Shown here: piece by piece, positions 1 to 57,992 of the stretch | Position numbering within the stretch: the stretch's first letter is position 1 | Layout: every line of letters starts with the position of its first letter | Source: Algoriphagus sp. | GTDB taxonomy: Bacteria > Bacteroidota > Bacteroidia > Cytophagales > Cyclobacteriaceae | Reading direction: 5' to 3' | DNA: 57,992 nucleotides | NCBI GenBank assembly: GCA_018336015.1 | Contig: JAGXQZ010000028.1 | Span: forward strand, 1-57,992 | Position numbers and translations under genes: made by a program | The notes under the pieces: model-generated | Told to the model about the DNA's origin: nothing | What the model saw: only the letters and a program-made list of their open reading frames with translations | The model's database searches: none

Positions 1-84
1 AGAGACGATGACGTTGATAGGCTGCAGGTGTAAAGTCAGCAATGGCATAGCTGAGCAGTACTAATTGCCCGAAAGCTTACCTAC
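1..84 (+). rRNA. rrl: 23S rRNA, 3' end only (partial)
   Basis: The first bases match the conserved 3' end of bacterial 23S rRNA, including the region around AGTACTAATTGCCCGAAAGC that closes helix I in Bacteroidota. The rest of the gene lies upstream of the window. The exact 3' end is uncertain by a few bases. A 5S gene follows in the same orientation, as expected for an rrn operon. Confidence 0.9.
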
Positions 85-132
85 AGGATTGTTACAGTTT
101 CTACCAGATATGTTAAAAAAGGCCTGAAGTTG

Positions 133-153
133 GAAGACCGAAGACCGAAGAAC
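133..153. repeat. Heptamer microrepeat in the 23S-5S spacer
   Basis: Three 7-base units follow each other: GAAGACC, GAAGACC, GAAGAAC. A degenerate palindrome follows at about 165-191 (ATGCAG...GATC...GATC...GCAT), which could form a hairpin between 23S and 5S. No tRNA is seen in the 23S-5S spacer (85-202). Confidence 0.6.
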
Positions 154-202
154 ACAAGATATTAGATGCAGACTGATCACCGATCACTGCATACTTACAA
201 AT

Positions 203-312
203 TAGGCGGCCTAGCGCAGGGGTCCCACCTCTTCCCATCCCGAACAGAGAAGTTAAGCCCTGAAGCGCCGATGGTACTGGGGTTACTCCCGGGAGAGTAG
301 GTCGCCGCCACA
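203..312 (+). rRNA. rrf: 5S rRNA
   Basis: About 110 bases with the 5S hallmarks. The terminal stem pairs GGCGGC (about 205-210) with GCCGCC (about 304-309). The conserved CCCATCCCGAACAGAGAAG loop lies at about 234-252, and GGGAGAGTAGGTCGCCGCC closes the molecule. It sits downstream of 23S on the same strand and is followed by a strong terminator. The ends are good to a few bases. Confidence 0.95.
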
Positions 313-321
313 TTCTAACCG

Positions 322-356
322 AAAGCCTTCAGTTCATACCTGAAGGCTTTTTTCGT
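322..356 (+). terminator. rrn operon terminator
   Basis: Perfect 11-bp stem AAAGCCTTCAG / CTGAAGGCTTT (322-332 and 340-350), a 7-base loop, then a T-rich tail. It ends the upstream rRNA operon and separates it from the convergent gene ending at 375. Confidence 0.9.
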
Positions 357-374
357 TTTTATCCCTTTTTCGAT

Positions 375-1283
375 TTATGGTTTATGATAGCGAACATAGG
401 CTATCCAATTGCCATCAGGACTCCAACTATGTACATTAATGGTTCCTTGGCCTCCATAAAAAACAGGTGTTAGATCCCTGATTTCCTTCGTAACCATATC
501 TATAATTCTAAGCTTAACATCCTTTCCAAAGGGATGTCCTCCTTTTTGGTCTTCCAGATAGGAGATGTAAACAATGGATTGATTGTCTGGTGATGGATGA
601 GGGAACCAATTATCATATTCATCAAAAGTCAACTGTTCTTGATTGCTTCCGTTAGGTTTCATTCGATAAACTTGCATTCGACCTGTTCGGTGTGAATTAA
701 AATAGATCCATTGGCCATCATACGAGTATTCGGGACCGTCATCAAGGCCATCTGAATTGGTAAGTCTTATTTCTTCACCGCCCGTACTAGGGATGATGTA
801 CACATCCCATTGACCATTCCTTTCGGCACAGTATGCCAGAAATTTCCCATCCGGGCTTATCCCATGCCAATAGCTAGGGTAAAGAGGGGTAATAAGTTCT
901 GGTTTTCCTCCTTCTATTGGAATAGTATAGATTCTTGAGCCTAAGCCTTTGTCGTTTTTGCTGAAAATGAGTGTTTTACCATCAAAGCTTAAACCGTGAT
1001 CGTTATTGGCAGACGTGACTAAACCTGAATGTAAATGACCAAAATTCTTTCCGCTTAGATCAATCTTTTCGAGCAATCCTCCGGAATTGATTAATAGGTA
1101 TTTCCCGTCACGAGACCAGTTTGGTGCTTCGAAATGTCGTTTCTCCTTCAGTATAGATTTTTCTTCTCCTGTCTTTACATTAAGGATGACAAGCTCGCTA
1201 GTCACTTTTTCAGGTGTTTGGGACCATGCCGAATAACTTATCAAAATGGATAAGCAAGGCATAAATAGTCTTTTGAAATTCAT
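375..1283 (-). CDS. Secreted TolB-like (PD40) beta-propeller protein
   Basis: A 302-residue protein with an N-terminal signal peptide (hydrophobic stretch ending SAWSQ, about residues 6-22). The rest carries repeated PD40/TolB-type blades: repeats of the form W(S/P)RDGKYLL, LSFDGKTLIFS, ISPDGKFLAYC, YSYDGQWIYFNS, PSPDNQSIVYIS and WSPDGNWIAYV run about every 45 residues, so about six blades. Such propellers are exported and often bind peptides or polysaccharides; some are fused to peptidases, but no peptidase domain is present. It is convergent with the rRNA operon and lies 46 bases downstream of selD on the same strand. Substrate unknown. The family call is firm; a function beyond a periplasmic or surface propeller would be guesswork. 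Confidence 0.8.
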   Translation of the reverse strand: MNFKRLFMPCLSILISYSAWSQTPEKVTSELVILNVKTGEEKSILKEKRHFEAPNWSRDGKYLLINSGGLLEKIDLSGKNFGHLHSGLVTSANNDHGLSFDGKTLIFSKNDKGLGSRIYTIPIEGGKPELITPLYPSYWHGISPDGKFLAYCAERNGQWDVYIIPSTGGEEIRLTNSDGLDDGPEYSYDGQWIYFNSHRTGRMQVYRMKPNGSNQEQLTFDEYDNWFPHPSPDNQSIVYISYLEDQKGGHPFGKDVKLRIIDMVTKEIRDLTPVFYGGQGTINVHSWSPDGNWIAYVRYHKP

Positions 1284-1329
1284 GGCTTTGGCTGATTGGT
1301 TATACCCAATTTACCTTGATTTTCAGCTA

Positions 1330-2373
1330 TTAAGAAACCACCTCTACTACAAATGGGCCTTTTGTGAAAAATTCTCCAATCTCCCAAACAGGCTGCCTGT
1401 GTTTCGTCATAGTCGTTTCAAACCATTCTTTGTTTTCTGGAGAAACAGAAATCAACAGTCCTCCGCTGGTTTGGGGATCACAAAGTTTGACTAAGTCCAT
1501 TCCCTTAACTCCTGTAGCTTTGGAGTTAAAGGCATTCCAGTTTCTATAAGTATTGTCAGGGAATATGAATTGGTTGATGTAATCCTGAATTCCTTCGACC
1601 AAGGGCAGTTTAGACAAATCAAGTCGGGCCGAAAGATTCGCACCTTCTGTCATTTCTATTAAATGACCCAAAAGTCCAAAGCCAGTCACGTCTGTCATGG
1701 CATGAACTTCTTCATGATTGCCAAGAATCTCACCGATCGAATTGAGGCGACAAGCAGTTTCTACCAAAGCGACATAATCCTTTTCTGTAATTTTTTGGCG
1801 TTTGAGCGCAGTCGCTAAAACTCCTATTCCAATGGGCTTGGTGATATACAATAGATCCCCTTCTTTACTTCCTTGATTGGTCTTTATTTTTTTAGGATGG
1901 ATTATTCCATTGACGGAAAGTCCGAAAATTGGATCCTTGGCAGCGATCGAATGTCCACCTGCTAATTCAATTCCCGTCTGTTTGCAGATACTTTTTGCTC
2001 CTTCAAGGACTTTTGCAGCTAGTTCTGGTGCTATTTTTTCTACAGGCCAACTCAAAATGGCATTGGCAAAAATGGGTTTACCCCCCATGGCATACACATC
2101 AGAGATTGCATTGGCAGCTGAAATTCTTCCAAAATCAAAAGGATCATCTACAATTGGGGTAAAGAAATCTACTGTGTTGATGACTGCCAAGTCTTCTGAA
2201 ACCTGATAAACTGCGGCATCATCTTTTTGGGAATTACCAACCAATAGGTTGGGGTCAATCTGAGAAAATGACCCACTGGCAGACAGGATTTGATCCAAGA
2301 TAGCAGGTGCTATTTTACAACCGCAACCTGAACCTTCGCTCCACTCAGTGAGTCTAATTTGTGGGGATTCCAT
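1330..2373 (-). CDS. selD: Selenide, water dikinase (selenophosphate synthase)
   Basis: A 347-residue SelD, usual family length. It makes selenophosphate from selenide and ATP. The N-terminal active-site segment reads SGCGCKIAP with Cys17, Cys19 and Lys20, matching the positions of catalytic Cys17 and Lys20 of E. coli SelD; this is the cysteine form, not the selenocysteine form. AIRS-type ATP-binding features follow (DDAAVY, TVDFFTPIVDDPFDFG, DVTGFGLLGHL, CDPQTSGGLL). Its start overlaps the end of mnmH by 20 bases, so the two are probably co-translated. The selenium donor made here would feed the MnmH reaction on tRNA. No selA, selB or selenoprotein is seen in this window. Confidence 0.95.
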   Translation of the reverse strand: MESPQIRLTEWSEGSGCGCKIAPAILDQILSASGSFSQIDPNLLVGNSQKDDAAVYQVSEDLAVINTVDFFTPIVDDPFDFGRISAANAISDVYAMGGKPIFANAILSWPVEKIAPELAAKVLEGAKSICKQTGIELAGGHSIAAKDPIFGLSVNGIIHPKKIKTNQGSKEGDLLYITKPIGIGVLATALKRQKITEKDYVALVETACRLNSIGEILGNHEEVHAMTDVTGFGLLGHLIEMTEGANLSARLDLSKLPLVEGIQDYINQFIFPDNTYRNWNAFNSKATGVKGMDLVKLCDPQTSGGLLISVSPENKEWFETTMTKHRQPVWEIGEFFTKGPFVVEVVS

Positions 2374-3400
2374 AAAATTTGTTCTTAGTGTTCAATAAAA
2401 GTTGAACTTGGTCGCCCATCGAGAAACCTGTTAGGTCCAGATGAACTGTTTTATTCGCAACATGCCTGTGCAAGTCAAAATCATAGGTTTTGTCATAATA
2501 CAGCAGCAGATTTGATATCCAAGAAGTAAGTTTCTTTTCTTGGATATCTGTAATTGCCTGTTGGGTTCTCAGACCGCCCAAACGCTTTTGCAAGCGTTTG
2601 ACTGCTGCGATCAACTCAGACTCTGGAAGCTGTCCGTACTCCTCAGAGATATGTTCGATTCGCTCTCTTTCAGTTCGCTGTATTTCTAGTAATGGAGCCT
2701 GGGTCATTTGCTCATAAAAACGATCAGGGATGATCAGCCTGCCAATTTTCCGGCTTTCATTTTCTACCCAAATTGGAACACTAATATCCATCACTCGTAA
2801 TTCTTCGGCTAACAGATTTTCAAATTGCTCCACCGTGGGTTGTGGCTTTTGTCCTATGGATCCAAATGAAGATCCTTTATGATGGGCTATGCCCTCTAAG
2901 TCAATTACTTGTTCACCGGATTCTTTCAGCTTTTTTAGGAGCATGGTTTTTCCTGTTCCCGTTTTTCCACCTAAAACCAATAGTGGATAATTTTCCCTTA
3001 CTTTTTCAAAAGTGTAGGTTCGATAAGTTTTATATCCACCTTTAAGTCTGTAAATCTCAAAGCCCACCATCGAAAGGAGCCAAGAAAGAATTTGACTTCG
3101 CATGCCACCTCTCCAGCAATAGACTATTGCTTTTCGGTCAGGAAATCTCTCCAATGCTTCTTTTTGAATTTGGTGAAATCTAGGACCGACAAGTTCGAAA
3201 CCTTTTAAAGTAGCTTCAAGAGAACCTTGTTCTTTGTACAAAGTTCCTACTTTGACTCGCTCTTCATTCGTAAGTATAGGTAGATTGATTGATCCAGGAA
3301 TTTGGCTTTGTGCAAATTCTCCCTCGCTCCTTGCATCGATCAAGGGTAGGTGCTCTCTTAGCTTCCAAAATTCTTCTAAGGATATAAGTATCTCTGCCAT
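2354..3400 (-). CDS. mnmH: tRNA 2-selenouridine synthase
   Basis: A 348-residue protein with the MnmH/SelU two-domain layout. An N-terminal rhodanese domain (about 1-125) has the catalytic cysteine in YCWRGGMRSQ (Cys95; E. coli SelU uses Cys97). A P-loop NTPase-like domain follows with GGKTGTGKT (about 144-152). The enzyme converts 2-thiouridine at the tRNA wobble position to 2-selenouridine, using selenophosphate and passing through a geranylated intermediate in the characterised family. It overlaps selD by 20 bases, which supports one functional unit. The trxA terminator sits just upstream, so it needs its own promoter or read-through; I could not place a clear -7 element. Confidence 0.93.
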   Translation of the reverse strand: MAEILISLEEFWKLREHLPLIDARSEGEFAQSQIPGSINLPILTNEERVKVGTLYKEQGSLEATLKGFELVGPRFHQIQKEALERFPDRKAIVYCWRGGMRSQILSWLLSMVGFEIYRLKGGYKTYRTYTFEKVRENYPLLVLGGKTGTGKTMLLKKLKESGEQVIDLEGIAHHKGSSFGSIGQKPQPTVEQFENLLAEELRVMDISVPIWVENESRKIGRLIIPDRFYEQMTQAPLLEIQRTERERIEHISEEYGQLPESELIAAVKRLQKRLGGLRTQQAITDIQEKKLTSWISNLLLYYDKTYDFDLHRHVANKTVHLDLTGFSMGDQVQLLLNTKNKFYGIPTN

Positions 3401-3414
3401 TTAGGCGATGAAGA

Positions 3415-3447
3415 TAAAAAAAGCCGCAAAGAGTTCTTTACGGCTTT
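3415..3447 (-). terminator. Terminator downstream of trxA
   Basis: Read on the minus strand, AAAGCCGTAAAGA pairs with its near-perfect complement (one mismatch) and is followed by a run of T. It lies 22 bases past the trxA stop and before mnmH, separating the two transcription units. Confidence 0.8.
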
Positions 3448-3468
3448 CGATCTAAGTGTAATTAAGAA

Positions 3469-3789
3469 TTAAAGTTGTGCGTCTAGCTTTTGTGCCAAGA
3501 CGGCTTTCGGAACAGCGCCCACTTGCTTGTCGACGATTTTTCCATCTTTGAAGAAAAGCAAAGTTGGAATAGAGCGGATACCGAATGCCTGAGCAACGGA
3601 TGGATTGGAGTCCACGTCCACTTTACCAATTACTGCTTTACCTTCGTATTCTGCTGCCATCTGCTCCACTACAGGTCCGATCATTTTGCATGGACCGCAC
3701 CATTCCGCCCAAAAGTCAACCAATACAGGCTTATCTCCTGAGACGATTTCTTCAAAGTTGGCGTCAGTTATTTCAATTGCTTTTCCCAT
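3469..3789 (-). CDS. trxA: Thioredoxin
   Basis: A 106-residue thioredoxin fold with the canonical WCGPC redox site (W30 to C34), the preceding VDFWAEW strand and the cis-proline segment SIPTLLFF (about 76-83). There is no signal peptide, so it is cytoplasmic. It reduces protein disulfides using electrons from thioredoxin reductase, which is not in the window. It is monocistronic: a -7 promoter element lies 31 bases upstream and a terminator directly downstream. Length and motifs are typical. Confidence 0.97.
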   Translation of the reverse strand: MGKAIEITDANFEEIVSGDKPVLVDFWAEWCGPCKMIGPVVEQMAAEYEGKAVIGKVDVDSNPSVAQAFGIRSIPTLLFFKDGKIVDKQVGAVPKAVLAQKLDAQL

Positions 3790-3819
3790 TGTATTCTTGA
3801 ATTAATAAGGTTCTGTTTT

Positions 3820-3827
3820 CAAATATA
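3820..3827 (-). promoter_or_regulatory. trxA promoter -7 element
   Basis: TATATTTG on the minus strand is a perfect match to the Bacteroidota -7 consensus TAnnTTTG. No convincing -33 TTTG was found at the usual spacing, so only the -7 part is claimed. Confidence 0.5.
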
Positions 3828-3919
3828 TCAGCAAAAGCCGATTGATTTAGAATAAGTTCCTATCCAAATCAATAAATTCTCAATGACCCATCGACTAAAT
3901 CAATAACTTATCTACCTGA

Positions 3920-6900
3920 TTACCGATCTACTACTTTATAAACCACCTCAGGCAATTGGTTGAGTTCTTGGATCATTTCAGCACTCGGATCGATCGTATA
4001 TTTTTTAGAGAAAAGCTCCAGTGTGATGTTTTCTCGTTGATCGATTACCTCGATATACAATTTCGCATCTCCTTTGTACTTCGTAGTAATGGCTTCTAGC
4101 TTTTCCATCAGGTCATAGGTCAAATCGTCCAAATTGATATTGACCTTGAGGCCTTTGATCATCTTTCCTCTGACTTCACTCAGTAGCGAAATGCTGTTGA
4201 TCTTGAATTCCACCTCGTTTTCATTTCCCCATTTTTTTTGCTCGACTTTTCCAGTCAAAAACAAATACCATCCGGTCATGAAGTACTGCTTAAACTTCAC
4301 ATAGTCGTCGCCGAATATGAAAAAGGTAAACGAACCATGGTAATCCTCCAAGGTAAGCGTACCAAAAGGTTTCCCATTCTTGGTGGTGCGGTGTGCAAAG
4401 GTTGATACAGACCCAGCCATCCTCAATTCATTCTTGCCTTTTAGGCCATCGAGGTCGGCTAAGGCTGTCAGCGGGGTATTGGTAAATGACTCGATTTCCA
4501 ACTTGTATTGATCCAAAGGGTGGCCGGATATGAAAAGTCCTACCACTTCTTTTTCGATATTCAGTTGCTGGATTTGGGAGAAAGGCTCGATCGGTGCCAC
4601 CGAAGGTAAAGGTATTTCAGCATTTCCCCCGCCTCCTCCGAAGAGGCTTACCTGCGCACTGTCTTCCTCTTGTTGAACCTTTTGGGCATATTTCGTCGCT
4701 TTTTCAATCAAGGTCACATCTCCATCTGGAGCCTCTAAGTATTGTCTTCTATGGTGCTCTTTGAAGCAGTCAAAGCTGCCTGCCATGGCCAAAGCTTCCA
4801 TGGTTTTTTTATTCAAAGCACGGGAATTAACCCGCTTCGCAAAGTCGAAGATGTTTTTGTAAGGGCCGTTTTTCTCCCTTTCCTTGATGATTTCATCTAC
4901 GGCTGCAGCACCTGCACCTTTGATGGCCGCCATCCCAAATCGGATTTCTCTGGCAGTATTTACCGTAAAACCACTTTTGGATTCGTTGACATCCGGTCCC
5001 AAAACCGGAATGCCCATTCGCTTACATTCTTCCATGAAAAAGGTCACCTGAGTGATGTCATTCATGTTGTTACTTAGCACAGAGGCCATGTATTCGGCTG
5101 GGTAATGTGCCTTCAGATAGGCCGTCTGGTAAGCAATCCACGCATAGCAGGTAGAGTGCGACTTGTTGAATGCATAGGAGGCAAAGGCTTCCCAGTCGGT
5201 CCAGATTTTCTCCAGCTTTTTGGGATCATGGCCTTTGGCAGCTGCCTGCTCGACAAACTTGGGTTTCATCTTGTCCAGTACATCCTTCTGCTTTTTACCC
5301 ATAGCTTTTCGCAGGACGTCTGCCTCTCCCTTGGTGAATCCTGCCAATTTTTGTGACAAAAGCATGACCTGCTCTTGGTAGACCGTGATCCCGTATGTTT
5401 CCTCCAGGTAGTCCTTCATGTCATCCAAATCGTAGGTGATGGGCTCCTGACCATGCTTTCGCTTGATAAACGAAGGGATGTATGCTAAAGGCCCCGGACG
5501 ATAGAGAGCGTTCATCGCGATCAAATCTGCAAATACTGTTGGCTTCAGTTCCCGCATGTATTTCTGCATCCCTGGACTTTCGTACTGGAAGATCCCGACT
5601 GTTTCGCCACGTTGAAAAAGCTCGTAGGTCTTGACATCATCAATCGGGAAAACATCTGCGTCCAACAGGATTCCATGTCGCTCTTTCACAATCTTGATAG
5701 CGTCTTTGATTAGCGTCAGCGTCTTCAATCCCAAAAAGTCCATTTTCAATAGACCTGCGGATTCTACTACGGAGTTGTCAAACTGGGTACAGACCATGTC
5801 TGAATCCTTGGCTAAAGCCACCGGAACAAAATTGGTAATGTCAGCAGGAGTGATGATTACCCCACAGGCGTGAATACCGGTATTTCGCACCGATCCTTCT
5901 AATACAGCTGCTTGATTGACTGTTTTGGCAGATTCGTCTTGACCTTGTGCAATGCGAATCAATTCTTCTGCTTTTTGCAGGAGCTCGCCCTGTCCCTTGA
6001 GTTTGTCAAGGAGTGCTGGCCGGTTTTTAGCGAGATCAAAAAGCGTCTTCAGCTTGATGTCAGGTACTAAATTCGCTAATCTGCCCGCTTCAGCTAGAGG
6101 TAAATTCAGAACCCGAGCCGTATCCCGAATGGCAGATTTTGCTGCCATGGTGCCATAGGTGATGATCTGCGCTACCTGATTGGAACCGTATTTTTTGATC
6201 ACATAATCGATCACATCCTGACGTCCTTCGTCGTCAAAGTCAATATCAATATCGGGGAGGGAAACCCGGTCCGGATTCAAGAATCTTTCGAAGAGGAGGT
6301 CGTATTCGATTGGATCCACATTGGTGATACCCACGCAGTAAGCTACTGCCGAACCGGCTGCCGAACCTCGACCAGGACCGACAGAAACCCCCATATCCCG
6401 TGCTGCGCGGGTGAAGTCTTGGACAATCAAAAAGTAACCCGGATAGCCAGTCTTTTCAATTGTAGCCAACTCAAAATCCAATCGTTCTTGGATTTCAGGA
6501 GTTATTTCTTTGTAGCGCTTTTTTGCTCCTTCATAGGTCAGGAAGCGCAGGTAAGCATTTTCCCCCCGCTTTCCTCCATCCACATCGTCCTCAGGATGCT
6601 TGAATTCCTCTGGAATATCAAACTTGGGCAGAAGGACTTCTCTTGCAAGTTTGTATGCCTCGCATTTGTCGACAATTTCTTGGGTACAGATGATGGCTTC
6701 TGGCAAATCCGCAAAAAGCTTCTTCATCTCCTCCGGGCTTTTGAGGTAGAATTCATCGTTGGGAAAACCATAACGAAATTCCCTTCCACGCTTTCCGATA
6801 TACTTTTTAGGCTTTTCTACAAGTTCGCCGTCTTTCACACAGAGCAAAATGTCGTGGGCTTTTGCATCGCCTTTGTCATTGTAGTAGGTGTTGTTTGCTG

Positions 6901-8218
6901 CGAAATATTTTACACCGTACTTGTGTGCAAACTCCAGAAGGACTTCGTTTACTTTTTCTTCTTCAGGGATTCCGTGGCGGTTGAGCTCGACATAAAAGTC
7001 ATCTCCAAACTGATCCTTCCACCAGAGAAATGCTTCCTCTGCCTGAGTTTCTCCCACGTTCAGGATCAAGTAGGGGATTTCCCCCCAAAGTCCACCGGTC
7101 GTAGCAATCAAGTCACCTTTGTATTGGACAAGGACCTCTTTGTCAATTCTTGGCACATAATAAAAGCCTTCAATATTGGCGTAGGAGGCCAATTTGGCTA
7201 AGTTGTGGTAGCCTGCTTTGTTTTTGGCAATCAAAACGGTTTGATATCCGTCATCCTTATTGGCTTTGTTTTTTCGGTCTCTGCAGAGATAAAACTCACA
7301 TCCCAAAATAGGTTTGAGCTCCTTTCCCATCGCCTCTTTCACAAAGTGAAAAGCTCCCATCATGTTGCCGTGATCAGTCATGGCTACGGCGGTCATGCCC
7401 AAGGACTTGGCGCGGGCGACTATGGCTGGAATCTCAGAGGTAGCTTGAAGAACAGAGTATTGGGTATGGACATGAAGATGAGTAAAAGGTACATCTGCTA
7501 GGTCGGAAATGTCTGCTTTGCCAGCCTGTTTGAGTACATCTTTTGAGGCGGTCTTTTGGGTTTCTTTGGCTTGGACAAAATTGGCCTCTGCCAGCTTCGG
7601 CGCTTCATAAATTACCTCTTCAAGTAAAATTCCGGGTTCAGGTTTTTGAACTCCCTGAGTGATCAATCCAAAGAAGCAGCGTGCCGTAGCATCCACGTCA
7701 TAGGCCGCATCGTGCGCGTCATCAAAACCGACTCCAAAAAGTTTTTGGTGAAGTTCAGTTAGGGTTGGCCATTTGAATTTCCCTCCTTTTCCTCCGGGAA
7801 GTGCGCAGAAATCCGTGGAAATATCCTTGGTGTCAAGTTCGGCCTTACTTTCAAGAGGCATCACGAGCTCGGCTCGCAAATATTCTGAACCCACCACATT
7901 GATATCGAAACTGATGTTGTGACCCACTAAGAATTTGGCCTGAATCACATCCTCTCGGAATACCCGTAGGATTTCTTTCAGATCGTGACCTTCTGCCAAG
8001 GCACGCTTGGTGGAGATGCCGTGTACTTTTTCGGCATTGTAAGGAATGGTAAATCCCTCCGGACGGATGATGTAATTATGATTGGAGAGAAGCTTACCTC
8101 TGGCGTCATGCAGCTGCCAGGCAATCTGAACCAGTCTAGGCCAGTTGTCCACATCGGACATGGGCGCATTGTAATCCCGGGGCAGACCGGTGGTCTCGGT
8201 ATCAAAAATGATGTACAT
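3920..8218 (-). CDS. dnaE: DNA polymerase III alpha subunit fused to a DnaQ-like 3'-5' exonuclease
   Basis: A 1432-residue replicative polymerase. Residues 1-180 form a DEDDh exonuclease: DTET (Asp6, Glu8), HNISFD (Asp105) and HDAAYD (His169, Asp174). A PHP domain starts near 245 (HLHVHTQYS, then AMTDHGN). The family C polymerase core follows with GPGRGSAAGS and the catalytic PDIDIDF (about 652-659). Helix-hairpin-helix and fingers regions come next, then an OB fold near 1265 (RMAGSVSTFAHR). Stand-alone E. coli DnaE is about 1160 residues; the extra length is the exonuclease, so proofreading is built in as in PolC but on a DnaE-type core. Such fusions occur in Cytophagales relatives. The catalytic residues of both nuclease and polymerase appear intact, with no frameshift. 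It is monocistronic. Confidence 0.93.
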   Translation of the reverse strand: MYIIFDTETTGLPRDYNAPMSDVDNWPRLVQIAWQLHDARGKLLSNHNYIIRPEGFTIPYNAEKVHGISTKRALAEGHDLKEILRVFREDVIQAKFLVGHNISFDINVVGSEYLRAELVMPLESKAELDTKDISTDFCALPGGKGGKFKWPTLTELHQKLFGVGFDDAHDAAYDVDATARCFFGLITQGVQKPEPGILLEEVIYEAPKLAEANFVQAKETQKTASKDVLKQAGKADISDLADVPFTHLHVHTQYSVLQATSEIPAIVARAKSLGMTAVAMTDHGNMMGAFHFVKEAMGKELKPILGCEFYLCRDRKNKANKDDGYQTVLIAKNKAGYHNLAKLASYANIEGFYYVPRIDKEVLVQYKGDLIATTGGLWGEIPYLILNVGETQAEEAFLWWKDQFGDDFYVELNRHGIPEEEKVNEVLLEFAHKYGVKYFAANNTYYNDKGDAKAHDILLCVKDGELVEKPKKYIGKRGREFRYGFPNDEFYLKSPEEMKKLFADLPEAIICTQEIVDKCEAYKLAREVLLPKFDIPEEFKHPEDDVDGGKRGENAYLRFLTYEGAKKRYKEITPEIQERLDFELATIEKTGYPGYFLIVQDFTRAARDMGVSVGPGRGSAAGSAVAYCVGITNVDPIEYDLLFERFLNPDRVSLPDIDIDFDDEGRQDVIDYVIKKYGSNQVAQIITYGTMAAKSAIRDTARVLNLPLAEAGRLANLVPDIKLKTLFDLAKNRPALLDKLKGQGELLQKAEELIRIAQGQDESAKTVNQAAVLEGSVRNTGIHACGVIITPADITNFVPVALAKDSDMVCTQFDNSVVESAGLLKMDFLGLKTLTLIKDAIKIVKERHGILLDADVFPIDDVKTYELFQRGETVGIFQYESPGMQKYMRELKPTVFADLIAMNALYRPGPLAYIPSFIKRKHGQEPITYDLDDMKDYLEETYGITVYQEQVMLLSQKLAGFTKGEADVLRKAMGKKQKDVLDKMKPKFVEQAAAKGHDPKKLEKIWTDWEAFASYAFNKSHSTCYAWIAYQTAYLKAHYPAEYMASVLSNNMNDITQVTFFMEECKRMGIPVLGPDVNESKSGFTVNTAREIRFGMAAIKGAGAAAVDEIIKEREKNGPYKNIFDFAKRVNSRALNKKTMEALAMAGSFDCFKEHHRRQYLEAPDGDVTLIEKATKYAQKVQQEEDSAQVSLFGGGGGNAEIPLPSVAPIEPFSQIQQLNIEKEVVGLFISGHPLDQYKLEIESFTNTPLTALADLDGLKGKNELRMAGSVSTFAHRTTKNGKPFGTLTLEDYHGSFTFFIFGDDYVKFKQYFMTGWYLFLTGKVEQKKWGNENEVEFKINSISLLSEVRGKMIKGLKVNINLDDLTYDLMEKLEAITTKYKGDAKLYIEVIDQRENITLELFSKKYTIDPSAEMIQELNQLPEVVYKVVDR

Positions 8219-8549
8219 ACTTGGTGGGTAAATGAGGCTTCAAATTAGGGGATAAAGCCCAAGCAAAAAATCGATTGGCGGGAATTGTCGCAAATAAAAA
8301 TCTAAGAGACTGGTTTTCTTTCAAATATAGTTAAGTAACTGATTGTCAATTATTAATGATTTTCAATTTTGAAATTTTTCAAGATTCACTTTGAAATTGT
8401 AAAGGTTTTGAATGAGGTAGAAGGCCTTGAAATTCCCTTCTAAAAAATCAGAGAATCAGCTAGTTCATATGTATAATCCAGAAATGGGTTTCACTTGGGC
8501 TTTCAGAGAAGGCACTGAATGCACAATAATGTTCAAACTTTATACTTTC
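8219..8549. other. Intergenic region with no recognised gene
   Basis: 331 AT-rich bases between the dnaE start and the end of the GLPGLI gene. A TAATTTG-like box at 8241-8247 (minus strand) could be part of the dnaE promoter, but it is one base short of consensus. No terminator hairpin, RNA or coding frame was recognised. Confidence 0.5.
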
Positions 8550-9293
8550 TCAATACCTTATTTCCCACATCCAAGCTTGCTTGCTATCGATGGAAGTCTG
8601 GATAAATTTCTTCACGAGGTCCTGATATTCGGAGCCTGTGACTTCTCTGCCTTTCATTTTTTTGGGGAGAGTGATGGGTTCTTTAGGCTCTCCAAAAGCG
8701 ATTTTCTCAGCTTCGACGATCAGCATGCCGTCGTTGATGTCATAGGCTAAAATCAAACCGGGTAGGCCGAATAGCTCTTCTGGTCCCGTAGGAACTGGAA
8801 TATCTGCAGCAAACCAAGCGGTGATTTTTTGGCCTTTGATGGGGTCTTCACTCACGGCTTTCATGCACATATGCCCGAGAATATCGCGGATTTCATTCAT
8901 GACCCTCCATTTAGGAGGATTAAGGCGGTCACGGATTAGGTAAGTTTTGCCCATTTGGTCCATGAATTTCAGATAGGTCTGATCTTTAAGATTGTTTTCA
9001 ATGAAGTAATCTTCTATTTGCCAAGAGTAGCTGCGTACTTCATAAGGTTCGCCATAGGTATATATACTTTTCTCAGGTGAAAACTGAAGCTTCATCCGTG
9101 TGCTGTAGCCATCGGGATTACCCCATGTCAGTAAAATTCGGTCGCGTTCCTGTTGGGTCAGATGGGGTAGACTGGAGTAGATTTTATCATAGAAAATCTT
9201 ATATCGGAATTCTACTTCGCCTACTATATTTTGAGCCTTTACTCCTGTAGTGATCAGGATAAGCGCAATGGCAATTAGATGCTTTAATTTCAT
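8550..9293 (-). CDS. GLPGLI family secreted protein
   Basis: About 247 residues. The defining FGLPGLILAYD segment is present in the second half, giving the family its name. I place the start at the internal ATG at 9293, because MKLKHLIAIALILITTGVKAQ is a clean signal peptide; the longer frame would put 13 polar residues in front and overlap the upstream gene. The function of GLPGLI proteins is not established. They are found in Bacteroidota beside outer-membrane receptor-like proteins, as here: the upstream gene ends 28 bases before this start on the same strand. Probably periplasmic and working with that receptor. Confidence 0.85.
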   Translation of the reverse strand: MKLKHLIAIALILITTGVKAQNIVGEVEFRYKIFYDKIYSSLPHLTQQERDRILLTWGNPDGYSTRMKLQFSPEKSIYTYGEPYEVRSYSWQIEDYFIENNLKDQTYLKFMDQMGKTYLIRDRLNPPKWRVMNEIRDILGHMCMKAVSEDPIKGQKITAWFAADIPVPTGPEELFGLPGLILAYDINDGMLIVEAEKIAFGEPKEPITLPKKMKGREVTGSEYQDLVKKFIQTSIDSKQAWMWEIRY

Positions 9294-9321
9294 TGTGGTA
9301 GAGCTTGGCTGTTGTGTTAGA

Positions 9322-12138
9322 TTATCTGTCATTTTTTACTTCTACGCCCCTCATATTGTAGGTCACGCCGAGGAGGAAATACCTAGACAAGGTTTCGATT
9401 CTTCCATTGGAAACGAAGTTTTGTCCTGCAAATTGACTGATCGTTTCATTTTGCTTGAAGATGTCATAGGCAGAGAGCCTGATTTCCCATTTTTTAGCTT
9501 CACCGATGAGTTTGTAGACAAATGCATTGAGAATGGGTACTTCCTGACTAAATCCAAAACTCTCATTTTCAAACCGACTGTAGTTGAATTTCATGTCGAA
9601 ATAAAAAGCCTTAGGAAGCTTGATGTTCATGTTTGTGTATGCACTCCAATTAACGATATCCTGATTTTGGGCGGGATTTTGTACGTATTTGGTTTTGCTC
9701 AGACGGAATGATGACCCGGCATATAGACTCAGCCACTCCGTCGGGTTCAGGTCTAAATTTGCCCCTACATTATGGCTTAGGGTGTTTGTTTCGGTCTCTT
9801 TGGAGTTGATCAGTGCTAAGCTTCTGGAATAGGAGGGATTAGCGGATAAAAAAGCATTCATTTTTGTTTTCACGATGGGGAATCCAAATCCTAAATACGA
9901 ATTATACCGCTGTCCACCGGCAACATTTCCTGCCGTAAAAGTGGTGACAAAGGTTTCTGGATCAATAGTTTGGTTTTGCACAACCTGGCTTGTGTAGAAG
10001 GTTGAATTCAATGAGACAAAGAGGTTAATGAAAGTGGCAGGATCATACATATTGTATCCGGCATTAAAAGAATGACTTACCTCTGGCTGTAGATCTGGGT
10101 TCCCTTCGCGAATAAACAGTGGGTTAGAAATATCCTTGAAAGGCTGAAGATTGGAAATACTAGGAGGAGTGACACCCATAGAATACCCTGCGTTGAGTCG
10201 CTTGTTTCCTTTCATTGTCTTCCAATAGGACAAATTTGGAGTTAGATTGAGATAGCTTTTATCTACCGTGCCTAGAATCTCACTGTCCTTTTCCACAGAG
10301 AATCTTCCGTTCAAATTGTAGTTTGAGGCAGCTAATCCCAAGCTTAAGTTTGAGCCTTTATTCGCATACCTGATGCTCGATCCGAGTCGGTTATAGGTGA
10401 TTTGATTGTCAAAAAAACGGCTTAGATCAGGGTTCAGCTCGAGGATATCACTAGTCTCTACATCAAATACACGACGGTCAATTTGGCTATTTGATTGGCT
10501 GAAATTGTAAAACGACTCCCAAAATAAAACCTTACTGATCGGGTCAACAAAAAGCAAACTTGACTTGATCACATTGGAGCTGTTCAGGGCCTGGTTCACT
10601 TGGTCTAAATTTCTAAAATAGGTGTTGGGATCTGTAGAATTTACTAGGTCCACAACAGATTTTTGGATGCCATCTTGGTCTGCATCGCTGTAGGTATTAC
10701 TTATACTAGCCGCAAAGTTTCGCCCACTTTTTTCGAATTTATGTCTAAAGATTGCTGTGCCTTGGAAGGACCCAGACCATCTATTCGATCTATTGTTCCG
10801 ATCCATTTGGCTTTGCTCGGTGCTGCTGCGGATCAGTTCCTGGAAGCTTTGGAGTGAGGTTCGAAGTGTACTGATTCTTCCTTTGGCATTGATCGTAAGG
10901 GTATTGGCGCTGTCCAATTCGTTTTGAAAACGTATTGTTGCCCGGTGATGTCCCGCCATGTTGTTCTGAGCACTTTGGTCATTGGAAGTAAAGGAGGAAT
11001 TATCTTGAAGGAAAGTGGTTCTTGAATTGAAACTTTCGATGATTTGATCACTTCGGCTGTAGAAATAATTTCCGCTAAAATCCTTTTTGTCTTTGAGGCG
11101 GTTATAATTAACCCCGATCGCTTGGTTGTTGGAAAAGCCCGAACTGAGGTTGTTGAAGGGGATTTCGAAGGAATCCTCGCTGTCTCCTCCCGAAAAAGAG
11201 ATAATCATCATTCCTCCATTGGCATTGAAGCCAAAATCTCCGGTGTCGCCAAATTGGAATGCTCCGCTCCCTCTAAACTCCTGTAGGTCATCCCAACTTA
11301 AGCCGGTTTGGTTGACATTATTGCCATAGCCGATGATGGAAAACTGATTTACCTTATCAAATTTATTGTAAGATCCATTGGAGGACCATCTGCCGTCTGT
11401 TCCTCCAGCCGCAGAAATTTTACCAAAACCTCCTTTTTTGGCTTCCTCTTTCAGCTCCACATTCAAGGTTTTTTCTTTTACGCCATCATCAACTCCGGTG
11501 AGTTTGGCTTGCTCTGATTTGTCATCATATAGCTGAAGCTTGCTGATGGACTCTGCATTCAAATTTTGCGTAGCCATTTTTGTGTTTCCACCAAAAAACC
11601 GACGCCCATCGACTGTTACTTTTTGGACTCGTTGGCCTTGGGCAACAATATTTCCGTCAGCATCGATTTGCATACCCGGGAGTTTGCGAAGCAGGTCTTC
11701 TAAGGTCGCTCCAGGCGGTACTTTGAATTTGCTGGCATCGTATTCAAGTGTATCTCCGCGCATCATGAGGGGGGCTTTGGCAGCTTTTACCACCACCTCA
11801 TACAATTCCTGGAGAATGGGAGTTAACTGAATTTGCTCCACTTCCAGTTCATCGGAATCAGGCAAGACCAGTTCTTTTTGGAAAGGAATGTAGCCCATAT
11901 AGGTGGCTTTGATAAGCAGTGGTTGCCTGTCCACATTTTTGAAGATGTATTCGCCAGCCTTGTTTGTCAGTGTATATGCCACCAAGGCCGAGTCTTTGGG
12001 ACTCAACAAAAGTACGGAGGTATAATCCAGAGGCAGGTTGGTGGTGTCCTTTACCGTTCCTCGTATGGTCAGTTTGGATTGGGCTTGCGAAGTAAAAGTT
12101 AGGGCAAGCAAAAGAAGGAATGAAAAGAGGAATTTCAT
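9322..12138 (-). CDS. TonB-receptor-like outer membrane beta-barrel protein with carboxypeptidase-regulatory domain
   Basis: 938 residues. A signal peptide ends TSQAQ (about 20). A CarboxypepD_reg-like Ig domain follows (about 22-110: IRGTVKDTTNLPLDYTSVLL, then YTLTNKAGEYIF, YMGY). A plug-like segment (about 125-235) contains LEDLLRKLPGMQID and VTVDGRRFFGG, and a long outer-membrane barrel runs to the C-terminus, which ends in alternating aromatic strands (YFLLGVTYNMRG). This is the SusC-distant outer-membrane barrel type common beside GLPGLI genes in Bacteroidota. There is no obvious TonB box, so energised import is not certain. The substrate cannot be told. It probably shares an operon with the GLPGLI gene 28 bases downstream. 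Confidence 0.87.
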   Translation of the reverse strand: MKFLFSFLLLLALTFTSQAQSKLTIRGTVKDTTNLPLDYTSVLLLSPKDSALVAYTLTNKAGEYIFKNVDRQPLLIKATYMGYIPFQKELVLPDSDELEVEQIQLTPILQELYEVVVKAAKAPLMMRGDTLEYDASKFKVPPGATLEDLLRKLPGMQIDADGNIVAQGQRVQKVTVDGRRFFGGNTKMATQNLNAESISKLQLYDDKSEQAKLTGVDDGVKEKTLNVELKEEAKKGGFGKISAAGGTDGRWSSNGSYNKFDKVNQFSIIGYGNNVNQTGLSWDDLQEFRGSGAFQFGDTGDFGFNANGGMMIISFSGGDSEDSFEIPFNNLSSGFSNNQAIGVNYNRLKDKKDFSGNYFYSRSDQIIESFNSRTTFLQDNSSFTSNDQSAQNNMAGHHRATIRFQNELDSANTLTINAKGRISTLRTSLQSFQELIRSSTEQSQMDRNNRSNRWSGSFQGTAIFRHKFEKSGRNFAASISNTYSDADQDGIQKSVVDLVNSTDPNTYFRNLDQVNQALNSSNVIKSSLLFVDPISKVLFWESFYNFSQSNSQIDRRVFDVETSDILELNPDLSRFFDNQITYNRLGSSIRYANKGSNLSLGLAASNYNLNGRFSVEKDSEILGTVDKSYLNLTPNLSYWKTMKGNKRLNAGYSMGVTPPSISNLQPFKDISNPLFIREGNPDLQPEVSHSFNAGYNMYDPATFINLFVSLNSTFYTSQVVQNQTIDPETFVTTFTAGNVAGGQRYNSYLGFGFPIVKTKMNAFLSANPSYSRSLALINSKETETNTLSHNVGANLDLNPTEWLSLYAGSSFRLSKTKYVQNPAQNQDIVNWSAYTNMNIKLPKAFYFDMKFNYSRFENESFGFSQEVPILNAFVYKLIGEAKKWEIRLSAYDIFKQNETISQFAGQNFVSNGRIETLSRYFLLGVTYNMRGVEVKNDR

Positions 12139-12800
12139 TTTTTCGGCGTTATATTTTTAAACTATAAAATAAATTTCAAAAACTAGGTTCCCATTTTTAA
12201 ATCAAATTCATTCATCACTTTGGCGCCCAAGCCATTAAAGAAGGTGAAATACTTGGGTATAAATGGGGTGTTTTGACTACGGTTAAGTTGAAAATGAGCG
12301 TCCTTATCGTTTATAACTCGCTGTTGCAATCCTTTGAATTCCCAATTCTTGTTCGCTATTGTTTTGAGGAAGACCTCATCATTTTCCCTTTTTCAATTGA
12401 TGCATTTTTGATCAATCCAAAATTCATTCAATCAAAATGGTGCCTTTCGACAATGATCCGGTAATCACCAAATGAATAAACTGACAAGTATTTTAATACT
12501 GCTAGTTTAGTGATTATTTTTATAAAATAGCAAGACTATTTTGTTAAAATATGTTTCTTGAAGAATTTTGTGGGAGGGAAAAGGAATGTGTCAAGCCTAA
12601 AATCGCTGAATACTGGCGGACGAAGCCTTAATGTTGGGGAAATAACCTTCTCCGAGATTGAAAGAAGTATTGGATTCAGGTGTCTTTTCTCAAAAATGAT
12701 TTGAGCCTAAACGAAACCATGCTCTTAAAGACCTTCCAAATTTTGTAGAGAGGCATAGGATTTAGATTTTTTGGTAGTTGGATTTAAATGAGCCGAACAC
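12139..12800. other. Long intergenic region with no recognised gene
   Basis: 662 bases between the receptor gene and rsmG, AT-rich with a few better-balanced stretches (about 12590-12680). The only frame over 60 codons (12273-12464, +) shows no recognisable protein features. A promoter for the receptor gene must lie near 12139-12200, but no good TAnnTTTG is visible there. A weak hairpin (ATGAG...CTCAT, about 12789-12805) overlaps the rsmG stop. It may contain degraded coding sequence that I cannot identify. Confidence 0.5.
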
Positions 12801-13445
12801 TCATCTTTTATCTTCCCAAGGCATGTATACTACTTTTTTGGTCTCAAAAAAATCTTCCTTGAAATAGTCGCTCAGATGGTAGGTCACATAAGACTTGTCG
12901 AGCTCTTCCATTTCCTCATCCACGTCGCCGCCTTTCAGATATAGAATGCCGTTCTGGAATTCGTTGAAGTCTTCGCGCTTGATTTTGCCTTTGACCCAAG
13001 GATAAAAATTGATCATGCGAGTTACCGCACGGCTAATTACAAAGTCATATTTCCTCACCAGAGATTCGGCCCGAGCTTGCTGTGCTTCCACATTACCCAG
13101 TTTGAGTGCTTTGGCCACTTCTTTTACTACAGTGATTTTTTTCCCTATAGAATCCACCAAATGAAAGTGAGTATCAGGGAAAAGAATAGCTAATGGAATT
13201 CCTGGAAAACCACCGCCTGTCCCAATGTCAAGGATTTTGGTGCCTGGCTGAAAGGCCATCACTTTGGAAATTCCTAAAGAATGTAAGACATGATGAACAT
13301 AAAACTGATCCATGTCTTTGCGGCTGATCACATTGATTTTGGAATTCCAGTCCTCGTACAGTTCTTGCAAACGGTCGAATTGTTCGATTTGCTTTTCAGT
13401 GAGGTCAGGAAAATAGGATAAAATCAATTGTGTGCCGGTATTCAT
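12801..13445 (-). CDS. rsmG: 16S rRNA (guanine527-N7)-methyltransferase
   Basis: 214 residues, normal RsmG/GidB length. It methylates G527 of 16S rRNA using SAM. The SAM-binding loop ILDIGTGGGFPGIPLA (about residues 70-85) and the following HLVDSIGKK, where the acidic residue contacts SAM, are diagnostic. The start codon shares one base with the stop of the sigma-factor gene (TGATG), indicating translational coupling at the end of the glycosyltransferase-sigma-rsmG operon. In many bacteria rsmG sits with parA/parB or mnmG; it does not here. Confidence 0.95.
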   Translation of the reverse strand: MNTGTQLILSYFPDLTEKQIEQFDRLQELYEDWNSKINVISRKDMDQFYVHHVLHSLGISKVMAFQPGTKILDIGTGGGFPGIPLAILFPDTHFHLVDSIGKKITVVKEVAKALKLGNVEAQQARAESLVRKYDFVISRAVTRMINFYPWVKGKIKREDFNEFQNGILYLKGGDVDEEMEELDKSYVTYHLSDYFKEDFFETKKVVYMPWEDKR

Positions 13446-14056
13446 CAGATGTGGTTTTCTTTGCCGGAGGCGATCTCAAATAATAGCTCTCGAGATCGGT
13501 GAAGTTGAGCTTTCACAGTTCCTAAAGGCTTGTCAAGTTCTTGGGCAATTTCTTCGTAAGAGAGTTCGTCAAAGTACCTCAATTGAACCAATTTGCGGTA
13601 TTTTGCCGGAAGTTTGTCCACAAAGACACGCACCATTTCGATGCGCTGTGATTTGATGAATTCATCCTGAGGGTTGTTGTCATCGTCTTCCACGTCAATA
13701 TTGACGGAATTGCCACTATCATCAGAAAGGGTATTGTTCAAGCTCATGGTTTTGAGCTTTTTCTTTCGGATAAAATCAATGGTGTTGTTTGTGGCGATTC
13801 TAAATAGCCACGTAGAAAAAGTATAGTCTTTTTTGAATCGTTCAAGGTTACGGAAAGCCTTGGCAAAGGCCTCCATGGTCAGATCTTCCGCGTCATCGGC
13901 ATCGCGGATCATCTTGAGGATCATGAAATAAACGGCCTTTTTGTACCGCTTCATCAACATGGCGTATGCAGACTGGTCTTTTTCAAGGACGGCTTTGTCT
14001 ATTAAGTCAAAGTCTTCCAGTGCCTTAGTAGAGAAACCTCGTTCGTTTATTTCCAT
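13445..14056 (-). CDS. RNA polymerase ECF-type sigma factor
   Basis: 203 residues with both sigma regions and no region 3: sigma2 (about 25-95; DAEDLTMEAFAKAFRNLERF, FSTWLFRIATNNTIDFIRK) and sigma4 (about 145-195; LPAKYRKLVQLRYFDELSYEEIAQEL, then GTVKAQLHRSRELL). An acidic linker (about 108-130) joins them. It overlaps the glycosyltransferase gene by 10 bases upstream and rsmG by one base downstream, so it is embedded in an operon. No anti-sigma gene is adjacent, unlike typical stress-responsive ECF systems. This suggests a factor controlled by expression or an unlinked partner. Regulon unknown. Confidence 0.92.
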   Translation of the reverse strand: MEINERGFSTKALEDFDLIDKAVLEKDQSAYAMLMKRYKKAVYFMILKMIRDADDAEDLTMEAFAKAFRNLERFKKDYTFSTWLFRIATNNTIDFIRKKKLKTMSLNNTLSDDSGNSVNIDVEDDDNNPQDEFIKSQRIEMVRVFVDKLPAKYRKLVQLRYFDELSYEEIAQELDKPLGTVKAQLHRSRELLFEIASGKENHI

Positions 14057-15186
14057 TGGATGTCTTTTGACTGATAGGATACGGAGCCCAAAATCCAGAA
14101 GTAACCCAAGTAAAAAAGGTCATTCAAGACGGGGTTCATTTTAGGAGCTTTTCCCTGAACAGTTTTTGCAGCGGATTTGAATATCCCCACCACGAAAACC
14201 GATCTTAGAAGAATAATACCCAAAACAGCCAAAAAATGTTCCCATTGTAGGCCTATTCCGAAATAAATCAATAATCCTATTCCTCCTATCCAGAAGAGGG
14301 CATGTGACATAGAATATAGTCCAATCTTTCTTTTGTCTTCTCCTCTGTAATATTTACCCACATGTAGGTGTCTCTTTTTCTGGACTAGGTAGTCTTTCCA
14401 AGTCTCTTTTGGAACAGAGGTAGTGGCTGCTTGAGGATCTATGACTATGGTGGAATTTTTGCCTGTGGCATAATTATTCACAAAAAGGTCATCATCTCCA
14501 CCTTCCAGATGCCAGATCCCCTTAAATGCCTTAACTCCCATAAAGAAGCTTTTGCGATAGCATAAGTTTCTTCCGATTCCCATGAAAGGATCCTTCCAAA
14601 GTCCAAATGAAAGGTAAAACAGAGCGGTCAAAATCGTTTCGAACTGAATCCAACGATTCAGCTGGCTTGGTTTTTCCTGATATCCAGAATAGCCTATAGC
14701 AAAGGTTTTATCTTCTAGTCTTACCGGAGCTGTCATTTTTCTGATCCACTGATCCGAATTGGGGATACAATCCGCATCGGTCAGAAGTATGACGTCATTC
14801 TTTGCCACTTTGATACCAAGTGTCAATGCAAATTTTTTGGGAGTGACGTGGCTAGGGGTGTATTTGATGGTGACAGACCTGAGCTTTGGATAGATGGCCA
14901 TCATTTCTTCCAGCAGTCGCTTGGTGCGATCCGTGCTGCGGTCGTTGACGATCATCACATCAAATTTAGGATAGTCCTGTTCAAAAAGTTTTGGAATCAG
15001 GACTTTAAGGTTTTGAAATTCATTGTGGGCCGCCACCAATACCGTCACACCCTCTTCAGGTGACTGAGTGGATGGAGACTTGGAAGGGGATTTAAACCAG
15101 GCCGTCCGTCCAAAGATCATCAGGAGATAGATCCCCTGAATAATAAGTCCGATGCCAAAGAAAAACCAAAGTAAAAATAGGCCCAT
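14047..15186 (-). CDS. Family 2 glycosyltransferase, membrane-anchored
   Basis: 379 residues. One N-terminal membrane helix (about 1-30) is followed by a GT-A domain with VTVLVAAHNE, MIVNDRSTDRT and LLTDADC (the DxD-like metal site, about 135-140), plus LEGGDDDLFVNNYA (about 225-238). C-terminal membrane helices (about 285-325 and near 360) follow. This is a processive-like or lipid-linked sugar transferase facing the cytoplasm; the acceptor is unknown. It is the first gene of a minus-strand operon with the ECF sigma factor and rsmG (10-base overlap). A -7 box lies 18 bases upstream. Confidence 0.88.
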   Translation of the reverse strand: MGLFLLWFFFGIGLIIQGIYLLMIFGRTAWFKSPSKSPSTQSPEEGVTVLVAAHNEFQNLKVLIPKLFEQDYPKFDVMIVNDRSTDRTKRLLEEMMAIYPKLRSVTIKYTPSHVTPKKFALTLGIKVAKNDVILLTDADCIPNSDQWIRKMTAPVRLEDKTFAIGYSGYQEKPSQLNRWIQFETILTALFYLSFGLWKDPFMGIGRNLCYRKSFFMGVKAFKGIWHLEGGDDDLFVNNYATGKNSTIVIDPQAATTSVPKETWKDYLVQKKRHLHVGKYYRGEDKRKIGLYSMSHALFWIGGIGLLIYFGIGLQWEHFLAVLGIILLRSVFVVGIFKSAAKTVQGKAPKMNPVLNDLFYLGYFWILGSVSYQSKDIQWK

Positions 15187-15203
15187 AGGTCGATTTTGTC
15201 GGG

Positions 15204-15211
15204 CAAATATA
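15204..15211 (-). promoter_or_regulatory. Promoter -7 element for the glycosyltransferase-sigma-rsmG operon
   Basis: TATATTTG on the minus strand, a perfect TAnnTTTG, ending 18 bases before the glycosyltransferase ATG. It is divergent from the tgt promoter 37 bases away. Confidence 0.5.
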
Positions 15212-15247
15212 AAATCAATTTCAGCAAGTCATTTAAGAATAAGTGGA

Positions 15248-15255
15248 TATTTTTG
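15248..15255 (+). promoter_or_regulatory. tgt promoter -7 element
   Basis: TATTTTTG on the plus strand, a perfect TAnnTTTG, 55 bases before the tgt start. The -33 region is weak. Confidence 0.45.
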
Positions 15256-15309
15256 CAGGCTAAACCATGCGGATTGTAGTTCAATACAATAGCTCCGCTA
15301 TATGTAGTA

Positions 15310-16440
15310 ATGAAGTTTACTTTAGAGAAAAAAGATTCCTTAACCAACGCCCGTACAGGTACGCTGACTACTGACCACGGAGTGATTCAAACTCCCATTT
15401 TTATGCCGGTAGGGACTGCTGCTACAGTCAAGGCTGTCCATCAACGGGAACTAAAGGAGGATATCAAGGCGCAAATTATCTTAGGCAACACCTATCACCT
15501 TTACCTTAGGCCGGGACTTGATATTCTTGAAAAAGCAGGGGGACTCCATCAATTCAATGGTTGGGATCGACCCATTTTGACAGATTCTGGAGGTTATCAA
15601 GTTTTTTCTTTGGCAGGTACCCGAAAAATAAATGAAGAGGGAGTCACTTTTAAGTCACATATCGACGGTTCTAAACATGTCTTTACTCCTGAAGGAGTGA
15701 TGGATATTCAGCGAACCATCGGTGCAGATATCATCATGGCTTTTGATGAATGCACTCCCTATCCGTGCGAATATGGCTATGCCAGAAAATCGATGGAGAT
15801 GACCCATCGTTGGCTTACCCGTTGTATTCAACGCTTTGATTCGACTGAAGGAAAATACGGTTACGGTCAGACTTTATTCCCAATCGTTCAAGGGTCGGTC
15901 TATAAAGATTTGCGAAAGCAAAGTGCTCAATTTATTGCCGATCAAGGAAGAGAGGGAAATGCAATCGGAGGATTGTCTGTAGGAGAGCCGGCTGAGATGA
16001 TGTATGAAATGACCGAAATGGTGACGGATATTTTGCCTGCGGATAAACCTCGCTACCTCATGGGAGTAGGGACACCTGCGAATATTCTGGAATGCATCGC
16101 CTTAGGGGTGGATATGTTTGACTGTGTGATGCCTACCCGAAATGCCCGGAATGGGATGCTATTCACTTCGGAAGGAATCATCAATATCCGAAATGAAAAA
16201 TGGAAAGATGATTTTAGCCCGATCGATCCGGCTATCGGTAATTACGCCAGTACGTTTTATTCTAAAGCTTATTTGAGACACCTGACTGTATCCAAAGAAA
16301 TCCTTGCCGCACAGATTGCCAGTATTCATAACTTGGCTTTTTATCTCTGGCTAGTAGGACAAGCTAGAGAACATATTCAGGCTGGGGACTTTGCCGTTTG
16401 GAAGGAACAAATGGTGAAAAAAGTAAGTACTCGACTCTAA
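15310..16440 (+). CDS. tgt: tRNA-guanine transglycosylase (queuosine biosynthesis)
   Basis: 376 residues, normal length. It swaps guanine 34 of GUN-anticodon tRNAs for preQ1. The catalytic core is intact: LTDSGGYQVFSL carries the general-base Asp, FDECTPYPC the substrate Asp, GGLSVGEP follows, and FDCVMPTRNARNG contains the nucleophilic Asp. The C-terminal zinc site is unusual. Where most bacterial enzymes read DPxCxCYTC before the RAYLRHL helix, this one reads DPAIGNYAS before SKAYLRHL, so all three zinc cysteines are replaced and only the His remains. I recall the same loss in other Bacteroidota, so the enzyme is probably functional. It is followed after 3 bases by the permease gene. Confidence 0.95.
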   Translation: MKFTLEKKDSLTNARTGTLTTDHGVIQTPIFMPVGTAATVKAVHQRELKEDIKAQIILGNTYHLYLRPGLDILEKAGGLHQFNGWDRPILTDSGGYQVFSLAGTRKINEEGVTFKSHIDGSKHVFTPEGVMDIQRTIGADIIMAFDECTPYPCEYGYARKSMEMTHRWLTRCIQRFDSTEGKYGYGQTLFPIVQGSVYKDLRKQSAQFIADQGREGNAIGGLSVGEPAEMMYEMTEMVTDILPADKPRYLMGVGTPANILECIALGVDMFDCVMPTRNARNGMLFTSEGIINIRNEKWKDDFSPIDPAIGNYASTFYSKAYLRHLTVSKEILAAQIASIHNLAFYLWLVGQAREHIQAGDFAVWKEQMVKKVSTRL

Positions 16441-16443
16441 GGC

Positions 16444-17517
16444 ATGAAGATCCTGGACAAACTGATCATTAAGGAATTTTTGAAGACCTACTTTTTTGTG
16501 GTCATCATGTTGATTCTTATTGTATTGGTTTTGGACTTTACAGAGAAAAACGACACCTACATTCGTAACCAAGTGCCTGCCCGCGATATCCTCAAGTACA
16601 TGGGGAATTATGGGTTGTATCTGAATAATCTGCTGACTCCGATCACGGTATTTATTGCGGTTATTTTCATCACTTCCAAAATGGCTGGTCGTACCGAAAT
16701 CGTGGCCATCCTAAGTTCCGGAGTTAGTTTTGTAAGAATGCTCCGTCCTTTCCTTTTTGCGGCAGCGATGATTGGATCCATCAGTTTTCTGTTAAATGGC
16801 TGGGTATTGCCTGTAGCTACCGCAGGGGTCAGTGAGTTTCGGATTCGCTATTTGGAAAAAGGAAAAGCTTCTACCGATCCCAATATTCACATCAAAGTCG
16901 GTCCTGATGCCTATGCTTACATCAGTAGGTTTTACCAAAGCGGTCTCACCGGTTATGATTTCACCTTGGAGGAAATCCGGGATGGGAAGCTTTTATCCAA
17001 GCTTTCTTCTGACCGAATTCAATGGGATACCACCAAGAATGTTTGGAGACTGGAAAATTGGAGGTTGAGAGTTTTGAAAGAAAATGGAGAGGACTATTCG
17101 GTAGGCTCTGAATTGGATACCGTTTTATCTATTTCTCCCACAGATTTTGATCTGCCCGAAAATCACCATGAGACGCTGAAACTTCCCGAACTGAGTCGTC
17201 AGATCAAAATTCTCGAAGATCGGGGAGCAGACAATGTGAGCTATTACCGCATTGAGCGCTATGTTAGATTTATGTCGCCGTTTGCAGCTATTATTCTCAC
17301 TTTCATCGGGGTGATCATGTCTGCCAGGAAAACCAGGGGAGGCTCGGGCTTTCAGATTGCACTTGGATTTTTCTTAGCATTCGTATACATCTTACTTTTC
17401 ATTCTTTCGAGGACTTTTGCTGAGGCCGGGACCCAATATCCCATTTTTGCCGTGTGGCTTCCCAATATCATTTTCGCAGTTACAGGATTGGTACTGTATA
17501 AAACTGTTCCCCGATAG
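16444..17517 (+). CDS. LptF/LptG family permease (lipopolysaccharide export)
   Basis: 357 residues with the YjgP/YjgQ architecture: membrane helices at about 15-33, 55-80 and 100-125, a periplasmic beta-jellyroll (about 130-265), then three helices (about 275-355). The segment TSKMAGRTEIVAILSSGVSF is the coupling region that contacts the ATPase LptB in this family. It acts in the inner membrane moving LPS to the periplasmic bridge. LptF and LptG are paralogues and cannot be told apart here with confidence; the partner and LptB are not in the window. It is in an operon with tgt (3-base gap) and the EamA gene (stop and start adjacent). Confidence 0.87.
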   Translation: MKILDKLIIKEFLKTYFFVVIMLILIVLVLDFTEKNDTYIRNQVPARDILKYMGNYGLYLNNLLTPITVFIAVIFITSKMAGRTEIVAILSSGVSFVRMLRPFLFAAAMIGSISFLLNGWVLPVATAGVSEFRIRYLEKGKASTDPNIHIKVGPDAYAYISRFYQSGLTGYDFTLEEIRDGKLLSKLSSDRIQWDTTKNVWRLENWRLRVLKENGEDYSVGSELDTVLSISPTDFDLPENHHETLKLPELSRQIKILEDRGADNVSYYRIERYVRFMSPFAAIILTFIGVIMSARKTRGGSGFQIALGFFLAFVYILLFILSRTFAEAGTQYPIFAVWLPNIIFAVTGLVLYKTVPR

Positions 17518-18432
17518 ATGAATTCTCAAACCGTAAAAGACTATCTCTTGCTCCATTTCATCGTGTTGATTTGGGGCTTCACGTCCATTTTGGGATTATT
17601 GATTAGTCTGCCCGCTTTGGAATTAGTCTTTTACCGAACCTTGCTTGCTGCTGTGGGCGTAGGTTTGGTGATGGTATGGAGGAAGAAAAATATACTTGTG
17701 CCCCCAGCCGAACTGATCAAAATAGCAGGAGTGGGGGTTCTGATTTCTCTTCATTGGATATTCTTCTTTTGGTCTGCAAAAGTTTCTACGGCTTCGGTGT
17801 GTCTGGCAGGCATGGCGACTACCTCATTGTGGACGGCATTAGTGGATCCAATCATCAATCGGACTAAGATTAAATGGTACGAAGTAGCGTTGGGCTTATT
17901 GGTAATTTCCGGGTTGGTGGTGATTTTCCAATTTGAAAGCGGCTACTGGCTTGGACTTTCCTTGGCACTACTTTCCGCATTTTTAAGTGCTTTGTTTTCA
18001 GTTTTCAATGCCAAACTGACCTTTCGCCACACTCCTTATCAGATTACATTATTTGAGATGGCGGCGGCTAGTCTTTTTGCCTTGTTTTTTATGCCGATTT
18101 ATTCGGAGTTTTTAAATGACGGTGCTCCGATCCAATGGGAATGGAAAGGATTGGACTGGGTATGGATGCTGGTGTTGTCTGGAATATGTACTGTGTATGC
18201 TTTCTCTGTTTCAGTCGAGCTGATGAAACGGGTTTCTGTTTTCACCATTAATCTGACGATCAACTTGGAGCCAGTCTATGGGATTTTGCTCGCGGTATTG
18301 GTTTTTGGAGAAAAGGAAAAAATGACCCCACAGTTTTACCTGGGCACCTTGATTATCCTGATTTCTGTCTTGATTTATCCTGTGCTTAATTACTGGAATA
18401 AGCGGAGAAAAGCCATCAGGATCATCAACTGA
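17518..18432 (+). CDS. EamA/DMT family transporter
   Basis: 304 residues with ten predicted membrane helices in two EamA repeats (about 1-140 and 150-295). Typical features are IWGFTSILGLLI in helix 1, HWIFFFWSAKVSTAS near 80, and NLEPVYGILLAVLVFGE near 255-275 at the end of the second repeat. Members of this superfamily export amino acids, metabolites or drugs; substrate cannot be assigned. The ATG directly follows the stop of the LptF/G-like gene, so they are probably co-translated. It ends exactly where the convergent ispE ends, with no terminator between. Confidence 0.87.
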   Translation: MNSQTVKDYLLLHFIVLIWGFTSILGLLISLPALELVFYRTLLAAVGVGLVMVWRKKNILVPPAELIKIAGVGVLISLHWIFFFWSAKVSTASVCLAGMATTSLWTALVDPIINRTKIKWYEVALGLLVISGLVVIFQFESGYWLGLSLALLSAFLSALFSVFNAKLTFRHTPYQITLFEMAAASLFALFFMPIYSEFLNDGAPIQWEWKGLDWVWMLVLSGICTVYAFSVSVELMKRVSVFTINLTINLEPVYGILLAVLVFGEKEKMTPQFYLGTLIILISVLIYPVLNYWNKRRKAIRIIN

Positions 18433-19239
18433 TTAGAGTACTCCTTCAAAGATAAAGTAGTCCTCCTGCCAAGTCAGGTTTTCAGGTTTTTGGTCAAACA
18501 ATCCAAATACGCTTGATCCCGAGCCGGACATCGCAGCATAGTATGCCCCTGCCGAGTACAATCTATCTTTAATTGCAGCGATTTTGGGGTGGTTTTTGAA
18601 AATACTCGCTTCGAAGTCATTGACTAATTCGGCTTTCCATCTGTTTCGGTCTGCCAAGACCTCTTCCAACTTGACTTTGGGTGGAGCAGGAGAGACACCC
18701 GCGTAGGCTTCCTTGGTACCTACGTGAATTCCCGGATTGATTAAAACCAAATGGCTTCCCCTTAAGGAAAGATCAATGGGCTCCAGAATTTCACCTCGGC
18801 CACGCGCGATTTTTGGAGTGTTTTCTATAAAAAAAGGGCAATCACTTCCCAATTGAGCGGCATACTCTTCCAAAAAGAAATCATCCAAATGAAGGTCGAA
18901 CAGGTTGTTCATCAACTTTAGCGCAAAGGCACCGTCAGCTGAACCTCCGCCAAGACCTGCGCCCATTGGGATGTTTTTATGCAGGTGGATGGAAAGATTT
19001 GGCAGACCCGGAAAATCCTTTTTCAGCAGCTTTTCCGCTTTTAATATCAGATTATCTTTCGCTTCTCCTGGGATATCCAAACCAGATGAATTCCAGCTTG
19101 GCTTTTTATCCACAATCATTTCCAAAGCATCATAAAGAGGAATTGGCACCATACAAGTTTCGATCTCATGGTATCCGTCTTTTCTCTTGGAAGTGATGTG
19201 GAGGCCAAGATTGATTTTGGCATTGGGAAAGCTGATCAT
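18433..19239 (-). CDS. ispE: 4-diphosphocytidyl-2-C-methyl-D-erythritol kinase
   Basis: About 268 residues from the start chosen here. It phosphorylates CDP-methylerythritol in the non-mevalonate isoprenoid pathway. The GHMP-kinase ATP loop PMGAGLGGGSADG lies at about 91-103, the N-terminal FPNAKINLGL holds the conserved Lys, and MSGSGSSVFGLF is the C-terminal GHMP motif. A longer frame begins with TTG at 19260, but a perfect -7 promoter box covers that codon, so transcription should start inside it and the ATG at 19239 is the real start. It is convergent with the transporter gene with abutting stop codons. Confidence 0.94.
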   Translation of the reverse strand: MISFPNAKINLGLHITSKRKDGYHEIETCMVPIPLYDALEMIVDKKPSWNSSGLDIPGEAKDNLILKAEKLLKKDFPGLPNLSIHLHKNIPMGAGLGGGSADGAFALKLMNNLFDLHLDDFFLEEYAAQLGSDCPFFIENTPKIARGRGEILEPIDLSLRGSHLVLINPGIHVGTKEAYAGVSPAPPKVKLEEVLADRNRWKAELVNDFEASIFKNHPKIAAIKDRLYSAGAYYAAMSGSGSSVFGLFDQKPENLTWQEDYFIFEGVL

Positions 19240-19257
19240 AAGAAAAGGCTGTTTTGA

Positions 19258-19265
19258 CAAAAGTA
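19258..19265 (-). promoter_or_regulatory. ispE promoter -7 element (fixes the start codon)
   Basis: TACTTTTG on the minus strand matches TAnnTTTG perfectly. It predicts transcription from about 19251, which excludes the upstream TTG at 19260 and supports the ATG at 19239. A TTTG lies 23 bases upstream, a longer spacing than usual. Confidence 0.5.
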
Positions 19266-19557
19266 AAGCAAAACTCCTGAGCTGGGTACAAATAGTCTGA
19301 TTTGAATTTTTGTTAATCTTTGGTAGGAATTTTAGATTTTTGACAGAGTATCATTTTTTTTCTTAAATAAAAGCTCGGGATTTCTCTAAAAATTTGAAAG
19401 AATCGGAAATCCATACAAAATTTTGAGAGGTGCTGAAATTTGGACGGTTTTTGAAAAATAGATTTTGCAAATTCTGTATAAAAGGAATTAAATTTTAAAA
19501 AAAATATTTAAACCCAATTTTATTATCTGTTTAATCTGAATAATAGAGAATTAAATA

Positions 19558-19588
19558 TTGTAAGTCTGGGATTAGAGTTTTAATATTG
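19558..19588 (+). promoter_or_regulatory. Candidate promoter of the ilv-leu operon
   Basis: TTG (19558-19560), a 20-base spacer and TAATATTG (19581-19588, one mismatch to TAnnTTTG). It would start transcription near 19595, giving a leader of about 35 bases before the leader-peptide ATG. The position fits well but the -7 box is imperfect. Confidence 0.35.
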
Positions 19589-19630
19589 TCACGTGATTCG
19601 AAATCGAAGCATATACTCTCAAACCACGCT

Positions 19631-19687
19631 ATGTATCCATTGGTCGTCCTGCTAAGCATTATTATTCTCATCGGATTTTCGAAGTGA
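19631..19687 (+). CDS. ilv-leu operon leader peptide (attenuator sensor)
   Basis: An 18-codon frame reading MYPLVVLLSIIILIGFSK, then TGA. Ten of its 18 residues are Leu, Val or Ile, and ten of the eleven residues 4-14. These are exactly the end products of the operon that begins 79 bases downstream. The stop codon lies inside the first arm of the antiterminator (19683-19693). This is the arrangement of classical enterobacterial ilv/leu leader peptides: stalling for lack of charged Leu, Val or Ile tRNA would free the arm. It was recognised by eye; no expression data. The alternative is chance, unlikely given codon content, placement and the flanking RNA switch. Confidence 0.85.
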   Translation: MYPLVVLLSIIILIGFSK

Positions 19688-19735
19688 GGCACTAGACCAT
19701 TATAACCCAGTATATAAAATCTAAAGTGCCTCACT
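19683..19735 (+). promoter_or_regulatory. Antiterminator hairpin of the ilv-leu attenuator
   Basis: AGTGAGGCACT (19683-19693) is the perfect 11-base complement of AGTGCCTCACT (19725-19735). The second arm is also the left arm of the terminator (19723-19733), so the two structures exclude each other. The first arm overlaps the leader-peptide stop. A possible competing hairpin joins CTCA/TCG in codons 13-15 (19667-19673) with CGA/TGAG (19680-19688), resembling the 1:2 hairpin of classical attenuators. Confidence 0.85.
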
Positions 19736-19753
19736 GACCTGAGGCACTTTTTT
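19723..19753 (+). terminator. Attenuator terminator upstream of ilvD
   Basis: Perfect 11-bp stem AAAGTGCCTCA / TGAGGCACTTT (19723-19733, 19740-19750), a 6-base loop CTGACC, and a run of T ending 14 bases before the ilvD ATG. A strong intrinsic terminator in front of an operon's first gene only makes sense as a regulated one. Confidence 0.93.
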
Positions 19754-19766
19754 ATTTTCTAATCCT

Positions 19767-21455
19767 ATGACCCAGAACAATCTGAAAAAGTACAGTTGGG
19801 AAATCAGTGACAATCCCGAGCATCCAGCCGGAATGGCGATGCTATATGCTACAGGAATGTCTGATAAAAAAATGAAACAGCCCTTTGTAGGGGTAGCCAG
19901 TTGCGGATATGAAAGCAACCCCTGCAATATGCACCTCAATGACTTTGCCGGTCTGATCAAAGCTTCCTCTCAGGAATATGATCTGACCGGTTTGGTTTTT
20001 AATACCATAGGGATTTCTGATGGGACTTCCATGGGTACTCTTGGAATGAGGTACTCTTTAGTGTCCAGAGATATTATTGCAGATTCGATCGAGTCCTTCA
20101 TTTTGGGACATTCATTTGATGGATGTGTGGCGGTAGCTGGTTGTGATAAAAATATGCCCGGTGCAGTTATGGGGATGCTACGAATCAACCGTCCCGCAAT
20201 TATGGTCTATGGTGGTACGATTGCTTCAGGTAACTATAAAGGAGAAAAACTCAATATCGTTTCTGCATTTGAAGCCTTTGGGAAAAAAATCCAAGGAACC
20301 ATCTCCGACGAAGATTACGATGGAGTAATTAGAAATGCGTGTCCGGGTAAAGGAGCTTGCGGGGGGATGTACACTGCCAATACTATGTCTTCGGCTATAG
20401 AAGCGATGGGTATGTCATTGCCTTACTCATCCTCCAATCCAGCTAATTCAGCAGAAAAACTAAAAGAGTGCCAGGATGTCAATAAATACATGCGTATTCT
20501 GCTGGAAAAAGACATCAAGCCAAAAGACATCGTCACCAGAAAAAGCTTGGAAAATGCAGTCACGGTAGCCGTGGCTCTTGGAGGAAGTACCAATGCTGTA
20601 CTTCACATTTTGGCGATTGCAAGGACTGCAGGGGTGGAATTTACCTTAGAGGACTTTAAGGCCATCAATGCAAAGACGCCATTGCTTGGAGATTTCAAAC
20701 CCTCAGGTAAATTCATGATGGAAGACTTGTACGAACAGGGAGGTCTTCCAGCTTTTATGAAATACATGCTCAACAATGGCTACCTCCATGGTGACTGCAT
20801 GACAGTGACAGGAAAGACGGTTGCTGAAAACCTTCAAAATATAGATCCTATCGTCCCATCCGTGGTCAATGTGATCCATCCGCTGGAGACACCGATCAAG
20901 AAGTCCGGTCACTTATGCATCCTGAAAGGTAATCTTGCTCCGGAAGGTGCAGTATCCAAAATTACCGGAAAAGAGGGGACCGCATTTACGGGACCAGCCA
21001 TCGTGTTTGACTCAGAACTTGAGGCAAATGATGCCATCCGTGACCATAAAGTGAAGGCAGGGAATGTAGTAGTCATTCGAAATGTAGGCCCAAAAGGTGC
21101 TCCTGGAATGCCTGAAATGCTAAAGCCAACTTCCATGATTATTGGCGCAGGCTTGGGTTCGGATGTTGCTTTGATCACCGATGGTAGATTTTCGGGAGGC
21201 ACACACGGCTTTGTCGTGGGGCATGTGACACCAGAGGCTTGGTGTGGTGGTCCAATCGGGCTGCTTAAGGATGGCGATATCATCACTATCGATGCAGATA
21301 ATTTTATCCTTTCTGTAAATGTTTCAGAGGAGGAATTTGCTGAGCGTAAAAAGACTTGGTCTCCTAAACCTATCGAAGGGCTTCAAGGCACGCTCAAAAA
21401 ATACAACAAACTCGTTGCGACCGCCTCAGAGGGTTGCGTTACCGATAAATTTTAA
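19767..21455 (+). CDS. ilvD: Dihydroxy-acid dehydratase
   Basis: 562 residues, usual length. It dehydrates 2,3-dihydroxy-isovalerate and -methylvalerate to the 2-keto acids, the third common step in valine and isoleucine synthesis. Iron-sulfur ligands appear at CNMH (Cys53), GCDKNMPG (Cys126) and [16 protein letters not shown] (Cys198). [17 protein letters not shown] near the C-terminus is the substrate/Mg loop. It is the first gene of the nine-gene operon, directly behind the attenuator, and its stop is 4 bases before ilvB. Cytoplasmic. Confidence 0.97.
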
Positions 21456-21459
21456 TCCT

Positions 21460-23151
21460 ATGAAGGACTTGATAAGAGGTGCAGACATTGTTGTGCGCTC
21501 CCTGATTGCCGAGCAGGCAGAGCTCATCTTCGGATATCCGGGTGGGGCTATTATGCCGGTATATGATGCGCTGTATGACTATCATGATCAAATCAAGCAC
21601 GTGCTTACCCGCCACGAGCAGGGTGCCATCCACGCAGCACAAGGTTATGCCAGAGTATCTGGGAAAGTTGGGGTTTGTCTTGCTACTTCCGGTCCCGGAG
21701 CGACCAATTTGATTACTGGATTGGCAGATGCGCAAATTGACAGCACACCGCTAGTCTGCATCACGGGACAAGTAGCGGCACATCTTTTAGGTACTGACGC
21801 TTTTCAAGAAACGGATGTAGTGGGTATTTCTATGCCCGGCACCAAATGGAATATTCAGGTAAGGAGGGTGGAGGATATTGCGCCTGCCATTGCAAAAGGT
21901 TTTTACATCGCTCGTTCCGGTCGACCAGGGCCTGTATTGATAGACATAACCAAAAATGCTCAGGTAGATTTTGGTGAATTTAACTATGTGCCTTGTCAAG
22001 GTTTTAGATCTTACAAAACACATCATCCAATTGAAAAAACAGCGATCCAACAAGCCGCTGAACTGATCAATCAGGCAGAAAGGCCCTACCTTTTGTTCGG
22101 ACAAGGGGTAGTTTTGGGCAATGCAGAAACTGAACTTAAGTTTTTCTTGGACAAATCAGGGATACCTGCAGCTTCGACCCTTTTGGGTTCTGGAGCGCTA
22201 TCTCAGGATCACCCAAATTACGTGGGGAAACTGGGTATGCATGGAAACTATGCCCCAAACTTGCTCACCAATCAGTGCGACGTATTGATTGCAGTGGGTA
22301 TGCGCTTTGATGATCGTGTGACGGGGGATCTGAAGCGCTATGCTAAGCAGGCAAAGGTGATTCATCTTGAATTGGATCCTTCTGAGATCAATAAAAATGT
22401 CAAAACTGCAGTAGCTGTACAAGGCAATTGCAAAGAGAGTCTTTCCATGCTGACTGAGGCTATTCTGGCTAAAAAGCATGACTCTTGGATGGCGAAGTTC
22501 AGAGAATTGGAAGAGCAGGAAAGAGCGGCAGTAGTTCAGCATGACATTACACCAACCAAGGAAGGACTTACCATGGGTGAAGTGATTCACCAGATCAATC
22601 AATACAAGGCGGATGACGCTGTCTTGGTGACTGATGTAGGTCAGCATCAGATGATCGCATGGAGGTATTTCAATTATAAAAAGCCTCGAACTCAAGTGAC
22701 TTCGGGTGGATTGGGAACAATGGGGTTTGCACTTCCAGCAGCTTTGGGAGCGCAGCTATTTGATTATTCTCGACAGGTAATCTGTGTGGTAGGAGATGGA
22801 GGTATTCAGATGACCATTCAGGAACTCGGTACCATCAAGCAGACTAAAGCCCCTGTGAAAATTGTCCTGCTGAATAATAACTACCTCGGTATGGTGCGTC
22901 AGTGGCAGCAGATGTTTTTTGATAAGCGTTATTCTTTTACAGAATTGGATAATCCTGATTTCATCATGCTTGCAGAAGCTTATGGTATCAAAGCACAAAA
23001 AGTTTCGGAAAGAGGTGATCTGCAAGAAGCGATCGAAGATATGCTCATCCATGATGGGCCCTATTTCCTCGAAGTGGTAGTGGAAAAAGAAGACAATGTA
23101 TTCCCTATGATCGCCACAGGTTGCTCTGTGGAGGAGGTCAGACTAAGCTAA
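21460..23151 (+). CDS. ilvB: Acetolactate synthase, large (catalytic) subunit
   Basis: 563 residues, a ThDP enzyme that condenses two pyruvates, or pyruvate and 2-oxobutanoate. The N-terminal ThDP segment has ELIFGYPGGAIMPVYDAL and the catalytic Glu in RHEQGAIHAAQGYAR. The central FAD-like domain includes GMRFDDRVTGDL. The C-terminal Mg/ThDP motif starts GDGGIQMT and continues to LLNNNYLGMVRQW. I use the ATG at 21460, 4 bases after the ilvD stop; a longer frame from 21319 overlaps ilvD and adds 47 non-homologous residues. Its regulatory subunit IlvN is the next gene, 9 bases on. Confidence 0.97.
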   Translation: MKDLIRGADIVVRSLIAEQAELIFGYPGGAIMPVYDALYDYHDQIKHVLTRHEQGAIHAAQGYARVSGKVGVCLATSGPGATNLITGLADAQIDSTPLVCITGQVAAHLLGTDAFQETDVVGISMPGTKWNIQVRRVEDIAPAIAKGFYIARSGRPGPVLIDITKNAQVDFGEFNYVPCQGFRSYKTHHPIEKTAIQQAAELINQAERPYLLFGQGVVLGNAETELKFFLDKSGIPAASTLLGSGALSQDHPNYVGKLGMHGNYAPNLLTNQCDVLIAVGMRFDDRVTGDLKRYAKQAKVIHLELDPSEINKNVKTAVAVQGNCKESLSMLTEAILAKKHDSWMAKFRELEEQERAAVVQHDITPTKEGLTMGEVIHQINQYKADDAVLVTDVGQHQMIAWRYFNYKKPRTQVTSGGLGTMGFALPAALGAQLFDYSRQVICVVGDGGIQMTIQELGTIKQTKAPVKIVLLNNNYLGMVRQWQQMFFDKRYSFTELDNPDFIMLAEAYGIKAQKVSERGDLQEAIEDMLIHDGPYFLEVVVEKEDNVFPMIATGCSVEEVRLS

Positions 23152-23160
23152 TTCAAACCT

Positions 23161-23661
23161 ATGAAGAGATATACCATTTTTGTTATTACCGAAAATTTCA
23201 TCGGGATTCTTAACCGGATCACTATCATTTTCACCCGTAGAGGAATCAATATCGATGCACTTACTGCATCAGAAAGCCGGATTCCGGGTATTCACCGGAT
23301 CACTATAGAGGTGACGGTCAATGAAGATACGGTCATCCAACTTGTCCATCAGATCGAAAAAATCATCGACGTAATCAAAGCATTTTATCACGAAGATGAA
23401 GGTGTCGTGTATCAGGAAATTGCGCTCTATAAGATCCCTGTTTCCCGTTTGGACGGTGGCTTGGAAAAAATCATCCGTCAGCACAATGCCAAAATCATAG
23501 CCGCTGAACCGGACTTTGTGGTACTCGAGCTTACCGGTCATAAAGAGCAAACTCAAGAGCTGCTGGAAATCCTCAAAGGCTATGGACTTCTTGAATTTGC
23601 AAGATCCGGGCGTGTGGCAGTCGCCAAGCGAATGCTTACCATTGAATCGTTCATTAAATAA
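23161..23661 (+). CDS. ilvN: Acetolactate synthase, small (regulatory) subunit
   Basis: 166 residues. An N-terminal ACT domain (about 1-80) holds the family segment RRGINIDALTASES followed by IPGIHRITIEV; a second ACT-like C-terminal domain covers about 85-160. This subunit binds valine for feedback inhibition and activates IlvB, its neighbour. Length is typical (about 160-185). The Asn/Gly positions that contact valine in characterised ACT domains were not checked residue by residue. Confidence 0.95.
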   Translation: MKRYTIFVITENFIGILNRITIIFTRRGINIDALTASESRIPGIHRITIEVTVNEDTVIQLVHQIEKIIDVIKAFYHEDEGVVYQEIALYKIPVSRLDGGLEKIIRQHNAKIIAAEPDFVVLELTGHKEQTQELLEILKGYGLLEFARSGRVAVAKRMLTIESFIK

Positions 23662-23701
23662 TTATCTCAAACCTGTTTATACAATTTAAAAACCCAACAA
23701 T

Positions 23702-24745
23702 ATGAAATTGAAATTCGGAAGCGTTGAAGAAAACGTAGTTACCAGGGAAGAATTTCCTTTGGAAAAAGCAAGAGAAGTCCTCAAAAACGAGGTAATCGCA
23801 GTCATCGGTTATGGTGTTCAAGGACCGGGTCAAGCTTTGAATTTGAAAGACAACGGCTTCAACGTGATCGTGGGCCAGCGTAGCGGCTCGAAGACTTGGG
23901 ATAAAGCCATTGCCGATGGCTGGGTTCCCGGTGAAACGCTTTTTGAAATCGAAGAAGCTTGCGAAAAAGGCACAATTCTTCAATTCTTGCTTTCCGATGC
24001 AGGTCAGATTGCTCTTTGGCCTACCGTTAAAAAACACCTTACGCCGGGTAAAGCATTGTATTTCTCTCACGGTTTCGGAGTGACATACAAAGAGAAAACA
24101 GGCATTATTCCTCCTGCCGATGTGGATGTGATCTTGGTTGCACCAAAAGGTTCAGGTACTTCTTTGAGAAGAATGTTTGTAGAAGGACGTGGATTGAACT
24201 CATCTTATGCGATCTACCAAGACGCAACCGGAAAGGCGAAAGATCGCGTGGTAGCTTTGGGAATCGGCGTAGGTTCAGGATACCTATTCGAAACTGACTT
24301 CTACCGCGAAGTTACCTCCGACTTGACAGGCGAAAGAGGGACCTTGATGGGAGCCATCCAAGGTATTTTTGCTGCTCAGTACGAAGTGTTAAGATCCAAT
24401 GGACATACACCTTCAGAAGCTTTCAATGAAACTGTTGAAGAATTGACTCAGTCTTTGATGCCGCTTGTGGCTGAAAATGGAATGGACTGGATGTATGCCA
24501 ACTGTTCTACCACCGCTCAGCGTGGTGCATTGGATTGGTGGAAGCCTTTCCGCGACGCGACCAAGCCGGTTTTTGAAGCACTTTACAATTCTGTGAAAAC
24601 AGGTGTGGAAGCTCAAAAGTCTATCGATTCCAATTCCAAGCCGGACTACAGAGAAAAACTGGAAGCTGAATTGAAAGAATTGAGAGAATCCGAAATGTGG
24701 CAAGCAGGTGCAGTAGTGCGCCAGTTGAGACCAGAAAATAATTAA
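23702..24745 (+). CDS. ilvC: Ketol-acid reductoisomerase
   Basis: 347 residues. It isomerises and reduces acetolactate and acetohydroxybutyrate. The Rossmann motif [19 protein letters not shown] (about 34-52) is followed by the cofactor loop [13 protein letters not shown] (about 56-68), whose Arg and Ser residues suit NADPH. Metal-binding [15 protein letters not shown] and an all-alpha C-terminal knotted domain follow. The intergenic gap to ilvN is 40 bases, the largest among the ilv genes, but no terminator or -7 box is seen there. Confidence 0.97.
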
Positions 24746-24767
24746 GAAACCCAAACCCTTAACTTGT

Positions 24768-26276
24768 ATGAGTGAAAAGCTGTGGATATTCGATACAACG
24801 CTTCGTGACGGTGAGCAGGTGCCTGGCTGCCAGCTCAATACCCAAGAAAAGATCATAGTAGCCAAGGCACTAGAAGCTCTTGGTGTAGATATTATCGAAG
24901 CAGGATTTCCGATTTCCAGTCCGGGAGATTTTAATTCCGTTCAGGAGATTTCAAAGGCTGTTTCCAATCCTATTATCTGTGCGCTCTCCAGAGCAGTAGA
25001 AAAAGATATAGAAGTAGCTGCAGCTGCCCTCAAGTATGCCAAAAAAGGCAGAATTCATACCGGAATCGGGGTTTCTCCTTATCATATTCAATATAAGCTC
25101 CGCTCCACGCCCGATGAAATCATCAAGCGTGGGGTGGCGGCTGTGAAGTTTGCCCGTCAGTTTGTGGATGATGTGGAGTTTTATGCAGAAGATGCCGGAA
25201 GATCAGAGCCAGATTTTCTCTGTAAAATCATCGAAGAGGTCATCAAAGCTGGAGCTACGGTAGTAAATATTCCTGATACGACGGGATATTGCCTGCCAGA
25301 GCAATATGGGGCGATTATCGCCAGCCTCAAAAACAATGTGCCAAACATCGACCGGGCAATTATTGCTACCCATTGTCACAATGACCTTGGGATGGCTACA
25401 GCAAATACAGTGGCAGGTGTGCAGCATGGTGCCCGTCAAGTAGAAGTGACCATCAACGGAATAGGTGAAAGAGCAGGCAATACCTCTATGGAAGAGGTGG
25501 TCATGGCGATAAAGTGCCATAAATCAATTCCAGTCTACACGGATATTGTGACTCCACGAATCTATCAGACTAGCCGATTGGTTTCCAAACTGATGAATAT
25601 GCCCGTGCAGCCCAACAAAGCAATCGTGGGAAGAAATGCATTTGCCCATTCTTCGGGAATTCACCAGGATGGAGTATTGAAGCATAGAGAAAACTACGAA
25701 ATCATCGATCCGAAAGAGGTAGGCGTGGAGGAGTCTTCCATCGTCTTGACAGCCAGATCCGGCCGTGCAGCATTGAAGCACCATTTGGATGCATTGGGCG
25801 TAGAGCTCGAAGGGGAAGAACTGAGAGAAGTTTACGAGGCATTCTTGGTATTGGCTGATTCCAAAAGGGATATCGGTCGAAAAGACCTCTTGGAACTAGT
25901 CGGGAAGTATATGGAAGAATCCAATTTCATCGAATTGGAAAATGTCAGCTATTCTTCCAACGGCTCGGTCAATGCTCATGTAAAACTAAAAATCGGAAAC
26001 GATGCGCATGAGGCTTCTTCTACAGGTGTTGGACCAGTGGATGCCGTTTTGAAAGCGATCGAGACCATAGTCAAACCTCAAGTGGATTTGGAAGAATTCC
26101 TAATCCAAGCCATCACCCACGGAAGTGATGATGTGGCCAAAGTCCACATGCGACTCATTAAATCCGAAAAACCTTATTATGGCTTTGCATCCAACCAAGA
26201 CATTGTCTTGGCTTCTGCACAGGCCTTTGTCGATGCACTCAACAAAATACCAGTCAAAGAATACGCGACTGCTTAA
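24768..26276 (+). CDS. leuA: 2-isopropylmalate synthase
   Basis: 502 residues. It condenses acetyl-CoA with 2-oxoisovalerate, the first committed step to leucine. [13 protein letters not shown] carries the metal Asp and catalytic Arg. [15 protein letters not shown] holds the two metal histidines, and [17 protein letters not shown] is the family signature. A C-terminal LeuA_dimer regulatory domain (about 380-500) should bind leucine. Two DRE-TIM synthases exist in this operon; this one has the LeuA-type pocket ([22 protein letters not shown]), whereas the other reads as citramalate synthase. leuC follows after 2 bases. Confidence 0.95.
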
Positions 26277-26278
26277 TT

Positions 26279-27685
26279 ATGGAAAAGACAACATTATTTG
26301 ATAAAATCTGGGATGCACACGTGGTCAAATCCGTGCCAGCTGGTCCGGATGTATTCTTCATCGATAAGCATTTTATCCATGAAGTGACCTCTCCCGTAGC
26401 TTTCCTTAATTTGGAAAAAAGGGGGATCACGGTAAAATATCCTCACAGAACCATCGCTACTCCCGACCATAACGTGCCTACGATTGATCAGGATCAGACG
26501 ATCAAGGATAAGCTTTCCCGTATGCAAGTGGAAAAGCTCCGCGAAAACTGTAAAAAATACGGGATCGAACTTCATGATTTGGGATCAGCTCATCATGGAA
26601 TCGTTCACGTGATTGGTCCTGAGCTCGGTGTGACTCAACCAGGAATGACCATCGTTTGTGGTGATTCTCACACCTCTACCCATGGTGCTTTTGGAGCGAT
26701 CGCATTTGGTATTGGTACTTCCGAAGTAGAAATGGTGCTCGCTACGCAGTGTATCATGCAGTCCAAGCCTAAGAAAATGAGGATTTCCGTTAATGGAACT
26801 CTGGGCGCTGGAGTGACCTCTAAAGACATCATCCTTTACATTATTTCTAAAATTTCTGCTGCAGGAGCTACCGGTTACTTTGTAGAATATGCCGGTTCGG
26901 CGATCCAAAGCCTCTCTATGGAGGCAAGAATGACTATCTGTAACATGTCCATCGAAATGGGCGCCAGAGGTGGGTTGATCGCTCCGGACGAGACAACTTT
27001 CAACTACTTGAAAGGAAAACAATATGCTCCAAAAGGGGCAGATTGGGACAAGGCAGTTGCTTACTGGAAAACTTTGAAAACCGACGAAGGCGCGGTTTTC
27101 GATCAAGAGCTGGTTTTCGAAGCCGCCGATATCGAACCGATGATTACCTATGGTACCAATCCTGGCATGGGAATCAAGGTTGTCGGTAATATCCCTACTA
27201 CAGAAGGCATGGAAGGTTCCAATAAAACTTCTTACCTCAAATCGTTGGATTACATGGGCTTCCAGCCTGGTGAACCAGTCAAAGGTAAGCAAGTGGACTA
27301 CGTGTTTGTAGGTTCATGTACCAATGGCCGTATTGAAGACATTCGATCTGTAGCTCAGTTTGTGAAAGGACATAAAAAAGCGGACAACATCACCGCTTGG
27401 ATTGTACCTGGATCCCGTGAAGTAGAGAAAATGGCTCACGAAGAAGGCTTGGTGAAAATCCTCGAAGAAGCTGGATTCGAACTTCGTCAGCCAGGCTGTT
27501 CTGCCTGTCTTGCCATGAATGATGACAAGATTCCTTCAGGAAAGTATGCGGTTTCGACTTCCAACCGAAACTTTGAAGGTCGCCAAGGTCCTGGTGCACG
27601 CACCATGCTTGCTTCTCCATTGACAGTGGCAGCGGTGGCAATCACCGGACGTATCACAGATCCTCGCGAAGTATTCGGAAATTGA
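26279..27685 (+). CDS. leuC: 3-isopropylmalate dehydratase, large subunit
   Basis: 468 residues of the aconitase superfamily. Cluster cysteines are in [12 protein letters not shown] and in [11 protein letters not shown], the standard 4Fe-4S ligands. [14 protein letters not shown] is the conserved substrate-site segment. With LeuD it isomerises 2- to 3-isopropylmalate. Because citramalate synthase lies in the same operon, the same enzyme probably also isomerises citramalate for isoleucine synthesis. It lies 2 bases after leuA and is separated from leuD by a 110-base repeat-like spacer. Confidence 0.96.
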
Positions 27686-27795
27686 GTTTACTGGTTATTG
27701 AGTTATTGGTTACTAGTTAGCAGTATTTGGATAGGATCCTTTACTACACTAGTAACCCACTATTAACTGGTAACAAATAACTAATCAACAAAAAT
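27686..27795. repeat. Degenerate palindromic spacer between leuC and leuD
   Basis: The spacer is built from repeated near-copies of GTTATTGGTTACTAGTTA-like words. GGTTACTAGT (27708-27717) is the perfect inverse of ACTAGTAACC (27748-27757), and looser complementarity continues outward. There is no T-run, so it is not a standard terminator. It splits two genes that are adjacent or coupled in most leu operons. Confidence 0.65.
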
Positions 27796-28386
27796 ATGGC
27801 TTACGATAAATTTACAGTCCTACGCAGTACAGCAGTCCCTTTGCCTACTGAAAACGTGGACACCGACCAGATCATCCCAGCCCGATTCCTGAAGGCTACC
27901 GAGCGGGAAGGTTTTGGAGACAATCTCTTCCGTGACTGGAGATACGATGTGGAGGGCAATCCCAAAAAGGATTTTGTCCTCAACGATCCTACCTATTCCG
28001 GTAAAATCTTGGTGGCAGGAAAGAACTTCGGTTCAGGATCCAGCCGAGAGCATGCCGTGTGGGCGATCTATGATTATGGATTTCGTTGCGTAGTATCCAG
28101 CTTTTTCGCAGATATCTTCAAAAATAACTGCCTCAACATTGGTGTCCTTCCGGTGACCGTATCTGCAGAATTTGCTGACAAACTTTTTGTAGCAATCCAA
28201 GCTGATCCATCTACTGAGGTAGAGGTCAATCTGCCTGAGCAAAAGATCAAACTCCTTTCTACAGGTGAATTTGAATCTTTTGACATCAACGAATACAAAA
28301 AAGACAACATGCAAAATGGCTTCGATGACATCGACTACTTGTTGAATATGTCATCGGAAATAGACGCTTTTGCGGCTTCTAGATAA
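27796..28386 (+). CDS. leuD: 3-isopropylmalate dehydratase, small subunit
   Basis: 196 residues. The aconitase swivel domain shows ENVDTDQIIPARFLK near the N-terminus and GKNFGSGSSREHAVWAIYDYG (about 75-95), the loop that closes on the LeuC active site. Length is typical. It works as the LeuCD heterodimer with leuC, 110 bases upstream. It is followed by cimA after 11 bases. Confidence 0.96.
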   Translation: MAYDKFTVLRSTAVPLPTENVDTDQIIPARFLKATEREGFGDNLFRDWRYDVEGNPKKDFVLNDPTYSGKILVAGKNFGSGSSREHAVWAIYDYGFRCVVSSFFADIFKNNCLNIGVLPVTVSAEFADKLFVAIQADPSTEVEVNLPEQKIKLLSTGEFESFDINEYKKDNMQNGFDDIDYLLNMSSEIDAFAASR

Positions 28387-28397
28387 TTACTTCTCTC

Positions 28398-29981
28398 ATG
28401 GAGGCAAACAGAAGAATAGAAATTATGGATACAACCCTGAGGGATGGAGAACAGACCTCAGGCGTTTCCTTTTTGCCTTCGGAAAAACTCCAGATTGCCA
28501 AATTACTTCTTGAAGAGCTCAAGGTTGACAGAATAGAGGTGGCTTCTGCACGCGTATCAGAAGGGGAGTTGGAGGGTGTACAAAAGATTACGGCTTGGGC
28601 TGCGCAAAAGGGATACTTGGATCGCGTGGAGGTCTTGGGCTTTGTGGACACGCCTGTCTCAGTCAATTGGATTGTGGAGGCGGGTGCCAAAGTGCTCAAT
28701 CTTCTGACCAAAGGATCCTTGAATCATTTGGTTCACCAGCTCAAAAAGACCCCCGAGCAGCATTTTGCAGATATTGCCAAAAGCATTGCCTATGCTCAGG
28801 AATTGGGCGTATCGGTCAATGTCTACTTGGAGGACTGGTCCAATGGCATGCGGAATTCTCAAGAGTACACGCTGAGTCTGATTGAGTTTTTGACTCAACA
28901 GCCTGTCAAGCGAATCATGCTTCCGGACACACTAGGATTACTTTCTCCCAAAGAAGTAAAAGCCTTCTTTCAGCAAATCGTAGCAAAGTTTCCTGGAACC
29001 CATTTTGATTTTCATGCTCACAACGACTATGACCTCTCCGTGGCCAATGTCCTTGAGGCCATCACCCACGGTGCTGCGGGATTTCATACCACGGTCAACG
29101 GCCTAGGCGAACGTGCAGGAAATGCACCTCTAGAATCAGTGGTAGCAGTAATCAAAGATTTTACTTCGCTTGAAATCGGAGTTCAGGAACAAAAGATTTT
29201 CCGTGTTTCCAAGCTCGTGGAGCAGTTTTCAGGGCAGCATATCCCTGCCAACAAGCCAGTGGTTGGGGAAAATGTCTTTACCCAAACTGCAGGGATTCAC
29301 GCTGACGGAGACAATAAGAAAAACCTGTATTTCAACGATCTTCTCCCTGAGCGATTTGGCCGTCAGCGAAAATATGCCTTGGGCAAAACCTCTGGAAAAG
29401 CCAACATTCTAAAAAACTTGGAAGAACTCGGAATTTCTCTGGAGAAGGAAGAACTGGCTCGGGTAACCCAACGCATCATTGAATTGGGGGACAAAAAAGA
29501 GCGCGTGACTACTGAAGATCTTCCTTACATCATTTCTGATGTGCTTCAAAACAACTCCATTTCCAAGCATATCAACATCGAAGGTTACCACATGACTCAT
29601 TCCAAAGGATTGAAGCCGTCGGTCCAACTTCGATTGAATGTGCACGGTAAATCTTACGATGCCACAGCCACAGGTGACGGTCAATATGACTCGTTTATGA
29701 GGGCTGTGAAAAAAATCTACAAATCCCTGAAAAAGGAACTGCCCAAACTGATCGATTACCATGTTTCCATTCCTCCGGGAGGGAAAACAGATGCGTTTGT
29801 GGAGACGGTGATCACTTGGGATTATGGAAAAATCTTCAAAACCAAAGGGCTTGACCCTGACCAAACCGTGGCAGCGATGATGGCCACGGAGAAAATGCTC
29901 AACATCATCGAATCATTTACTACCAATTCAGAAAAAGAATCCACTTCCTATGGAAATGCATATCGCGTTATTGCCGGGTGA
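28398..29981 (+). CDS. cimA: (R)-citramalate synthase, Leptospira type
   Basis: 527 residues, a second LeuA-like DRE-TIM synthase with a C-terminal LeuA_dimer regulatory domain (about 390-510). It closely follows Leptospira CimA as I recall it: [58 protein letters not shown] and FTQTAGIHADGD. The leucine of NLLTKG and the tyrosine of VYLEDWSNG correspond to Leu104 and Tyr144, described as making the Leptospira pocket select pyruvate. It would condense acetyl-CoA with pyruvate to citramalate, which LeuCD and LeuB then turn into 2-oxobutanoate for isoleucine. No threonine deaminase gene is in the operon. Its last 32 bases overlap leuB. A plain second isopropylmalate synthase is the less likely alternative. 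Confidence 0.87.
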   Translation: MEANRRIEIMDTTLRDGEQTSGVSFLPSEKLQIAKLLLEELKVDRIEVASARVSEGELEGVQKITAWAAQKGYLDRVEVLGFVDTPVSVNWIVEAGAKVLNLLTKGSLNHLVHQLKKTPEQHFADIAKSIAYAQELGVSVNVYLEDWSNGMRNSQEYTLSLIEFLTQQPVKRIMLPDTLGLLSPKEVKAFFQQIVAKFPGTHFDFHAHNDYDLSVANVLEAITHGAAGFHTTVNGLGERAGNAPLESVVAVIKDFTSLEIGVQEQKIFRVSKLVEQFSGQHIPANKPVVGENVFTQTAGIHADGDNKKNLYFNDLLPERFGRQRKYALGKTSGKANILKNLEELGISLEKEELARVTQRIIELGDKKERVTTEDLPYIISDVLQNNSISKHINIEGYHMTHSKGLKPSVQLRLNVHGKSYDATATGDGQYDSFMRAVKKIYKSLKKELPKLIDYHVSIPPGGKTDAFVETVITWDYGKIFKTKGLDPDQTVAAMMATEKMLNIIESFTTNSEKESTSYGNAYRVIAG

Positions 29982-31017
29982 CGGCATCGGTCCTGAGGTC
30001 ATTGCTCAGGCTGTGAAAGTTGTTAATGCTGTTGGCCAAAAGTTTGGTCATACCATCACCTTCAAAGAAGGATTGGTGGGCGCCTGTGCCATTGATGCCA
30101 CGGGTGATCCCTATCCGGATGCCACGCATGAGATCTGCGCAGGTTCGGATGCTGTTCTTTTCGGTGCGATCGGTGATCCTAAATATGACAATGATCCCAA
30201 GGCCAAAGTCCGTCCGGAGCAGGGATTGCTAAGAATGAGACAAAAGTTGGGTCTATTTGCCAACGTTCGGCCGACCTTTACTTTTCCTTCTTTGGTGCAT
30301 AAGTCTCCTTTGAAATTGGATCGAGTGGACGGAGTGGATTTGGTGTTTTTCAGAGAATTGACCGGCGGAGTTTACTTTGGTGAGCCTAGAGGTCGAAATG
30401 AGCAGGGCACCAAAGCCTTTGACACCAATGTGTACAGCAAAGAGGAAATCGTTCGTTTGGCGAGAATGGGTTTTGAAGCTGCGCAAAAGAGAAGAAAGCT
30501 TCTGACCTGTGTAGATAAAGCCAACGTAATGGCGACATCTAGATTGTGGAGAGAAACTGTGCAGGAATTAGCTCCCGAGTATCCGGATGTCAAAGTAGAA
30601 TATGAATTTGTGGATGCTGTGGCCATGCGACTGATCCAATGGCCAAAGGCTTATGATGTGTTGATTACAGAAAACCTGTTTGGTGACATTCTAACCGATG
30701 AAGCCTCCGTGATTTCAGGATCTATGGGCTTAATGCCTTCCGCATCCTTGGGTTCCAAAGTGAAGCTCTTCGAACCCATCCACGGTTCCTATCCTCAGGC
30801 AGCAGGTAAAGACATCGCCAATCCGTTGGGAACGGTGCTTTCAGCTTCGATGATGTTTGATTATGCCTTTGGACTGGCGGAAGAAGCCAAACTGATCAGT
30901 GATGTGGTGAATCTTTCATTGGCAGAAGGAGTGGTGACAGAAGATATCGCAGAAGGCGGCAAAGCTTACAAGACTTCTGAAGTAGGAGACTGGCTGGCAG
31001 CGAAGATTTTGGGATAA
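29950..31017 (+). CDS. leuB: 3-isopropylmalate dehydrogenase
   Basis: 355 residues of the decarboxylating beta-hydroxyacid dehydrogenase family. HIALLPGDGIGPEV is the N-terminal signature. RELTGGVYFGEPRG (about 137-150) contains the substrate-binding Arg/Tyr region. ENLFGDILTDEASVISGSMGLMPSASLG holds the metal-binding aspartates (about 239-266), and EPIHGSYPQAAGKDIANP the NAD-binding end. It probably serves both leucine (isopropylmalate) and isoleucine (methylmalate) branches. It overlaps cimA by 32 bases, indicating coupling, and ends the operon before a GNRA-loop terminator. A decayed copy of its last bases lies about 200 bases downstream. Confidence 0.96.
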   Translation: MEMHIALLPGDGIGPEVIAQAVKVVNAVGQKFGHTITFKEGLVGACAIDATGDPYPDATHEICAGSDAVLFGAIGDPKYDNDPKAKVRPEQGLLRMRQKLGLFANVRPTFTFPSLVHKSPLKLDRVDGVDLVFFRELTGGVYFGEPRGRNEQGTKAFDTNVYSKEEIVRLARMGFEAAQKRRKLLTCVDKANVMATSRLWRETVQELAPEYPDVKVEYEFVDAVAMRLIQWPKAYDVLITENLFGDILTDEASVISGSMGLMPSASLGSKVKLFEPIHGSYPQAAGKDIANPLGTVLSASMMFDYAFGLAEEAKLISDVVNLSLAEGVVTEDIAEGGKAYKTSEVGDWLAAKILG

Positions 31018-31036
31018 GATTTTCTACTTATGTAGG

Positions 31037-31069
31037 AAGAAACCACCTCAGGAATGGGGTGGTTTTTTT
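31037..31069 (+). terminator. Terminator of the ilv-leu operon
   Basis: Ten-base stem AACCACCTCA / TGGGGTGGTT (one G-U pair), a GGAA tetraloop of the GNRA class, then seven T. An almost identical 33-base element is found again at 33867-33899 (one mismatch, in the loop). Confidence 0.92.
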
Positions 31070-31219
31070 ATTCGATGATTGATAAACCCGTTTATGTCAT
31101 GTAGGTGTTTAATACCTATCAGAGGCCTGAGCTTTTTCAAACTAGGTTGAAGTAAGCATATTGGAAAAATTCTTTCGATCATCCAAGCTGCTTAGATTCA
31201 GATTAAATCGGGTTTTGGA

Positions 31220-31290
31220 TGGCTGGCAGCCAAGATTTTAAGATTAGATTTTTTTCCCGGTAAATTAAGGTAGCCACCTCAGGCTTACTT
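31220..31290 (+). repeat. Decayed duplicate of the leuB 3' end and its terminator
   Basis: 31220-31252 matches the last bases of leuB (30991-31023) at about 29 of 33 positions (TGGCTGGCAGC-AAGATTTT, then AGATTTT). About 20 bases later GCCACCTCAGG and a T-rich tail recall the terminator's left arm without a proper right arm. It looks like a tandem duplication of the operon end that has since decayed. The rest of 31070-31527 is AT-rich and holds no recognised gene. Confidence 0.6.
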
Positions 31291-31450
31291 TTTGGTGAAT
31301 TTTTATGTGTAACATAAGAAAAAATTATATAATAGGTTGATTTACAGGGTTATAAGTAAATTCTATAAATTTCAAAAATTAATTTTTATTTCTGATTATC
31401 AATTAGTTGTAAATTTTATTAAGTTTTCTTTAGGTTTCCACTTGACAATT

Positions 31451-31458
31451 TAAATTTG
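31451..31458 (+). promoter_or_regulatory. Promoter -7 element of the secreted peptide / propeller operon
   Basis: TAAATTTG, a perfect TAnnTTTG, 69 bases before the peptide ATG. The -33 region (around TCTTTAGG) is only partly conserved. Confidence 0.45.
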
Positions 31459-31527
31459 GGGTGGGTATTTTTAGGTGTGCACATTAAAGGCCTATTAATC
31501 ATTGTTTTACTTAAATCGTTTTAAAAA

Positions 31528-31743
31528 ATGAAAAAGAAAGTCTATTTAATTATTACCATTTTGATGACTGGGATCTTATCATTTTCAGTGATGCCAACAC
31601 AAGTAAATGCTGAACCTGGGGATTGTGATAAGGCCTATCCGAATGAAAAGAAACAGTTTTTAGTTTCAGGTTGTAAGCCCAAAGAAGGATATAGATGCCT
31701 CTTGCGTTGTGACCAGCCAAATGTCCCAGACATTAGTTTATAA
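31528..31743 (+). CDS. Small secreted cysteine-containing peptide
   Basis: 71 residues. A clear signal peptide (MKKKVYLIITILMTGILSFS) probably ends at VNA (about residue 28). The mature part has four cysteines (GDC, SGC, YRC, LRC), enough for two disulfides. It is not a family I recognise firmly. Its size and its place before a 6-bladed propeller lipoprotein resemble the NVEALA-type small exported proteins of Bacteroidota, though the NVEALA motif itself is absent. A second gene pair of the same kind is at 44006-45488. It has its own -7 box and lies in an AT-rich block, 56 bases before the propeller gene. Confidence 0.7.
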   Translation: MKKKVYLIITILMTGILSFSVMPTQVNAEPGDCDKAYPNEKKQFLVSGCKPKEGYRCLLRCDQPNVPDISL

Positions 31744-31799
31744 TAAATGTTGAATATTTCGCCCCAAATGGGTTCGTTTGGGGCAACTTTTCTTTCTCC

Positions 31800-32888
31800 A
31801 TGAAGACAAAATTCTTTTTATTAATAATGCCGTTCTTATTTTCCTGCTCTTTAAAAAAAAATGCGGATAACATAGAACTTCTTAATTTCTCAAATTCCAA
31901 AATAATGGAAAGTGAAATTGAAGAATGGATAAAAATTGAATCAACTACACAATTGGACGTTTACGATTCAATTCTTTTTGGTAAAGTGATGCAAGTTGAG
32001 TTTTCTGATTCTGATATATTAGTACTTGAAGACGGAATAAATTCCTCCATTCTTCTTTTCGACAGGGAGGGAAGATTTAAAAAGCAACTTTTAAAATTAG
32101 GGACAGGGCCAGGTGAGTATTCCAAAATTGAGTTTTTTGTATTAAGAGAAAACTCGATTCTAGTTTATGATCGGTCTTACCAAAAGCTTATCAACTATTT
32201 AAAATCAGACTTTTCTGTTTTTCAGGAATACAAAGCCAAAGATTATTTCTTGGGAGGAATAGGCGGTCTTGCCGAGGATCGAGTTTTTTTGGTTTCAGAT
32301 TCTGAACTGGAAGGTGAAGTATATAAGGGATACGGGTTTTTTGATGCAGAATTAGCCAATTCAAACTATAAACCTCAATTTTCGGGAAATATAGAGGCAT
32401 TTTTAGCACAGAGTATTTCTTTTTTTTCAGGGAATTCGTTTTTGGTGCAGCCTTTTAGCAATAGTGTGTTTCAAATATTCAGTGATTCCTTATCAGTCAA
32501 ATTCAAAATTGATTTTGGAGTAAAGAAAATACCAGAAAAAACATCGGAGGTTGTGGATGCAGAGGATTTTTGGGCTGTTTTAAAAAATGGCTCCTATTAT
32601 TTTGCTCCTCATAATCTATTAATTGGTGAAAAATCGATTGGGTTTAATTTTTTCAACGAAACTATAGACAATGTAAATTTTGGATTAATTCAAAATGGAC
32701 AAGCCTTCCGTTTTTCGATTGATTCTGACTTAAAAGAGATTTTCTTAAAGCCAATAGCTGTTCGCGAAGGTTTATTTCATACTGTTCTATTGCCAGGTGA
32801 GTATGATGAGCAGGTCATTGAGCTATTAGATTTAACTGAAGTTGACTATGAAAAACCCATTTTGGTGTCTTATACAATCGGCAAATAA
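31800..32888 (+). CDS. 6-bladed beta-propeller lipoprotein
   Basis: 362 residues. A lipoprotein signal with lipobox LFSC (Cys about 17) is followed by repeated propeller strands. LGTGPGEY (about residues 101-108) is the motif typical of the 6-bladed beta-propeller (BF3164-like) family and is shared with the second propeller in this window (GEGPGEY). It is probably anchored in the outer or inner membrane and exposed to the periplasm or surface; the ligand is unknown. It follows the secreted peptide gene and its last 47 bases overlap the next gene, suggesting a three-gene unit. Its AT-rich composition differs from neighbouring housekeeping genes, which suggests accessory DNA. Confidence 0.8.
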   Translation: MKTKFFLLIMPFLFSCSLKKNADNIELLNFSNSKIMESEIEEWIKIESTTQLDVYDSILFGKVMQVEFSDSDILVLEDGINSSILLFDREGRFKKQLLKLGTGPGEYSKIEFFVLRENSILVYDRSYQKLINYLKSDFSVFQEYKAKDYFLGGIGGLAEDRVFLVSDSELEGEVYKGYGFFDAELANSNYKPQFSGNIEAFLAQSISFFSGNSFLVQPFSNSVFQIFSDSLSVKFKIDFGVKKIPEKTSEVVDAEDFWAVLKNGSYYFAPHNLLIGEKSIGFNFFNETIDNVNFGLIQNGQAFRFSIDSDLKEIFLKPIAVREGLFHTVLLPGEYDEQVIELLDLTEVDYEKPILVSYTIGK

Positions 32889-33753
32889 ATATTTGATCGT
32901 TCCGTTTTTTTTGATCTTCGTTCAGTCTTTTGGGCAAGAGAAAAGTACTACCTATTTCTATTCTTCAAATGAGCGCATGCCTCTTGCATATCTCAGGGTA
33001 CAGGTGGAGGGAGGGAGTTTCATGGGGTTTACTGATTTGACTGGTAAACTAGAATACCTAAAAAAGGAAATCCCAGAGAACTCCTTGATCAACATTTCAG
33101 GCTATGGGATCAATGATACTCTCCTTTCTGTAAAGAGGATTTGGGAGGTGGGCGCGATTTTTTTGAAAGCCAAGGAATTTGAACTTCCGGTGATTGCCAT
33201 TAACTCAACTGTCCTAAGTGAGCTAAAAATTGGAAATGCTTCAGGTAAGGTACGGGAGGTATCAAATCCCATAGTAACAGTGAGAGGTTCCAAGGGAGAG
33301 TTTTATCGATACACCATCAGAGTCAAAATACCGAAGAAGAAACAGCTTTATTTGGATGAAATTAAGTTTTATGTGTCTAAAGTTTTGGAAGAAAAAGTAG
33401 ATGTATCAATTCGGATACTAGTCCCCAAAAAAGGCTTTCAAATTTACCAGGGTAAGATAAATTCAATTAAAGACTTCTCGGAATTATTGCAGGGTAATAA
33501 AGTGGTAGAAGTATCTAAACCAGGATGGATGAAGGTGAATTTAGATGGATCCGTACTTATACCGGTGGGAGTGAAAGACTTATTTATTGTGTTTGATTTA
33601 TTGGAAAATGAACCCAAATCCAAATTTGCATTGGCAGATCAAGGTGTCAGTAAAGATATTGATTTGGGTTTCTATATAACCGGAGGTGAAATTGGAGTCT
33701 TCAATTCTGATAAGTTCCATCCTGCTGTTGAGTTAACCTTTTTGAAAGAGTGA
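32842..33753 (+). CDS. Secreted protein of unknown function, probable Ig-like N-terminal domain
   Basis: 303 residues from the first ATG, with another ATG two codons on. A signal peptide ends at SFGQ (about residue 32). Residues about 35-115 (STTYFYSSNERMPLAYLRVQ, then GFTDLTGKLEY, NISGYGINDT) look like a carboxypeptidase-regulatory or CNA-B-type beta-sandwich. The remainder is beta-rich and unrecognised. It overlaps the propeller gene by 47 bases, an unusually long overlap that implies shared translation, and is followed by a terminator. Role unknown; by context it belongs with the peptide and propeller. Confidence 0.7.
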   Translation: MTMKNPFWCLIQSANKYLIVPFFLIFVQSFGQEKSTTYFYSSNERMPLAYLRVQVEGGSFMGFTDLTGKLEYLKKEIPENSLINISGYGINDTLLSVKRIWEVGAIFLKAKEFELPVIAINSTVLSELKIGNASGKVREVSNPIVTVRGSKGEFYRYTIRVKIPKKKQLYLDEIKFYVSKVLEEKVDVSIRILVPKKGFQIYQGKINSIKDFSELLQGNKVVEVSKPGWMKVNLDGSVLIPVGVKDLFIVFDLLENEPKSKFALADQGVSKDIDLGFYITGGEIGVFNSDKFHPAVELTFLKE

Positions 33754-33866
33754 ATAAATTTAATTAACAATTAAGCTAAGGGAATCAATGAAATGCTTTT
33801 AATCTTGTTAATTGCAAAATTGGCTGATAGCCATGGTTTTGGGGTAAGAATTTAGCTGTGTAAACA

Positions 33867-33899
33867 AAGAAACCACCTCAGGGATGGGGTGGTTTTTTT
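33867..33899 (+). terminator. Terminator of the peptide / propeller operon, copy of the ilv-leu terminator
   Basis: Same 33 bases as 31037-31069 except one loop base: stem AACCACCTCA / TGGGGTGGTT, loop GGGA, then seven T. It lies 113 bases past the unknown secreted gene and 3 bases before the convergent mrr-like gene. Confidence 0.9.
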
Positions 33900-33902
33900 G
33901 CC

Positions 33903-34802
33903 CTACTTCATTTCTCTATATCTCTCGAAAAACTTCATGTCAGGGTCGTAAATGGTTTTTGGAATTACTCCCAGTTCCTTTCTTTCAAACATTTCCACCA
34001 ATTTTGCCCCATCAATAAGTTCTAATTTAATGTTAGCTTTTTCTATCTCGTGTGCCGCCTTAGCAAAATTCCCAGTAGTAATTATTAATCCTTTTTCTAC
34101 ACTTCTTTTATTGGTTTCCATAACGCCAATAAATGCCTGAACCTTCTCAGTCGGTACTGTACCTTGGAATCTTTTACATTGAAAGAAAACGCTCAAACTG
34201 ACAAATGGATTTAGTTTCAAGGTTGCGTAGCCATCAATTCCCCCATCATTGGAACGTTGGGTTATTTCGATATTTTCAAAGTCATATTCCTTTAGTAGTC
34301 GACCACAAAGATGTTCAAAGCCTGTTGGTGAAATGCTTTGTAAAACTTCCAATAGTGTTGGTTTTACTACTGATTGTCCTTCCTCGGGTTCAGTAGTTTC
34401 TATCACTTTTTCTATATTTTTCTCCTCTTGATCAATTGATTCTTTGTTCTGCCTTAAGTCTTGAAAAATCTTAACCCATTTCAAAAAAATATCATACGCT
34501 TGTTTTTCATCCAAGCTAGTTTTCCATCCTGTTTCGGTTAAAGCCCAAATCCCATGTTTTGACGAATCAAGTAAACCTTCCCATACCAAATATTGTCTTG
34601 CCCAAGCGATCTGATTAGGAAATTTTAATTGACCTGACTTTTCATATTTTTCATTTAATACCTCATCCGGTAATTGATAATGGTCACCAATCCATTCAGA
34701 TATTTCTCTTGGTTTTGCAGAGCCCCCTAAAGCTCTTAGAGCTTCAAGGACTGGCCCGAAATATTTTATGAATTCCGCTTTACTATTTTTCTTCTTTGCC
34801 AT
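33903..34802 (-). CDS. Mrr-type restriction endonuclease
   Basis: 299 residues. An N-terminal Mrr-type winged helix (about 10-100; PREISEWI, QIAWARQYLVWEGLL) is joined by a charged linker (about 105-148) to a PD-(D/E)xK nuclease domain (about 150-290). The catalytic motif reads NDGGIDG (Asp190) and FFQCKR (Gln208, Lys210), as in Mrr_cat. GLIITTGNFAKAA is the third conserved strand. Mrr enzymes are type IV restriction enzymes that cut modified DNA. Its start overlaps the end of the HepT-like gene by 20 bases, and HepT overlaps the MntA-like gene by 8, so the three read as one unit. The modification recognised is unknown. Confidence 0.87.
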   Translation of the reverse strand: MAKKKNSKAEFIKYFGPVLEALRALGGSAKPREISEWIGDHYQLPDEVLNEKYEKSGQLKFPNQIAWARQYLVWEGLLDSSKHGIWALTETGWKTSLDEKQAYDIFLKWVKIFQDLRQNKESIDQEEKNIEKVIETTEPEEGQSVVKPTLLEVLQSISPTGFEHLCGRLLKEYDFENIEITQRSNDGGIDGYATLKLNPFVSLSVFFQCKRFQGTVPTEKVQAFIGVMETNKRSVEKGLIITTGNFAKAAHEIEKANIKLELIDGAKLVEMFERKELGVIPKTIYDPDMKFFERYREMK

Positions 34803-35136
34803 TTTTTAAAATTTCTTCAAGTTGAAAAATTAATTCTTCAAGGTCGCTCTCAATGATAGACCAAACTATTTCGTAATCGATTCCAAAATATTCATGAACG
34901 ATTCGATTTCGAAATCCCCGTAGTTTTTTCCATTCGATTTGCGGATGATCAAGTTTGAAATCATCTTCAATCCGGATTGATGCTTCTCCAATAATTTCGA
35001 AGTTTCTAACTACCGCGTCGATTGTTTTGTCATCCCTTAAAAAATCGTCATAGGTAAGCCCTTCTGTATATTTCAAAATTTTCTCTGCGGACTCCTTCAT
35101 GTCCATGAGAAGCAAGTCGATGTCTCTCCTAGACAT
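34783..35136 (-). CDS. HEPN toxin, HepT-like (DUF86)
   Basis: 117 residues, all-helical. The HEPN RNase motif R-x4-H-x-Y is present as RNRIVHEY (Arg76, His81, Tyr83), preceded by the LRGFRN segment typical of the family. In characterised MntA-HepT pairs the toxin is an RNase or RNA-binding toxin, and the Tyr of this motif is AMPylated by the antitoxin. It overlaps the nucleotidyltransferase gene upstream by 8 bases and the Mrr gene downstream by 20 bases. Confidence 0.9.
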   Translation of the reverse strand: MSRRDIDLLLMDMKESAEKILKYTEGLTYDDFLRDDKTIDAVVRNFEIIGEASIRIEDDFKLDHPQIEWKKLRGFRNRIVHEYFGIDYEIVWSIIESDLEELIFQLEEILKNGKEEK

Positions 35137-35419
35137 AAATCAAATCCCCTTTAATCCGCTCAAAATACCGCTCTTTGATTCCTTTTTTGGAGACCAAATC
35201 GACTTTGATTCCAAGGATTTCCTCCAGTTCATCCGCCAATTCAATAAACTCTGAACCTACACGGCTATGAAACTCTACCATCAAATCCAGGTCACTCGCT
35301 TCTTTTTGTTCATTGCGGGCATAGGAACCAAAAATCGCCAAGTCCTTGATCGGATACTTTTCAAAAAGCTCCTTTTTGTGGATTTCCAGTTTGGATTTGA
35401 TTTGATTGAAGTTTTTCAT
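35129..35419 (-). CDS. MntA-like minimal nucleotidyltransferase antitoxin
   Basis: 96 residues. The antitoxin motif GS-x10-DxD is complete: GSYARNEQKEASDLDL (Gly31, Ser32, Asp43, Asp45), followed by the strand VDLVSKKGIK. Members neutralise HepT by transferring AMP to its tyrosine. It is the first gene of the overlapping MntA-HepT-Mrr set and starts 67 bases after the PIN gene's stop on the same strand. I could not find a good -7 box in that gap; read-through from the PIN unit is possible. Confidence 0.9.
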   Translation of the reverse strand: MKNFNQIKSKLEIHKKELFEKYPIKDLAIFGSYARNEQKEASDLDLMVEFHSRVGSEFIELADELEEILGIKVDLVSKKGIKERYFERIKGDLIYV

Positions 35420-35486
35420 AATGAAACCTAAATAATATTTTTTCCCTAAGTAGATTCAAAATCATGAGATGACAATCTCCTCAGAA

Positions 35487-35948
35487 TCAAAGTGAAGTTA
35501 ATCGCTCATTTCTGATTTTTTTTAAGTCTATCACTTTTATACCATAAGCATTGGCATAGTCTGAAAGTCTGGAATCTCCGGTAATCAAAAAATCACACTC
35601 TTTGCAAATTTCCAGAACTCCTGAATCTGTTAGTCCGAGTTCAAAAAAAGCATTGGAGTCCATCATTTTTTTAGACTCAAGAAATTTCTCTGTTGACTTT
35701 GCTATCAATTCTCTTAGTACTTGGTAATAGGCCCATCGATGGCCTCTTTGAAAATTATTCAGCAGATTATCCACTTCTGTCAAAACATTCGGAGTAGTTA
35801 CCACTTTCTCCAAGTCACCGATCAGAAAAGCCAAATTCTCAAAATCAATCGATTCAAAAATAGAAGTACGTTTATGCGATGAAATTAGAGACTTATCAAT
35901 AAGTCCGACTACTAAGAGGATCAGCGCATTCGTATCCACAAAAATCAT
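35487..35948 (-). CDS. PIN-domain RNase, candidate toxin
   Basis: 153 residues. The PIN acidic quartet is visible: FVDTNAL (Asp5), VLTEVD (Glu58), GLTDSG (Asp108) and ITGDSRLSDYA (Asp125, with Asp130). Most PIN proteins next to small partners are VapC-like toxins that cut RNA, though this one is longer than typical VapC (about 130). Its start overlaps the stop of the 92-residue gene upstream by 4 bases (ATGA), the arrangement of an antitoxin-toxin pair. It is followed by the MntA-HepT-Mrr unit on the same strand. Confidence 0.8.
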   Translation of the reverse strand: MIFVDTNALILLVVGLIDKSLISSHKRTSIFESIDFENLAFLIGDLEKVVTTPNVLTEVDNLLNNFQRGHRWAYYQVLRELIAKSTEKFLESKKMMDSNAFFELGLTDSGVLEICKECDFLITGDSRLSDYANAYGIKVIDLKKIRNERLTSL

Positions 35949-36223
35949 CCTGCCTCTGAAAACATGTAAATCCCCAGCACTTCTTTGTTTTCATCGATTT
36001 TTAGCCTTTTGTAAACTCGCTCAACCGGGAAAGAAAAAGTTATTGGAGTAATTCCAACAGGTTTATTTTTGTTTGCGACTAAAAATGAGACAACTACATC
36101 CCAAATTTTTTCATCTTTTTTAAATTCAACCTGTTCTAATCTGAAGTCAGGGTCTGAAAGATCAACTATTTCGGACAGCACACCTTTGGACGCCTCAAAT
36201 ACCTCTTTTAATGAAAGTTCCAT
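35945..36223 (-). CDS. 92-residue protein, candidate antitoxin partner of the PIN protein
   Basis: Not a family I recognise. It is acidic, with a predicted beta-rich middle (FRLEQVEFK, WDVVVSFLV, TPITFSFPVERVYKRLKI) and no helix-turn-helix, AbrB or ribbon-helix-helix motif, so it does not look like a classical VapB. Its last 4 bases overlap the PIN gene, and a perfect -7 box precedes it at a spacing that leaves a very short leader. By position it is the likely partner of the PIN protein. A free-standing gene of another function is possible. Confidence 0.6.
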   Translation of the reverse strand: MELSLKEVFEASKGVLSEIVDLSDPDFRLEQVEFKKDEKIWDVVVSFLVANKNKPVGITPITFSFPVERVYKRLKIDENKEVLGIYMFSEAG

Positions 36224-36236
36224 AATCGAATTTTTT

Positions 36237-36244
36237 CAAATTTA
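36237..36244 (-). promoter_or_regulatory. Promoter -7 element for the PIN unit
   Basis: TAAATTTG on the minus strand, perfect TAnnTTTG, 13 bases before the ATG at 36223, implying a nearly leaderless mRNA. The -33 region would lie inside the end of the neighbouring gene. Confidence 0.45.
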
Positions 36245-36253
36245 ACGAATAAC

Positions 36254-36826
36254 TCAATCCCTCGCCGGATTAATCATAATATGCGCCCGATGTGTGCCCG
36301 GATCCATAATCCAAGGTAAACCGGGACCAGCTGGTTTCAGTGGCAATCCGGTGCTTTCGGCCGTGGCCCATGGGATATAGACGACCGAGCGGGTGTAGGT
36401 GTTTTTGGCTTCACCGGTAGTCCAGTTGACATCGGCATGCTCGGCAGTCAAGGCATTGAGCAAGCTTCCCTGATCAGGGAGTTTGAGTTTCCCGGCTTTG
36501 GATTCCGCTTCCCGAATCTTGAAAATTTCATCCGCAGTTTTGCCTTCTTTGCGAAGCGCCCAACCTCGCTCCATAAAGGGCTGTGCGCTGCTATGGTAGC
36601 AGGAAACCGAAAGACCTTCTCGGCCGGGGTCATCACCTAAGCAAACGGTTTGATTGGTGCCTTTTCGAAGCAAGGCGCCGTCAAAGGCATACACCGTGGC
36701 ACCGGCCCGCTGATCTTCCGGAGCTGCCAGGACAGCCAGTTTGATTTGGATGTCTTTACTTGGTACAGTTTGGGACAATGCTGAAAAACCGATAAAAAGG
36801 AGCAGGAGGCTGAGAAATGTTTTCAT
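36254..36826 (-). CDS. Secreted protein of unknown function
   Basis: 190 residues with a signal peptide (MKTFLSLLLLFIGFSALSQ). The mature part has two cysteines, and segments such as DQRAGATVYAF, QTVCLGDDPGREG, SCYHSSAQPFMERGWALRKEGK and DPGTHRAHIMINPARD. I recognise no family or catalytic motif with confidence. The balanced base composition resembles the housekeeping genes and not the AT-rich block downstream. It is divergent from truA. Its stop lies 30 bases before the next gene on the same strand, whose promoter overlaps that gap. Confidence 0.65.
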   Translation of the reverse strand: MKTFLSLLLLFIGFSALSQTVPSKDIQIKLAVLAAPEDQRAGATVYAFDGALLRKGTNQTVCLGDDPGREGLSVSCYHSSAQPFMERGWALRKEGKTADEIFKIREAESKAGKLKLPDQGSLLNALTAEHADVNWTTGEAKNTYTRSVVYIPWATAESTGLPLKPAGPGLPWIMDPGTHRAHIMINPARD

Positions 36827-36832
36827 AGCGCG

Positions 36833-36840
36833 TATTTTTG
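36833..36840 (+). promoter_or_regulatory. truA promoter -7 element (fixes the start codon)
   Basis: TATTTTTG, perfect TAnnTTTG. Transcription would begin near 36847, after the TTG at 36838 that opens the longer frame, so the ATG at 36910 is favoured. The -33 is poor. Confidence 0.4.
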
Positions 36841-36909
36841 GGTTTGTTCCAAGTTACCCAAGATCAGAGGGAAATAAAATTCTCCGCCCAAATCATCTCC
36901 TTATCTCAA

Positions 36910-37686
36910 ATGCTTTCTCGTCCTTTCTCCTACCTCTTTTCTATTTCGTATTTCGGTGCCCGATTCAAGGGTTGGGCCAAGCAAAAAGGCCAACCCACGG
37001 TAGAGGGTAAATTGGAGCGAGTGTTCCGATACGTCCTTGGACATGAAGATTTTCGGTTGATCGGATCGAGTCGGACTGATTCAGGAGTGAGTTGTCGGCA
37101 GGGATTTGTTCAGATTTTCCTTCGGGAAGAGGTGGATTTTGAACCGATCTTGGTAGCTTTGAACCTGAACTTGAATGGAGAAATTCGACTCAATTCAGTT
37201 CAGCCAATTTCCAGAGACTTCAATCTGATCAACTCGGTCAAAGAGAAAACCTACCGTTACTTTTTTTCAGATTCCGAAAATTTCCATCCATTTGCTTCCC
37301 CTTTTTTGACATCGGTTTCCAAATTCAACTCGCTGGAACGAATGCAGGAAAACGCAGCCTTATTTGTAGGAAAGCAAGATTTCAAAGCCTTTTGCAAGAT
37401 ATCGGCCCATAAGTTGGATTTTACCAGAGAAATTTTGGAAGCGAAAGTCTTTGAGACGGCCGCATTTTCCATGGAATTTTCTCCTGAAAAGACGTACTGT
37501 TTTGAAGTAACCGGAACGGGTTTCCTTTATCATCAAGTCCGAAAAATGGTCCATGCGATTTGGTATTTCTCTCCCGAGGAAATCAAGTCTCGGTTGGAGA
37601 AACCACATGGGGAATGGGAGGCAATTCCTACCGCCGCTTCCAACGGCTTGGTACTTTGGCAAACGGTATTGGATTTAGAGCTCTAA
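36910..37686 (+). CDS. truA: tRNA pseudouridine synthase A
   Basis: 258 residues from the ATG at 36910. It isomerises U38-U40 in the tRNA anticodon stem. SYFGARFKGWAKQ is the N-terminal family strand, and GSSRTDSGVSCRQG holds the catalytic Asp in RTDSGV (usual form GRTDAGVHA). KEKTYRYFF supplies the active-site Tyr, and GTGFLYHQVRKMV is the C-terminal signature. The sequence deviates more than usual at the catalytic loop (DSGVSC for DAGVHA), but the Asp, Arg and Tyr are present. A longer frame from TTG 36838 is rejected because of the promoter box there. Confidence 0.88.
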   Translation: MLSRPFSYLFSISYFGARFKGWAKQKGQPTVEGKLERVFRYVLGHEDFRLIGSSRTDSGVSCRQGFVQIFLREEVDFEPILVALNLNLNGEIRLNSVQPISRDFNLINSVKEKTYRYFFSDSENFHPFASPFLTSVSKFNSLERMQENAALFVGKQDFKAFCKISAHKLDFTREILEAKVFETAAFSMEFSPEKTYCFEVTGTGFLYHQVRKMVHAIWYFSPEEIKSRLEKPHGEWEAIPTAASNGLVLWQTVLDLEL

Positions 37687-37733
37687 AGAATCAATTTAGA
37701 GAATTCAATTCCCCAAAATAATCCCCTGCATTT

Positions 37734-39287
37734 ATGCTTTCATGGATCAGTAAAAGCTTTCCGATTGCTTTTGGTTTTTTCTTCCTTCTTGTATTCCATA
37801 CAGCTGCCCAGCAAAAATCGGCTAAAAGAAATCCGAATATTGTATTGATCTACCTCGATGACCTGGGCTATGGAGATGTCAGCGCCTACCAGGCCGGAAC
37901 CCTTCAGACTCCCAAAATGGATGTATTGGCTAATGGAGGGATGAGGTTTACCAATGGCTACGCCTCCTCCGCTACCTGCACACCCAGTCGCTATGCACTT
38001 TTGACGGGAACCTATCCCTGGAGAAATCAAAATGCCAAAATCCTTCCCGGCACTGCACCCTTAATCATCGATACGGCACAGATGACCTTGCCAAAAATGC
38101 TAAAGAATAAGGGATACGAAACAGCCGTGATCGGAAAGTGGCACTTGGGCTTGGGGACAGGTATAGTGGATTGGAACCGGGAAATCTCCCCAAATCCCAA
38201 CCATGTGGGATTTGATCATTCCCATATCCTGGCAGCGACTCAGGATCGGGTACCAACAGTCTACATAGAAAATGGTAGAGTGGTGAATCTCGATCCCAAT
38301 GACCCGATTCAGGTGGATTACGAAAATAACTTCGATGGTGAACCTACCGGTTTGGAAAATCCAGAGTTGCTCACGATGAAATGGCACCATGGACACAATA
38401 ACAGTATTGTCAATGGAATTCCCCGAATCGGATTCATGAAAGGAGGCAAAAGTGCCCTTTGGAGCGATGTGGACATGGCCGATCATTTTCTCGAAAAAGG
38501 AAAAGCTTATATCGAAGAAAAATCCAAGTCAGGCAAGCCGTTTTTCCTGTTTTTCCCGATGCAGCAGCCACATGTACCACGTACGCCGCACCCGAGATTT
38601 GAAGGGAAATCAGGCATGGGTCCTAGGGGAGATGCATTGCTCGAAGCGGATTGGGTAATTGGGGAATTATACAACACCCTAGAAAAAGAAGGTCTTTTGG
38701 AAAATACACTCATCGTCCTTTCCAGCGACAATGGTCCTGTTTTGAATGATGGTTATTATGACGATGCGGTGGAAAAATTAGGAAATCATACCCCTGCCGG
38801 ACCACTTCGAGGTGGGAAGTATTCCCTGTTTGAGGCGGGTACCAAAGTGCCTTTTGTGACGTATTGGAAAGGAAAAATCCAGCCTGGCGTTTCGGATGCC
38901 CTGGTCACTCAGATGGATCTGTTAAATTCTTTGGCGGCGTTGGTAGGAAGTTCTGATACTGGACCGGATAGCGAGAATCTATTAGACACCTTTTTGGGAA
39001 AAAGTCAAAAGGGAAGAGAATCTTTCATTTTAGAGGCTACCAGTCGAACGGCCTTGCGATCTGGAGACTGGGCAATGATTCCGCCTTACAATGGGCCAGC
39101 AGTCCAAAATCAAGTCAATATTGAATTGGGTAATTCTTCGGATTATCAGTTGTACAATCTAAAAGATGATCCGGGGCAAAAAAATAACTTGGCTCAATCC
39201 AATCCTGAAAAGCTGAAAGAAATGAAGAAAAAGTATCAGGAGATTCGGGGAGATAACAGTAAAATCGAGCAAGTAGAGCTGAAGTAA
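37734..39287 (+). CDS. Secreted sulfatase (arylsulfatase type, S1 family)
   Basis: 517 residues. A signal peptide ends at HTAAQ (about 26). The formylglycine motif is the cysteine type, CTPSRYALLTG (Cys82, Arg86), so it needs an FGE or anSME maturase, not seen here. LIYLDDLGYGD supplies metal-binding aspartates (Asp42, Asp43), GKWHLG (about 138-143) the active-site Lys and His, and SSDNGP the second metal pair. It probably removes sulfate from a polysaccharide or small ester in the periplasm; substrate unknown. No carbohydrate-active neighbours, so it is not in a visible polysaccharide utilisation locus. Confidence 0.9.
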   Translation: MLSWISKSFPIAFGFFFLLVFHTAAQQKSAKRNPNIVLIYLDDLGYGDVSAYQAGTLQTPKMDVLANGGMRFTNGYASSATCTPSRYALLTGTYPWRNQNAKILPGTAPLIIDTAQMTLPKMLKNKGYETAVIGKWHLGLGTGIVDWNREISPNPNHVGFDHSHILAATQDRVPTVYIENGRVVNLDPNDPIQVDYENNFDGEPTGLENPELLTMKWHHGHNNSIVNGIPRIGFMKGGKSALWSDVDMADHFLEKGKAYIEEKSKSGKPFFLFFPMQQPHVPRTPHPRFEGKSGMGPRGDALLEADWVIGELYNTLEKEGLLENTLIVLSSDNGPVLNDGYYDDAVEKLGNHTPAGPLRGGKYSLFEAGTKVPFVTYWKGKIQPGVSDALVTQMDLLNSLAALVGSSDTGPDSENLLDTFLGKSQKGRESFILEATSRTALRSGDWAMIPPYNGPAVQNQVNIELGNSSDYQLYNLKDDPGQKNNLAQSNPEKLKEMKKKYQEIRGDNSKIEQVELK

Positions 39288-39293
39288 AAATAC

Positions 39294-39327
39294 AAAAGCC
39301 CGGGAGTTGAATTTCTCGGGCTTTTTT
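39294..39327 (+). terminator. Terminator downstream of the sulfatase gene
   Basis: AAAGCCCG pairs with CGGGCTTT (39295-39302 and 39317-39324) with a partly paired loop, followed by T. It lies 7 bases past the stop. Confidence 0.85.
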
Positions 39328-39492
39328 GGCAGCTGTAACTAGGTGTGGAGTTATTGAATAAATGATTGATTTTTTCAATTATTCTTGAAGTTCAAATTGA
39401 GGCAATTCCCCCTACTTTTCTTTGCTCCAAACATTCAAAAATAGCTATAGTAAAAATATAGCTTTCGGAAAAGCAGGTTAACCACACTAGTA

Positions 39493-39523
39493 AACCTTCG
39501 AGGTTTTCAAAACCTCAAAGGTT
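39493..39523. repeat. 31-base perfect-class palindrome between convergent genes
   Basis: AACCTT-C-GAGGTTTT-C-AAAACCTC-A-AAGGTT: 14 of 15 arm positions pair around a single central base, with no unpaired loop to speak of. It lies between the sulfatase terminator and the convergent GNAT gene. I recall near-identical AAACCT...AGGTTT palindromes dispersed in Bacteroidota genomes. A partial further copy (ATCAAAGGTTCAA) follows at 39533. Confidence 0.75.
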
Positions 39524-39533
39524 GAGAAAGACA

Positions 39534-40031
39534 TCAAAGGTTCAATTCCATCACCACATCATCCATCACGTAGCCGTTTCCGATATCGATGACTTCTTTG
39601 TAAATCTCCTGAAAACCCATTCTCAGGTAAAAATCTATGGCCCTTTGGTTGTACTTGTTGACGTTGAGCAGAAGACTTTTTTGTCCATTTTTTCTTGCCC
39701 GGTCGGCTACTTCGAGGATTAAGGCCTTTCCGGCTCCTTTTCCCTGAGCTTCGGGCAAGAGGTAGATTTTATGCAGCTTGGCTTTTTGTCCTTCTGCATA
39801 ATTCAGCTCAAAACCCGCAAATCCGAGCTCTTTTTTATCTTCTTCAGCCAGCAAAAAGGTCTGCCCCTTTTCCAGTTGAGATTCCAGCATTTTGAGATCA
39901 TACATCCAGTTGAGCATGTAGTCGATCTGCTCTGGGCTTAGAATATTGGCAAACGTGGATGGCCAAGTTCGGTGAGCGATGGATTGAACTTTGTTAAGTT
40001 CTTCTTTAGCGAGCTGTCTGATTTTAAGCAT
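39534..40031 (-). CDS. GNAT family N-acetyltransferase
   Basis: 165 residues of the GNAT fold. The acetyl-CoA loop reads LLPEAQGKGAGKALI (about 92-106, Q/RxxGxG/A motif), preceded by the strand KAKLHKIYLLP and followed by LLLNVNKYNQRAIDFYLRMGFQ (motif B). The acceptor substrate is unknown; the length and the NxxAIDFYxxxGF ending resemble small-molecule or RimI-like enzymes. Its stop is next to the palindrome at 39493. The 156-base spacer to the E1 gene is repeat-like. Confidence 0.87.
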   Translation of the reverse strand: MLKIRQLAKEELNKVQSIAHRTWPSTFANILSPEQIDYMLNWMYDLKMLESQLEKGQTFLLAEEDKKELGFAGFELNYAEGQKAKLHKIYLLPEAQGKGAGKALILEVADRARKNGQKSLLLNVNKYNQRAIDFYLRMGFQEIYKEVIDIGNGYVMDDVVMELNL

Positions 40032-40059
40032 TTATGAATTTTTGAATTACGACAGACAA

Positions 40060-40160
40060 AATGACCAATTTTTAATGTCCAATTTTCAATCACCAATTCT
40101 CAATTTTCAAGGTAATTCATTGTTAATTGTTCATTGAGTTTGATCATTGAAAATTGAATA
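40060..40160. repeat. Word-like palindromic spacer (CAATTTTCAAT type)
   Basis: The upstream half repeats CCAATTTTTAATGTCC, CAATTTTCAAT, CCAATTCT and CAATTTTCAA. The downstream half carries the inverse words TTCATTGTTAATTG, TTCATTGA and TTGAAAATTGA. TCAATTTTCAA (40100-40110) and TTGAAAATTGA (40147-40157) are perfect 11-base inverses. It sits between the E1 dehydrogenase and GNAT genes. Confidence 0.65.
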
Positions 40161-40187
40161 ACTCCCTGCTTCCTAACCTCCCAACTC

Positions 40188-42191
40188 TCAAAACTCCACC
40201 AACTCCTTCAACTTCCCCTTAAACCGCTCTGTCGGCAAAAACTGTTTTTCCAAATTCGGAGCAAAAGGTACAGGAGTATCCAAACTACCTTCTCGCATGA
40301 TCGGAGCGTCGAGGTCTTTGAAGCAATGCTCGGAAATCCATGCACAGATCTCCGCGCCGATGCCTCCCGTCAAGGTGTCTTCGTGGAGGAAAATCACCTT
40401 TCCGGTCTTTTTCACCGTCGCAGCTACCGCTTCCTGATCCCAAGGCAGGAGGGTTCTCAAGTCCAAAATGTCTGCTGAAATCCCGAGTTCCTCGACTGCT
40501 TTAATCGCCCAATGTACGCCCATGCCATAGGTGATAATTGAGACTTGGGTGCCCACTTGGGCCAAAGCAGCTTTTCCCACTTCCACGGTGTAGTAGCTCT
40601 CCGGCACAGGTCCGGAAATGGAGCGATAGAGCAATTTGTGTTCGAAATAGAGGTAAGGGTTGGGGTCCTCCAAAGCCGCATTGAGTAGGCCTTTCGCATC
40701 ATGAGGATTGGAAGGATAGACGATTTTTAGGCCCGGAGTATGGAAAAACCAGGCTTCGTTGGACTGGGAGTGAAAAGGGCCTGCGGCCGTACCGGCACCG
40801 GTTGGCATGCGGATGACGACATCGGCTTGCTGTCCCCAGCGGTAATGAATTTTAGCGAGGTTGTTCACGATTTGGTTGAAACCCACGCTCACAAAGTCTG
40901 CAAACTGCATCTCGACCATGGCTTTGTAGCCTTTGATCGAGAGGCCAAGGCCTGCGCCGATGATGGCGCTTTCGCAAAGTGGGGTATTGCGCACTCGATC
41001 GCCTCCGAATTGGGCTTTGAAGCCATCGGTAATTTTGAAAACTCCTCCATATTCTCCGATGTCCTGACCCATGAGGATCAGGTTAGGATATTTTTCCATG
41101 GATTGACGGAGCCCATCGCTGATGGCATCGATGAAGCGCTTTTCGGTACTTGGGCCCTCCGGAGCGATGACTATTTGGGTAAATGGTGCATAGACATCTG
41201 CCAGTTCTTCCTCCAAGTTTGGCGTGATGGCTTCCTCGGCAAAGGCGATCTCCAAGGCATCGTTGATCGCTTTTTTGACCTTTGTATTCAATTTCTCTTT
41301 GGTCGCCGCATCGAGAACCCCAATGGATTCCAAATAGGCTTCGTAATTGTCGACCGGATCGAGTTGGGCCCATTCTTCCATCAGGTGCTTGGGAACGTAC
41401 TTGGTGCCGGAGGCTTCCTCGTGGCCGCGCATGCGGAAGGTGATGGCTTCGACCAATACAGGTCTTGGATTTTCGCGGATATCTTCCGCTAGTCTTAGAA
41501 TGGTGTCATAGACATCCAGGACGTTATTTCCCTGCACACGAACTGCTTCCATTCCATAGCCGGGTCCTTTTTCGGTGAAGTATTTGAAAGCAAACTGCTC
41601 CTCGCTAGGGGTGGAAAGTCCATACCCATTGTGCTCGACGACAAAAATCACCGGCAATTTCCAAACTGCCGCCACATTCAATCCTTCGTGAAAGTCACCT
41701 TCTGAACTTGCCCCGTCTCCGGAGAAGACCAGCGTTACTTTCTTTTCCTCGGTAAGTTTATGTGCCAAACCGATCCCATCTGCGATGGCTAGCTGAGGAC
41801 CGAGGTGGGAGATCATTCCCACGATGTGGTGCTCGATGCTTCCAAAGTGAAAAGAGCGATCGCGTCCTTTGGTGAAGCCTGATTTTTTCCCCTGAAACTG
41901 TGCAAACAACCGCTCCAAGGGCATGTCCCGACCCGTGAAAATCCCTAAGTTTCGGTGCATGGGAAGGATAAATTCGTCAGCTGCCAAGGCATTCACCGCG
42001 CCAATCGAGATGGCTTCCTGTCCCCATCCACTAAACCACTTGCTGATTCGGCCCTGACGGAGGAGGATGAGCATTTTCTCCTCGATCCGACGGGGCATAA
42101 TCAAGGATTCGTAGAGTTTGAGGAGGGTTTGGTCGGAGTAATTTTTTCTGTCAAAAGTCAGTATTTGGGCATTTGGGGCAGTGAATTCCAT
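40188..42191 (-). CDS. 2-oxoacid dehydrogenase E1, fused alpha and beta subunits
   Basis: 667 residues. The alpha part (about 1-330) has the ThDP motif FSGDGASSEGDFHEGLN...HNGYGLST. The beta part (about 345-667) has MGQDIGEYGGVFK, TPLCESAIIGAGLGL, GAGTAAGPFHSQ and the C-terminal DILDLRTLLPWD. The enzyme decarboxylates a 2-oxo acid and passes the acyl group to an E2 lipoamide. The sequence type fits the branched-chain 2-oxoacid dehydrogenase group (substrates from Val, Leu, Ile), which supplies primers for the iso-fatty acids typical of these bacteria, but pyruvate or another 2-oxo acid cannot be excluded. E2 and E3 are not in the window. A well-spaced promoter lies upstream. Confidence 0.9.
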   Translation of the reverse strand: MEFTAPNAQILTFDRKNYSDQTLLKLYESLIMPRRIEEKMLILLRQGRISKWFSGWGQEAISIGAVNALAADEFILPMHRNLGIFTGRDMPLERLFAQFQGKKSGFTKGRDRSFHFGSIEHHIVGMISHLGPQLAIADGIGLAHKLTEEKKVTLVFSGDGASSEGDFHEGLNVAAVWKLPVIFVVEHNGYGLSTPSEEQFAFKYFTEKGPGYGMEAVRVQGNNVLDVYDTILRLAEDIRENPRPVLVEAITFRMRGHEEASGTKYVPKHLMEEWAQLDPVDNYEAYLESIGVLDAATKEKLNTKVKKAINDALEIAFAEEAITPNLEEELADVYAPFTQIVIAPEGPSTEKRFIDAISDGLRQSMEKYPNLILMGQDIGEYGGVFKITDGFKAQFGGDRVRNTPLCESAIIGAGLGLSIKGYKAMVEMQFADFVSVGFNQIVNNLAKIHYRWGQQADVVIRMPTGAGTAAGPFHSQSNEAWFFHTPGLKIVYPSNPHDAKGLLNAALEDPNPYLYFEHKLLYRSISGPVPESYYTVEVGKAALAQVGTQVSIITYGMGVHWAIKAVEELGISADILDLRTLLPWDQEAVAATVKKTGKVIFLHEDTLTGGIGAEICAWISEHCFKDLDAPIMREGSLDTPVPFAPNLEKQFLPTERFKGKLKELVEF

Positions 42192-42209
42192 ACGATTCGA
42201 TTTGGGAAT

Positions 42210-42240
42210 CTAAGGTACAGGAAGCACCGAAATCGGCAAA
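42210..42240 (-). promoter_or_regulatory. Promoter of the fused E1 dehydrogenase gene
   Basis: On the minus strand: -33 TTTG (42240-42237), a 19-base spacer, and TACCTTAG (42217-42210), one mismatch to TAnnTTTG. The -7 ends 18 bases before the ATG. Confidence 0.5.
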
Positions 42241-42278
42241 GGGTTTTTGGGATTGTAGATTTTTAGGTTAGAGGTTCC

Positions 42279-42349
42279 CGCAGAAGAACGCAGAAAAAGA
42301 CGCAGATGTACGCTGATTTAAATTTTGGGACTTCGGTAGTTTAAATCAG
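42279..42349. repeat. CGCAGA-type tandem words with inverted repeat
   Basis: Four 10-12 base units starting CGCAGA or CGCTGA follow each other (42279, 42289, 42301, 42311). CTGATTTAAA (42313-42322) then pairs perfectly with TTTAAATCAG (42340-42349). Not coding. I recall similar CGCAGATTTACGCTGAT strings in other Cytophagales intergenic regions. Confidence 0.6.
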
Positions 42350-42380
42350 ACGTCCGAACTCTAAAAATCCGAAATCGAAA

Positions 42381-42433
42381 CTCCCTTGCATAGTGCCCCG
42401 ACTTTCGTCGAGGCAAAAAGTAAATGCAAGGAG
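42381..42433. repeat. Nested stem-loop element (possible small structured RNA)
   Basis: Outer stem CCTTGCAT / ATGCAAGG (42384-42391, 42424-42431). Inner stem TGCC-C-CGAC / GTCG-A-GGCA (42394-42402, 42407-42415) with a TTTC loop (42403-42406). It lies in the 437-base gap between divergent E1 and rimO genes. There is no promoter or terminator of its own, so it may be a dispersed repeat and not an RNA gene. Confidence 0.5.
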
Positions 42434-42552
42434 TTAAAAAGTATTTGCTGTACGATTCAAAATTAGACAAAGCTTTTCCCCGAGTACGACATCCTGCGTT
42501 AAGCTTGTTTTATCAAAGTGTTAAGCGGGGAGGTGGTAAAGTTGCAAAGTGT

Positions 42553-42608
42553 AAAAGTTGTAAGGTTAGGTGATTCCACATTACAACTTTTAAACCTTAC
42601 AACCTTTT
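42553..42608. repeat. TTACAAC-type palindromic spacer upstream of rimO
   Basis: GTTGTAAGGTT (42557-42567) is the exact inverse of AACCTTACAAC (42593-42603). Additional near-copies (AAAGTTG, TACAACTTTTAAACC, AACCTTTTCAACC) surround them. The rimO promoter -33 region falls in or next to it. A related half-element is at 46955-46997. Confidence 0.65.
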
Positions 42609-42623
42609 CAACCCTTTTTTAAT

Positions 42624-42631
42624 TACCTTTG
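42624..42631 (+). promoter_or_regulatory. rimO promoter -7 element (fixes the start codon)
   Basis: TACCTTTG, perfect TAnnTTTG. It overlaps the TTG at 42629 that opens the longer frame, so that codon cannot be in the mRNA; the GTG at 42656 becomes the best start. Confidence 0.55.
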
Positions 42632-42655
42632 CCCTCCCAAATCGAAGCGAATTCT

Positions 42656-43969
42656 GTGAAAGCGAGAACATTAAAGAAAGACAAAGTCAATATCATCACC
42701 ATGGGTTGCTCCAAAAACCTGGTGGATTCCGAAGTCCTCCTGACTCAACTCAGAGGTAACGGCATCAACGCCAGCCACGAGTCCAACTCCGATGACAACA
42801 ACATCATTATCATCAACACTTGCGGATTCATCGACAATGCCAAGCAGGAGTCGATCGATACCATCCTCCAGTATGTAGATGCCAAGGAGCAGGGTTTGGT
42901 GGACAAGGTGTACGTGACCGGCTGTCTTTCTCAACGCTACAAGGACGATTTGGAAAAGGAAATCCCTCAGGTGGATGCATTTTTTGGCACGCGTGATTTG
43001 CCTGCGATTTTGAAAAAATTTAAGGCAGACTACAAGCATGAGTTGGTGGGTGAGCGTCTGTTGACTCACTCGGCCCACTACGCCTACATGAAGATTTCAG
43101 AAGGTTGCGACAGGCCATGTTCCTTCTGTGCCATTCCGCTCATGCGCGGAGGACACATCTCCAGACCTATTGAGGAATTGGTGAAAGAAGCCCAGCATAA
43201 GGCAGCCAACGGGACCAAGGAATTATTGCTGATTGCGCAGGATTCGACCTATTACGGTTTGGATATCTATAAAAAGAGAAACCTCGCCGAACTCCTTCGC
43301 AACCTCTCCGACGTGGAGGGAATCGACTGGATTCGACTTCACTATGCCTACCCGACGGGTTTCCCGATGGATGTGATCGAGGTGATGAAAGAGCGTCCGA
43401 ATATCTGCAAGTACTTGGATATTCCTTTGCAGCACGGTTCGACTGATGTGCTTAAGGCCATGCGTCGAGGTACCACCCGTGAGAAGCAGGAAGAACTTAT
43501 CCATAGCATTCGCGAGATGATTCCGGAGATTGCGATCCGAACTACCCTGATCGCCGGCCATCCGGGTGAGGGAGAAAAGGAATTTCAGGAGATGGTGGAC
43601 TTTGTGGAGCGGATGAAGTTTGAGCGCTTGGGTGTGTTTACCTATTCCCATGAGGAAAATACCCATGCTTTCTCGATGGAAGACAAACTTTCTCAGGAGG
43701 AAAAGCAGGACCGCGCCAATCACCTGATGGAAGTGCAGGAGCAAATCAGCTACGACCTCAATCAGGAGAAAATCGGCAAAACTTTCAAAGTTTTGATCGA
43801 TAAAAAAGAAGGAGGCCATTTCGTCGGCCGAACTGAATTTGACTCTGTGGAGGTGGACAATGAAGTTCTGATCGATGCCTCCAAGTTTTACTGCCGAGTG
43901 GGAGACTTTGTTCAGGCCAAGGTCTTTGACGCGACGGAGTTTGATCTGTATGCGACGGTGGAGGGATAA
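42656..43969 (+). CDS. rimO: Ribosomal protein S12 methylthiotransferase
   Basis: About 437 residues from GTG 42656. A radical-SAM enzyme adding a methylthio group to Asp of ribosomal protein S12. The N-terminal UPF0004 domain has MGCSKNLVDSE, NTCGFIDNAK and TGCLSQRY, the three cluster cysteines. The radical-SAM cluster is CDRPCSFCAIP (CxxxCxxC). RAGHPGE-like TLIAGHPGEGEKEF and a C-terminal TRAM domain (about 370-437) complete the family plan. NLVDSEVL and NTCGFIDNAK fit RimO better than MiaB. The longer frame starting TTG 42629 overlaps the promoter and is rejected. Confidence 0.93.
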   Translation: MKARTLKKDKVNIITMGCSKNLVDSEVLLTQLRGNGINASHESNSDDNNIIIINTCGFIDNAKQESIDTILQYVDAKEQGLVDKVYVTGCLSQRYKDDLEKEIPQVDAFFGTRDLPAILKKFKADYKHELVGERLLTHSAHYAYMKISEGCDRPCSFCAIPLMRGGHISRPIEELVKEAQHKAANGTKELLLIAQDSTYYGLDIYKKRNLAELLRNLSDVEGIDWIRLHYAYPTGFPMDVIEVMKERPNICKYLDIPLQHGSTDVLKAMRRGTTREKQEELIHSIREMIPEIAIRTTLIAGHPGEGEKEFQEMVDFVERMKFERLGVFTYSHEENTHAFSMEDKLSQEEKQDRANHLMEVQEQISYDLNQEKIGKTFKVLIDKKEGGHFVGRTEFDSVEVDNEVLIDASKFYCRVGDFVQAKVFDATEFDLYATVEG

Positions 43970-44005
43970 GGCGTTGGGTTAAAATTGCTAGATATAGTGA
44001 GGTGA

Positions 44006-45157
44006 TTATTTCAAATGGTATTTAATCATTACCAAAGGAGAGTTAGGTGTTAGGTTTTTAGCCATCTGAAAAAAGGGACTGTTTTCTGGAATTCTTCCTT
44101 TTTCAAAATGGTCCACAAGGTACGATGCCTCCATTATTGAAATTAGGTTTTCATCATCTAATAATACCGGCATAACCCAATTATGCCCTCCGTCCAGATC
44201 ATTTTTGATCTCTGAGAATAAAATGCTCTTTTTATTTTGTTTATTGTAAATCAGATTAGTGTATTTTCCGTCAAAAATCATGGCTGTTACAAAATGAGTT
44301 TCATTTTCTAAAAGATTTGTAAGTTGATAGTAATAAGTTTTTTGAATTTCAGGGTCATTCAGTTTTTCTTCCAATTGACTAGAATTCTTTAACTCGGAAT
44401 ATGGAAAGTTAGGACGATTTGAATTGAAAAATCGTTTTTCCACGAGTTCAATTTTGTTTGAATATATATAAATCGTGTCTAAAAAATTTGTAGAAAATTG
44501 AAGCTTATTTCCTTGAGAGATCAAATTATTCCTTTCAGTGAATAAGGGAATATTTACCCTTTCTAATGAGGAAGGTACTCTTTTTAATTCATTTGAATGT
44601 AAGTTCCATGTCCATAGAATGGAAATATCATCTGGTCCTTTAAAATTTTCATGAAGTCCTTTTGATTTATAAAGTAAATATGTATCTCCTTCGATATGTT
44701 GAATTTGGGAAATAATTCCTGGTAGTTTAAGTTCATCTAAAAAATTACCATTAAAATCATACCTAATAAGTTTATTTAGAGTAAGGAGGTCTATTGTTTT
44801 TTGATTTTTATTGATTGTGAAATCAAGAAAAGTCAAATACTCACCTGGGCCTTCTCCATAGTTATGAATGTTACTGACAAGCTCAAAGTCCTGATCGATT
44901 ATCGAAATCCCTCTTGTGATCTCATAATCAGCTAAAAAGTAAAAATTTTCAAATTTTTGAGCTTCGTCAATTCTTGCAACCTTAGCTTCAGCAGGAAGTA
45001 TTGAATATTCTATGTCTTTTATAAAATTACTTAGTTTTATTGTTTTTTCTTCCGGAATAGGAATGGGTGTTAAAGTTATAAGTCCATTTTTATCATCTAT
45101 TGGACGACACCCAATTATCGTGATTATTGTAGCGAAAAAAATAAGCGGTTTATTCAT
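44006..45157 (-). CDS. 6-bladed beta-propeller lipoprotein (second locus)
   Basis: 383 residues from the second of two adjacent ATGs (45160 also possible). A lipoprotein signal precedes the lipobox IIGC (Cys about 17). GEGPGEY near residue 110 matches the LGTGPGEY of the propeller at 31800-32888, and both have the long beta-rich repeats of the 6-bladed propeller family. A longer frame to 45346 would run through the preceding peptide gene and has no signal at its start, so it is rejected. The gene follows, on the same strand, a Cys-rich secreted peptide gene with a 97-base gap. AT-rich like the first locus. Confidence 0.8.
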   Translation of the reverse strand: MNKPLIFFATIITIIGCRPIDDKNGLITLTPIPIPEEKTIKLSNFIKDIEYSILPAEAKVARIDEAQKFENFYFLADYEITRGISIIDQDFELVSNIHNYGEGPGEYLTFLDFTINKNQKTIDLLTLNKLIRYDFNGNFLDELKLPGIISQIQHIEGDTYLLYKSKGLHENFKGPDDISILWTWNLHSNELKRVPSSLERVNIPLFTERNNLISQGNKLQFSTNFLDTIYIYSNKIELVEKRFFNSNRPNFPYSELKNSSQLEEKLNDPEIQKTYYYQLTNLLENETHFVTAMIFDGKYTNLIYNKQNKKSILFSEIKNDLDGGHNWVMPVLLDDENLISIMEASYLVDHFEKGRIPENSPFFQMAKNLTPNSPLVMIKYHLK

Positions 45158-45254
45158 CATGGTGATAATTGTAATATTTAATAAAAATAATTTAAAATTC
45201 CAGAAAGGAAGCGAAGTATAAATTTGACCTTTCTGGAATTTTAAAATAATGAAG

Positions 45255-45488
45255 TTATGGGGCCATTGAAAGGTCACACACCTCATCGCAAGGTTTTTGT
45301 TCAAATGCAGCACAGTAGTCGTTGCCCCATTCACGGCATTTATCAACTATTGCAATACATCCTAGATTGTATCTTCCACAATAATCCGGCAACTTGTAAT
45401 AAACCCCAATTTGAGCAGAAGAGGGATTCGTGATGAAAGATGAAAACACTAAAATTCCAGTGAAAAAGAAAATAAGAGTTTTTTTTAT
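45255..45488 (-). CDS. Small secreted cysteine-rich peptide, start codon apparently ATA
   Basis: In frame from 45488 the translation is (I)KKTLIFFFTGILVFSSF, then ITNPSSAQ: a perfect signal peptide except that the first codon is ATA, not ATG. The conventional choice, GTG at 45449, would cut the signal peptide in half and lose its positive N-terminus. The mature part (about 52 residues) has six cysteines, allowing three disulfides. An in-frame TAA lies at 45505-45503 and there is no ATG, GTG or TTG between it and the ATA. So either a rare ATA start, a mutated start (pseudogene in the making), or the short GTG form. It precedes the propeller gene, as at 31528. Confidence 0.6.
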   Translation of the reverse strand: MKKTLIFFFTGILVFSSFITNPSSAQIGVYYKLPDYCGRYNLGCIAIVDKCREWGNDYCAAFEQKPCDEVCDLSMAP

Positions 45489-45627
45489 ATGTTTAGAGTT
45501 TGATTAATATGAATATAATACACTAATAGAAGTACACTCTGCTTTGTTGATGAGAGGTTTTTTTTTTTATTAAGTGGGTTTTAAATTACATGACCGGATG
45601 TTGTAACATGATTATTCAATAGGAAAG

Positions 45628-45635
45628 TAATTTTG
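45628..45635 (+). promoter_or_regulatory. Candidate -7 element for the GNAT-fold gene
   Basis: TAATTTTG, perfect TAnnTTTG, 50 bases before the ATG at 45686. The nearest upstream TTG is 24 bases away, longer than the usual 19-21. Confidence 0.35.
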
Positions 45636-45685
45636 TTTGCCCTTTCCCCCCGATCCCCTAATTTAGCCGATCTAAAATCCCCCGA

Positions 45686-46849
45686 ATGAAGCTGATCGAA
45701 GTCACCACTCCCGCCCATCAGAAAGAGTTTATCGAGATGGCGGTGAAGCTGTACCGAAACGAGAAAAACTGGATCCGACCGCTTGATGCAGACATCGAAG
45801 GACTGTTTCACCCCGAGACCAACAAGCTTTTCCGAAATGGGGCAAAGGCCAAACGCTGGTTGCTTCAGGACGATAAAGGAGAATCCATCGGTAGAATCGC
45901 AGCTTTCGTCAATCCCAAGATGAAGGAAAAGCAACCTACGGGAGGTGTGGGTTTCTTCGAATGCATCGATAGTCAGAAAGCGGCTTTTCTCCTTTTCGAT
46001 ACCGCAAAAGCCTGGCTTCAGAGCGAAGGCATGGAGGCAATGGATGGTCCGATCAATTTTGGTGAACGCGACAAATGGTGGGGATTATTGGTGGATGGGT
46101 TTTCCGAACCGAATTACAACATGCCTTGGAACTTCCCCTACTACCAGAAGTTCTTCGAGGAATACGGCTTCCAACTCTATTTCAAGCAATACACTTACAT
46201 GAGGCCGGTTCAGGATCTCGGCTTTGACGAGAAAATGATCCAGCGTGCTAACGCTATCATGGCCAATCCGGATTACACCTTCCGATACATTCAAGGAAAA
46301 GAACTTCAGGAAAAAGCACCGGAATACTTCATGACTGTGTACAACAAAGCTTGGGCTCGCCACATGGGCAAGTCGATCGCCTTGAAGGAGGCCCAATTGA
46401 TGTTTGGCAAGATGAAACCGATCATCGATCCGCGATTGATCTACTTTGCCTTTCACAAAGGCGAACCGGTAGGCTTTTTCATCCAAATCCCGGAGATCAA
46501 TCAGATCTTCAAGCATGTGAATGGGAAAATGGACTTGATCGGGAAGTTAAAATTCCTGTGGTACAAGACCTTTTTTCCACCCAATAAGATGCTCGGTTTA
46601 GTCTTTGGCGTGGTGCCTGAGCATCAAGCCAAGGGTGTAGAGAGTGCCATGATCATCAGCTATGACAAGATGAGCGGCAAGTCATCCTTCCCCTATAAAA
46701 CTATCGAAATGAACTGGATCGGCGACTTCAATCCCAAAATGATGCGGGTATGCGAGCAGCTGTTGGCGACGATTTATAAGACACACCATACGTATCGCTA
46801 CCTGTTTGATCGGGAAAAGCCATTCGAGAGACACCCGATTTTCGATTGA
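45686..46849 (+). CDS. Conserved GNAT-fold protein of unknown substrate
   Basis: 387 residues, no signal peptide. The N-terminal half (about 1-170) and C-terminal half (about 190-387) both look like GNAT-type folds; VFGVVPEHQAKGVESAMI (about 310-327) fits an acetyl-CoA loop (V-x-x-x-x-Q-x-K-G-V). DGPINFGERDKWWGLLVDGF (about 115-134) is a strongly conserved-looking motif in this type of Bacteroidota protein. No reaction can be assigned. It is monocistronic, with an AT-rich peptide/propeller locus on one side and a repeat-like spacer on the other. Confidence 0.7.
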   Translation: MKLIEVTTPAHQKEFIEMAVKLYRNEKNWIRPLDADIEGLFHPETNKLFRNGAKAKRWLLQDDKGESIGRIAAFVNPKMKEKQPTGGVGFFECIDSQKAAFLLFDTAKAWLQSEGMEAMDGPINFGERDKWWGLLVDGFSEPNYNMPWNFPYYQKFFEEYGFQLYFKQYTYMRPVQDLGFDEKMIQRANAIMANPDYTFRYIQGKELQEKAPEYFMTVYNKAWARHMGKSIALKEAQLMFGKMKPIIDPRLIYFAFHKGEPVGFFIQIPEINQIFKHVNGKMDLIGKLKFLWYKTFFPPNKMLGLVFGVVPEHQAKGVESAMIISYDKMSGKSSFPYKTIEMNWIGDFNPKMMRVCEQLLATIYKTHHTYRYLFDREKPFERHPIFD

Positions 46850-47000
46850 CGAATTACGAAGTACGAGATTCTTCTGAACCTCCATCTTAAGAATGCAAGA
46901 TTGAGTTTTCCTATTTAGAATGTCGATTATCGAACTCCGAACAATGAATTGAGACCAACTTTACAACCTTTTAACATTACAACTTTCCAACGTTTTAAAA
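46850..47000. repeat. Mixed word-like repeats upstream of the PfkB kinase gene
   Basis: Begins with GAATTACGAAGTACGAGATT-type words (about 46850-46870). A small palindrome ATCTT-AAGAATGC-AAGAT follows (about 46884-46901), then TCGATTATCGAACTCCGAAC, and it ends with CAACTTTACAACCTTTTAAC and TTACAACTTTCCAACG, the same words as in the rimO upstream spacer. No coding potential. Confidence 0.6.
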
Positions 47001-47996
47001 ATGAAAAAATACGACGTAACAGGCATCGGAAATGCCCTGGTAGATATTGAGTTTAAAGTAAAAGACCAGTTTTTTCTTGACAATCAGGTCGAAAAAGGCC
47101 TAATGACTCTGGTGGATGAAGACCGCCAAAATCACCTGATGAAGGTGATCAATCACGCAGAGGCTAAAAAGCAGGCCGGTGGATCTGCTGCAAACTCGGT
47201 GGTGGCAGTCAGTCAGTTTGGGGGTAAATCTTACTATTGCTTCCGAGTAGCCAATGATGAGTTGGGGCACTTTTACTTGAACGATCTTCAGGAATCAGGA
47301 GTGGATTCGGCACTCAAAGTATCAAATCTTCAGGAAGGGATTACAGGTAAATGTTTGGTGATGGTGACGGATGATTCTGAGCGAACCATGAATACTTTCC
47401 TGGGGATTACTCAGAATTTTTCAGTAAATGACCTTAACGAATCCGCGATCAAGGATTCCAAGTACCTCTTTATTGAAGGTTACCTGATAACTTCCGAAAA
47501 TGGCAAAACTGCCATGAAGCATGCCAAGAAAGTCGCTGAGGAAAATGGGGTAAAAGTGGCTTTGACCTTTTCCGATCCGGCGATGGTGAAGTATTTCCGG
47601 GAGCCTTTTGACGAAGTAATCGGAGCGAGCGTAGATCTGCTATTTGCCAATGAAGAAGAGGCCATGCTTTTTACAGGTAAGGACAATTTATTGGAGGCAC
47701 GGGAAGAAATGAAAAAAGTAGCCAAGCATTTTGTGATTACGCAAGGCAAAAATGGGGCGATGATTTTTGACGGGGATACCTTTATAGATATTGAACCCTA
47801 TCCGACTACAGCTATAGACAGTAATGGTGCGGGCGACATGTTTGCCGGAGCATTTCTGTATGGAATTACTAATGGACACAGCTATGCTTCAAGCGGAAAA
47901 TTGGCCTCCATGGCTAGTTCAAGGATTGTAAGTCAGTTTGGTCCAAGATTAAAATGGCATGAGGCCAAAGAAATCCTCGCTAGATTGAATCCTTAA
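47001..47996 (+). CDS. PfkB family carbohydrate kinase, adenosine-kinase-like
   Basis: 331 residues. The C-terminal PfkB signature DSNGAGDMFAGAFLYG (about 273-288) contains the catalytic Asp and the oxyanion Gly-Ala-Gly. The N-terminal part has GIGNALVDIEF and GGSAANSVVAVSQFGG (signature 1). The layout and the AGGSAANS loop resemble adenosine kinase / ribokinase-like enzymes of Bacteroidota; the sugar or nucleoside substrate is inferred only. It is monocistronic, followed 4 bases later by a strong hairpin. Confidence 0.87.
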   Translation: MKKYDVTGIGNALVDIEFKVKDQFFLDNQVEKGLMTLVDEDRQNHLMKVINHAEAKKQAGGSAANSVVAVSQFGGKSYYCFRVANDELGHFYLNDLQESGVDSALKVSNLQEGITGKCLVMVTDDSERTMNTFLGITQNFSVNDLNESAIKDSKYLFIEGYLITSENGKTAMKHAKKVAEENGVKVALTFSDPAMVKYFREPFDEVIGASVDLLFANEEEAMLFTGKDNLLEAREEMKKVAKHFVITQGKNGAMIFDGDTFIDIEPYPTTAIDSNGAGDMFAGAFLYGITNGHSYASSGKLASMASSRIVSQFGPRLKWHEAKEILARLNP

Positions 47997-48000
47997 TTCT

Positions 48001-48032
48001 AAGAGGCTGCTTTTACAGGCAGCCTCTTCGTT
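48001..48032 (+). terminator. Terminator after the PfkB kinase gene
   Basis: Perfect 10-bp stem AAGAGGCTGC / GCAGCCTCTT (48001-48010, 48019-48028) with an 8-base loop. The following CGTTTG is only weakly T-rich. Confidence 0.65.
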
Positions 48033-48189
48033 TGTCCGCTGATTCCTGCAATGATGGAATTGAACCTGTGATTTTCCGAAAAACAGGATAATTTTCCGTC
48101 TATCATTTCATTTTGATTTCCTACTTCTAAACAAAAAGTGAATTAATTCAGTAATATTCCAACTATAAACCTTATCCAATCTTTTTATC

Positions 48190-49521
48190 ATGAAAAAAAC
48201 TACCCTCTTGGGCTTTTTGGTCGGCGTTCTCGCGCTACCCTCTTGGGCCCAAAATAAGATCGAATTCAAGGAATTTACCTTGGAAAACGGTTTGCACGTC
48301 ATCATGCACCAAGACAATACGACTCCGATTGTAGTCACTTCGGTATTGTATCATGTGGGTTCAAAAAATGAGAACCCTGAAAGAACAGGCTTTGCACACT
48401 TTTTTGAGCACTTGATGTTCGAAGGCTCTGAAAATATCGAGCGAGGACAATACATGAATATTATTCAAGGCAGAGGGGGAACGCTCAATGCTTATACTTC
48501 TAACGATATCACTTACTACTATGAATTGTTGCCTTCCAACGAGTTGGAACTGGCGCTTTACATGGAAAGCGAGCGCATGCTGCATTCCAAAGTGGATATC
48601 ACTGGAGTAGAGACTCAGCGTGAAGTGGTGAAGGAAGAAAGACGTCAGCGGTACGAAAACCAGCCTTATGGCACCATCCTCCCGGAAACATTAAAAAGAG
48701 CCTATCAAGTACACCCTTACCAGTGGGCACCGATCGGTTCGATGGATCACCTCAACGCAGCGACCATTGAGGAGTTCCAGCAGTTTTACAAGGACTTCTA
48801 TGTGCCAAATAATGCGACGTTGACCATTGCCGGTGATATCGATTATGCAACTACCGAATCTTTGGTGAGGAAGTATTTTTCAGAAATTCCAAAAGGAGTC
48901 AAGCCCATTTATCGTCCGAATGTTGTTGAGCCAAAGAAAACAGCAGAAATCCGTGATGTCATTTATGACAACATTCAGATCCCTGCGGTGATTCAGGCCT
49001 ATAACCTGCCTCCAAGAAATCATCCGGACAGCTATGCGCTTTCCATGCTTTCTACTTACCTGACAGGAGGTAATTCTTCCTTGATGACCAAAGAGTTGGT
49101 AGACAAGCAACAAAAAGCCCTCGTTGTGGCTGCAATTCCATTGGAGCTTGAAGACGGAGGAGTCTTTCTAATGTATGGCATTACCAATATGGGTGTGGAG
49201 CCAAAGGATTTGGAATCAGAAGTGGATCGCTTGATCAAGCAGGTTCAGGATCAGGGTATCAGTGATGAGGAATTTGCCAAGCTCAAAAATATTATGGAAA
49301 ACAACATCGTGAGTGGAAACTCTACGGTGGAGGGTATTGCAGAAAATCTGGCTGAGGCAAAGGTGATTTATGGCAACACCAACTACATCAACCAAGTGAT
49401 GGATGCGTATGCAAAAGTGACCAAAGCGGATATTCAGCGTGTCGCCAAAGAATACATGAATCTCAACGGTAGGGTTGTACTTTACTATTTACCTAAATCC
49501 GCTCAGCCAGCTACTGAATAA
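48190..49521 (+). CDS. M16 family zinc peptidase, active subunit
   Basis: 443 residues. A signal peptide ends at PSWAQ (about 21). The inverted zinc motif HFFEH (His70, Glu73, His74) is complete, and ALYMESERM supplies the distal Glu (about residue 125-150). Exported pitrilysin-like peptidases of this size act with an inactive M16 partner, and the next gene (27 bases on) encodes a homologue without the zinc motif. Probably a periplasmic peptide-degrading heterodimer, as in the characterised two-subunit M16B enzymes. Confidence 0.92.
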   Translation: MKKTTLLGFLVGVLALPSWAQNKIEFKEFTLENGLHVIMHQDNTTPIVVTSVLYHVGSKNENPERTGFAHFFEHLMFEGSENIERGQYMNIIQGRGGTLNAYTSNDITYYYELLPSNELELALYMESERMLHSKVDITGVETQREVVKEERRQRYENQPYGTILPETLKRAYQVHPYQWAPIGSMDHLNAATIEEFQQFYKDFYVPNNATLTIAGDIDYATTESLVRKYFSEIPKGVKPIYRPNVVEPKKTAEIRDVIYDNIQIPAVIQAYNLPPRNHPDSYALSMLSTYLTGGNSSLMTKELVDKQQKALVVAAIPLELEDGGVFLMYGITNMGVEPKDLESEVDRLIKQVQDQGISDEEFAKLKNIMENNIVSGNSTVEGIAENLAEAKVIYGNTNYINQVMDAYAKVTKADIQRVAKEYMNLNGRVVLYYLPKSAQPATE

Positions 49522-49548
49522 TTGTTTGACCTATCAAAAAAAACTGAC

Positions 49549-51594
49549 ATGAAAAAAATAGCAATAGTAGTTGTATTGATGCTTTTGGTAGCTGTGAGCG
49601 GCTTTGCTCAGGTAGACCGAAGCAAATTGCCTGCTGCAGGACCAGCACCGGAAATCAAAATAAATGAAGCTGAAACATTCACTTTACCCAATGGACTGAA
49701 AGTCTTTGTGGTGAAAAACACCAAGCTTCCTAGAGTATCGTTCACCTTGGTATTGGAGCGTGATCCGATTTTGGAAGGTGACAAAGCCGGTTTGTCTGGT
49801 TTTGTGGGTGAAATGATGATGGGAGGCACAAAGAATCGCACCAAAGATCAATTGGATCAGGAAGTGGATTTTATCGGAGCTAGCTTGAGTGCTTCATCGA
49901 CCTCCATTTTTGCTTCTTCGCTCAAAAAGCATCAGGGCAAAGTGCTCGAATTAATGGCAGACGTGCTTTTCAATCCGGTTTTCCCACAGGAAGAATTGGA
50001 CAAGTTGAAAAAGCAGTCATTGACCAACTTGGCGCAGAGTAAGGATAACCCGAATGCCATTTCTTCCCGACTTTCCAGAGCTGTGCTTTATGGTAAAAAC
50101 CATCCGTATGGAGAGTCTCAGACTGAGCAGACGACCAACAACATTACCGTGGCTGATGTACAGGCTTACTACAAAACCTATTTCAAGCCAAACATCGCCT
50201 ACTTAGCGATTGTAGGGGATATGGACAAAGCTGAAGCTCAAAAAGTGGTTACTCAATATTTTGGGGCTTGGCAAAAAGGAGAAGTGCCTAAGTTCACTTA
50301 CCCAATGCCTGTCAGAGCCGCCAAGCAGGCTGTGGCTTTGGTAGACAGAAGCTCTTCCGTACAATCCGTAATAAATGTAACTCAGCCGGTTCAGATGAAA
50401 ATCGGGGATCCGGATTACATCTCGAGTCGTCTTTTGAACCAAATCCTAGGTGGAGGTTCTGCTTCCAGATTGTTCATGAATCTTCGTGAAGACAAAGGTT
50501 ACACCTATGGCGCTTATTCTTCCATCGGTGCGGATAAGCTAGTAGCTACGATTTCTGCCAATGCTTCTGTAAGAACGGAAGTGACCGATTCGGCAGTGTA
50601 TGAGTTTATTTATGAGATCAAAAATCTGGTAGAAAATGGAGTGACTGAGGAGGAATTGGCAAAAGCAAAGGCAGAACTCTCCGGAAGTTTCGGGAGATCT
50701 CTTGAGCAGCCTGCTACTGTCGCAAACTTTGCGTTGAATATCGATCGCTATAAGCTGCCCAAGGATTATTACGCCACTTACCTTCAGAAGCTCAATGCGC
50801 TAACTGTAGCAGACATCAATGCCACAGCAAAGCGTCTGATCGATCCGGATAAATTTATTATTACCACTGTGGGTAACGGTGCTGAGATCAAAGAAAAGCT
50901 AGCCAAGTTTGGTGAGGTAATCGAATACAATAACATGGGCGAACCTGCCAAGCAGCTTGTAGCTGATGCAACGATGACTGCCGAGAAAGTCCTGGATAAC
51001 TACCTTACAGCTATCGGCGGAGCTCAAAAAGTGGCGGCCATCAAAACGGCTAAAATTTCCATGGATGCCAATATCATGGGCAATGCCCTGACCATCGCTT
51101 TTGTGTATGATTCTGAAAATGGAAGATATGCTCAGAAGCTTTCCATAGCTGGAAATGTGATGCAGAAAACCAGCTTGGTAGACGGTAAAGGTTCGATGTC
51201 TATGCAGGGGCAAAATGTACCACTAACCGACGCACAATTGGCAGAAGCTAAGTTGAACTCCTATCTTTTCCCTGAGGCCGTGTACAAAGAAAAAGGATAC
51301 ACAGTGACGTTTGATGGATTAAAAGATGTCGATGGTACACCTGCATATAAAGTGATAATCTCGGATGGAAGCGGTGCAAAATTGACAAATTACTATGCTC
51401 AAGATTCTGGTTTGAAGATCAAATATGAAAATCCCGCTTCAGGTGATACTTATTACTCAAACTACCAAGCTAAAGAAGGAGTCTTAATCCCAATGGCCTG
51501 GACATTGAAGTCCCCAATGATTCCTGTACCTCTTGAAGCAAAAGTGACCACGTTGGAACTTAACAGCCCCGTGACTGATGCAGATGTAAATTGA
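49549..51594 (+). CDS. M16 family protein, zinc-less subunit with extra C-terminal domain
   Basis: 681 residues from the ATG at 49549, which gives a clean signal peptide (MKKIAIVVVLMLLVAVSGFAQ); the longer frame opens with TTG at 49522. The position of HxxEH reads GFVGEMMMGG, so zinc is not bound. The substrate Arg-Tyr region is kept (LREDKGYTYGAYS), as in the non-catalytic subunit of M16 pairs. Residues about 465-681 form an additional domain homologous to the whole product of the next gene (shared blocks: NYxxAxGGxxKVxxIK, NVxQKTxxxxGKG, YxFPE, NPMxPVxLExK). A terminator follows the stop. Confidence 0.9.
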   Translation: MKKIAIVVVLMLLVAVSGFAQVDRSKLPAAGPAPEIKINEAETFTLPNGLKVFVVKNTKLPRVSFTLVLERDPILEGDKAGLSGFVGEMMMGGTKNRTKDQLDQEVDFIGASLSASSTSIFASSLKKHQGKVLELMADVLFNPVFPQEELDKLKKQSLTNLAQSKDNPNAISSRLSRAVLYGKNHPYGESQTEQTTNNITVADVQAYYKTYFKPNIAYLAIVGDMDKAEAQKVVTQYFGAWQKGEVPKFTYPMPVRAAKQAVALVDRSSSVQSVINVTQPVQMKIGDPDYISSRLLNQILGGGSASRLFMNLREDKGYTYGAYSSIGADKLVATISANASVRTEVTDSAVYEFIYEIKNLVENGVTEEELAKAKAELSGSFGRSLEQPATVANFALNIDRYKLPKDYYATYLQKLNALTVADINATAKRLIDPDKFIITTVGNGAEIKEKLAKFGEVIEYNNMGEPAKQLVADATMTAEKVLDNYLTAIGGAQKVAAIKTAKISMDANIMGNALTIAFVYDSENGRYAQKLSIAGNVMQKTSLVDGKGSMSMQGQNVPLTDAQLAEAKLNSYLFPEAVYKEKGYTVTFDGLKDVDGTPAYKVIISDGSGAKLTNYYAQDSGLKIKYENPASGDTYYSNYQAKEGVLIPMAWTLKSPMIPVPLEAKVTTLELNSPVTDADVN

Positions 51595-51603
51595 TTTTAA
51601 ACT

Positions 51604-51636
51604 CTGGCTGCTTCTTATTCGGAGGCAGCCTTTTTA
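51604..51636 (+). terminator. Terminator between the M16 pair and the next gene
   Basis: Stem GGCTGC / GCAGCC (51606-51611, 51625-51630) followed by five T. It lies 9 bases past the M16 stop and may reduce, not abolish, read-through to the related gene 24 bases on. Confidence 0.7.
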
Positions 51637-51659
51637 CTTTCTACTTAATTTATTCAATC

Positions 51660-52388
51660 ATGAAAAAACTACTTTTACCCCTAGCTCTACTACTTGTTTT
51701 TACAGGAGTTTCCAATGCAAGAGTTTTTGAGGAAATACCTGCCAAGAAACCTGATTTTGCCTCACTCAATGATCCAGCAACAGTCATTTCTAACTACATT
51801 AAAGCTGTGGGAGGCTTGGAAAAGGTTCAGGGAATCAAAAATGCGAGTTTGACAGGCGAGGCAAATTTTCAAGGGCAGATCATTGAAATCAAAACAGTGG
51901 CTGATGCGGAAAATGCCCGATTGATGCAATCAACTTCTTTAGGAGGAAATGTGGTCCAGAAAACATTGTTCAGCGGAGGAAAAGGCCAGATGATGGCGAT
52001 GGGTCAAGTTCAGGAGCTACCCGATGAAATGGCTTCCATGCTGAAGGTTCAGACCTATGTTTTTCCTGAAGTACATTATGAGGCTTTGGGATTCAAGCTT
52101 GCTTTCATTGGAACAGAAGATATGGACGGTGAGCAGGTTCACAAATTGGAAATCACAGCTCCAAATGGGATGGTCACCAATGAATTCTATTCGGTCAATT
52201 CAGGATTAAAATTGAAGACCAGCAGCGCTGCCACCGGTGATATCATGTACTCCGACTATCAGGAAGTGGATGGAGTAAAATTTCCGATGATGCTGACCAT
52301 CAAAAATCCAATGCTGCCTGTTGCGCTTGAGACCAAGATGAAATCAGTGAGTTTCAATCAGCAGCTTTCAGATGCTGATTTCCAATAA
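51660..52388 (+). CDS. Secreted protein homologous to the C-terminal domain of the adjacent M16 protein (LolA-like fold suspected)
   Basis: 242 residues from ATG 51660, where MKKLLLPLALLLVFTGVSNA is a signal peptide; the longer frame from 51591 overlaps the M16 stop. The mature protein aligns with residues about 465-681 of the preceding M16 protein by eye: YIKAVGGLEKVQGIKNASLT against YLTAIGGAQKVAAIKTAKIS, and TIKNPMLPVALETKMKSV against TLKSPMIPVPLEAKVTTL. Beta-rich proteins of this pattern recall LolA/outer-membrane lipoprotein-sorting folds, but that is inference. It is followed by a bidirectional terminator. Confidence 0.8.
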   Translation: MKKLLLPLALLLVFTGVSNARVFEEIPAKKPDFASLNDPATVISNYIKAVGGLEKVQGIKNASLTGEANFQGQIIEIKTVADAENARLMQSTSLGGNVVQKTLFSGGKGQMMAMGQVQELPDEMASMLKVQTYVFPEVHYEALGFKLAFIGTEDMDGEQVHKLEITAPNGMVTNEFYSVNSGLKLKTSSAATGDIMYSDYQEVDGVKFPMMLTIKNPMLPVALETKMKSVSFNQQLSDADFQ

Positions 52389-52411
52389 TTTTAGATTCTT
52401 AGTGATGAGTA

Positions 52412-52440
52412 AAAGCCTTCCAACTTGGAAGGCTTTATTA
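52412..52440. terminator. Bidirectional terminator between convergent genes
   Basis: Perfect 10-bp stem AAAGCCTTCC / GGAAGGCTTT (52412-52421, 52427-52436), 5-base loop AACTT, with A-rich and T-rich flanks on both sides. It serves the LolA-like gene (+) and the M61 gene (-), whose stop codon touches it. Confidence 0.85.
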
Positions 52441-54084
52441 TTTCATCCATCTCTCAAGAGCTGGTGTAAGGTGGTCCAATTCCAATTTCATTTCAGGGAA
52501 AAACGTGCGGCTTACCAAAGGAATAAGTACTCGAACAGTTCTTCCCAATCGGTCCAGATTCAGGTGAAGTCCACTGTTATCTTCAACCCAGTCGAGAATT
52601 TTATCATTCCTCATGACCAAGTTATGGGCGGTTGCACCTGGATGAATTTGAGTAATTACACCATCGTCAGTTTTTCTGATTCCCCAATGGTGAAGAAATC
52701 GGTCATTACCAATACGTTCAACAAGCTCCAAACCGATTTCATGTAGTAAGGACTTAAGCAGAGGGAATAGGTCTTGGTAACCAAAAACATGATTGGATAA
52801 GAAGTTCAGAGGTTCGGCTTTTTCAGGGAATTTTTCCACGATCAGTTGTTCAAAATCTTCCCATTGATAACCTATAAACGGTTTGCCGAAGCTTATCCAA
52901 GCTTGCTTCATAACCTCTGAAAGCGAGCTCCCATGTCGAATTAGCATTAAGTCAAGGCACATCGCCAAAAGGGCGCCTCTGCTGTAGATGTTGACCTTTC
53001 TGTCTGGAATACCCGAAATATACCCATCAATCCAAAGGTCAAAAGAAGACGCTGCGATGGTGTAATTTTTCCATCCAAAGTGACTGGCCTCCCGGGCTAT
53101 GATTTTTTCCAGATGTCTAAGGTAGGCAGGTAGATCATAGACCCCTGATTTCAGCAAATAGAGATCCCCCATGTAGGTGGTGACTCCTTCTAAAATCAGA
53201 CCCGCTTGGGTATAAGTTTCTTTTGAAAAATCATAGGGCAATAATTCTTTTGGTCGGATGCGGCAGACGTTCCAGGCATGGTACAGCTCGTGGCAACTGA
53301 CCCCCAAAAGCTCCTCCATTTGATGGGGATCTGTCAATGATTCGGCGGGGCCAAATGTGATGACGGTACCTCGACGGTGTTCTACCCCATGGTAATGAGG
53401 GTAAGACAAAAGTTGGAAAATAAAATGATATTCTTCTTCAGGAAATTCCCCGAAGTCCACAATCAGTCTCTTTGAGAAAGCTTCAAATCGGTTGAGGAAA
53501 AGCTCCTTTTCAAAATGAACCTCTCCGTGAATCCAAATGTGAAATAGTGTAGATTCAACCTGATACGTCCAGTGCGTGATACTCTTAGCAGCCAAAATGG
53601 TTGAATCAGCCAGCATTTGATAGCTATGGGCTTTCCACCTTGAAGTCCCGCAAGGAATTAACGTGCTTAGCTGTTCGGGGTATTCTGGAAGGTTTAAGTA
53701 AACTTCGATTTCCTGTTCACGTTGTCCCAACACTTCAAAGCAGCAATTCACCAAGTTAGCATAAACCTGCTGATCGTCTGTCCATGCACTTCCGGCATCC
53801 ATTTTTCCAGCCCAATATTCATAGGAAATAAGGATAATTTGATCAGGAGATTGAGCTAAGGTCCAACGATCTTTCGTGGTTTTTTTGAAAGGGACATGAT
53901 TTCCTTTATCATCCATTACCGAAAATTTCCGGATATTCTGGGCGTAATTAGCAAGCTGATACCTACCTGCTCTCCAGGCCGGCAACTGGAGGATAACTTC
54001 TCCTTTTGAGGAATTTTCGAAGGTAAGTTCGATCTCCAAAAACTGACTTACAGGATTCGAACACGAGATTTTAAATTGGATCAT
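52438..54084 (-). CDS. M61 family metallopeptidase (glycyl aminopeptidase type)
   Basis: 548 residues from ATG 54084. The zinc motif is SCHELYHAWN (HExxH, about residue 262-271), with the third ligand Glu in LILEGVTTYMGDLYL (about 290-304). An N-terminal beta domain (IQFKISCSNP, LPAWRAGRYQLANYAQNI) is typical of M61, and a C-terminal PDZ-like segment (TQIHPGATAHNLVMRNDKILDW) follows. There is no signal peptide, so it is probably cytoplasmic, which differs from many M61 enzymes. The longer frame to 54180 starts upstream of a perfect -7 box and is rejected. It is divergent from rpmH. Confidence 0.9.
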   Translation of the reverse strand: MIQFKISCSNPVSQFLEIELTFENSSKGEVILQLPAWRAGRYQLANYAQNIRKFSVMDDKGNHVPFKKTTKDRWTLAQSPDQIILISYEYWAGKMDAGSAWTDDQQVYANLVNCCFEVLGQREQEIEVYLNLPEYPEQLSTLIPCGTSRWKAHSYQMLADSTILAAKSITHWTYQVESTLFHIWIHGEVHFEKELFLNRFEAFSKRLIVDFGEFPEEEYHFIFQLLSYPHYHGVEHRRGTVITFGPAESLTDPHQMEELLGVSCHELYHAWNVCRIRPKELLPYDFSKETYTQAGLILEGVTTYMGDLYLLKSGVYDLPAYLRHLEKIIAREASHFGWKNYTIAASSFDLWIDGYISGIPDRKVNIYSRGALLAMCLDLMLIRHGSSLSEVMKQAWISFGKPFIGYQWEDFEQLIVEKFPEKAEPLNFLSNHVFGYQDLFPLLKSLLHEIGLELVERIGNDRFLHHWGIRKTDDGVITQIHPGATAHNLVMRNDKILDWVEDNSGLHLNLDRLGRTVRVLIPLVSRTFFPEMKLELDHLTPALERWMK

Positions 54085-54107
54085 GGCTTTTTGCTTGATG
54101 CTCACAA

Positions 54108-54115
54108 CAAATGTA
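54108..54115 (-). promoter_or_regulatory. M61 gene promoter -7 element (fixes the start codon)
   Basis: TACATTTG on the minus strand, perfect TAnnTTTG, 23 bases before ATG 54084. Its presence inside the longer frame shows that start (54180) is not used. Confidence 0.5.
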
Positions 54116-54124
54116 GATCTCTGA

Positions 54125-54155
54125 TTTGTATTTAAAGAAATGGTGCATATCTTTG
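54125..54155 (+). promoter_or_regulatory. rpmH-rnpA promoter
   Basis: -33 TTTG (54125-54128), 19-base spacer, -7 TATCTTTG (54148-54155): a complete match to the Bacteroidota sigma-A promoter. The -33 part lies only 9 bases from the divergent M61 -7 box, so the two polymerase sites overlap. Confidence 0.8.
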
Positions 54156-54221
54156 CAGTCCTTTTTGAGGCCAAACTCAATCAGGACAGTCAAGGGAGCA
54201 AATAGATAAAGATATTCGATC

Positions 54222-54380
54222 ATGAAAAGAACATTCCAGCCTTCTCGCAGAAAAAGAAAAAACAAGCATGGTTTCAGAGAAAGAATGGCTACTGCTAATG
54301 GTAGAAGAGTTTTGAGAGCCAGAAGAGCAAAAGGTAGACATAAGTTAACTGTGTCTGACGAAAAGACATTGAAGAAGTAA
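54222..54380 (+). CDS. rpmH: 50S ribosomal protein L34
   Basis: 52 residues, very basic, beginning [18 protein letters not shown] and continuing [18 protein letters not shown], the L34 signature. Short, so easily missed by frame callers. It forms part of the large ribosomal subunit around 23S rRNA. It is followed after 48 bases by rnpA, the usual bacterial rpmH-rnpA order. A strong promoter lies 67 bases upstream. Confidence 0.97.
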
Positions 54381-54428
54381 TTCTTTGGATGGCATTTCGT
54401 ATGTTCACATACGAATAAAGTCCTTGCG

Positions 54429-54821
54429 ATGAATTTCAAACTTCCAAAATCTGAACGGCTTCATGCCGAAAAGCTTATCAAGGAACTTTTTAACGAAGGT
54501 TCCTCTTTTTTTTTGTACCCTTTCAAAGTGGTTTTTTTAGTAAAACAGGAGCTTGAAGATCTGCCAAACCAAGTATTGTTTTCAGTTTCAAAAAAGAAGA
54601 TCAAAAAAGCTTCTGGAAGGAATTTTATCAAAAGAAGATTGAAAGAAACTTACAGATTGAATAAGCAGCTTCTTTCTAAAAAAGGAATTTTTTTGGGCTT
54701 TATATTTGTTGGAAACCCAGAAATGAGTTTTTCCGAAATTGAGCCCAAAATGAAGTTGGCACTGGATAGACTTCAAAAGGAATTATCCCAAAATCACTCC
54801 AATGATGATTCAAAAATTTAA
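54429..54821 (+). CDS. rnpA: Ribonuclease P protein component
   Basis: 130 residues, basic. It binds the RNase P RNA and helps mature pre-tRNA 5' ends. The RNR signature is present as SGRNFIKRRLKE (about 62-73), preceded by the VLFSVSKKKIKKA strand, and the N-terminal LPKSERL matches the family start. It is in the rpmH-rnpA order with L34, and the stop overlaps the start of the ctpA-type gene by 20 bases, so the operon continues into a protease gene. Confidence 0.95.
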   Translation: MNFKLPKSERLHAEKLIKELFNEGSSFFLYPFKVVFLVKQELEDLPNQVLFSVSKKKIKKASGRNFIKRRLKETYRLNKQLLSKKGIFLGFIFVGNPEMSFSEIEPKMKLALDRLQKELSQNHSNDDSKI

Positions 54822-56466
54822 AAAGCCGGTCATTTTTATCCCGGTCACGCTAGCTCTCTTTTTGGGAGTTTTTGCATTTCAGTTCAAGAACGACAAGCTT
54901 TTTGCAATAGCGAAAAACATTGACATTTTCGCAACCCTCATTCGGGAGTTGGACTCGTATTATGTAGACGAAATTAATCCCGATGAATTGGTGACTGTCG
55001 GGATCAATGCCATGTTGGAAGAGCTTGATCCGTATACTGAATTTATTCCTGAAGAGGAATCGGATGATTTTCGAATGCTTACCACAGGAGAATATGCAGG
55101 AGTCGGGGCCTTGATTGGAAACCGAGGAGGCGGAAATGTGATCCTGATGCCATACACAGGTTTCCCCGCCCAAAATGCAGGATTGAAAATTGCAGATTTC
55201 ATTCTGAAGATAGATTCCCTGGATGTTTCAAAAAAATCCACATCTGAAGTTTCTGAATTGCTCAAAGGTCCTGCCAATACTTCCGTAAAGGTGACTGTAA
55301 AAAGGAACTTGGATACGCTTCAATTTTCATTGGTTAGGAAGAAGATAAGTCTCAAGAATGTGCCTTTTTACGGAAAACTGGATGATAAAACAGGATACAT
55401 CAAGCTGGCTGATTTTACTACTAATGCCTCATCTGAAGTCAGGAATGCCTTGGTGGCCTTAAAGGCACAAGGAGCTGACCGGTTGATTTTGGATTTAAGG
55501 GACAATCCGGGAGGATTGCTCAATGAAGCGGTGGAGATTGTCAATCTTTTTATTCCAAAAGGAAGGGAAGTAGTAAAGACGATTGGTAAGCTTCAAAATG
55601 TAAATTATGCCTACAAAACCACGAAGACTCCTATAGATAAGGAAATTCCATTGGTGGTATTGATTAATGAGCGAAGTGCTTCCGCTGCCGAAATTGTAGC
55701 GGGTGCACTTCAGGATTATGATCGTGCTGTTTTGGTTGGCAGGAAGTCCTTTGGAAAAGGCCTAGTTCAAACGACCATCCCACTTACTTACAATGCTCAG
55801 GCAAAAATAACCACTGCCAAATACTATATCCCAAGTGGGCGTTGTATCCAAGCCATCGATTATGCGCAGTTCAGAGAAAACGGGTCAGTCACTACCGTGC
55901 CCGATTCACTTAGAAAGGCATTCAAGACAGCCAATGGAAGGACCGTTTTGGATGGAGCAGGTATCGAGCCTGATGAAAAAGTTGCTGAGGTTACCTACGC
56001 ACCGATTTCATATACCCTCGTGACGGGAAATCATGTCTTTGATTTTGCTACTGACTTTTTCTACAGAAATAAAACCATTAGTAATCCTAAGTCTTTTGAA
56101 GTTTCTGATCAAGAATATGAAGCTTTTAAAAAGTTTTTGGTAGGAAAGGATTATGACTACACGACCTATACCGAGAAGTCTGTTCAGGATTTGGAAAAGT
56201 ATGTTTCAAAAGAGCCTTACTACGAAGAAATCAAATCACAGCTTGAGGCTATCAAATCAAAGGTGAATCATAGCAAAGAAAATGATTTGGACACCCACAA
56301 AAAGGAGGTAAGGAAGATCCTAAGAGAAGAGATTATTTCGAGGTATTACTTTCAAGAAGGAATGATTGAGGCAGGGTTATATGATGATCCTGCGGTGGAG
56401 CTTGCAAAAAGCTATTTGAACAATCCTGTCAAAATCAGCAAAACATTGACCGCTTCAGTGAAATAA
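54802..56466 (+). CDS. S41 family C-terminal processing peptidase
   Basis: 554 residues. An N-terminal membrane anchor or signal (about 8-26), a PDZ domain (about 90-185; GEYAGVGALIG, ILKIDSLDV) and the S41 protease domain (about 185-360) follow in order. The catalytic Ser lies in NERSASAAEIVAG (about residue 290) and the Lys in GKSFGKGLVQ (about 315), with DLRDNPGGLL between. Such periplasmic proteases trim or degrade proteins from the C-terminus. The C-terminal 150 residues are helical and charged, probably a CtpA-type extension. It overlaps rnpA by 20 bases and is followed after 2 bases by tsaB. Confidence 0.92.
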   Translation: MMIQKFKKPVIFIPVTLALFLGVFAFQFKNDKLFAIAKNIDIFATLIRELDSYYVDEINPDELVTVGINAMLEELDPYTEFIPEEESDDFRMLTTGEYAGVGALIGNRGGGNVILMPYTGFPAQNAGLKIADFILKIDSLDVSKKSTSEVSELLKGPANTSVKVTVKRNLDTLQFSLVRKKISLKNVPFYGKLDDKTGYIKLADFTTNASSEVRNALVALKAQGADRLILDLRDNPGGLLNEAVEIVNLFIPKGREVVKTIGKLQNVNYAYKTTKTPIDKEIPLVVLINERSASAAEIVAGALQDYDRAVLVGRKSFGKGLVQTTIPLTYNAQAKITTAKYYIPSGRCIQAIDYAQFRENGSVTTVPDSLRKAFKTANGRTVLDGAGIEPDEKVAEVTYAPISYTLVTGNHVFDFATDFFYRNKTISNPKSFEVSDQEYEAFKKFLVGKDYDYTTYTEKSVQDLEKYVSKEPYYEEIKSQLEAIKSKVNHSKENDLDTHKKEVRKILREEIISRYYFQEGMIEAGLYDDPAVELAKSYLNNPVKISKTLTASVK

Positions 56467-56468
56467 GT

Positions 56469-57158
56469 ATGCCTGTTATTCTTTCTATAGAGACATCTAC
56501 CTCCATTTGTTCTGTTGCGGTGCATCAGGATGGAGCGTTGATTTCGTTGAAAGAGTTAAATGAATCTGGTGCTCATTCCGAAAAGTTGATGGGCATGATT
56601 GATTCTGTGCTTTTGGAGGCGGACTTGGAATATGCTCAGCTTGACGCCCTTGCTGTTTCAGAAGGTCCGGGATCTTACACGGGTTTACGGATTGGAGTTT
56701 CTACAGCCAAAGGTTTAGCGTATGCTTTGGAAAAGCCTATCATTGGAATCAATACGTTGCAAGCAATTGCATCTTCGAGAGATTACCAGAAAGATGAGAT
56801 AGGAATAGCGGTCTTAGACGCACGCCGAATGGAGGTTTACAGTCAGGCTTTTGGTCAAAATCTCACCGAGCTCAGTCCGATAGAATCGGTTATTTTGGAT
56901 GATGATGCCTATTCATCTTACCTAAGGTCATATAAGGTATATTTTAGTGGAGATGCTGTAGAGAAGGTGAAGAGTGTGATCAATCATGAGAATGCCGTTT
57001 TCTTAGAAAATGCTGGACTGTCGGCTAACCATTTGGGCAAATTGGCATTTCAGAAATTCGTGTTAGGCGACTTTGAAGATATCGCCTATTTCGTGCCGAA
57101 TTATTTGAAAGAATTCAAAGCACTTCAATCCAAAAAGAACCCTTTATTGAACTTATGA
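56469..57158 (+). CDS. tsaB: tRNA threonylcarbamoyladenosine biosynthesis protein TsaB
   Basis: 229 residues of the ASKHA fold. ILSIETSTSICSVAV is the N-terminal phosphate-like strand and SEGPGSYTGLRIGVSTAKGLA (about 66-86) is the TsaB/YeaZ signature. It supports TsaD in adding t6A to tRNA position 37 (TsaD, TsaE and TsaC are not in the window). It starts 2 bases after the S41 gene and its last 4 bases overlap the DUF2480 gene. Confidence 0.95.
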   Translation: MPVILSIETSTSICSVAVHQDGALISLKELNESGAHSEKLMGMIDSVLLEADLEYAQLDALAVSEGPGSYTGLRIGVSTAKGLAYALEKPIIGINTLQAIASSRDYQKDEIGIAVLDARRMEVYSQAFGQNLTELSPIESVILDDDAYSSYLRSYKVYFSGDAVEKVKSVINHENAVFLENAGLSANHLGKLAFQKFVLGDFEDIAYFVPNYLKEFKALQSKKNPLLNL

Positions 57159-57664
57159 GCGAAATTGTAAATCGAGTGGCCTCCAGTCCTATTCTGTCAA
57201 TAAACATGGAGGAGTTTTATCCTCAAGAGGAGAGGATGATTTTTGATTTGAAGGGATTTCTTTTTCAAGAGTTGATTTTACGAGAGAAAGATTTTCGACA
57301 AGCTCTAAAAGAATTGAATTGGTCTCTTTATTCTGATAAATGGGTAGCAGTAACTTGTACCGCAGATGCTATTGTTCCGACTTGGGCATATATGCTAGTT
57401 TGTACTTATTTGGAGGGAGTTTCTAGGGGATATGTTGTTGGGGACCTAATTATGCTGGAGCAACACATTGCAGAAATTACATTAAGCGCCATCAATCCTA
57501 GTGATTTTAAAGATCGACCAGTTGTGATCAAGGGCTGTTCTAAATTTCCGATTCCACTTTTTGCTTATGGTCGTTTGGTTTCATTGCTTCAACGTGAAGC
57601 CAGAAGCTTAATGTTTGGAGAACCCTGCAGTACTGTTCCTCTTTTTAAAAAAGGAAAGTCCTGA
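57155..57664 (+). CDS. DUF2480 family protein
   Basis: 169 residues, no signal peptide. It follows the DUF2480 pattern as I recall it: MSEIVNRVASSPI, LREKDFRQALKELNWSLY, CTADAIVPTWAYMLV, VVIKGCSKFPIP and MFGEPCSTVPLFKK, with paired cysteines in TCT and KGC. Function unknown; the family is widespread in Bacteroidota. It overlaps tsaB by 4 bases (ATGA), so it is translated with it and ends the rpmH operon. The next transcription unit is the rRNA operon. Confidence 0.85.
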   Translation: MSEIVNRVASSPILSINMEEFYPQEERMIFDLKGFLFQELILREKDFRQALKELNWSLYSDKWVAVTCTADAIVPTWAYMLVCTYLEGVSRGYVVGDLIMLEQHIAEITLSAINPSDFKDRPVVIKGCSKFPIPLFAYGRLVSLLQREARSLMFGEPCSTVPLFKKGKS

Positions 57665-57721
57665 TTTTTAAACAGTAAAAACGGAATCAGAAAAAGTTTG
57701 ATTTTTTTGTTTGAGAAAGGC

Positions 57722-57752
57722 TTGCGTAATCCATTTGCCTCTTCTATGTTTG
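57722..57752 (+). promoter_or_regulatory. rRNA operon promoter P1
   Basis: -33 TTG (57722-57724), 20-base spacer, -7 TATGTTTG (57745-57752, perfect TAnnTTTG), followed by CACTCCC. A T-rich stretch lies upstream. Its position 58 bases after the last gene and before an rRNA-type leader points to an rRNA promoter. Confidence 0.7.
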
Positions 57753-57838
57753 CACTCCCATTCAGGAATAAGGCCTGAAGGAAATTGAAAAAAGAGTTAA
57801 AAGCGAAGAAAAAAAGGAGAAAATTTTCTCTCGGATTT

Positions 57839-57868
57839 TTGGAAAGAAAAAACAAAATCCGATCTTTG
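57839..57868 (+). promoter_or_regulatory. rRNA operon promoter P2
   Basis: -33 TTTTTG (ending 57841), 19-base spacer, -7 GATCTTTG (57861-57868), followed by CACTCGC. It repeats the P1 layout, including CTTTGCACTC / GTTTGCACTC. The perfect inverted repeat TCGGATTTT / AAAATCCGA (57831-57839, 57854-57862) overlaps both boxes. Confidence 0.55.
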
Positions 57869-57918
57869 CACTCGCTTTCGGAATAACGGTTCCGACAATC
57901 TTTCGAATGAGAAAGACA

Positions 57919-57929
57919 AGTTCTTTGAA
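57919..57929 (+). promoter_or_regulatory. boxA-like antitermination site in the rRNA leader
   Basis: AGTTCTTTGAA resembles the boxA element (TGCTCTTTA) of rRNA leaders. It is followed by AGTGATGTAAGGCG, a sequence of the kind found before 16S in Bacteroidota. The 16S gene itself is beyond the window end. Confidence 0.5.
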
Positions 57930-57992
57930 GTGATGTAAGGCGAAAAAGAAATAACCTGAGGAGAGGAGTTTATGATTTATAGTTTAGATCAT

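Follow-up and report, generated by a model that had tools for sequence, protein, structure and literature searches.

The ilv-leu locus of Algoriphagus and its leader region

The window, that is, the whole 57,992-nt stretch of DNA analyzed here (contig 28 of an Algoriphagus genome), carries on its plus strand nine genes in the order ilvD-ilvB-ilvN-ilvC-leuA-leuC-leuD-cimA-leuB. The first, ilvD (dihydroxy-acid dehydratase; 19767..21455; TIGR00110, 713 bits, and Pfam), encodes a protein whose best named match is that of Algoriphagus mannitolivorans (91% identity). It is followed by ilvB (acetolactate synthase large subunit; 21319..23151; TIGR00118, 706 bits), ilvN (acetolactate synthase small subunit; 23161..23661; TIGR00119, 101 bits), ilvC (ketol-acid reductoisomerase; 23702..24745; TIGR00465, 311 bits), leuA (2-isopropylmalate synthase; 24768..26276; TIGR00973, 666 bits), leuC (26279..27685; TIGR00170, 672 bits), leuD (27796..28386; TIGR00171, 189 bits), a cimA-like gene (28398..29981), and leuB (29950..31017; TIGR00169, 452 bits). 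Because the family match of ilvB starts at residue 53, its true start is probably downstream of 21319. The cimA-like gene is the second LeuA-like gene in the operon and likely encodes a citramalate synthase: its best NCBIfam match was NF042433 CimA, at 696 bits against a curated cut-off of 950. This match suggests that isoleucine is made from pyruvate, and the operon would then hold a threonine-independent isoleucine route. The cimA-like frame and leuB overlap by 32 bases (29950-29981). Elsewhere in the window, a 5S rRNA gene lies near the contig start (202-313), so an rRNA operon is probably where the contig is broken.

The region of interest sits between a minus-strand GHMP-kinase gene (18433-19260) and the plus-strand ilvD. 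It contains a leader frame, MYPLVVLLSIIILIGFSK (19631..19687, plus strand), that runs from an ATG at 19631 to a TGA at 19685-19687, is conserved in relatives, and is the only frame there with an excess of synonymous changes. Ten of its 18 residues are isoleucine, leucine, or valine (ILV; 4 Leu, 2 Val, 4 Ile). Three plus-strand arms are associated with it. Arm 1, the 5' arm of the putative antiterminator (19683..19693; supported by the sequence and by relatives), holds the leader stop codon, and its sequence AGTGAGGCACT is the exact reverse complement of AGTGCCTCACT (19725-19735). Arm 2 (19723..19735; sequence, pattern scan, and comparison) is shared, serving at 19725-19735 as the antiterminator 3' arm and at 19723-19733 as the terminator 5' arm. 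In the latter register, AAAGTGCCTCA (19723-19733) is the exact reverse complement of TGAGGCACTTT (19740-19750) across a loop of 6. Arm 3, the 3' arm of the intrinsic terminator (19740..19750; sequence, pattern scan, and relatives), leads into a run of six T seen in the sequence (19748..19753), and 13 bases separate this run from the ilvD ATG at 19767. A separate pattern scan found the same terminator. The original prediction had described an ILV-rich leader of 18 codons, a perfect 11-bp antiterminator overlapping the leader stop, and a perfect 11-bp terminator with a T-run before ilvD; all three are exact on the sequence, and the coordinates of arm 2 confirm the overlap behind its claim that the hairpins share an arm and exclude each other.

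Single-window statistics were less telling. The 171-nt leader folds with ordinary stability (z = -1.28), matched by 22 of 200 shuffles. When the final thresholds for distant loci (see below) were applied with position relative to a gene not required, the loose three-part layout of terminator, antiterminator, and ILV-rich frame was also found on the plus strand near 33793, 39091, and 51425. Because these thresholds are satisfied at three other sites in the window, the layout alone is no proof. The antiterminator at the leader, at -21.2 kcal/mol, is the strongest among the window sites with this layout, the next being -17.3. That the putative attenuator exceeds chance is settled by comparison of sequences rather than by statistics on one window. 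Rfam release 15, searched at the gathering score, matched only the 5S rRNA in the window and no leader family. In seven further loci of this type (L020, L062, L079, L208, L217, L247, and L264) and in the trp and his loci of the same genome (L273 and L272), the only Rfam match was a tRNA in L062.

Conservation of the leader and both hairpins in near relatives

We fetched 270 ilvD upstream regions, passed all of them through the detector scripts, and read 179 by eye; the comparison search covered 58 same-genus genomes. The near set comprised 115 ilvD loci from Algoriphagus and neighboring genera, corresponding to 97 distinct elements, with some genomes represented twice (L246 was excluded as a copy of L202). 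The original prediction had proposed aligning the region upstream of ilvD in relatives, with loss of the leader frame or of the stems there counting against it; it withstood this check. Both hairpins were present in 115 of 115 near loci: a terminator at or below -8 kcal/mol and, with no energy cut, an antiterminator that uses the 5' arm of this terminator. The antiterminators range from -11.3 to -21.0 kcal/mol among the matches listed. In 111 of 115, a leader frame with an ATG start ends at arm 1 (tolerance, 16 nt on either side). This count was restricted to ATG starts because the first detector, which chose start codons automatically, overlooked 21 near loci. The four loci missing from the count are L004, whose leader is intact by eye (the duplex program extended arm 1 upstream); L025, at a contig end; and L029 and L039, two Algoriphagus loci whose leaders contain less ILV (in L029, 5 of 17 residues by eye). 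Leader length varies across the near loci, and the stop codon is either a TGA within arm 1 or a TAA, TAG, or TGA a few bases 5' of it; despite this variation, the stop position stays at arm 1.

Within the 97 distinct near elements, one arm-2 position showed three-way substitution (G/C/G in 88, A/T/A in 8, and A/T/G in 1), and a second arm-2 position changed together with arm 3 while keeping a G-U pair with arm 1 in 2 elements; these pairing counts cover only positions paired by the duplex program. The predicted antiterminator that shares the terminator arm is thus kept by compensating changes. A likely -7 promoter element, TAATATTG (19581..19588, plus strand), lies 5' of the leader and has one mismatch to TAnnTTTG, given as the Bacteroidota consensus in a passage of PMC9723704. 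At 15 to 90 nt 5' of the leader, this motif with at most one mismatch was present in 111 of 111 near loci (composition shuffles, ∼68), and the exact motif in 47 of 111 (shuffles, ∼7).

We compared codon changes in 53 nearest-neighbor pairs drawn from 82 distinct near leader sequences. In the leader frame, 66 of 130 single-base codon changes were synonymous (51%) versus 24% expected; the two other frames gave 29 of 133 (22%) and 18 of 129 (14%) versus 22% and 20% expected. Changes involving a stop numbered 0 in the leader frame versus 28 and 17 in the others. Third codon positions varied most (89 of 179 changes), and 52 of 66 changed ILV codons remained ILV codons. These comparisons support the conclusion that the near leaders evolve as a protein-coding frame and so provide comparative evidence for translation. 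A Shine-Dalgarno-like motif was seen in 1 of 91 leader contexts.

The ILV content of the 111 near leaders ranges from 25 to 93% (median, 53%). Ile, Leu, and Val together make up 54% of near-leader residues and Phe 9.5%, with Ala at 0.4% in near and 1.8% in distant leaders, a composition that argues for codon sensing rather than a membrane peptide. The original prediction also held that the leader senses all three end products at once. This stood for isoleucine and leucine, whose codons occur in 76 of 76 distinct near leaders, and less generally for valine, found in only 66 of 76 and lacking in 10. Codons for all three were present in 24 of 29 distinct distant leaders.

Recurrence at distant loci with different arm sequences

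The distant set held 154 loci (24 from the same order, 65 named records, 40 from the same family, and 25 from a phylum search), a fetched subset of the matches. A first detector, which asked for a stop between -12 and +14 relative to arm 1, accepted 19 of 154 distant loci, 11 of 3,080 shuffles, and 2 of 154 reverse complements. The final detector allowed a wider stop distance and demanded tighter energies and ILV content. With these thresholds, which were set after reading sequences, the full layout was found with other arm sequences in 29 of 154 distant loci, 2 of 3,080 shuffles, and 0 of 154 reverse complements; two loci (L125 and L210) pass the first rule and fail the final one. The proportion of 29 in 154 is no frequency estimate because the loci are a fetched subset and 59 are apparently operon-internal, meaning that a long frame on the same strand either reaches into ilvD or stops no more than 80 nt away from it. 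The layout occurred in 0 of these 59 loci versus 29 of the 95 others. In 30 distant loci, both hairpins were accompanied by a frame that ends at arm 1, and all 30 frames were ILV-rich: among 1,140 possible residue triples, ILV ranked first (30 of 30), followed by GIV, IKV, and ISV with 28.

In each of the 29 loci, 5 to 11 arm-2 bases can pair with both arm 1 and arm 3. The 24 distinct arm-2 strings among them overstate the variety: for many, flanking A or G is the sole difference, and most share a start of AAGCC or something close to it; trimming the flanking A and G by eye left ∼15. The passing loci comprise seven from other genera of the same family; loci of three same-order families; 14 of the 29 from family f42, at phylum distance; one each from f26 and f69; two Saprospiraceae records; and one Ignavibacteriae record. 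This remote recurrence with differing arms is stronger comparative evidence for the predicted hairpins than the near substitutions are. Two same-order loci (L076 and L078) have a terminator before ilvD, but the detectors found no ILV-rich leader there. The f42 leaders (L247-L251, L254-L260, L264, and L269) have similar C-terminal ends, such as GITYRPGKAL, and their C-terminal codons form arm 1 within the coding region. This resemblance may stem from the RNA arm or from a role of the nascent peptide.

These comparisons bear on explanations in which the leader frame takes no part in attenuation. That it encodes an independent small membrane peptide, the hairpins being the ordinary terminator of its transcript, seems very improbable. 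The MYPLVVLLSIIILIGFSK peptide is very hydrophobic, but this is due to Ile, Leu, and Val, plus Phe in the near leaders, and the Ala content given above is far below that of usual membrane helices; the shared arm, the three-way substitutions, and the position before ilvD would also be left unexplained. We give as little weight to the idea that the same terminator is used by a regulatory protein, or by an RNA that binds a metabolite or tRNA, with the leader frame being incidental. CodY or T-boxes do serve BCAA operons of other phyla, according to a passage of PMC5794164, but selection on the codon frame and the retention of ILV codons at distant loci whose arms differ speak against such a control here. 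So does the Rfam search, whose 4,227 families we take to include the T-box: neither the attenuator region nor the seven further loci of this type had a match at the gathering score.

Ribosome position and nascent folding

Taken together, we predict with high confidence that the element is a ribosome-mediated transcription attenuator of the nine-gene operon, consisting of a BCAA-rich leader frame and three arms with two mutually exclusive pairings. In the proposed mechanism, a ribosome supplied with charged Leu-, Val-, and Ile-tRNAs would reach the UGA within arm 1 and cover that arm; arm 2 would then pair with arm 3, and RNA polymerase would stop at the T-run near 19753. Were one of these tRNAs short, the ribosome would stall at one of the ten ILV codons and leave arm 1 free. 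Arm 1 would then pair with arm 2 before arm 3 is synthesized, so that arm 3 would have no free arm-2 end on which to start, and transcription would continue into ilvD. The operon genes are thus likely shut off when leucine, valine, and isoleucine are plentiful.

The geometry of the leader is consistent with this mechanism. We assumed a footprint in which the ribosome reaches 11 nt past the first base of the A-site codon; a passage of PMC4833913 gives a reach of 12 nt downstream of the stop. The last Ile codon of the window's leader starts 12 nt 5' of arm 1 (extended by the program to 19682), so a stall at any ILV codon would spare arm 1. By this measure arm 1 is free with a stall at any of the 10 ILV codons and entirely covered when the ribosome sits at the stop.

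We then modeled nascent folds of RNA lacking arm 3, holding all RNA up to the leading edge of the ribosome unpaired. At least six arm 1-arm 2 pairs formed in 100 of 111 leaders when the ribosome was stalled at the final ILV codon and in 91 of 111 without a ribosome, versus 7 of 111 with the ribosome at the stop. With the ribosome stalled, the median number of loop-side arm-2 bases still available to arm 3 was 0, and 91 of 111 leaders had 0 or 1. Once arm 3 exists, the terminator is the more stable state in all 111 modeled leaders; the choice would therefore be kinetic, set by ribosome position and the order of synthesis. These folds, both hairpins in every near locus, the ATG leader in 111 of 115, and the codon-wise evolution of the frame support the original reading that the element works like classical ribosome-mediated attenuation.

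As controls we folded seven Escherichia coli leaders (thrL, leuL, ilvL, ivbL, hisL, trpL, and pheL), scoring arm 2 as paired with anything upstream. They resemble the window in having product codons in the leader, a shared arm, and a terminator. With the ribosome at the stop, arm-2 pairing fell to 0 or 1 base in six of seven; hisL, with 9, is a failed control. For leuL and ilvL, pairing was seen with a stall on the first regulatory codon and none with a stall on the last, a sign that the model is rough. The distance from stop to arm 1 start was -10 for thrL, -8 for ivbL, +3 for pheL, -15 for trpL, -32 for leuL and ilvL, and +34 for hisL, the first three being close to the near relatives of the window. 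We had considered the stop codon inside the antiterminator arm as a special trait and rejected this, since E. coli leaders place it likewise; the emphasis that the original prediction laid on the stop overlap is accordingly not distinctive.

Default state of the untranslated leader

Without a ribosome, thrL, leuL, trpL, and pheL showed no arm-2 pairing and hisL showed 4 bases; ilvL and ivbL paired arm 2, as do the window and most near relatives. Pairing without a ribosome is therefore not unique to the window. It matters for what an untranslated leader would do. In a four-segment attenuator, the type of E. coli trp and Listeria Rli60, a protector helix within the leader would pair with arm 1 when no ribosome is present, and lack of translation would mean termination. 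We consider this arrangement somewhat unlikely here, although several observations favor it. Four of the seven E. coli leaders show four-segment behavior in the fold test, and start-codon and ribosome binding site mutants of the Listeria monocytogenes attenuator Rli60 are super-attenuated, as stated in a passage of PMC5864092. Before arm 2 is made, arm 1 already shows partial pairing (median probability, 0.63 in 111 leaders). Its complementarity to the leader is greater than after codon permutation in several f42 members (z of about -2) and in L239, and also in L096 and L198, as isolated cases among the near loci (z of about -2.5). Across 21 near representatives, however, pairing was on average not above that of leaders with permuted codons (mean z, -0.13) or with synonymous recoding (mean z, -0.36), RNAalifold, given an alignment of 54 Algoriphagus leaders, returned only a nearly invariant 4-pair helix 5' of arm 2, and arm 1 pairs with arm 2 without a ribosome in 91 of the 111 leaders. 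The protector search gave a mean z of -0.52 (permutation) and -0.48 (synonymous recoding) over 49 representatives and of -0.82 and -0.57 over the 28 distant ones, the lowest values being in f42 and L239. Near the window, no conserved protector (segment 1) helix was supported by RNAalifold or by the permutation and recoding tests.

Given no supported protector helix and pairing without a ribosome, an untranslated leader is predicted to read through. In these models, read-through may be the default without leader translation, the opposite of the super-attenuated Rli60 mutants. On this basis we tentatively propose, at somewhat less than even confidence, a phylum-wide default-ON class of BCAA attenuators in Bacteroidota, with only three segments and no protector, a terminating ribosome that acts as the anti-antiterminator, and arms freely rewritten between families. 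If such a class exists, loss of leader translation would switch the operon on, and tight transcription-translation coupling would be shown in bacteria that initiate without Shine-Dalgarno pairing. Start-codon mutants give opposite predictions: on here, and off in Rli60 as described in part of PMC5864092.

Relation to known attenuators

According to the passages of PMC5864092, Rli60 is like the window in its ilvD-led ilv-leu operon, BCAA-rich leader peptide, and mutually exclusive antiterminator (segments 2-3) and terminator (3-4). It is unlike the window in its 13-residue leader with a ribosome binding site and its four segments: in our set, 90 of 91 leader contexts are without a Shine-Dalgarno-like motif and no conserved segment 1 was found near the window. 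It also differs in that its leader-translation mutants are super-attenuated, the opposite of the read-through that our models predict as the default here. The ilvD attenuator of Staphylococcus aureus, as presented in part of PMC5794164, likewise has an Ile/Leu-rich leader peptide before a terminator in an ilvD-led operon; its proposed antiterminator pairs with the terminator U-tail and leaves the stem intact, whereas arm 1 of the window would compete for the stem. In Corynebacterium and other bacteria, BCAA-rich upstream frames precede ilvB (PMC10272879 and PMC11857589, in the passages available). The ilvB-II motif/ilvBNC attenuator and the ilvB-OMG motif of Corynebacterium share with the window such a frame, a terminator, and an antiterminator but differ in their first gene and their structures, and the attenuator of C. 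glutamicum has an anti-antiterminator hairpin, unlike the window (same passages).

Within the phylum, the passages of PMC9723704 report strong clues for leader-peptide attenuation of amino acid operons in Flavobacterium psychrophilum; they hold no leader, arms, or phylum-wide comparison, and the main text is without "ilv" or "isoleucine." Small frames reminiscent of leader peptides are mentioned for Bacteroides thetaiotaomicron in part of PMC7366714. The original prediction called such control striking in this phylum. That was too strong, given the attenuation suggested for Flavobacterium (PMC9723704) and the ilvD-led type in Listeria and Staphylococcus (PMC5864092 and PMC5794164), as far as those passages go. 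The logic of the mechanism is known from classical attenuation, and for Bacteroidota it is only hinted at in the literature searched. Among the matches listed, no description of an ilv attenuator in Bacteroidota was found; a survey of attenuation in bacteria (Lopatovskaya et al. 2010, Mol Biol 44:128) may include such predictions.

If the mechanism holds, one short RNA would report BCAA levels for a nine-gene pathway in a phylum with sparsely mapped gene regulation. A stalling switch of this kind would need a ribosome close behind the polymerase from the first tens of nucleotides, and this conserved element therefore allows a direct test of transcription-translation coupling in organisms that do without Shine-Dalgarno pairing. 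For annotation, an ILV-rich frame that stops at one arm of an antiterminator could serve as a rule where no Rfam model matched.

Candidate leaders at other operons of the same genome

Two further candidate leaders were noted in this genome. Upstream of hisG, the reverse complement of L272 (379-462) encodes MENTNRNIEFLATAQHAHRLHHFHHSS, a candidate his leader in which 6 codons specify His; the terminator rule found no intrinsic terminator there, and another mechanism may act at this leader. Upstream of trpE, positions 1295-1425 of L273 hold a candidate trp attenuator. Given these candidate trp and his leaders, the genome may make general use of ribosome-mediated control. The trp leader, MRTIANKYWWWHSSTFQGKAQKAVA, has three adjacent Trp codons; the terminator that accompanies it ends in a T-run and scores -19.6 kcal/mol, and the antiterminator duplex scores -16.4 kcal/mol.
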